A stretch of DNA of 33,555 nucleotides. Source: Armatimonadota bacterium (GTDB lineage: Bacteria > Sysuimicrobiota > Sysuimicrobiia > Sysuimicrobiales > Humicultoraceae). The stretch covers positions 1 to 33,555 of the forward strand of contig JACQHU010000019.1 in NCBI GenBank assembly GCA_016198805.1, written 5' to 3'. The translations under genes were made by a program, and so were the position numbers. A model generated the notes under the pieces. That model was not told where the DNA came from and did no database searches. It was given only the letters and a program-made list of their open reading frames with translations. This document shows, piece after piece, positions 1-33,555 of this stretch (positions within the stretch are counted from its first letter, which is position 1; each line of letters opens with the position of its first letter).

Positions 1-99
1 GCGCTGCATGTCCTGTCGGCGCATCGCCTGTTCGTAGACCAACCGCTCGGGACTGTGGACGACGACATAGCGCGCCGGATCGGTCGGGAGGCGGACCGC
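1..99 (-). pseudogene. Possible transposase fragment (DDE type, IS1634/IS4-like), runs off the left edge
   Basis: Minus-strand translation ...AVRLPTDPARYVVVHSPERLVYEQAMRRQDMQR... looks coding and resembles the R-Y-x-V-x-x-S-P-E-R segment of some IS transposases. No start codon is evident, and the sequence upstream of about position 110 does not look coding. Confidence 0.3.
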
Positions 100-286
100 G
101 CACGGGGGGGCCCCAGAGGGTAGGGGGCGGTTCGATCCGGGGAACACCGCTGCTAACGGCCTGCTAACGCGCGGGGCAAGACGCGGCGGGAGGCGGTGTC
201 GCGGGGCGCGAACGCCGGGGGCGAAAACGCAGACAGGACGGGCCTTTGTGACGCGCGGCGGGACGGGGCGGGAATACCACCCCAGA

Positions 287-331
287 CTTACACGGAGGAG
301 GTCGGGGGTTCGAAACCCTCCTCGCCCACCA
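287..331 (+). tRNA. 3' half of a tRNA-Val(TAC), truncated: anticodon loop to CCA
   Basis: CTTACAC loop + GGAGG + AGGTC + GGGGG-TTCGAAA-CCCTC T-arm + CTCGCCC acceptor + A + CCA. All lengths match the 3' half of a tRNA. No D-arm, no GGGCGAG 5' acceptor strand and no CCTCC partner upstream. Confidence 0.75.
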
Positions 332-384
332 TCACCTCTGGCCAGTAAGAGCCAGGCCGTCGCCTGCGAAGGAATTCATTCTCG

Positions 385-405
385 GTCCCGCTGCACTCGC
401 GGGAC
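385..405. other. Perfect 7-bp stem-loop GTCCCGC-TGCACTC-GCGGGAC
   Basis: Inverted repeat read directly. No T-tract follows. Confidence 0.4.
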
Positions 406-482
406 GATTTGAACGCGCTGCGGAGTGACCAGTAGACCCCATGCCCGACGAGAGGAAGATCAGGGCAAGGGCTGAAATGCAA

Positions 483-497
483 CCTGATTGAATCAGG
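483..497. promoter_or_regulatory. 15-bp perfect palindrome CCTGATT-G-AATCAGG, candidate operator upstream of chrA
   Basis: 7-bp inverted repeat with a 1-nt centre, ending 14 nt before the ATG at 512. Confidence 0.4.
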
Positions 498-511
498 ATC
501 GTCGCCGCCCA

Positions 512-1699
512 ATGAGCTCCGCTGTGTCTGCCCTCGAGGTCCTGTGGGTGGTGACGCGGCTGGGCCTCACCTCGTTCGGCGGCCCCATCGCGCACCTGGG
601 GTACTTCCGTGACGAGTACGTGGCCCGGCGCCGGTGGCTGGACGACCACAGCTACGCCGACCTGGTGGCGCTGTGCCAGTTCCTTCCGGGCCCGGCGAGC
701 AGCCAGGTGGGGATCGCGATCGGCATCACCCGTGCGGGACTGCTCGGGGGCCTGACGGCCTGGCTGGGGTTTACGCTCCCCTCGGCTATCGCGATGGTGG
801 CTGTGGCCTACGGAATCCAAGCCGCCGGCGTCGCGGACGCGGGGTGGCTGCGGGGTCTGAAGATCGTGGCGGTCGCCGTCGTGGCGCACGCGCTCGCCGG
901 TATGGCGCGATCGCTCACCCCCGACCGGGCGCGCGCCAGCATCGGCCTCCTGGCCGCGCTGGTCGTCCTGCTCTGGCCCGGGGCCGCCACGCAGGTGCTC
1001 GTCATCGCCGCCGGAGGCCTCATCGGGTGGCTGCTCCTGCCGCCGGCCGAGGCGTCGCCCGGCCTGCGCCTGAAGGTGCCGATCAGCCGGCCTGCAGCGA
1101 TCACCGCCTCTGTCGCTTTCCTCATCCTGCTGGGCGGGCTGCCCTTGGTGCGGCAGGCCGTCTCTGCCCACGCCCTGGCAGTCTTCGACAGCTTCTACCG
1201 CGTGGGCTCGCTCATCTTCGGGGGCGGGCACGTGGTGCTTCCGCTGCTGCAGGGCGAGGTCGTTCGGCCTGGATGGGTCTCCAACGAGGCCTTTGTAGCG
1301 GGATATGGGGCGGCGCAGGCCGTGCCCGGCCCGCTCTTCACCTTCGCGGCCTACCTGGGCGCGGTGATGGAGCCCGGACCCAACGGGGTGGCAGGCGCCG
1401 CACTGGCGCTCGTCGCCATCTTCCTCCCCTCGTTCCTGCTGGTGATCGGCGTGCTCCCGTTCTGGAACGGGCTGCGCGAACAGCCCGCTGTGCGCTCCGC
1501 CTTGCGCGGCATCAACGCGACGGTGGTGGGCCTCCTCCTGGCCGCCCTCTACCACCCTGTTTGGACCAGTGCCATCCGGACCCCGACCGACTTCGCCCTG
1601 GCGCTGGTGGCGTTCGGGATGCTCGCGCTGTGGAGGCTTCCGTCCTGGCTGGTCGTGATCTTCACGGCGGCGGCGGCCGCCGCGCTCGCCGTGCGATGA
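512..1699 (+). CDS. chrA: Chromate transporter, CHR family (ORF can extend to a TTG at 488)
   Basis: RLGLTSFGGPIAHLGYFRDEYV...LCQFLPGPASSQVGIAIG plus the second half GGGHVVLPLLQGEVV...AQAVPGPLFTFAAYLG are ChrA signatures. Confidence 0.9.
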   Translation: MSSAVSALEVLWVVTRLGLTSFGGPIAHLGYFRDEYVARRRWLDDHSYADLVALCQFLPGPASSQVGIAIGITRAGLLGGLTAWLGFTLPSAIAMVAVAYGIQAAGVADAGWLRGLKIVAVAVVAHALAGMARSLTPDRARASIGLLAALVVLLWPGAATQVLVIAAGGLIGWLLLPPAEASPGLRLKVPISRPAAITASVAFLILLGGLPLVRQAVSAHALAVFDSFYRVGSLIFGGGHVVLPLLQGEVVRPGWVSNEAFVAGYGAAQAVPGPLFTFAAYLGAVMEPGPNGVAGAALALVAIFLPSFLLVIGVLPFWNGLREQPAVRSALRGINATVVGLLLAALYHPVWTSAIRTPTDFALALVAFGMLALWRLPSWLVVIFTAAAAAALAVR

Positions 1700-1715
1700 C
1701 CGCTGATCTCGTCTC

Positions 1716-1898
1716 GTGCTGCGAGCGGCGCAGCCCAACGGAAGCGGTTGCGGCAGCAGAAGGACGTCTCCCGCCAACGCGGGGATCAACGCGGACTGGT
1801 GGCTACTGGCATTTGTCCCTGCGGGCGGCTTCGTGCTGTGGCGCCAACGCCAGGAAGGCCGCGGCAGCGGCGGCAGCGAAGGAAGGCCCCGGGTATGA
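1716..1898 (+). CDS. Hypothetical small ORF (60 aa, GTG start) with a short hydrophobic segment, ATGA overlap with mrpA
   Basis: ORF ends ...[36 protein letters not shown]. Its TGA overlaps the ATG at 1895. Confidence 0.25.
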
Positions 1899-4201
1899 CG
1901 GTTGCGGTGCTTTCCGGCTTTGTCCTTGCGCTGGCCGCGCCGTGGCTTGTGAGAGCCACGGGCAGGGCCGCAGGATGGGTCACCGCCCTCCTCCCGCTGG
2001 CACTGACGGTGTACTTCGGGAGCCTGCTCGGCCAGATCGGAGCAGGTGACGCTCTGAACGTCACGCATTCCTGGATCCCGGCCCTCGGCATGCAGTTCTC
2101 TCTCTATCTGGACGGGTTGGGTCTCCTGTTCGCGCTGCTGATCTGCGGGATCGGCACGCTGATCTTCATCTACTCGGGCGGATACCTGCCGAATGATCCG
2201 CACCTCGGCCGGTTCCTCAGCATGCTCCTGCTCTTCATGGGCGCCATGCTGGGCCTCGTCCTCGCCGATAATGTCATCGTGCTCTTCGTGTTCTGGGAAC
2301 TCACCAGCATCAGCTCCTACTTCCTGATCGGCTTCCAGCACTCCCGGCCCGAGGCCCGGGCCGCGGCGCTCCAGGCCCTGCTGGTCACAGGTGTCGGCGG
2401 CGTGGCGCTGTTGCTGGGAGTGCTCCTGTTGGGCCAGGTCGGCGGGAGCCTGGAACTCTCCACCCTCCTGGGTCGGGGAAACGAGATCCGCGCCCATCCC
2501 CTCTACCTCCCGATCCTGGTGCTGGTGCTGCTGGGCGCCTTCACGAAGTCCGCGCAGGTCCCGTTTCACTTCTGGCTCCCGGCCGCCATGGAAGCGCCGA
2601 CACCCGTCAGCGCCTACCTGCATTCCGCTACGATGGTCAAGGCCGGCGTGTATCTGCTGGCCAGAATGAGCCCGATCCTCGGTGGTACCGACCCGTGGGT
2701 GGCCCTTGTCACCACTGTGGGCGCCGTGACGATGCTGGCGGGCGGGACCCTCGCGCTGCTGCGCACAGACCTGAAGCAGATTCTCGCGTACACCACGGTC
2801 GCGGCGCTGGGCACCCTCACCATGCTGCTGGGCATGGGGACAGCCGATGCCGCCAGAGCCTGCATGACATTCCTGCTCGCCCACGCGTTCTACAAGGGCG
2901 CCCTCTTTCTGGGGGCCGGCAGCCTGGAGCACGGGGCCGGCTCCCGTGATGTGGATCATCTCGGCGGCCTGTGGCGGACGATGCCGCTCACCACCGCGGC
3001 CGCGGGCCTGGCCGCGCTGGCGCTGGCCGGATTCGGGCCCGTGTTGAGTTTCATCGGCAAAGAACTCCTGCTGGAAGCCGTGCTCGCACAGTCACCGACA
3101 CGGGCCCTGCTGGCTCCTGCAGTACTTGCCGGCTCAGCGCTGTCGGTCGCGGCGGCGGCGATCGTTGGCCTCCGCCCGTTCGCAGGCACGAGGCCCGATG
3201 AGCTGTCAGACGCCCAGGAGGCGCCCGCCAGCCTGTGGCTCGGGCCGGTCGTGCTGGCCGCGGGCGGCGTGGTCCTGGGCCTGCGGCCGGAGATCCTGGC
3301 CGAGCCGATCGTGACAGCGTCTGCCGCATCGGTGCTGACCCGGCGCGAGGTCGCGGACCTGGCCCTCTGGCATGGGCCGAACCCGGCCCTGGCGTTCAGC
3401 GGCGCGTCGCTGGTGCTCGGTCTGCTGGTCTATCGCGCCTGGCCCACGATCCGCCGGAGCGCTGCGGCCCGCACGTGGTGGCTGAGCTGGGGGGGGCCGT
3501 CCCGCTGGTATGAACTGGGGCTTCAGGCGCTTTCCTGGCTCGCGGAGAGTCAGACGCGGCTGCTGCAGAGCGGGTATCTGCGATTGTACCTGATCATGAT
3601 CCTGATCACCGCCAACGGGCTGGCCGCTTATGCGCTGCTGGCACGTGTCCGATGGCAGCCGATTGTGTTGCAGCCAGCCGTGCAGCTCCACGACGCGTTC
3701 ATCGGCGCTCTCATCTTGCTTGGAGCCCTGGCGGCGGCGGGGTCCGCGTCACGCCTCGGCGCGGTGGCCGCCCTGGGGGTCGTTGGCGCAGGCATCTCCC
3801 TGGTTTACATCTCGTTCGGGGCGCCGGATCTGGCGATGACGCAGTTCCTGGTCGAGGCCTTCACCGTGATCCTGCTGGTGCTGGCGTTCTATCACCTGCC
3901 CAGGTTCGCCCGGTTGTCGGGGCGGACCGCCCGGCTTCGCGACGTCGTTATCGCTGGCGTCTCAGGGACGCTGGTGGCGGCCCTGGTACTCCTGACCACC
4001 ACGGCCCGCAGGGACTCCAGGATTGCGGAGTACTTCGCCGAGCACAGCGTCGCGGCCGCGCACGGTCGAAACATCGTCAACGTCATCCTGGTGGACTTCC
4101 GCAGTCTCGATACGCTGGGCGAGATTACGGTCCTGGCGACGGCGGCCATTGGGGTGTACGTTCTGCTGCGCCTCCGGCCTGAGAAAGGAAGCACACCGTG
4201 A
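1895..4201 (+). CDS. mrpA: Na+/H+ antiporter subunit A (MrpA/MnhA, with C-terminal DUF4040/MbhE-like region)
   Basis: NADH-quinone oxidoreductase L-like proton-translocating domain ([48 protein letters not shown]) plus a C-terminal extension ending at the mrpB junction. Confidence 0.93.
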
Positions 4202-4614
4202 GATCGCTGATCCTGCGCACCGCCGCGCGCCTCCTCCTCCCATTGCTGCTGCTGTTCTCGGTCTTCCTGCTCATCCGCGGCCACAATGAGCCCGGGGGCG
4301 GCTTCGCGGCCGGTCTCGTCGCCTCCGCAGCCTTCGCGCTACACGCGTTTGCTGAGGGCCTCCCGCAGACGCGGCGGATGATCCGGGTCGATCCGATCTC
4401 GCTCCTTGGCGCCGGCCTGCTCGTGACAGCCGCCGGCGGGGTTGCCGGCGTGCTGGCCGGTCAGCCCTTTCTCACCGGCCAGTGGGTGTCGCTGGCACCG
4501 GTGGGTCTGGGGCACGTGGACATCGGAACGCCGGTGGTGTTTGATGTCGGCGTCTACCTCGTCGTGGTCGGGGCGGTCCTGACGATCATCTTCACGATCA
4601 TGGAGGAAGCCTGA
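4198..4614 (+). CDS. mrpB: Na+/H+ antiporter subunit B
   Basis: [41 protein letters not shown] motifs of MnhB. GTGA overlap with mrpA. Confidence 0.93.
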
Positions 4615-4615
4615 G

Positions 4616-4963
4616 ATGCCGCTGCTTCTGGCCGTCGTTATCGGAGGCCTCTACGCCACAGCCCTGTATCTCATCCTCCGGCGCAGCATCGTGAAGCTCC
4701 TCATCGGTCTGGCCCTGTTGACCAATGCGGCGAATCTGCTGATCTTTACCTCGGCGGGATTGACCCGTGCCACAGCCCCGATCGTCCCTCTGGGCAGCGA
4801 CCGCCCCCCTGCGCCCTTTGCCGATCCGCTGGCGCAGGCGATGATCCTGACCGCGATCGTCATCGGCTTCGGCGTGCTGGCGTTCATGGTCGTGCTCGTC
4901 CATCGCGCCGTCCAGGCCGTCGGGACCGACGACCTAGACGACTTGAAGGCGACCGATACATGA
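4616..4963 (+). CDS. mrpC: Na+/H+ antiporter subunit C
   Basis: NuoK-like: [28 protein letters not shown]...[17 protein letters not shown]. Confidence 0.93.
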
Positions 4964-6477
4964 ATCTGTTCCTGCTCGGAACGCTGCTGGTCCCGCTGCT
5001 GACGGGCATCGCGTGCCTCCTGGCCTGGCGCCGGCGGACGACTCAGCGCGGTTTGGGCCTGGCCGGGGCGACGGCGCACTTTGGCGCGACGCTCGGCCTG
5101 CTGTGGACGGTCGCCTCAGACGGTATTCAGACCGCCCAGATCGGCGCCTGGCCGGCACCCTTTGGCATCACGATCGTCGCGGATCTGTTCAGCGCGATCA
5201 TGGCCGTCGTGGCCGGCATGATGGGGCTGGCCGTCACCGTCTACTCGCTGGGGAGCATGGACGCCCGGCGCGAGGAGTACGGGTACTACCCGCTGTTCCA
5301 CGTGCTGCTGCTGGGCGTCAGCGGCGCGTTTCTCGCAGGGGATATTTTTAACCTGTATGTCTGGTTCGAAGTCATGCTCATTGCATCGTTCGCGCTGCTT
5401 GTGCTCGGCGGGGAACGAGCCCAGATCGAGGGAGCGATCAAGTACGTCACGCTGAACCTCATCTCGTCAGCCTTCTTCCTGACAGCGGTCGGCATTCTCT
5501 ATGGCATGACCGGGACGCTCAATATGGCCGACCTGGCCCGCGCGCTGAGCCGGACCGCGGCGCCCGGGTTGGTCACCACGGTCGGCCTGCTGTTCTTGGT
5601 CGCCTTTGGCATCAAGGCCGCGACGTTTCCGCTGTTCTTCTGGCTGCCTGCCTCCTATCACACGCCGCCGGTTGCCACCTCCGCCATCTTCGCGGGCCTG
5701 CTCACCAAGGTCGGGGTCTACGCGCTGATTCGGGTCTTCACGTTGCTGTTCGTGCAGGATCCGGGTTTCATCCACACGCTCATCCTGGTGATCGCGGGGC
5801 TGACGATGGCCACCGGTGTCCTGGGCGCCGTCGCCCAGAACGAGTTCCGGCGGATCCTGGCGTTCCACATTGTCAGCCAGATCGGCTACATGATCATGGG
5901 GCTGGGCCTGTTTACGCCGCTCGGCCTGGCGGGCTCGATCTTCTACATCACCCATCACATCATCGTGAAGACGAACCTCTTCCTCATCAGCGGAATCGCC
6001 TACCGCTTGCGTGGGACATACGTCCTGAAAGACCTGGGCGGGCTGTACCGGACGCAGCCCGCGCTCGCGCTGCTGTTCCTGGTGCCCGCGTTTTCCCTGG
6101 CCGGCGTTCCACCGCTCTCCGGGTTTGCAGCGAAGCTCTCCCTGGTCCAGGCCGGGCTCGCCGGACAGCAGTACGCCGTCGTGGCGACGGCTCTGGCCGT
6201 GGGCCTGCTGACCCTGTTCTCGATGACCAAAATCTGGGCCGAAGCCTTTTGGAAGGGCGACACCGGCGAATCGGCCGCCACGCCGCGTCCAGGGAGTGCC
6301 GCCGGAGTGCGGCCGCGGGGGCTGACGAGCATGTTCATGCCCGTCGTCGTGCTCGCGGCCGTGACGGTCGCCATCGGGCTCGCCGCGCAGCCGCTCTTCA
6401 CCCTGACGTGGCGCGCCGCCGAGCAGCTGCTCGACCCCACCGCCTACATCAACGCCGTGCTGGGGAGCCCCCGATGA
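4960..6477 (+). CDS. mrpD: Na+/H+ antiporter subunit D
   Basis: Proton-conducting domain: [58 protein letters not shown] overlaps. Confidence 0.93.
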
Positions 6478-6944
6478 GGGTATTTCTCTGGAACCTTCTG
6501 CTCGCCCTGACCTGGACCGCGGTCACGGGACGGTTCACCCTGAGCAACCTGGCCCTGGGGTTTGCGCTCGGCTACCTGGCCCTGCGGTTCTCGGGCCTGG
6601 TGGGACGCGCCGCCTACGGGAGCAGGATCCGCCGCGTGATCGAGTTCCTGCTCTTCTACTTCTGGGAACTCCTGCTGGCGAACCTGCGGGTAGCCTACGA
6701 CGTGCTCACGCCGCGCCACCACATGAGGCCGGGGATCCTTGCCATTCCGCTGGATGCCCGGACCGACGGAGAGATCGCCATTCTTGCCAACCTGATCACG
6801 CTGACGCCGGGGACGCTCAGCCTGGACGTCTCAGACGACCGGCAGGTCCTGTATATCCACGCCACGTACGTCGACGAGGTGGAAGCGTTCCGCCAGCGGC
6901 TGAAAGAGAAGCTGGAACGCCGGGTGCTGGAGGTGACCCGATGA
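6474..6944 (+). CDS. mrpE: Na+/H+ antiporter subunit E
   Basis: [37 protein letters not shown]...[26 protein letters not shown] overlap with mrpD. Confidence 0.92.
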
Positions 6945-7225
6945 GCGGGACGGGACCCCTGCTGGCCGCGGTGTCCAACGTGGTGCTCGCCATGCTGACA
7001 TCCACCCTCCTCCTGGCCCTTGTGCGACTCGTCCGGGGGCCCAGCCTCCCCGACCGGGTTGTGGCCCTGGACCTGATCGCGTTGACCGTGGTGGGCTTCG
7101 TGGCCGTCTATGAGATACGAACTGCACAGCCTGTCTTGCTTGACGCGGCCATCGTGCTGGCGCTCATCGGCTTCCTCAGCACGGTGGCCTTCGCCCGGTA
7201 TCTCGAACGGGGAGCCAGGCGATGA
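6941..7225 (+). CDS. mrpF: Na+/H+ antiporter subunit F
   Basis: LVRLVRGPSLPDRVVALDLIALTVVGFVAVYEIRTAQPVLLDAAIVLALIGFLSTVAFARY. Confidence 0.92.
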   Translation: MSGTGPLLAAVSNVVLAMLTSTLLLALVRLVRGPSLPDRVVALDLIALTVVGFVAVYEIRTAQPVLLDAAIVLALIGFLSTVAFARYLERGARR

Positions 7226-7614
7226 CCGAATGGGTGACGGCGCTGCTGTTGCTCCTGGGCGGCGCATTCATCTTGCTGGCCGGCATCGGCATCCTTCGGA
7301 TGCCTGACGTGTACACGCGGATGCAGCCGGCCACGAAGGCCGCGACGCTCGGCGTTGGATGCCTGCTCCTGGCCGTCGCCGTGCATTTCGACGACCTGGG
7401 TATCCGGACGCGCGCGCTGGCGGCGATCGCCTTCGTGCTGCTCACGGCGCCGGTGGCGGCTCATATGATCGGCAGGGCCGCCTACATCGTCGGTGTCCCG
7501 CTGTGGGAAGGAACCATCGTAGACGAACTGCGAGGACAATACGACGTGCGGGCGGGGGTGCTGAGGAGCCGGGCCACGCGTGGCTCCGGGACCCCGGCGG
7601 CTGGGGGAGAATGA
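7222..7614 (+). CDS. mrpG: Na+/H+ antiporter subunit G
   Basis: LLLLGGAFILLAGIGILRMPDVYTRMQPATKAATLGVG...MIGRAAYIVGVPLWEGTIVDEL. Confidence 0.92.
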   Translation: MTEWVTALLLLLGGAFILLAGIGILRMPDVYTRMQPATKAATLGVGCLLLAVAVHFDDLGIRTRALAAIAFVLLTAPVAAHMIGRAAYIVGVPLWEGTIVDELRGQYDVRAGVLRSRATRGSGTPAAGGE

Positions 7615-7694
7615 GAAGGCAGGCCATGCTGGCTGTCAGGGCTTCTCTGGGGCGCTCCGTGCCTGAGCGTGCATCCCGGAGGGTGTTGCCATGA
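7611..7694 (+). CDS. Hypothetical 27-aa basic ORF bridging mrpG and the M50 protease
   Basis: MRRQAMLAVRASLGRSVPERASRRVLP*. ATGA overlap at both ends (7611 with the mrpG stop, 7691 with the M50 start). Confidence 0.3.
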   Translation: MRRQAMLAVRASLGRSVPERASRRVLP

Positions 7695-8776
7695 GGTGGG
7701 CCTGGAAACTGGGGGAAGTCGTCGGCATCGCCGTCTATGTCCATGCCACGTTCCTGATTCTCATCGGGTGGATCGCGCTCATCTACTGGACCCAGGCGCG
7801 TGAGCTGGGCGCGGTGGTCGCAGGCGTCGGGTTCATCGTGGCGATCTTCGGCTGCGTGGTGCTCCACGAGTTGGGCCATGCCCTCATGGCCATGACCTAC
7901 GGGATCAAGACGCGTGATATCACCCTGTTGCCGATCGGCGGTGTGGCGCGGCTCGAGCGGATGCCCGACGAACCGGCGCAGGAGCTCTGGGTGGCGCTCG
8001 CCGGGCCTGCCGTCAATGTCGCCATCGCGCTGGTGCTGCTGGCCTGGATGCAGCTGACCGCCGGGCTGGAGCCGATCAGCCGCCTCACCATCACGCAGGG
8101 GCCCTTCCTGGAACGGCTGATGATCGTCAATATCTTCCTGGCCGCGTTCAACCTGCTCCCGGCGTTCCCCATGGACGGCGGGCGGGTCGTGCGCGCCCTG
8201 CTGGCGATGCGGATGGACTATACGCGGGCGACGCAGGTGGCCGCCGCCCTGGGGCAGGGCATGGCGCTCCTGTTCGGATTCCTGGGACTGCTCATCAACC
8301 CGTTCCTGCTGTTCATCGCGCTCTTCGTCTGGATCGGCGCCACCCAGGAGGCGAGCCTGGTGCAGATGAAGTCCGCCCTCAGCGGGATTCCGGTTGGCCG
8401 GGCGATGATCACGGAGTTCCGCGTGCTCGCTCCTGAGGATCTCCTGCGGCAGGCGATCGATCTGTTGCTGGCGGGGACCCAGCAGGATTTCCCGGTGCTC
8501 GAAGACGCGCGGGTCGTAGGCGTGCTGACGCGCAGCGACCTGCTGGTGGCCCTGGCGCAGCGCGGGCAAGAGGCACGCGTGGCCGATGTGATGCAGCGGG
8601 AGTTCATGGTCGCAGACCCCCACGAGATGCTGGAAGCGGCATTCATCCGGATGCAGGGCTGCGCGTGCCACACGCTGCCGGTGATCCGAGGGGGCCGGCT
8701 TGTCGGATTGATTACCATGGAAAACGTCGGCGAGTTCGTGGCGGTCCAGGCCGCGCTGGGTGCCGTAAAAGGCTGA
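7691..8776 (+). CDS. Site-2 protease, M50 family, with C-terminal CBS domains
   Basis: HELGH zinc motif (VVLHELGHALMAM), NLLPAFPMDGGRV motif, multiple TM segments, C-terminal CBS pair (VGRAMITEF...VADVMQREFMV...GGRLVGLITMENVGEFV). SD GGAGGG upstream. Confidence 0.92.
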   Translation: MRWAWKLGEVVGIAVYVHATFLILIGWIALIYWTQARELGAVVAGVGFIVAIFGCVVLHELGHALMAMTYGIKTRDITLLPIGGVARLERMPDEPAQELWVALAGPAVNVAIALVLLAWMQLTAGLEPISRLTITQGPFLERLMIVNIFLAAFNLLPAFPMDGGRVVRALLAMRMDYTRATQVAAALGQGMALLFGFLGLLINPFLLFIALFVWIGATQEASLVQMKSALSGIPVGRAMITEFRVLAPEDLLRQAIDLLLAGTQQDFPVLEDARVVGVLTRSDLLVALAQRGQEARVADVMQREFMVADPHEMLEAAFIRMQGCACHTLPVIRGGRLVGLITMENVGEFVAVQAALGAVKG

Positions 8777-8906
8777 GGGTCAGTAGCGCAGCCGCGCGCC
8801 CACGCCGCCCACCGCAGCTGATGCGGGATCCCCCGACGGCTCAGGGCCTCGGCAGCCTGTCGGACGAGCCCTTCGCCGGCCGCCAGCCGCCTGGTTCTGA
8901 AAGCGA

Positions 8907-10682
8907 TCAGAGCGGCCAGAACCACAGGATGAGCGGCACCGCCACCGCGACGATGACGACCTCAAGCGGCAGACCCACACGCCAGTAGTCGCCGAACTGG
9001 TAGCCACCCGGTCCCATCACCAGGGTGTTCGATTGATGCCCGATCGGCGTGAGAAACGCGGAGGAGGCACCGATCGCGACCGCCATGAGGAAGGGATCGA
9101 TCGACACGCCCATGCCGTGGGCGACGCCGATCGCAATGGGCGCCATCACTATGGCCGCGGCCGCATTGTTGACGAGATCCGAAAGGAACATGGTGCCCAC
9201 CAGGACGATCGTGAGCGTGGCCACGGGCGGCAGTTGCGCGGACAGGGCCAGCAGCGCGCCGGCGATGAGCCGGGCGCCGCCCGTGGTCTCCAGGGCCCGG
9301 CCGACCGGAATCATGGCGCCGAGCAGGACGATGATCGGCCAGTCGATGCTCTCGTAGAGCTCGCGAAGCGGGAGCAGCCCGACCAGCACCATAGCCAGGG
9401 CCGCCGTGGTGAAGGCGATCTGCACCGGCGCCAGCCCCGTGGCGGCGGCCGCCAGGGCCAGGCTGAAGATGCCCACCGCCGGCAGGAATCGGAGCGGCTG
9501 CCCGATCCGAAGCCCTCGCTCGGCCAGCGGCAGACATCCCAGCAGCGGCAGCACCTCGGCGAGCGCCTCCTCCCCGCCCTGGAGGAGCAGGACATCGCCG
9601 GCCCGGAAGCGGATATCCGACAGCCGCGCCTTGAGCCGCGCCCCCTGACGCGCCACAGCCAGCAGGTTCACGCCGTGGCGCCGGCGGAGGTTCAGGCTCC
9701 GCGCGGTCTTGCCCACGATGCGAGCGTCGAGCGTGACGACGGCCTCGACGATGGTGACTTCGTCCGAGCCGAGTGCGTCTTCTCCGAGCTGCTTGGCTCC
9801 AACCAGCTTCAGGCCGGTCTTGTCGATCAGCGCCTGCAGGTCTTCAGAGTCGGCCTCGATGACGAGGCCATCGCCCGCCCGCAGGAGTTCGGACCCGGAG
9901 GGCGCCGGGAACCGCCGTTCGCCGCGCACGAGGGCCACGACGGTGATCTCCGCGTCGTCCATCGCCTCGAGGTCCCGGATCGGCTGGTCCACGACCTTCG
10001 ACTCCGGCGGCACCCGGACCTCGGTGATGTAGCTCTCGATCTCGAAGAGCTCCTGGCGGGATGTCTTTCCCCTACGCCGCGGAACGAGCCGCCATCCCAC
10101 CAGCGCCATGAAGAGCACGCCAGCGACGGTGACCCCCAGGCCGACCGGCGTGAAGTCGAACATGCGAAACGGCTCGGCGCCGTCCCGCGCGCGGAAGGTG
10201 GCGATGATGATGTTCGGCGGCGTGCCGATGAGGGTGATCAACCCGCCGAGCAGTGAGCCGAAGGCCAGAGGCATGAGGAGAGCCGAGGGGGGGTTGTCGC
10301 TCCTACGCGCCAGCCGGATCGCGATGGGCATGAACAGGGCCAGTGCGCCCACATTGTTCATGAAGGCCGACGCCGCCGCGACCACGCCCGTCAGCGCCCC
10401 GACCTGGACAATGAGTCGATCGCCGATGCGTGACATCCAGTCAGCCACCACATGGACCGCGCCCGACGTGAAGAGGCCGCGGCTCACGACCAGCACCGCG
10501 GCCACCGTGATCACGGCCGGATGCCCGAACCCATCGAACGCCTCGCCCGGAGGCACGAGTCCCGTCACGGTGACCACCAGGAGGGCCAGGAGCGCGACGA
10601 TGTCGTATCGCCAGCGCCCGGTGATGAACAACACCAGCGACATGGCCAGGACGCCGAAGACGATGGCCTGCTCGGCCGTCAT
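8907..10682 (-). CDS. SLC13/DASS-family permease with RCK_C (TrkA-C) domains
   Basis: EAFDGFGHPAVITVAAVLVVSRGL; MNNVGALALFMPIAI; GSLLGGLITLIGTPPNIIIA; two central TrkA-C-like modules; C-terminal MAPIAIGVAHGMG. Confidence 0.9.
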   Translation of the reverse strand: MTAEQAIVFGVLAMSLVLFITGRWRYDIVALLALLVVTVTGLVPPGEAFDGFGHPAVITVAAVLVVSRGLFTSGAVHVVADWMSRIGDRLIVQVGALTGVVAAASAFMNNVGALALFMPIAIRLARRSDNPPSALLMPLAFGSLLGGLITLIGTPPNIIIATFRARDGAEPFRMFDFTPVGLGVTVAGVLFMALVGWRLVPRRRGKTSRQELFEIESYITEVRVPPESKVVDQPIRDLEAMDDAEITVVALVRGERRFPAPSGSELLRAGDGLVIEADSEDLQALIDKTGLKLVGAKQLGEDALGSDEVTIVEAVVTLDARIVGKTARSLNLRRRHGVNLLAVARQGARLKARLSDIRFRAGDVLLLQGGEEALAEVLPLLGCLPLAERGLRIGQPLRFLPAVGIFSLALAAAATGLAPVQIAFTTAALAMVLVGLLPLRELYESIDWPIIVLLGAMIPVGRALETTGGARLIAGALLALSAQLPPVATLTIVLVGTMFLSDLVNNAAAAIVMAPIAIGVAHGMGVSIDPFLMAVAIGASSAFLTPIGHQSNTLVMGPGGYQFGDYWRVGLPLEVVIVAVAVPLILWFWPL

Positions 10683-10796
10683 CCCTGTCTCCTCACTGAC
10701 GCGGGACCACGATCATGGCGACCTGACGCGCATGCTTCGTGGCCGTTCGAGCCCTCTCCCCAGGAACGTCGCCAGCCAGGCCACAAACGTAGCGCG

Positions 10797-12032
10797 TTAC
10801 ACGCCGAGAAGCGACGCATACAGCCGGAGCTCATCGGCAATCAACCGGGTCAGCAGGAATTGGCGGCGTACCAGCTCCCGCCCGCGCTTTCCCAGCTCCC
10901 TGGCCTCTTCAGGATGCTCCAGCAGCCACAGGATCCGGTCGGCGGCCTCTTCCACGGAGGCGACGAGAAAGCCCCCACCCTCACGCATCTGCATGGGGAT
11001 CCCACCGGCTCGCCCCGCCACCACGGGCGTGCCCTTCCAGAGCGCCTCGGAAATCACCAGGCCGAATCCCTCACGAATCGACTTCTGGATGACCACCTGC
11101 GAGAGGCGCTGGACCGCGTTGACCTCGATGTTGCCCACGCCGGTCAGGTTCGTGAAGATGTGGATCTCCCGGTCGGTCCGGGAGGCTTCCAGGATCTGGT
11201 GGTAGATGTCCCACCCTTCGGGATCGTCGAGCGCCATGGATCCCACCAGCGCGAGCTGCAACTTGGGAATCGCCTGCTTGACGCGCCGGTACGACTCAAT
11301 CACGCCCAGCGGGTCCTTCCAGGGGTCGAACCGCGAGACCTGAGTGACCAGAGGCCGGTCCACATCCACCCCAATCCACCGGAGCAGCCGCCGGGCAAAC
11401 TCCGGGGCGATCTCGATGTTCTTGGGACTCTCGGGGTCGATGGCGGGCGGGATCATCTCGATGCGATGGACCTGGCAGTCCGGCGGGACGAAGTCCTGGA
11501 GCGTGAAGACGGCGGCATCGTAGTCGCTCAGGTAGGGGCGCAGGAATCCCCACACCTGGGGGTTGGGCTCGGAGGTATCGATGTGACACCGCCAGATCCA
11601 CCTGGCCGCATTCTTTCCACGGAAATGGAGCAGGGCCAGCGGCTGAGGATCGTGGACCACGATCACATCATACGGTTCTTCCAGCAACTGCGCGTTTCTC
11701 GTGGAGTAGGTGAGATACGTCTCCTGCTCCGTCGTCGCGAGTTCGCGGGACGCTCCTTGCAGCCCGTTGTGGATCGTCTTGGTCACGCGGAAGAACGCCT
11801 CGTCCCCCGTGATCAGCTTCCAGTCGGCTTGGATTCCCAGGTCGCGCAACAGCGGGATCTGCGAACGGAGAATCTCGGCCACCCCTCCCCCGTACGGCGT
11901 GGCGTTGATGTGGAGGACGCGCGCTCCCCGGAGATCCTCGGCCTGCGCCCGCAGCGCCTCGACGACCTCGACACCCGCACTGGTGTTGTAGCTGTCGATG
12001 GATTGCGTGCCGACGTCAACGGATGCCAGCAT
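10797..12032 (-). CDS. GT4-family glycosyltransferase, trehalose synthase (TreT)-like
   Basis: [101 protein letters not shown]. Confidence 0.85.
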
Positions 12033-12076
12033 GAAGCCCTTAAGGGATAGGAGGTGATCTCCGCGGCGCCGCCCGC

Positions 12077-12883
12077 CTACCTGCAGGGGACCCGCAGGGC
12101 AGACGAGCTGATGCCGATCCCCCAGGTGTCATCACTCATCCCGCCCCCGGCGAAGATGCCGGCGACCTGGCCGGAGCCGTTGAGCACCGGCGATCCGCTG
12201 TGCCCGGGCGCCGCCGCCCGATCATAGACGACCGTGAATACCGGGGTCCCGTCGGGCGCGCGGTTCACCTCCCGCACCGTCCCCGTAGCCGACCAGCGGC
12301 GAGGGATGGGGAGGCGCCCGAACCCCACGATGCGCACCCCATCCCCCTGGCGCGGGTCTGCGCCGAGGGTCAGGGGGAAGAACGACGGCATCGGCCCTTC
12401 GTGCTTTCTGGCGACGGTGATGAACTGACCGTCGGGGGCGCGTACGCCCCACTGTCCGAAGGGCACGTCAGGGAGGACGACTTTGATCTGCGCCACATCC
12501 CGCTCCAGGGGCACGCCTGCCGGTGCCGGCCGCGTGGGATCCTGCGTGAGCCGGCTCGCGCACACCACTTTGGCGGAAAAGAACGCGCCGTCCAGAATCG
12601 CCAGGAGCTGGAAGCGTGCTGGGTCTCGATGCGGGCGCCAGACGACGTGGCTGGTGGTCAGTGCCGTTCCCTCGGCGTCGGTGAAGAAGGCGGTGCCCGA
12701 ACTGAACTCGCGATACCCGCTGCCTTCCTGGCCGATGACCTCGAGGAGAAACACGCCGCGCTCGGCGGCCGTGGTCTCTTGCGCGGCGGCGTGCGGTCGA
12801 CCGACGAGGACAGCGATGGTGGCGGCCAGCGCCGCGCACATGACGACCACGCCGAAGCGACCGAGCGCCATCTGGCCGCCCAC
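12077..12883 (-). CDS. Secreted trypsin-like (S1) serine protease
   Basis: N-terminal signal peptide ([29 protein letters not shown]); plausible triad His ([10 protein letters not shown]), Asp ([10 protein letters not shown]), Ser ([20 protein letters not shown]). Confidence 0.82.
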
Positions 12884-12917
12884 CTCCGTGATTGGTGTCT
12901 GTCTTCTTGACCCGGCG

Positions 12918-14192
12918 CTATCCGGCCTCTCGAATCCCGGCGGACCCGTCCCGTACCACGCGGGCGCCCAGGAGGGTCAGCTTCCCCTCCAGCCCCTCAT
13001 ACCCGCGGTCGAGGTTTTCGACCTTCGAGATCTCGGTCTCCCCCTCCGCCGCCAGGGCCGCGATGACCACGGCGGCCCCGCCGCGGATGTCCGGCGCCTC
13101 TACCGGAGCGCCGGAAAGGCGCGACGGCCCGTTGACGTGCACCGTTTCCCCTTCCACCCTGACGTCCGCGCCCATCCGCCGAAGTTCGTCGGTGTACGCG
13201 AACCGTGACTCGAAGACCGTCTCGCGGATCCTGGAGGTGCCGCGGGCCAGGGTCAGCATGGCGGCCATCTGCGGGTGCAGGTCGGTGGCGAAACCGGGAT
13301 AGGGCGCGGTGTCGACGTCGAGCGCCCGGATCTCGCCCGTCGCCCGCACGCGGACCCCGTCGGTGCCGGGCACCACTTCCAGCCCGGCTTCCTCCAGCTT
13401 CGTCAGCAGCGCGGTCACGTGCTCGGGGATCATCCCCTCGACCAGGACATCACCGCCGGTGGCGGCGCCGGCCAGCAGGTAGGTGCCGCCTTCATTGCGG
13501 TCCGGAACGATCGTGTACGTGCTGCCGTGGAGTTCGTCGGTGCCCTCGATCGTGATGGTATCGGTGCCGGCTCCCCGGATCCGGGCCCCCATGAGGTTGA
13601 GGAATACCGCGGTGTCGACGATCTCCGGCTCGCGGGCGGCATTCTGCAGCACCGTGGTTCCCTTCGCCATGCTGGCCGCCAGCATCATGTTGGTGGTGGT
13701 GCCGAAGCTGCTGCGGGGCACGTAGAACAGCCCCCCGCGCAGGCGGCGAGCCGCGGCCTTCACGAAGCCGTGCTCGGTGACCACCTTCGCGCCGAGTGCG
13801 GCAAAGCCCCGCAGGTGAAAGTCTACGGGCCGGGCCCCGATCGAGCATCCGCCCGGCAGCGGCACCTGCGCCCGGCCCATCCGCCCCAGCAGCACGCCCG
13901 CGGTGTAGAACGACGCCCGCATGCTGCGGCAGAGGTCGTACGGGGCCGCGTGATTCGTCAGCCCGCGCGCGTCGATGGTCAGGCGCCCGGGGACGAAGGC
14001 GATGCGCGCTCCCAGCGCTTCCAGGATCTCCACCAGGGTGGTGACGTCCCGGCAGTGCGGAACGTTTTCGAGGGTCGAGACGTCGGCAGCCAGCGCGGCA
14101 GCGGCGATGATGGCGAGCGAGCTGTTCTTCCCTCCGGCGACATTGACCGCGCCGCGCAGACGGCGGCCGCCTGTGATGCGTAACGTCTCCAC
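12918..14192 (-). CDS. murA: UDP-N-acetylglucosamine 1-carboxyvinyltransferase (GTG start)
   Basis: METLRITGGRRLRGAVNVAGGKNSSLAIIAAAALA (GTG start read as Met); LPGGCSIGARPVDFHLRGF with catalytic Cys; YPGFATDLHPQMAAMLTLARGTSRIRETVFESRFAYTDELRRMGA. Confidence 0.95.
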   Translation of the reverse strand: METLRITGGRRLRGAVNVAGGKNSSLAIIAAAALAADVSTLENVPHCRDVTTLVEILEALGARIAFVPGRLTIDARGLTNHAAPYDLCRSMRASFYTAGVLLGRMGRAQVPLPGGCSIGARPVDFHLRGFAALGAKVVTEHGFVKAAARRLRGGLFYVPRSSFGTTTNMMLAASMAKGTTVLQNAAREPEIVDTAVFLNLMGARIRGAGTDTITIEGTDELHGSTYTIVPDRNEGGTYLLAGAATGGDVLVEGMIPEHVTALLTKLEEAGLEVVPGTDGVRVRATGEIRALDVDTAPYPGFATDLHPQMAAMLTLARGTSRIRETVFESRFAYTDELRRMGADVRVEGETVHVNGPSRLSGAPVEAPDIRGGAAVVIAALAAEGETEISKVENLDRGYEGLEGKLTLLGARVVRDGSAGIREAG

Positions 14193-14226
14193 CGAGTCCC
14201 TCCTGCGACGAAACGTGTGACTGCTG

Positions 14227-14499
14227 CTACGATGTGGCCGCGCGCAGCCGGTTCTCCATGTAGGTCCGGACCAGCTCCTCCAGGAGGAGGATCCGGTCGA
14301 CCTGACGGATCGCCTTCCGCGCGTCGCCGTGACTCGTGATATACGTGGGATCCCCTGACAGGAGGTACCCGACGATCTGCTCCACGGGGTTGTAGCCCCG
14401 CTCTTCCAATGCCCGGTACACGTCGAGCAGGATGTCCTGCACGCCGCCGGCGGTGAGATCACCGCGCCGGAAGACCCCGGTGCGTTCCCGTTCCTCCAT
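14227..14499 (-). CDS. ireB: IreB/ReoM family (UPF0297) regulatory phosphoprotein
   Basis: [53 protein letters not shown] matches the IreB/ReoM core. Start chosen at [10 protein letters not shown] (upstream ATG at 14520 also possible). Confidence 0.92.
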
Positions 14500-14579
14500 G
14501 ACCGACACCTCCGATCCCACCGGCCCTTTCTGCGCCGCGCTGGCGGCTCTTCCGGCAGGACGCCATGCGAGACGAGCCC

Positions 14580-14656
14580 TGGTGGGCCCGCCTGGCTTCG
14601 ATCCAGGAACCTGCGCCTTATGAGGGCGCTGCTCTCACCACTTGAGCTACGGGCCC
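14580..14656 (-). tRNA. tRNA with CAT anticodon (Ile2-type favoured over elongator Met)
   Basis: GGGCCCG-TA-GCTC-AAGTGGTGA-GAGC-A-GCGCC-CTCATAA-GGCGC-AGGTT-CCTGG-ATCGAAG-CCAGG-CGGGCCC-A-CCA; full cloverleaf, 77 nt. C4-G69/C5-G68 favour Ile2. Confidence 0.9.
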
Positions 14657-14665
14657 GCGCGACGA

Positions 14666-15448
14666 TTATAGCATCACAGGGCCTTCGCCACCCCGTGGGC
14701 GGTCTGCGGCGGGATCATAGACGATCCGCATCAGGTACAGCCCGTGGGCCGGGGCCGGCGGGCCGGCCCGTTGAGTGTCACGGGACCCCAGGATGGCTGG
14801 AATGGCGTCGGGCGCCAGCGCCCCGCGGCCGATCTGAAGCAGCGTCCCCACCATGCGGCGCGCCATCTGCCTGAGGAACCGGTTGGCGGCCACGGTGAAG
14901 AGGATCAGGTCGCCTCGGCGCTCAATAGTCACGGCGGCCAGCGAGCAGATCGTGGAGGCCGTCGCGGTGCCACTCACGCGGAAGGCCGCGAAGTCGTGTC
15001 GGCCTTCCAGATGGGCTGCCGCGGCCCGCATCGCTTCCAGATCCAGCGGGCCAGGCACGTGGTGCGCGTAGCCGCGCAGCAGGGCCGACGGTCTGGGACG
15101 GGCCAGCACCGCGTAGCGGTAGATCCGCAGCCGCGCGTCGCGCCGGGCGTGGAACGTGGCCGCGGCCTCGCACACCTCGCGGACCACGATGTCGGGAGGC
15201 AGGAGCGCGTTGAGTCCGTCGCGGATCCGCTCGGCGGCGAGGCCACTCTCGGTCGTCAGATGAGCCACCTGGCCCAGCGCGTGGACCCCCGCATCGGTGC
15301 GGCCGGCGCCCACCACGCGGTGAGGCGTCTGCAACAGCCGGGCGGCCGCCTCCTCCAGCGCCGCCTGGATCGATGGGACGTCCGGCTGGCGCTGCCAGCC
15401 GGCGTAGCGCCCCCCATCGTACTCGATCACCAGTTGCAGCGTGCGCAT
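14666..15448 (-). CDS. truA: tRNA pseudouridine(38-40) synthase TruA
   Basis: IEYDGGRYAGWQRQPDVPSIQAALEEAAARLL; VGAGRTDAGVHALGQVAHL; NRFLRQMARRMVGTLLQIGRG. Confidence 0.95.
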   Translation of the reverse strand: MRTLQLVIEYDGGRYAGWQRQPDVPSIQAALEEAAARLLQTPHRVVGAGRTDAGVHALGQVAHLTTESGLAAERIRDGLNALLPPDIVVREVCEAAATFHARRDARLRIYRYAVLARPRPSALLRGYAHHVPGPLDLEAMRAAAAHLEGRHDFAAFRVSGTATASTICSLAAVTIERRGDLILFTVAANRFLRQMARRMVGTLLQIGRGALAPDAIPAILGSRDTQRAGPPAPAHGLYLMRIVYDPAADRPRGGEGPVML

Positions 15449-15475
15449 GCCCGATTCCCGCCGCGCGGTTCGACG

Positions 15476-16285
15476 CTACCGCACCGACACCAGCAGCGCC
15501 GATGCCGCGACCACCAGCACCCCCGCCACCGCGTCGCCGAGTCCCCACCGGAGTTCTTTCATGCGGGTCCGGGGCGCGCTGCTGCTGTAACAGCGGGCTT
15601 CCATCGCCAGGGCCAGCTCCTCAGACCGCCGGATCGCGCTCAACAGCAGGGGCACCAGGACCGGGACCAGGGCCTGCGCGCGGCGGACGATGTTGCCCTG
15701 TCCGAACTCGGCGCCGCGCGCCGTCTGCGCCTTCATGATCCGCTCGGTCTCTTCGAGCAACGTGGGGATGAACCGCAGCGCGATGGTCATCATCATCGCG
15801 ATCTCGTGGCCGGGGAGGCCCACACGCCGCAGGGGCCGCAGCAGCCACTCGAGGCCATCCGCAAGTTCGACCGAGGAGGTGGTAAAGGTCAGCAGGGAGG
15901 TGATGGTGACCAGCAGGAGCAGGCGCGCCCCGACGAACAGGCCGGTGCGCAGCCCCTCCTCGGTGGCGACCAGAGGTCCTAGCACGAACAGCGTCCGCGC
16001 CTCGCTTCCGCCGCTGCCAAAGAAGGCGTTCAGCACGACGGTGAGCAGGAGCAAGAAGATGACCGGTCGCAATCCGCGCAGCGCGTACCCCAGGGGGATC
16101 TGCCCGAGCACCAGCAGCGCCAGCGAGGCGACAGCAAACAGGCCCAGCCCGGCCATCGCCCTCAACAGGAAGAGCACGACCGCCAGGGCCATGGTGGCCA
16201 GAATCTTCGTCCGCGGGTCGAGCCGGTGCAGCGGCGAATTTCGCGGCAAGTACTGTCCGACCGGCGCGTACTTAACGAGGTCCAC
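15476..16285 (-). CDS. ecfT: Energy-coupling factor transporter transmembrane protein EcfT
   Basis: GQYLPRNSPLHRLDPRTKILATMALAVVLFL; ALRFIPTLLEETERIMKAQTARGAEF. Confidence 0.93.
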   Translation of the reverse strand: MDLVKYAPVGQYLPRNSPLHRLDPRTKILATMALAVVLFLLRAMAGLGLFAVASLALLVLGQIPLGYALRGLRPVIFLLLLTVVLNAFFGSGGSEARTLFVLGPLVATEEGLRTGLFVGARLLLLVTITSLLTFTTSSVELADGLEWLLRPLRRVGLPGHEIAMMMTIALRFIPTLLEETERIMKAQTARGAEFGQGNIVRRAQALVPVLVPLLLSAIRRSEELALAMEARCYSSSAPRTRMKELRWGLGDAVAGVLVVAASALLVSVR

Positions 16286-17144
16286 GGTCCTGCCCTCGGA
16301 GCGCCGCGACGATCGCGGCGCGGGCGTCCTCCACGGTCAGCGCGTCGGCCACCCGAAGCCCGCGGCACTGCAGCAGCCGCACCAGCCGCGCGGCCTCCGG
16401 GAGCCCGAGGCCGATCCGGTGGAGATCTTCCTCGTGCGCAAACACCTCCCCCGGCGATCCCTCCAGGACGATCCGGCCCTCGTGCAGAACGATCACCCGC
16501 CGCGCAAGGCGGGCGACCTCTTCCATGCCGTGCGTGACGAGCACGATGGTCTGGCCCTGGCGGTGCAGGGCCTGGATCCGCGCCAGAAGTTCCTCCCGGC
16601 CGCGGGGATCAAGCCCGGCGGTCGGCTCGTCCAGAACCAGAACCCCGGGGCGCATCGCCAGGACGCCAGCCAGGGCGACCCGTCGCATCTCGCCGCCCGA
16701 CAACGAGAAGGGGGACCGGTCGCCAAATCCCGCGGGATCCAGGCCGACCTGCCGGAGCGCCTCGTCGACCCGCTGCGCGATCTCCTCTTCGGAGCATCCC
16801 AGGTTCTTGGGCCCGTAGGCGACGTCGCGCCGCACGGTCTCCTCGAAGAGCTGGTACTCGGCGAACTGAAAGGCCAGCCCGACCTGCCGGCGCGCACGCC
16901 GGCGGTCGGCGCGGGGGCCCCAGAGGTCCTGGCCCAGCACCCGAACCACCCCGGCGGTCGGGCGGAGCAGCCCGGCGCACAGCTGGATCAGCGTGGATTT
17001 GCCCGAGCCGGTGGGACCGATGAGCGCCAGCAACTCTCCCGGCTGCACCTCGAGCGACACGCCGCGCAGCGCGACAGCCGCCATGGGCGTGCCGCGCAGA
17101 TACGTGTAGTGCACCTGCTCGCAGGCGATGAGCGGATCAGGCAT
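16272..17144 (-). CDS. ecfA2: Energy-coupling factor transporter ATPase EcfA2
   Basis: Walker A GPTGSGKST, signature LSGGEMRRVALAGVLA, Walker B VLVLDEPTAGLD. Confidence 0.92.
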   Translation of the reverse strand: MPDPLIACEQVHYTYLRGTPMAAVALRGVSLEVQPGELLALIGPTGSGKSTLIQLCAGLLRPTAGVVRVLGQDLWGPRADRRRARRQVGLAFQFAEYQLFEETVRRDVAYGPKNLGCSEEEIAQRVDEALRQVGLDPAGFGDRSPFSLSGGEMRRVALAGVLAMRPGVLVLDEPTAGLDPRGREELLARIQALHRQGQTIVLVTHGMEEVARLARRVIVLHEGRIVLEGSPGEVFAHEEDLHRIGLGLPEAARLVRLLQCRGLRVADALTVEDARAAIVAALRGQDRGPR

Positions 17145-18003
17145 GCGAGGCTCCGTCCCTCCCGGCCAGCGCGGCCAGAGCACTCACGAGCGCCTCGACG
17201 GTGAACAGCCCCGGCGGGAGCGGGACGCCGTCCTGCCGCAGCCAGTGCGCCAGGCGGGCCATCGGCGGCGCGTGGATCCGCGCAAGCGGCGACCGGCTCA
17301 ACTGATCGAACACCTGCCCGGTGGGGCCGTCCAGGACGATCCGGCCGGCGTCCAGCGCGACGATCCGCTCGGCGTCGGCCAGGTCCTCCAGCGTATGCGA
17401 GATGGCCACAATGGTCATCCCCTCGTCGCGATGAAGCGTGCGGACCGTCGCCAGCACCTCGGCCCGCCCCTCGGGGTCGAGCATCGTGGTGGCCTCGTCG
17501 AGGATCAGACATTCGGGATGCATGGCGAGAACGCCGGCGATGGCCACGCGCTGTTTCTGGCCGCCGGACAGCAGGTGCGGCGCATGCCGGCGGTAGGCGG
17601 TCATCCCCACGGTTGCCAGCGCCCGATCGACCCGCTCCCGGATCAGGGGGGACGGCAGCCCCAGGTTTTCCGGCCCGAAGGCCACGTCCTCATCCACGAC
17701 GGTCGCCACCAGCTGGTTGTCAGGATTCTGGAAGACCATCCCCACACGCCGGCGGATGGCAAGCGTGGCCGACCGGTCGCGGGTGTCCTGCCCGCCCACG
17801 ATCACGCGGCCGGACGCGGGCAGCAACAGCGCGTTGAAATGCTTGGCCAGCGTCGACTTGCCGGACCCATTCCCGCCGACGATCCCGACGTACTCGCCGC
17901 GGCCAATGGACAGCGACAGGCCGTCGAGGGCGACGACGGCCTGTGGCGTATGGGGGTGGTACGTATACCGGAGGTCGGTGACCTCGATGAAGGGTTGGCG
18001 CAC
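17137..18003 (-). CDS. ecfA1: Energy-coupling factor transporter ATPase EcfA1
   Basis: Walker A GGNGSGKST, signature LSGGQKQRVAIAGVLA, Walker B CLILDEATTMLDP. Confidence 0.92.
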   Translation of the reverse strand: MRQPFIEVTDLRYTYHPHTPQAVVALDGLSLSIGRGEYVGIVGGNGSGKSTLAKHFNALLLPASGRVIVGGQDTRDRSATLAIRRRVGMVFQNPDNQLVATVVDEDVAFGPENLGLPSPLIRERVDRALATVGMTAYRRHAPHLLSGGQKQRVAIAGVLAMHPECLILDEATTMLDPEGRAEVLATVRTLHRDEGMTIVAISHTLEDLADAERIVALDAGRIVLDGPTGQVFDQLSRSPLARIHAPPMARLAHWLRQDGVPLPPGLFTVEALVSALAALAGRDGASHA

Positions 18004-18013
18004 CCCGTGGGGC

Positions 18014-18367
18014 CTACTTCACCAGCTCGACCAGCGCCATCTCCGCCCCGTCCCCGCGGCGCGTCCGGGTCTTGAGGATGCGGGTATACCCCCCGCGGCC
18101 GGGCCGATAGCGGGGGACGACGTCTGCGAACAGCCGCCGGAGCACCCGGGGGTCGGTCAGGAACCGGCGCACCTGGCGGCGGGCCTGCAGGTCTCCGCGC
18201 AGGGCGGTGGAGATGACACCGTCGGCGATCTTCTTGGTCTCCTTGGCCCTGGCATCGGTGGTCTCGATGCGATCATGCAGGATGAGCGCGCTGACCAGGT
18301 CCCGGAACAGCGCGCGGCGCTCACCCGTATCCCGGCCCAACTTGCGGCGCTTGGCCCCCAGTCCCAT
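18014..18367 (-). CDS. rplQ: 50S ribosomal protein L17
   Basis: MGLGAKRRKLGRDTGERRALFRDLVSALILHDRIETTDARAKE. Confidence 0.96.
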   Translation of the reverse strand: MGLGAKRRKLGRDTGERRALFRDLVSALILHDRIETTDARAKETKKIADGVISTALRGDLQARRQVRRFLTDPRVLRRLFADVVPRYRPGRGGYTRILKTRTRRGDGAEMALVELVK

Positions 18368-18380
18368 CGGTCTCGCTCCC

Positions 18381-19343
18381 TTAGGCCTGGTCCGGCTGCC
18401 GCAGACTCAGGCCGTGCGCGGTGAGCTTTTCCTTGACCTCATCCAGCGACTTCCGCCCAAAGTTTTTGACGGCCACGACCTCTTCTTCGGTCTTCTTGAT
18501 CAGGTCGCCGACGGTGTGGATGCCCGCGCGCTTGAGGCAGTTGTAGGGTCGCACGGAGAGGTCAAGTTCCTCGATCGGCATGGCCATGGCGCGGGCGCGG
18601 TCGGGATCCTCGGTGACGCCGAACGGCGCCCCGGCCCCCGCCTCGTCGGCGATGCCGGCGAACAGCCGGAAGTGGTCGATGAGCAGGCGTGAGGCCTCCT
18701 GCAGCGCCTCCTCCGGCCGGATCGACCCGTCGGTCCAGATCTCCAGCACCAGGCGATCCAGGTCGGTGGCGTGCCCCACCCGCGTGTCTTCAACAATGTA
18801 GCTCACCTTGCGGATCGGCGAGAAGATCGAGTCGATGGGAATGACGCCGATCACGTGCTCGCTGCGGCGATGACGCTCCGCCGGGACGTACCCTTTCCCT
18901 CGCTCGACCACGATCTCCATCGCCAGCCGGGCGTCCTTGCGGTCCAGCGTGGCGAGATGCAGGTTGGGGTTGATGATCTCGACCTCGGGATCCTCCTGGA
19001 TATCGGCCGCGGTCACGTCCTTCTTCCCCTTCATGTCCAGCCGCAGCAGCTTGGGCTTGTCGGTGTAGAGCCGCAGCGTCAGCTCCTTGAGGTTCAGGAC
19101 GATCTGCGTCACATCTTCCACCACGCCCGGAATGGTCGAAAACTCATGCAGGACGCCGTCGATCTTCACCGAGGTGACGGCCGCCCCCGAAATCGACGAG
19201 AGCAGCACCCGGCGCAGGGCATTCCCCAGCGTCACGCCGAAGCCGTGATCCAGCGGCTCAACGACGAACTTCCCGTAGGTGTCTGAGAGTTCCGCGTACT
19301 CGACCTTGGGGGTCGGGGTTTCCCACAACGTGCCAATACTCAT
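18381..19343 (-). CDS. rpoA: DNA-directed RNA polymerase subunit alpha
   Basis: YGKFVVEPLDHGFGVTLGNALRRVLLSSISGAAVTSVKIDGVLHEFSTIPGV; alpha-CTD LSVRPYNCLKRAGIHTVGDL. Confidence 0.97.
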   Translation of the reverse strand: MSIGTLWETPTPKVEYAELSDTYGKFVVEPLDHGFGVTLGNALRRVLLSSISGAAVTSVKIDGVLHEFSTIPGVVEDVTQIVLNLKELTLRLYTDKPKLLRLDMKGKKDVTAADIQEDPEVEIINPNLHLATLDRKDARLAMEIVVERGKGYVPAERHRRSEHVIGVIPIDSIFSPIRKVSYIVEDTRVGHATDLDRLVLEIWTDGSIRPEEALQEASRLLIDHFRLFAGIADEAGAGAPFGVTEDPDRARAMAMPIEELDLSVRPYNCLKRAGIHTVGDLIKKTEEEVVAVKNFGRKSLDEVKEKLTAHGLSLRQPDQA

Positions 19344-19384
19344 GATCGGCTGACCTCCTGCCTCATGACTCGCCGCACGTGCGA

Positions 19385-20008
19385 TTACCGCGAGTAGTAC
19401 TCGACGATCAACTGCTCCTGGATCGGCACGTCGATCTCCTCACGCGCCGGCAGCGCCAGCACGCGGGCCTCAAGACGGCCCGGGTCGAACTCGAGCCACG
19501 AGGGGGGCTTGCGCCCGGGCGTGGCCACGAGTTCCTTCATCCGCGGATGGACGTGCTGCGGATCGCTGACCCCCACCGTCTGCCCGGGCCGGACCTGGTA
19601 GGACGGGATCGTGACCCGCTTCCCGTCCACCGCGAGGTGGCCGTGAGCGACCAGCTGCCGGGCTTCCTTGCGCGAGGACGCCAGCCCCAGGCGGTAGACG
19701 ACGTTGTCCAGCCGCGTCTCCAGCAACTGCAGCAGGCGCGTCCCGGTGACGGCCTTGGTCCTGGCCGCCCGCTGGAAGTAGGTCTTGAACTGGGTCTCGT
19801 ACAGCCCGTAGATCCGTCGCAGCTTCTGCTTCTCCCGCAACCGCACGCCGAACTCGCTCAGCTTCCGGCGGGACACCCCGTGCATGCCCGGCGGCTGCGG
19901 CCGCTTATGCACCGGGCACTTCTCGGTGTAGCACTTCTCGCCTTTGAGGTAGAGCTTCATCCCCTCGCGCCGGCAGAGCCGACAAACCGAACCGGTGTAC
20001 CGCCCCAT
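19385..20008 (-). CDS. rpsD: 30S ribosomal protein S4 (Cys-rich, zinc-type N-terminus)
   Basis: [44 protein letters not shown]...[26 protein letters not shown]. Confidence 0.97.
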
Positions 20009-20037
20009 GCGTGCCTCCTCCGCTCCGCGTCAGCCCA

Positions 20038-20068
20038 CCCCACAGATTCGCGTCGCGAATCTGCGGGG
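20038..20068 (-). promoter_or_regulatory. 14-bp stem, 3-nt loop hairpin between rpsK and rpsD
   Basis: Minus-strand RNA CCCCGCAGAUUCGC-GAC-GCGAAUCUGUGGGG: all 14 pairs form, one of them G-U. No U-tract follows. Confidence 0.6.
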
Positions 20069-20077
20069 ACCCCGGGC

Positions 20078-20467
20078 CTACACGCGCCGCCGCTTCGGCG
20101 GCCGGCAGCCGTTGTGCGGCACCGGCGTCACGTCTTTGATCAGGTTGACCTCGAGCCCGGCGGCCTGGAGCGACCGGATGGCCGCTTCACGGCCCGACCC
20201 CGGGCCACGGACCAGCACCTCGACCTGGCGCACGCCGTGCTCCATCGCCCTGCGCGCGGCGGTCTCGGCCGCCACGCTGGCCGCGAACGGGGTCCCCTTG
20301 CGCGACCCCTTGAAGCCCACGGTGCCAGCGCTCGCCCAGGCGACGACGTTGCCCTGGCCGTCGGTGATCGTGACCATGGTGTTGTTGAAGCTCGACCGGA
20401 TGTGGGCGACGCCCACCGGGATGTTCTTGCGCTCGCGCTTGCGCGCGCGACTGGGTTTGTTGGCCAT
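20078..20467 (-). CDS. rpsK: 30S ribosomal protein S11
   Basis: [45 protein letters not shown]...[17 protein letters not shown]. Confidence 0.97.
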
Positions 20468-20479
20468 CTGCTGCTCCTT

Positions 20480-20905
20480 CTAGGATTTCGCGGCCGGCGC
20501 AGGCGCCGCAGGCCCGGCCGCCGACGGTCCGGCTGCCGCCTTCCGGCGCACGCCGACCGTCTTCTTCGGGCCCTTGCGCGTCCTGGCGTTGGTCCTGGTC
20601 CGCTGCCCCCGCACCGGGAGGCTCCGCTTGTGCCGGATACCCCGGTAGGAGCCGATCTCGACCAGGCGGCGGATGTCCATGGCGATGTCGCGCCGCAGGT
20701 CGCCCTCCACCTTGTAGTTCCGCTCGATGTACTCCCGCAGCCGCGTCACCTCGTCCTCGGCCAGCGCCCGCACCCGGGTGTCGGGACTCACGCCTGTGGC
20801 GCGGCAGATCGCCTTGGCCCGGCTGGGCCCGATCCCGAAAATGTACGGCAGGGCCGCTTCGATCCGTTTGTCCCGCGGCAGGTCCACTCCCGCAATGCGT
20901 GCCAT
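20480..20905 (-). CDS. rpsM: 30S ribosomal protein S13 with Ala/Pro-rich C-terminal tail
   Basis: [34 protein letters not shown]...[28 protein letters not shown]. Confidence 0.97.
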
Positions 20906-20915
20906 AGGGTGCCTC

Positions 20916-21029
20916 CTAGCCCTGCTTCTGCTTGTGCTTCGGGTTCTCGCAGATCACGCGGACCCGCCGCCCGCGCTTCACGATCTTGCACTTCTCACAC
21001 ATGATGCGCACCGATGCTCTGACTTTCAT
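20916..21029 (-). CDS. rpmJ: 50S ribosomal protein L36
   Basis: [37 protein letters not shown] translated from the minus strand; below the size of most ORFs in the supplied track. Confidence 0.96.
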
Positions 21030-21055
21030 CGTCAGGACTCCCTTCGCGCCGCGCC

Positions 21056-21274
21056 CTACCGATACCGGTAGGTGATCCGACCGCGGGTCGGATCATACGG
21101 CGATAGCTCGACCTTCACGCGATCGCCCGGCAGGATCCGGATGAAGTGGATCCGCATCTTACCCGAAATGTGCGCGAGCACCTTGTGCCCGCTGGCCAGG
21201 GTGACCCGAAACATGGCGTTGGGCAACACCTCGGAAACGGTGCCTTCCACTTCGATCGCGTCCTGCTTGGTCAT
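21056..21274 (-). CDS. infA: Translation initiation factor IF-1
   Basis: [72 protein letters not shown]. Confidence 0.97.
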
Positions 21275-21519
21275 TCGCCCTCCTGATGCGCGTCCAGGAC
21301 GTCGCGCAACTCCTCGTCGGTGGCGCGCCCCCCGTCACGCAAGCGCGCCGCCAGCGCCCCCGCGGGGCCGTGGACCTGCAGGTGCTTGACATTCTTCTTC
21401 TTGGGGCGGTCCGCCCCCCGGCGGCGACCGTCGGCCACCAGCACCATCTCACCGCCCGCGGTCCCGACCACCACGTAGCGATCTCCCGCGTCACGCCCGG
21501 CCCGCGACGTCACCACCAT
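21271..21519 (-). CDS. KOW-domain (L14e-like) RNA-binding protein
   Basis: [18 protein letters not shown]...[24 protein letters not shown], located between map and infA as in many Firmicutes. ATG at 21519 chosen; the ORF is open to 21600. Confidence 0.75.
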
Positions 21520-21577
21520 ACCAACCAGCCCGTGCGCAGGGCGCCCTGCCGCGTCGTCCACAGTCGTCCACAAATGT

Positions 21578-22360
21578 TCAGTATATGGTCCCGGCGCCAT
21601 TGCGTCCAGTCAGGATCTCAGGACCGTCCGGCGTGATCGCCACCGTATGCTCGGCGTGCGCCGACAGCGAGCGATCGCGGGTCCGCACCGTCCAGCCATC
21701 CTCCTCGATGACTACGTCGGCACCCCCCATGTTCACCATGGGTTCGATGGCCAGGGTCATGCCCACGACCAGGGGGGAGCCGGTTCCGGGGCGGCCGACG
21801 TTGGGAACCTGCGGATCCTCGTGCAACTGCCGGCCGATGCCGTGCCCGGCGAAGTCGCGGACGGCCGAGAATCCGGCCGCCTCCACCACCGCCTGGATGG
21901 CCCAGCTTACGTCCCCCAGGCGGGCGCCGGGCCGCGCCTCAGCGATCCCCCGGGCCAGCGCCTCCTCGGCGACCTCCAGGAGGCGGCGGACCGGCGGCGA
22001 GACATCGCCGACCGGGACCGTCTTCGCCACGTCGGCGTGGAACCCGTCCAGCAGGACGCCCAGATCGATGGACACGATCTCCCCGGCCTGCAGGACCCGC
22101 GGACCCGGGATGCCGTGAACGACCTCCTCATCGACCGAGGTGCAGATGCTCTTGGGGAACCCCCGGTAGTTCTTGAACGACGGGATCCCCCTATGGCGGC
22201 GGATGAACTCCTCGGCGATCCGATCCAGCGCCGCCGTGGAGACCCCCGACCGCGCCGCCCGCGTCACCGCCTCAAGCGCCCGGGCCGCCAGCTGTCCGGC
22301 GCGACGCATCCGGTCCAGGTCTTCCGCGGTCTTCAGGACGATCATCTCTCCGAGCGTCAT
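21578..22360 (-). CDS. map: Methionine aminopeptidase type I
   Basis: VLKTAEDLDRMRRAGQLAARALEAV; GIPSFKNYRGFPKSICTSVDEEVVHGIP; GHGIGRQLHEDPQVPN. Start chosen by ATGA overlap with adk. Confidence 0.95.
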   Translation of the reverse strand: MTLGEMIVLKTAEDLDRMRRAGQLAARALEAVTRAARSGVSTAALDRIAEEFIRRHRGIPSFKNYRGFPKSICTSVDEEVVHGIPGPRVLQAGEIVSIDLGVLLDGFHADVAKTVPVGDVSPPVRRLLEVAEEALARGIAEARPGARLGDVSWAIQAVVEAAGFSAVRDFAGHGIGRQLHEDPQVPNVGRPGTGSPLVVGMTLAIEPMVNMGGADVVIEEDGWTVRTRDRSLSAHAEHTVAITPDGPEILTGRNGAGTIY

Positions 22361-23013
22361 CGGCACACCGGCGGGGCGATCAGCGCCAGCAGGACGCGGT
22401 AGATCGCCTCGACGTCGCCCTCGGCATTCAGCATCGCGTAGAGCCCCCGCGCCCGATAGAAAGCCAGCAGGGGCTCGGTCTGCTCGCGGTACACCTGGAG
22501 CCGCCGGCGCACAGTCTCCGGCCGATCGTCCTCCCGGGTGTAGAGGGGGCTGCCGTCGACGTCGCAGACGCCGGGCGTCTTCGGCAGGTTGGAGTGGACG
22601 TTGTAGATGTGCCCCTGAGCCCGGCAGAGCATGCGGCCGCTCAGCCTCTTGATCAGGGTGGTCTCGCTCACCTCGAAGTAGATCACGCGGTCGAGATGCC
22701 GGTTCATCCCGGCCAGGACCGCCTCCAGGGCCTCGGCCTGGGCGATTGTCCGCGGAAAGCCGTCGAGGACGAACCCGGCCGAGGTGTCCTCCTGCTGGAG
22801 CCGATCGGCGACGAGGCCGATCATCACGGCGTCGGGCACCAGCTCGCCGGCCCGCACGTATCGCTCGGCCTCCCGGCCCAGCGGCGTCCCCGCCGCGCTG
22901 GCGGCGCGCAGCATGTCGCCGGTCGCGATCTGGGGAATCCCCTCACGCTGGTGCAGGAGCCGGGCCTGCGTGCCCTTGCCGGCACCGTTGGGGCCCAGGA
23001 AGATCAGGTTCAT
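22357..23013 (-). CDS. adk: Adenylate kinase (LID domain with CRAQGH / CDVDG)
   Basis: MNLIFLGPNGAGKGTQARLL; VLDGFPRTIAQAEAL; YTREDDRPETVRRRLQVYREQTEPLL. Confidence 0.96.
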   Translation of the reverse strand: MNLIFLGPNGAGKGTQARLLHQREGIPQIATGDMLRAASAAGTPLGREAERYVRAGELVPDAVMIGLVADRLQQEDTSAGFVLDGFPRTIAQAEALEAVLAGMNRHLDRVIYFEVSETTLIKRLSGRMLCRAQGHIYNVHSNLPKTPGVCDVDGSPLYTREDDRPETVRRRLQVYREQTEPLLAFYRARGLYAMLNAEGDVEAIYRVLLALIAPPVCR

Positions 23014-23020
23014 CGCCCGC

Positions 23021-24295
23021 TCACTTCATGAACCCTTCGTAGTGGCGCATCAGGACATACGCCTCGAGTTGCTTCATCGTCTCCAGCGCGACGCCCACGA
23101 CGATGAGCAGGGACGTGCCGGCCAGGTACAGGGTCAGCACGCCGGTGCCGCGGGAGAGGTAGACGGGCGCGATCGCAATAGTGGCCAGGGTCAGCGCGCC
23201 CACGAATGTCAGGCGCTCGGTCACGCGCGCCAGGTAGTCGCTGGTCGGCTTGCCCGGCCGGATGCCGGGGATGAAGCCGCCGTACTTCTTGATGTTATTG
23301 GACACGTCATTGGGATCGAACTGCGTGGCCGTGTAGAAGTACGTGAACAGGATGATCAACACAAAGTAGAGGGCGTCGCCCAGCGGCTGACCCGGGAGGA
23401 TCCTCTGGCCCCAGATGCGGAGCCATTCCACACGGGAAAACTGCGCGATCGTCCCCGGGAACTGCAGGACCGAGACCGCGAAGATGATGGGGATGACGCC
23501 GGCCTGGATCAGCCGCATGGGCAGATGGGTGGACTGTCCCTGGTACACGCGGCGGCCCACCACCCGCTTGGCGTACTGGACCGGAATCTTGCGGAGCGCC
23601 TGGGTCATGATGATCACGGCCACGATGCTGGCCAGGATGACCAGCACGTCGAGGAAGAACGAGAGCACTCTCACTTCGCCGGCGCGCATCAGCGTCAGCG
23701 TCTGCCCGATCTGCGCCGGCAGGCGGGCGACGATGCCCCCAAAAATGATGAGCGAGACGCCGTTGCCGACCCCGTACTCGGTCATGATCTCGCCCATCCA
23801 GGTCAGCAGCATCGTCCCGGCCACCAGCGTCACCAGGATCGTGCCGACGACCAGCGGCCGGCTTTCGTAGACGGCCCCCTGGGTGCTGATAATGTAGTAC
23901 TGGCTCCAGGCCTGGAGGAACGCCAGCGCGACGGTCAGATACCGCGTGTACATGCCCAGGCGCCGCCGGCCTGCTTCGCCTTCCTCGGTCGCCATCTCTT
24001 TGAGGCGCGGGAAGACCACCTGGAGCAGGCTGAAGATAATGGAGGCGGTAATGTACGGGAACACGCCCAGCGCGAAGATGGCGAAGCGGGACAGCGCGCC
24101 GCCCACGAACAGGTCGTAGAAGCTGAACAGGGTGCCCTGCTGCTGGAACAGCTGCTCGATCCGCGACACGTCCACTCCGGGCACCGGCAGGTGCGATCCC
24201 AGCCGGAACAGCGCCAGCATCCCCGCCGTGAAGAGCAGGCGGCGCCGCAGATCCGGGATCCGCAGCGGGTTGGAGAGGGAGCGGACCTGCATCAT
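23021..24295 (-). CDS. secY: Preprotein translocase subunit SecY
   Basis: FTAGMLALFRLGSHLPVPGVD; LGVFPYITASIIFSLL; GFIPGIRPGKPTSDYLARVTERLTFVGAL. Confidence 0.97.
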   Translation of the reverse strand: MMQVRSLSNPLRIPDLRRRLLFTAGMLALFRLGSHLPVPGVDVSRIEQLFQQQGTLFSFYDLFVGGALSRFAIFALGVFPYITASIIFSLLQVVFPRLKEMATEEGEAGRRRLGMYTRYLTVALAFLQAWSQYYIISTQGAVYESRPLVVGTILVTLVAGTMLLTWMGEIMTEYGVGNGVSLIIFGGIVARLPAQIGQTLTLMRAGEVRVLSFFLDVLVILASIVAVIIMTQALRKIPVQYAKRVVGRRVYQGQSTHLPMRLIQAGVIPIIFAVSVLQFPGTIAQFSRVEWLRIWGQRILPGQPLGDALYFVLIILFTYFYTATQFDPNDVSNNIKKYGGFIPGIRPGKPTSDYLARVTERLTFVGALTLATIAIAPVYLSRGTGVLTLYLAGTSLLIVVGVALETMKQLEAYVLMRHYEGFMK

Positions 24296-24762
24296 CGCTC
24301 GAGCACCTCGGCGCGGCCGCCTGCGGCCTCGATGGCCCGGCGGGCCCCCGCAGAGAAAGCGTGCGCGCGGACGGTCAAGACATGGGTGAGCCGGCCGGTG
24401 GCCAGCACTTTCACCGGTCCTGTCCCGACCAGGCCGGCGCCCCGTAGAATGGCCGGCGTGACCTCGCTGCCGGCCGGGAAGCGGTTGAGATCGCGCAGCC
24501 GGATTTCCTGCACGAGAGGCCTGGGCTTCCCGCCGGTCATGTTGCTGCCAGCCCCGCGCACCCCTCGCCGGAACGGGAGTCGCTTGAACAGCGGCGTCTG
24601 GCCGCCTTCAAATCCCGGCCGCGGCCCGGATCCCGAGCGGGCCTTCTGCCCCTTGCGCCCCTTACCGGCGTAGGCCCCCCGGCCGGAGCCCAGACCCCGG
24701 CCGACCCGGCGCCGTCGCCGGTGCGCGCCTTTGGGCGGCCTCAGATCCGTGATCGTGATCAT
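24292..24762 (-). CDS. rplO: 50S ribosomal protein L15
   Basis: LRPPKGAHRRRRRVGRGLGSGRGAYAGKGRKGQKARSGSGPRPGFEGGQTPLFKRLPFRRG. Confidence 0.96.
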   Translation of the reverse strand: MITITDLRPPKGAHRRRRRVGRGLGSGRGAYAGKGRKGQKARSGSGPRPGFEGGQTPLFKRLPFRRGVRGAGSNMTGGKPRPLVQEIRLRDLNRFPAGSEVTPAILRGAGLVGTGPVKVLATGRLTHVLTVRAHAFSAGARRAIEAAGGRAEVLER

Positions 24763-24962
24763 CGCGTTCCCCCTGCCTGGCCGTTCCCGTCGTCCACGTC
24801 CACCAGGTGCGTGACGCGCCGCAGCATGCCCGCAAGGCGAGGCGAGCGCGGCCGTTCGACCGTCTGGCCGATCCGTCGCAGCCCCAGGGTCCGCAGGATC
24901 GCCTGCTGCTGGGCGGGGCGTCCGTGGAGGCTGCGGCGCAGCGTGATCCGCACGCGCCCCAT
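24759..24962 (-). CDS. rpmD: 50S ribosomal protein L30
   Basis: [56 protein letters not shown]; start internal to the tracked ORF. Confidence 0.93.
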
Positions 24963-24963
24963 C

Positions 24964-25476
24964 CTACGTCCTCCGACCGGCCAGCTCAACCTGCCGGCCC
25001 CGGAGCCGGGACACGTCCTCGGGCAGGCGCAGCGCCTCCAGCCCGGCGAGCGTGGCCCGGGCGACATTGATCGGGTTGGTGGAGCCCAGGGCCTTGGTCA
25101 GGACGTCCTTGATCCCTGCCGCGTTGAGCACCGCGCGCACGGCGCCGCCGGCGATAACGCCGGTCCCCGGCGACGCCGGCCGGAGCAGCACGCGGGCCGC
25201 CCCGTAAGTGCCGATCACCTCGTGGGGGATCGTTGTCCCGATGCGGGGCACGGCGATCAGGGCCTTCTTCGAGTCTTCCACGCCCTTGCGGATCGCATCC
25301 GGAACCTCGGCGGCCTTCCCCAGCCCGACCCCGACATGGCCGTTCTCGTCGCCCACGACCACCAGCGCGCTGAAGTTGAACCGCTTCGCGCCCTTGGTCA
25401 CCTTGGCGACCCGGTTGATGAACACCGCCTTCTCGACGGTCAGGTTGATGCTGGACGAATCGATGCGCTGTGCCAC
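24964..25476 (-). CDS. rpsE: 30S ribosomal protein S5
   Basis: [60 protein letters not shown]. Confidence 0.97.
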
Positions 25477-25491
25477 GTCACTCCTCCTGAG

Positions 25492-25860
25492 CTAGAACTG
25501 CAGGCCGCCGGCGCGGGCTCCTTCGGCCAGCGACCGGACCCGGCCGTGGAAGAGGTACCCTCCCCGGTCGAAGACGACCGCGGTGATGCCCCGGCTCCTC
25601 GCGCGCTGGGCCGTGATCTCCCCGACGACGGCCGCGGCGTCGGCCTTCTTCTTGCCAGCAAGGCGCTCGCGGACCTCCGGATCCAGGGTCGAGGCGGCCA
25701 CCAGCGTCCGGCCGCTGGCATCGTCGATCACCTGGGCGTAGATGTGCTGCAGGCTGCGAAACACCGAGAGCCGGGGACGCGCGGGGACGCCCGCGAGGCG
25801 CCGCCGGGCCCGCAGGTGCCGGCGCTGCCGGAGCACGTTGCGATCGGTGCGTTTGAGCAT
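25492..25860 (-). CDS. rplR: 50S ribosomal protein L18
   Basis: [34 protein letters not shown]...[26 protein letters not shown]. Confidence 0.96.
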
Positions 25861-25887
25861 CGCTCTTCCCTCTCCCTGGCCGGTAGG

Positions 25888-26439
25888 CTACGCCTTGCCG
25901 GCGGTCTTCCCGGCCTTGCCGGCCTTCAACCGCAGGCGCTCGCCGACGTAGCGGATGCCTTTGCCCTTGTACGGATCCGGCGGACGGATCGCGCGCACCG
26001 TCGCCGCCATCTGGCCGACCAGTGCCTTGTCCGTGCCGGTGATGACCAGGCGGTTAGGCTGCGGGACCTCGATCTCGACGCCCGCCGGAGGCGTCACCTC
26101 CACCGGGTGCGAAAACCCGACCTGGAGGGTCACCTGGCGGCCCTGTTTGATGGCACGGTAGCCGACGCCGTGAATCTCCAGTTCGATCCGGTACCCATCC
26201 ACGACGCCTTTCACCATGTTCGCGATCAGCGCCCGGGTCAGCCCGTGCAGCGCCCGGTGGTGGCGCTGATCGGTGGGCCGGTTCACGGTCACGCGCCGGT
26301 CTCCGACCCCGACCTGGATGTCGGGATGGACCTGGCGGACCAGCGTGCCCCTGGGCCCTGTGACCTCCACGGTCCGCCCCGACACCGAGACGGTGACACC
26401 CTGTGGCAGGACCACGGGCAGTCGCCCGATGCGTGACAT
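25888..26439 (-). CDS. rplF: 50S ribosomal protein L6
   Basis: MSRIGRLPVVLPQGVTVSVSGRTVEVTGPRGTL...PDPYKGKGIRYVGERLRLKAGKAGKTAGKA. Confidence 0.97.
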   Translation of the reverse strand: MSRIGRLPVVLPQGVTVSVSGRTVEVTGPRGTLVRQVHPDIQVGVGDRRVTVNRPTDQRHHRALHGLTRALIANMVKGVVDGYRIELEIHGVGYRAIKQGRQVTLQVGFSHPVEVTPPAGVEIEVPQPNRLVITGTDKALVGQMAATVRAIRPPDPYKGKGIRYVGERLRLKAGKAGKTAGKA

Positions 26440-26466
26440 CGTTACGCCCTCCTCCGGCCGGCGCGG

Positions 26467-26871
26467 CTACCAGACATAGCAGATGACCTCGCCGCCCACA
26501 CCGTGCCGCCGCGCCTCCCGGTCGGTCATGATGCCCCGCGAGGTGGAGACGATCGCCACGCCGAGCCCTCGGCGGACCTGCGGCAGGCTGACCCGCTTGG
26601 CGTAGATCCGCAGGCCGGGTCGGCTGACCCGGCGGACGCCGGTCAGAACCTGTTGCCGCTTGGGCCCGTACCGGAGCTGCAGCCGCAGCTGGTTCTGCGG
26701 CTTGCGCTCGATGACCTGATAGTCGGCGATGAACCCTTCGGCCTTGAGAATCTTGGCGATCTCGACCTTCATTCGGCTCAATGGAACGAGTACGTGGTCA
26801 TGCCTGGCGGCGTTGGCGTTGCGCAGCCGCGTCAGCATGTCCGCGATCGAATCGGTAATCACTCCACCCAC
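26467..26871 (-). CDS. rpsH: 30S ribosomal protein S8
   Basis: [42 protein letters not shown]...[26 protein letters not shown]. Confidence 0.97.
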
Positions 26872-26883
26872 GGGACGCCCTCC

Positions 26884-27069
26884 CTACCAGCTCGCCTTCA
26901 CCATGCCGGGGATTTCACCGCGATACGCCAGCTGCCGCAGGCAGATCCGGCACAACCCGAAGCGGCGAAAGACCGCCCGCGGACGCCCGCACCGCCGGCA
27001 CCGGGAGTACTTGCGCACGGCGAACCTCGGGGTGCGCTTCCACTTCTCGATCATTGACTTCTTCGGCAC
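26884..27069 (-). CDS. rpsN: 30S ribosomal protein S14, type Z (zinc)
   Basis: GTG-started 61 aa: [61 protein letters not shown]. Confidence 0.96.
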
Positions 27070-27070
27070 G

Positions 27071-27646
27071 CTAGGCTCCTCTCTCGACCGCCCCTGCAGG
27101 CACCGGCTCCCGCAGCGGCAGTCCCAGCAGGCGTAGCAGTTCGCGGGCCTGTTCATCGTTCGGGGCCGTGGTCACCACGGTGATGTCCAGCCCCCGCATC
27201 TTGTCGACCTTGTCGTAGTCGATCTCCGGGAAGATCAACTGCTCCTTGATGCCCAGGTTGAGGTTCCCCCGACCGTCAAAGGCGCGGTCGGAGACCCCCC
27301 GGAAGTCTTTGATGCGCGGGAGCGACACGCTGAAGAGCTTGTCCAGGAACTCGTACATGCGGTCGCCCCGCAGGGTGACCTTCACCCCGATGGGCATCCC
27401 CTGACGCAGCTTGAACGCCGCGATGGACCGGCGGGCCCGCGTCACGACGGGCCGCTGGCCCGCGATCAGAGTGAGTTCCTCGACCGTCTTGTCGATCTGC
27501 CGGGGGTCAGACGCCGCCGCGCCCACCCGCATGTTGAGCACGACCTTCTCCAGCCGCGGCACCTGCATGACGTTGGCGTACTGGAACCGCTCGCGCATCT
27601 GCGGCACGACTGCTATCCGATATCGTTCCTTCAGCCTCGCTGCCAT
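27071..27646 (-). CDS. rplE: 50S ribosomal protein L5
   Basis: [63 protein letters not shown]. Confidence 0.97.
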
Positions 27647-27671
27647 CGCTCTCCTCAGCCCTGCCGTCCGC

Positions 27672-28016
27672 CTACTTTTCCAGCTGCTCGCCGCAGCGCT
27701 TGCAGTACCGCACCTTGGTCCCGTCGTCCAGGATCCGCCGGCCGGTCCGCGCGGCCTCGCCGCACCGGGTGCAGACCACCATGAGGCGGGCCACGGGCAG
27801 GGGGGCTTCCTTCTCCACGATGCCGCCCTGCTGCCCCTTGGCGATATTGGGCTTCATGTGATGCTTGACGAGATTGACCCTTTCGACAATGACGCGTCCC
27901 TCGTCCGTCAGGACCCGCAGCACCTTCCCGCGCTTTCCGCGAAACTTGCCCCCGATGACCTCCACCATGTCCCCCTTGCGGAGGTGCCACCGGAGCCTCG
28001 CCTCGACGATCGCCAT
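27672..28016 (-). CDS. rplX: 50S ribosomal protein L24 with C-terminal zinc ribbon
   Basis: [48 protein letters not shown]...[28 protein letters not shown]. Confidence 0.95.
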
Positions 28017-28039
28017 CGTCCCTGCCTCCAGCAACGCGC

Positions 28040-28408
28040 CTACAGCACTTCCGGCGCGAGCGAGATGATCTTCATGAACTGCTTCTCGCGCAACTCTCGG
28101 GCGACCGGACCGAAGATCCGCGTCCCCCGTGGGTTCGCGGCGTCGGATAGCAGCACCGCCGCGTTGTCGTCGAACCGGATATACGAGCCGTCCGGTCGCC
28201 GGAGTTCCTTTTTGGTCCGGACGACCACGGCCCGGACGACCTCGCCCTTCTTGACCGGGCTGTTGGGAATGGCCTGCTTCACCGACGCCACGATGATGTC
28301 GCCCACCGTGGCGTACCGCCGGTGGGATCCCCCCAGGACGCGGATGCACAACAGTTCCCGCGCGCCGGTGTTGTCCGCGACCTTCAGACGGCTCTGCTGC
28401 TGGATCAC
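28040..28408 (-). CDS. rplN: 50S ribosomal protein L14
   Basis: [48 protein letters not shown]. Confidence 0.97.
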
Positions 28409-28421
28409 GACGCCACCCCGC

Positions 28422-28679
28422 CTACTCTGCGCGCTTCAAGATCTCGACGACCCGCCACCGCTTCTCCTGGGACACGGGGCGGGTCTCCACGATGCGCACG
28501 CGATCGCCGGCCCTGGCCTGGTTCTGCTCATCGTGGGCCTTGACGCTGCGGCTGCGCCGCACGGCCTTCTTGTACAGGGGATGGTGAGTGATGGTCTCGA
28601 TCCGGACGACCACCGTCTTGGTCATCTTGTCGCTGGTCACCACACCCACCTGGTTCTTCCGCCTGCCCCGCTCTGCCAT
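28422..28679 (-). CDS. rpsQ: 30S ribosomal protein S17
   Basis: [72 protein letters not shown]. Confidence 0.96.
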
Positions 28680-28701
28680 CCGTTGATCCCCGCCTCTCCC
28701 C

Positions 28702-28890
28702 CTAGACCCGGACGCCCTGGGCGTCCAGCGTGGCCTTCAGCCGCGCGATGTCCCGGCGCAGCTCCCGGATGCGGGAGGTGTTGCGCTGCTGCGACACCTT
28801 GATCCGCAGCAAGAACAGTTCGCGGTCGGCCTCTTCCAGTTTCTTCATGAGTTCCGCGGAGGTCAGCTCCCGCATCGCGCTCGCCTTCAT
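28702..28890 (-). CDS. rpmC: 50S ribosomal protein L29
   Basis: [55 protein letters not shown]. Confidence 0.95.
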
Positions 28891-28892
28891 GG

Positions 28893-29300
28893 TCAGGCCA
28901 CCACCCGCGTGACGAACTTGGTCTTGATCGGCAGCTTGTGGGACGCCAGCGCCATGGCCTCCCTGGCCTGGCCCTCTGGCACGCCGGAGAGCTCAAAGAG
29001 GATCCGGCCGGGCCGGACCACCGCGACCCAGAACTCGGGGTTGCCCTTCCCGCTGCCCATGCGCGTTTCGGCCGGCTTCTTGGTCACCGGCTTGTCGGGG
29101 AACAGGCGGATCCATAGCTTCCCCCCCCGGCGGATGTACCGGGTGATCGTCCGGCGGGCGGCTTCCAGCTGAGCGCTCGTGACCCATCCGGGTGCCAGCG
29201 CCTGTAGCCCGTACTCCCCGAAGACGACGGTGGAGCCGGCGAACGCCTTGCCCGCCCGGCTCCCCCGGTGCGCCTTACGAAACTTTGTCCGCTTGGGCAT
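28893..29300 (-). CDS. rplP: 50S ribosomal protein L16
   Basis: [86 protein letters not shown]. Confidence 0.96.
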
Positions 29301-30054
29301 CAACATCGGTGCCCTTCCTCCTGACGCTCGCCGGCTCGGTGCGGCTGGGAATCACTACGGGCCCCGTCCCCCCGCCTGAGGCAGGCTCGGGCCGCGGGGG
29401 CCGGCGGAGCTCCGGCTCGTGCCGCCGGCCTTCGGGCAGAATCTCGCCCCGGTAGATCCAGACCTTCACCCCAATGCGCCCGTAGGTGGTAAGCGCCTCG
29501 GCGACCCCGAAGTCGATGTCGGCTCGCAGCGTGTGCAGCGGGACGCGGCCTTCCCGGTACCACTCGTACCGCGCGATCTCCGCGCCGCCGAGGCGACCGC
29601 TGCACGCGATCCGGATGCCCTTGGCGCCGGCCCGAAGGCTGCGCTGAACCGCCTGTTTCATGGCGCGCCGGTAGGCGATGCGGCGCTCCAGCTGCGCCGC
29701 GACGTTCTCGGCGACCAGCTGGGCCTCGATCTCGGGCCGCCGCACCTCATTGACGCTGAGCAGGATCTGGCGGCCGGTGAGCGCATCCAGTTCTTTCTTC
29801 AGGGCGTCGATCCCCGTGCCGCCCCGGCCGATGATGATCCCCGGGCGCGCCGAATGGATGATGACGCGCGCCCGGTTGGCGGCGCGCTCGATCTCCACGC
29901 GGGAGATCCCGGCCCGGTGCAGCTTCTTCTTGATCAGGGTCCGGATCTTCTGATCCTCCTCGATCAGGGCCGCCATGTCCTTGGCATACCAGCGCGACTC
30001 CCAATCGCGGATGATCCCCACCCGCAGCCCGACCGGATTAACCTTTTGCCCCAC
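29275..30054 (-). CDS. rpsC: 30S ribosomal protein S3 with extended C-terminus
   Basis: [26 protein letters not shown]...[22 protein letters not shown]; the unusual C-terminal tail overlaps rplP. Confidence 0.97.
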
Positions 30055-30075
30055 CGTCCACCTCCGCTGCGCGGC

Positions 30076-30417
30076 CTAGCGGCCCGCGCGCTCCCCCACG
30101 ACCACAGTGATGTGACTCGTCCGCTTGGTCAGGATATCTGCCCGGCCGCGCGCCCGGGGCTGGAGCCGTTTCGTCACCGGCCCCTTGTCGACATACGCCC
30201 GGGCGACCACCAGATCGTCGGCGTCCAGTTCCAGGTTGTTCTCGGCATTGGCCACCGCCGATTGCAGGACTTTGGCCACCATCTTGGCGATCACGCCGGG
30301 CGCCACGCGCAACCGGGCTTCGGCCTCGCTCACCGGCAGCCCGCGCAACCCCTGCAGGGCGCGGCGGGCCTTACGGGGCGACACGCTCTGGTATCGGGCC
30401 GTGGCCGTTGCCTCCAT
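30076..30417 (-). CDS. rplV: 50S ribosomal protein L22
   Basis: YQSVSPRKARRALQGLRGLPVSEAEARLRV...VARAYVDKGPVTKRLQPRARGRADILTKRTSHITVVV. Confidence 0.96.
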   Translation of the reverse strand: MEATATARYQSVSPRKARRALQGLRGLPVSEAEARLRVAPGVIAKMVAKVLQSAVANAENNLELDADDLVVARAYVDKGPVTKRLQPRARGRADILTKRTSHITVVVGERAGR

Positions 30418-30432
30418 GACGTCCTCCTGCCC

Positions 30433-30717
30433 CTACTTCAACGTGCTCGAGCGCTCGGTGTGCGCGCCGTGCCCCCTGAACGTCCGCGTCGGGGCGAACT
30501 CGCCGAGCTTGTGTCCGACCATCTGCTCCGTGACGTAGGTCGGGACATGCTTCCGGCCGTCATACACGGCGATGGTGTGCCCGACGAACTCCGGGAGGAT
30601 GGTCGAGCGCCGCGACCAGGTCTTGATGACCCGCCGCTCCCGCGAGCGGTTCAACTCCCGCACCTTCTCGGCCAGATGCTCGTCGACGAACGGCCCTTTC
30701 TTCCGCGATCGTCCCAT
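30433..30717 (-). CDS. rpsS: 30S ribosomal protein S19
   Basis: [19 protein letters not shown]...[53 protein letters not shown]. Confidence 0.97.
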
Positions 30718-30737
30718 GCCTGGTTCGCGCCTCCCGA

Positions 30738-31562
30738 TTACTCGCGCCGCTTCACGATCAGCGCATCGCTGCGCTTGGCTTTCCGCGTCTTATAGCCCAG
30801 CGTGGGTTTGCCCCACGGGCTGACCGGTCCCGGCATGCCGACCGGCGACCGCCCCTCGCCGCCGCCGTGGGGGTGGCTGGATGGATCCATCGCGACCCCG
30901 CGCACGGACGGGCGCCAGCCCATCCACCGGACGCGGCCGGCCTTGCCCAGCTTGATGGCCTCGTGCTCCAGGTTGCCGACCTGCCCCACCGTCGCCCGGC
31001 AGTCCTGGGGCACCAGGCGCACCTCGCCGGACGGCAGCCGGAGGTGCGCGAATGCGCCCTCCTTGGCCATGATCTGGGCGCCGCTCCCGGCGGCCCGGAC
31101 TATCTGCCCGCCGCGCGACGGCATGAGTTCGACGTTGTGGACCACGGTGCCCACCGGGATCGCGCGCAACGGCAGGGCGTTCCCCGGCCGGATGTCCGCG
31201 TCGGGCCCGGATGTCACCACATCGCCCACGTTGAGGCCCACCGGCGCCAGGATGTACCGCTTCTCCCCGTCGGCGTACTGCAGCAGCGCGATCCGGGCCG
31301 AGCGGTTCGGGTCATATTCGATGGCTTTGACTCGGCCCGGCACGCCGTCTTTGTCCCGCTTGAAGTCGATCACGCGGTACTGACGCTTGTGCCCGCCGCC
31401 CCGGTGGCGGACGGTGATCTTTCCCTGCCCGTTGCGGCCGGCTCGCTGCGTCAGCGGCTGGACCAGCGACCGCTCCGGCCTGGCCTTCGTGATCTCCTCA
31501 TACGTGGAGCCCGTGGCGAAGCGTCGGCCCGGCGTGGTCGGTGCGTACTTCTTGATGCCCAT
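30738..31562 (-). CDS. rplB: 50S ribosomal protein L2
   Basis: [33 protein letters not shown]...[56 protein letters not shown]. Confidence 0.97.
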
Positions 31563-31583
31563 CGCGGCCTCCTGACGTCGGCC

Positions 31584-31868
31584 CTAGGTCAGACTCTCGA
31601 GATCGATCTTCTGGCCCGGGGCCAGTGTCACGATCGCCTTGCGCCGCCCGGGGGAAGTGAACTCGTACCGTCCCCGCCTCCGGGTGCGGCCCCGGAGATT
31701 CATGATGTTCACTTTGCGCACCCGGACGGAAAACAGCTCCTGAACGGCCTGCCGGACAGTAATCTTGTTTGCCCCCGGGGCCACTTCAAAGGTGTACTTG
31801 CCGGCTTCACCGCCCCGCAGGCTCTTCTCGGTGAGGATCGGCCTCCGGATGATCGTCCGCGGGTTCAC
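31584..31868 (-). CDS. rplW: 50S ribosomal protein L23
   Basis: IIRRPILTEKSLRGGEAGKYTFEVAPGANKITVRQAVQELFSVRVRKVNIMNLRGR. Confidence 0.95.
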   Translation of the reverse strand: MNPRTIIRRPILTEKSLRGGEAGKYTFEVAPGANKITVRQAVQELFSVRVRKVNIMNLRGRTRRRGRYEFTSPGRRKAIVTLAPGQKIDLESLT

Positions 31869-32491
31869 GGCGCCAGCACCTCCTGCAGCTCGGTCAGCGC
31901 CCCACGCGTGATCAGCATGGGACGCGGGAGCAGCAGATGACGCACGGTCAGCCGTCGCGCCGCCAGGACCCGCGCGCCGCGCACGTTGGCCGCTGCCCGC
32001 GCGAGGGTGGCATCACCGGCTCCGGTCACGATCACCGCGCCGCCCTCGGCGCCCAGCGCCCGCAGCAGCGCGGCCACCGTCGCGGTCCGCGGCCGGTCGG
32101 TTGCCGACGGGTCGACCACGGTGACGCGGCCAGCCCGGACCTGGGCCGAGAGCGCCGACCGGAGCGCCAGGGCGCGCTCCTGCCGGTTCTGCTTCGGCGA
32201 GTAATCCTGCGGGCGCGGGCCGAAGGTGATGGCCCCGCCCACCCACAGCGGGGAGCGCCGGCTCCCGTGCCGGGCCCGGCCGGTCCCCTTCTGACGCCAC
32301 GGCTTGCGACCTCCACCCCGGACCATCCCTCGCGTCCTGGTGGCATGGGTGCCGGCGCGGGCGCTGGCCATCTCGGTCACCACGGCCCGGTGCAGCACCG
32401 CGCGGTGCGGTGCGAGGCCGAAGATCTCCTCCGGCAGGTCGAGCTCCCCCGTCGGGGCGCCCGTGGCATCCACGGTCGTCACCTTAGGCAT
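31865..32491 (-). CDS. rplD: 50S ribosomal protein L4
   Basis: GTHATRTRGMVRGGGRKPWRQKGTGRARHGSRRSPLWVGGAITFGPRPQDYSPKQNRQERALALRSALS. Confidence 0.96.
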   Translation of the reverse strand: MPKVTTVDATGAPTGELDLPEEIFGLAPHRAVLHRAVVTEMASARAGTHATRTRGMVRGGGRKPWRQKGTGRARHGSRRSPLWVGGAITFGPRPQDYSPKQNRQERALALRSALSAQVRAGRVTVVDPSATDRPRTATVAALLRALGAEGGAVIVTGAGDATLARAAANVRGARVLAARRLTVRHLLLPRPMLITRGALTELQEVLAP

Positions 32492-32525
32492 CCTGCACGG
32501 CCCGCTCGTTCGCCCTGGCCTTCAT

Positions 32526-33158
32526 TTACGCGTTCCTCTCCCGCGCGCTCCTCACCAGCAGCAACGCGCCCCGGATCCCCGGGGTCGCCCCGCGGACCAG
32601 CAAGAGGTCCCGCTTGGGGTCGACCTGGACCACCCGCAGCCGGCGGACGGTCACCCGCTTGTTCCCCGCTCGGCCGGGCATGCGCTTCCCGGGGAGCACG
32701 CGGGCCACATCCGAGGAGCCGATGGATCCCACGGCCCGGTGCATCAACGACACGCCGTGCGAATCCCGCTGCCCGCTAAAGCCGTGGCGCTTCATGGCGC
32801 CTGCGAAGCCCTTGCCGATGCTCGTGCCGGTCACATCAACGAGCTGGCCGGGGGCGAACGCCTCCACGGTGATGGTCTGGCCGGGCTGGACCGTCCCGCC
32901 CTCGGGCATGGGCACCTCGCGGATCACCCGGTGCGGGGGGATCTTGCGTTTCGCGAAGACCCCGCGCAGGGGCTTGGTGAGCTTGCGCTCCGGGACCGGC
33001 TCGAAGGCGACCTGGACCGCCGCGTACCCGTCGCGCTCGGGCGTCCGGGTATCGACCACGACGCAGGGGCCGGCCTCGATCACGGTCACCGACACGCTCT
33101 GGCCCTGCTCGTCGAAGATGCGGGTCATGCCAAGTTTTCGCCCAAGGATGGCCGCCAT
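32526..33158 (-). CDS. rplC: 50S ribosomal protein L3
   Basis: ILGRKLGMTRIFDEQGQSVSVTVIEAGPCVVV...GTSIGKGFAGAMKRHGFSGQRDSHGVSLMHRAVGSIGSSDVARVLPGKRMPGRAGNKRVTVR. Confidence 0.97.
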   Translation of the reverse strand: MAAILGRKLGMTRIFDEQGQSVSVTVIEAGPCVVVDTRTPERDGYAAVQVAFEPVPERKLTKPLRGVFAKRKIPPHRVIREVPMPEGGTVQPGQTITVEAFAPGQLVDVTGTSIGKGFAGAMKRHGFSGQRDSHGVSLMHRAVGSIGSSDVARVLPGKRMPGRAGNKRVTVRRLRVVQVDPKRDLLLVRGATPGIRGALLLVRSARERNA

Positions 33159-33167
33159 CGCTGCCCT

Positions 33168-33479
33168 CTACAGCTTGATCTCGATGTCCACGCCCGCCGG
33201 CAGGTCGAGGTGCATCAACTCGTCGACGGTCTTCTGGGTCGGCTCCAGGATATCGATCAGACGTCGATGGGTCCGGATTTCGAAGTGCTCCATCGACTCC
33301 TTATCGATATGGGGGGATCGGATCACACAGTAGACGTTCCGGTTCGTCGGCAGGGGCACCGGTCCCGACACCCGTGCGCCAGACTTGCGGACGACGCTGA
33401 CGATCTTCTCGGCCGACTGGTCCAGGACTTTGTGATCGAAGGCCTTGAGCTTGATGCGGATCTTCTGCGCGACGGCCAT
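33168..33479 (-). CDS. rpsJ: 30S ribosomal protein S10
   Basis: [73 protein letters not shown]. Confidence 0.97.
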
Positions 33480-33483
33480 GAGC

Positions 33484-33555
33484 CTACTCCACGACCTTCG
33501 TGACGACGCCGGCGCCCACGGTCCGCCCGCCTTCCCGGATCGCAAACCGCAGCCC
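33484..33555 (-). CDS. tuf: Elongation factor Tu, C-terminal 23 codons (partial at the window edge)
   Basis: Minus-strand translation [23 protein letters not shown] is the canonical EF-Tu C-terminus. Confidence 0.93.

Follow-up and report, generated by a model that had tools for sequence, protein, structure and literature searches.

Near the left end of a metagenomic contig lies the 3′ half of a tRNA-Val(TAC) gene with unrelated DNA directly upstream of it, and the question that this locus raises is how the gene came to be cut. The window analyzed here is the whole of contig C169 (33,555 bp), which belongs to a metagenome bin that is 78% complete and totals 1.49 Mb in 207 contigs. A lone 3′ end of a tRNA gene is the ordinary footprint of a mobile element that has inserted into a tRNA gene. 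With a probability of roughly 0.85, the half-gene at 287–331 is the distal att scar of an element that integrated, probably by means of a tyrosine integrase, into the native tRNA-Val(TAC) gene, with the crossover falling within the anticodon arm. Such an integration would displace the chromosome's own 3′ half and leave it as a remnant, and the attP copy of the element should rebuild a complete tRNA-Val(TAC) at the opposite end of the element, beyond the left edge of the contig. From this model we infer the class of the integrase, the element nature of the left 286 bp and the rebuilt tRNA.

The half-gene and its left boundary

The presumed att core at 287–331 of the forward strand (CTTACACGGAGGAGGTCGGGGGTTCGAAACCCTCCTCGCCCACCA) comprises 45 bases, from the first base of the anticodon loop (position 32) through the CCA, with the anticodon TAC. 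Read directly, it follows the predicted layout of a tRNA 3′ half position by position: the anticodon loop CTTACAC (287–293, with TAC at 289–291), GGAGG (294–298), AGGTC (299–303), a T arm of 5-7-5 (GGGGG at 304–308, TTCGAAA at 309–315 and CCCTC at 316–320), CTCGCCC (321–327), A (328) and the encoded CCA (329–331). In an alignment with the intact tRNA-Val(TAC) of a relative (G004), 44 of the 45 bases are identical (E = 6.9e-16), and the homology stops abruptly at 287, that is, at tRNA position 32. At the level of sequence, so close a match confirms that the likeness to tRNA-Val(TAC) is real and not due to chance. The original prediction had started the half-gene at 283. The half itself stands, with its true start at 287, and the four bases before it are unrelated. 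The upstream bases CCAGA (282–286) could form at most two of five pairs with GGAGG.

Recovery of a complete tRNA-Val at this place by a covariance model had been named as a result that would speak against a scar. Neither ARAGORN nor Rfam at its gathering cut-off called a tRNA at 287–331, and the sole tRNA found by them in the window is a tRNA-Met at 14580–14656. A permissive Rfam scan gave 21.5 bits (cut-off 29) at 266–328, with GGGCGGG (266–272) as a stand-in acceptor strand. This interval was rejected as a full tRNA: the D arm and the anticodon stem are both unable to form, and an acceptor-like 7-mer arises in about 13% of shuffles of the G-rich left flank. No 5′ half that completes the acceptor, D and anticodon stems accompanies 287–331. 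Indeed, no credible tRNA 5′ half was found in the window or in the bin, as had been claimed from the sequence. Searches of the bin returned two weak matches only, on contigs C159 and C142, both due to chance and located in unrelated sequence that does not have the form of a tRNA.

The native tRNA-Val(TAC) site in family relatives

To the right of the half-gene, the window carries murA (12918–14189, minus strand; EPSP_synthase/TIGR01072), the above tRNA-Met(CAT) (minus strand) and truA (14666–15448, minus strand; Pfam); rpoA, map, adk, secY and genes for ribosomal proteins come next on the right. The murA gene is 69%–82% identical to the family orthologues that face tRNA-Val(TAC). In all seven same-family relatives that have both tRNA-Val(TAC) and murA complete on one contig (G001, G002, G003, G004, G006, G007 and G009), an intact tRNA-Val(TAC) occupies this position, in this orientation, and faces murA. 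Hence the orphan half sits at the native tRNA-Val(TAC) site and is oriented as the native gene. Beyond murA, within the stretches read, tRNA-Met is kept in six of the seven and truA, on the same contig, in five. G008 and G010, which have tRNA-Val and murA on separate contigs, stand outside this count.

To the left of the intact tRNA, the relatives carry, to varying degrees, DUF4760, zinc-ribbon, RNase H/β-lactamase-like, NamZ and MFS genes, and in the window this conserved sequence is replaced by unrelated DNA. Chromosome to the right of the orphan half and foreign DNA to its left would be the geometry of a distal att site, which these sequence comparisons strongly support. The comparison with relatives lacking the insert, proposed as a check, thus shows the intact gene at the same locus. 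The prediction of an att scar with an element on the left and chromosome on the right is upheld by synteny (a native site facing murA, tRNA-Met and truA) and by the orphan halves found elsewhere in the order, with the element itself still a prediction. The locus illustrates how synteny by itself, in the absence of the element, can tell which side of an integration event is chromosome.

The interval between the half-tRNA and murA (332–12917) is lineage specific at this site and measures 12.6 kb, compared to 0.27–7.5 kb in the relatives examined. By Pfam and NCBIfam, it contains chrA (488–1699), an mrp operon (mrpA-G, 1748–7614) and an M50-CBS protease gene (7691–8776) on the plus strand, and genes for a CitT-like transporter (8907–10682), a TreT-like glycosyltransferase (10797–12032) and a trypsin-like protease (12077–12883) on the minus strand. 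None of these genes is present in the corresponding interval of the relatives examined. The chrA/mrp side had been taken as chromosomal backbone throughout. Because the 12.6 kb are absent from the site in relatives, backbone is demonstrated only from murA rightwards, and the interval could represent either accessory DNA of older date or normal content of this lineage. Under the att model, these 12.6 kb would have been in place on the right-hand side of the tRNA before the element came in, unless they are themselves an earlier tandem island. No further copy of the att core was detected within 332–12917, and there is no recombinase among its named genes.

Within the family of the window, the tRNA-Val(TAC)-murA interval is highly variable. 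The two genes converge in this family and are co-directional in those other families that were examined within the order, a difference that suggests an old inversion. The arrangement also agrees in G005, outside the count of seven, whose contig (C262, match at 1–45) begins at tRNA-Val(TAC) position 32, the same base as the orphan half of the window. Coincidence could explain this start, as could an assembly that broke at a second copy.

Orphan halves in the order and alternatives to integration

A survey of 43 genomes of the order with a 75-base tRNA query, followed by reading of the flanks, identified orphan Val(TAC) 3′ halves in four other genomes: one each in G034, G016 and G040 and two in G025. 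Their boundaries fall between about positions 25 and 35. The tRNA-Val(TAC) gene is therefore a recurrent integration target, which tells genome closers where to seek mobile elements. The G034 orphan extends from about position 25 to the CCA and is 100% identical to the intact gene of that genome. In G025 (C119), two orphan halves lie in tandem at about 1447–1493 and 1589–1641, about 95 bases apart and 1.4–1.6 kb from the contig end, and look like the remains of successive integrations. The G016 orphan (C306, 8682–8726) has its boundary at 31/32, and at the cut-off applied this genome, which is 97% complete, showed no full-length Val(TAC) match. A sister-family comparison of empty sites yielded little beyond a match between the right flanks of the orphans in G034 and G016. 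The left flanks of the window, G034, G025, G016 and G040 are unlike one another, and no element common to the orphan sites was found. The orphans of G025, G034 and the window are each within about 1.6 kb of a contig end. We suggest, tentatively, that tRNA-Val(TAC) may be an order-wide hotspot for integrative elements of a family not yet described, and that metagenome assembly has repeatedly failed to capture their bodies.

Since the bin is fragmented and the window, a complete contig, ends at base 1, the presumed element side amounts to 286 bases only. This left flank (1–286) contains no recognizable gene, has no Pfam match and showed no meaningful homologue in searches against the family, phages and plasmids. 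A 33-residue minus-strand reading in it (RYVVVHSPERL...) looked transposase-like and was rejected; neither Pfam nor tblastn against plasmids supports it. The contig stops at base 1, and when the bin was searched, neither genes of the element nor its integrase nor the rebuilt tRNA-Val(TAC) came to light. The two tyrosine recombinases in the bin resemble a conserved pair present across much of the family and are taken to be Xer proteins. Two genes of the relatives' left backbone were sought in the bin and not found, which fits contigs missing from the bin. No phage or viral contig with the att core was detected in IMG/VR by exact or loosened search, and the GTDB contigs with the core were only two intact Planctomycetota tRNAs.

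A chimeric assembly, in which the genome truly has the 5′ half and the first 286 bases were misjoined near the contig end, would account for a left flank without homologue in the family and for a junction (286/287) just 286 bases from the end of one of 207 contigs. Such a break is expected anywhere, yet the boundary lies in the anticodon arm, as it does in the orphan halves of the four other genomes, which makes a misjoin unlikely. It is quite improbable that the tRNA gene was cut, with no integrase involved, by an old rearrangement or deletion in the chromosome. Families of the order differ in how tRNA-Val and murA are arranged, which shows that this region has been rearranged, and the 8.6 kb to the left of the G016 orphan hold no integrase, the scanned ORFs being metabolic genes. 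In contrast, the repetition of anticodon-arm boundaries in five genomes, always with a 3′ fragment, points to site-specific recombination, and a single difference in 45 bases from the working gene of another genus makes an old relic unlikely. A working split or intron-bearing tRNA gene with its 5′ half elsewhere can be dismissed as barely conceivable: the 45 bases are conserved as well as working tRNAs and no intact tRNA-Val(TAC) was found by search of the 78%-complete bin, but neither the bin nor the sequence immediately upstream has a 5′ half, Rfam at a permissive threshold detected no intron family over 1–800, and an intact gene is the normal form in the family.

Known tRNA-gene islands and remnants

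Read as the product of integration, the feature is of a well-known kind, an ordinary integration scar at the recurrent tRNA-Val(TAC) target. Analogous to Islander-type tDNA islands of the anticodon-centered (A) crossover class (PMC4383910), the window has a displaced 3′ fragment from the anticodon region. This is the commonest configuration, with 2083 of 3919 tDNA islands anticodon-centered and 3760 of 3919 having a 3′ fragment (PMC4383910). The likeness extends to gene orientation and native locus (PMC4383910), with the window known from one end alone. Islander looks for a displaced 3′ tDNA fragment that is oriented like its target gene, and for relatives that lack the island and keep the target intact at that locus; the former is found at 287–331 and the latter in each of the seven informative family relatives. 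Its definition also includes a rebuilt, intact tRNA gene at the far end of the island on the same replicon and a non-Xer integrase gene between that tRNA and the fragment, both of which would lie in the unassembled stretch to the left of base 1.

Remnant tRNA 3′ fragments of earlier integrations, also tandem ones, provide a second parallel: like them, the half in the window is non-functional and is not accepted by tRNA finders. In contrast to such remnants, it has drifted little (1/45 relative to another genus), suggesting either that the event was recent or that the element remains in place. Remnants of this type occur in the same order in G025, where two are in tandem, and in G040. The latter genome (C123, 10013–11103) has an intact gene with an orphan half (35 to CCA) about 1 kb downstream on the same strand, and a TumE-like toxin gene and a winged-helix gene lie between the two. 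The sequences just past both CCA ends in G040 also look alike.
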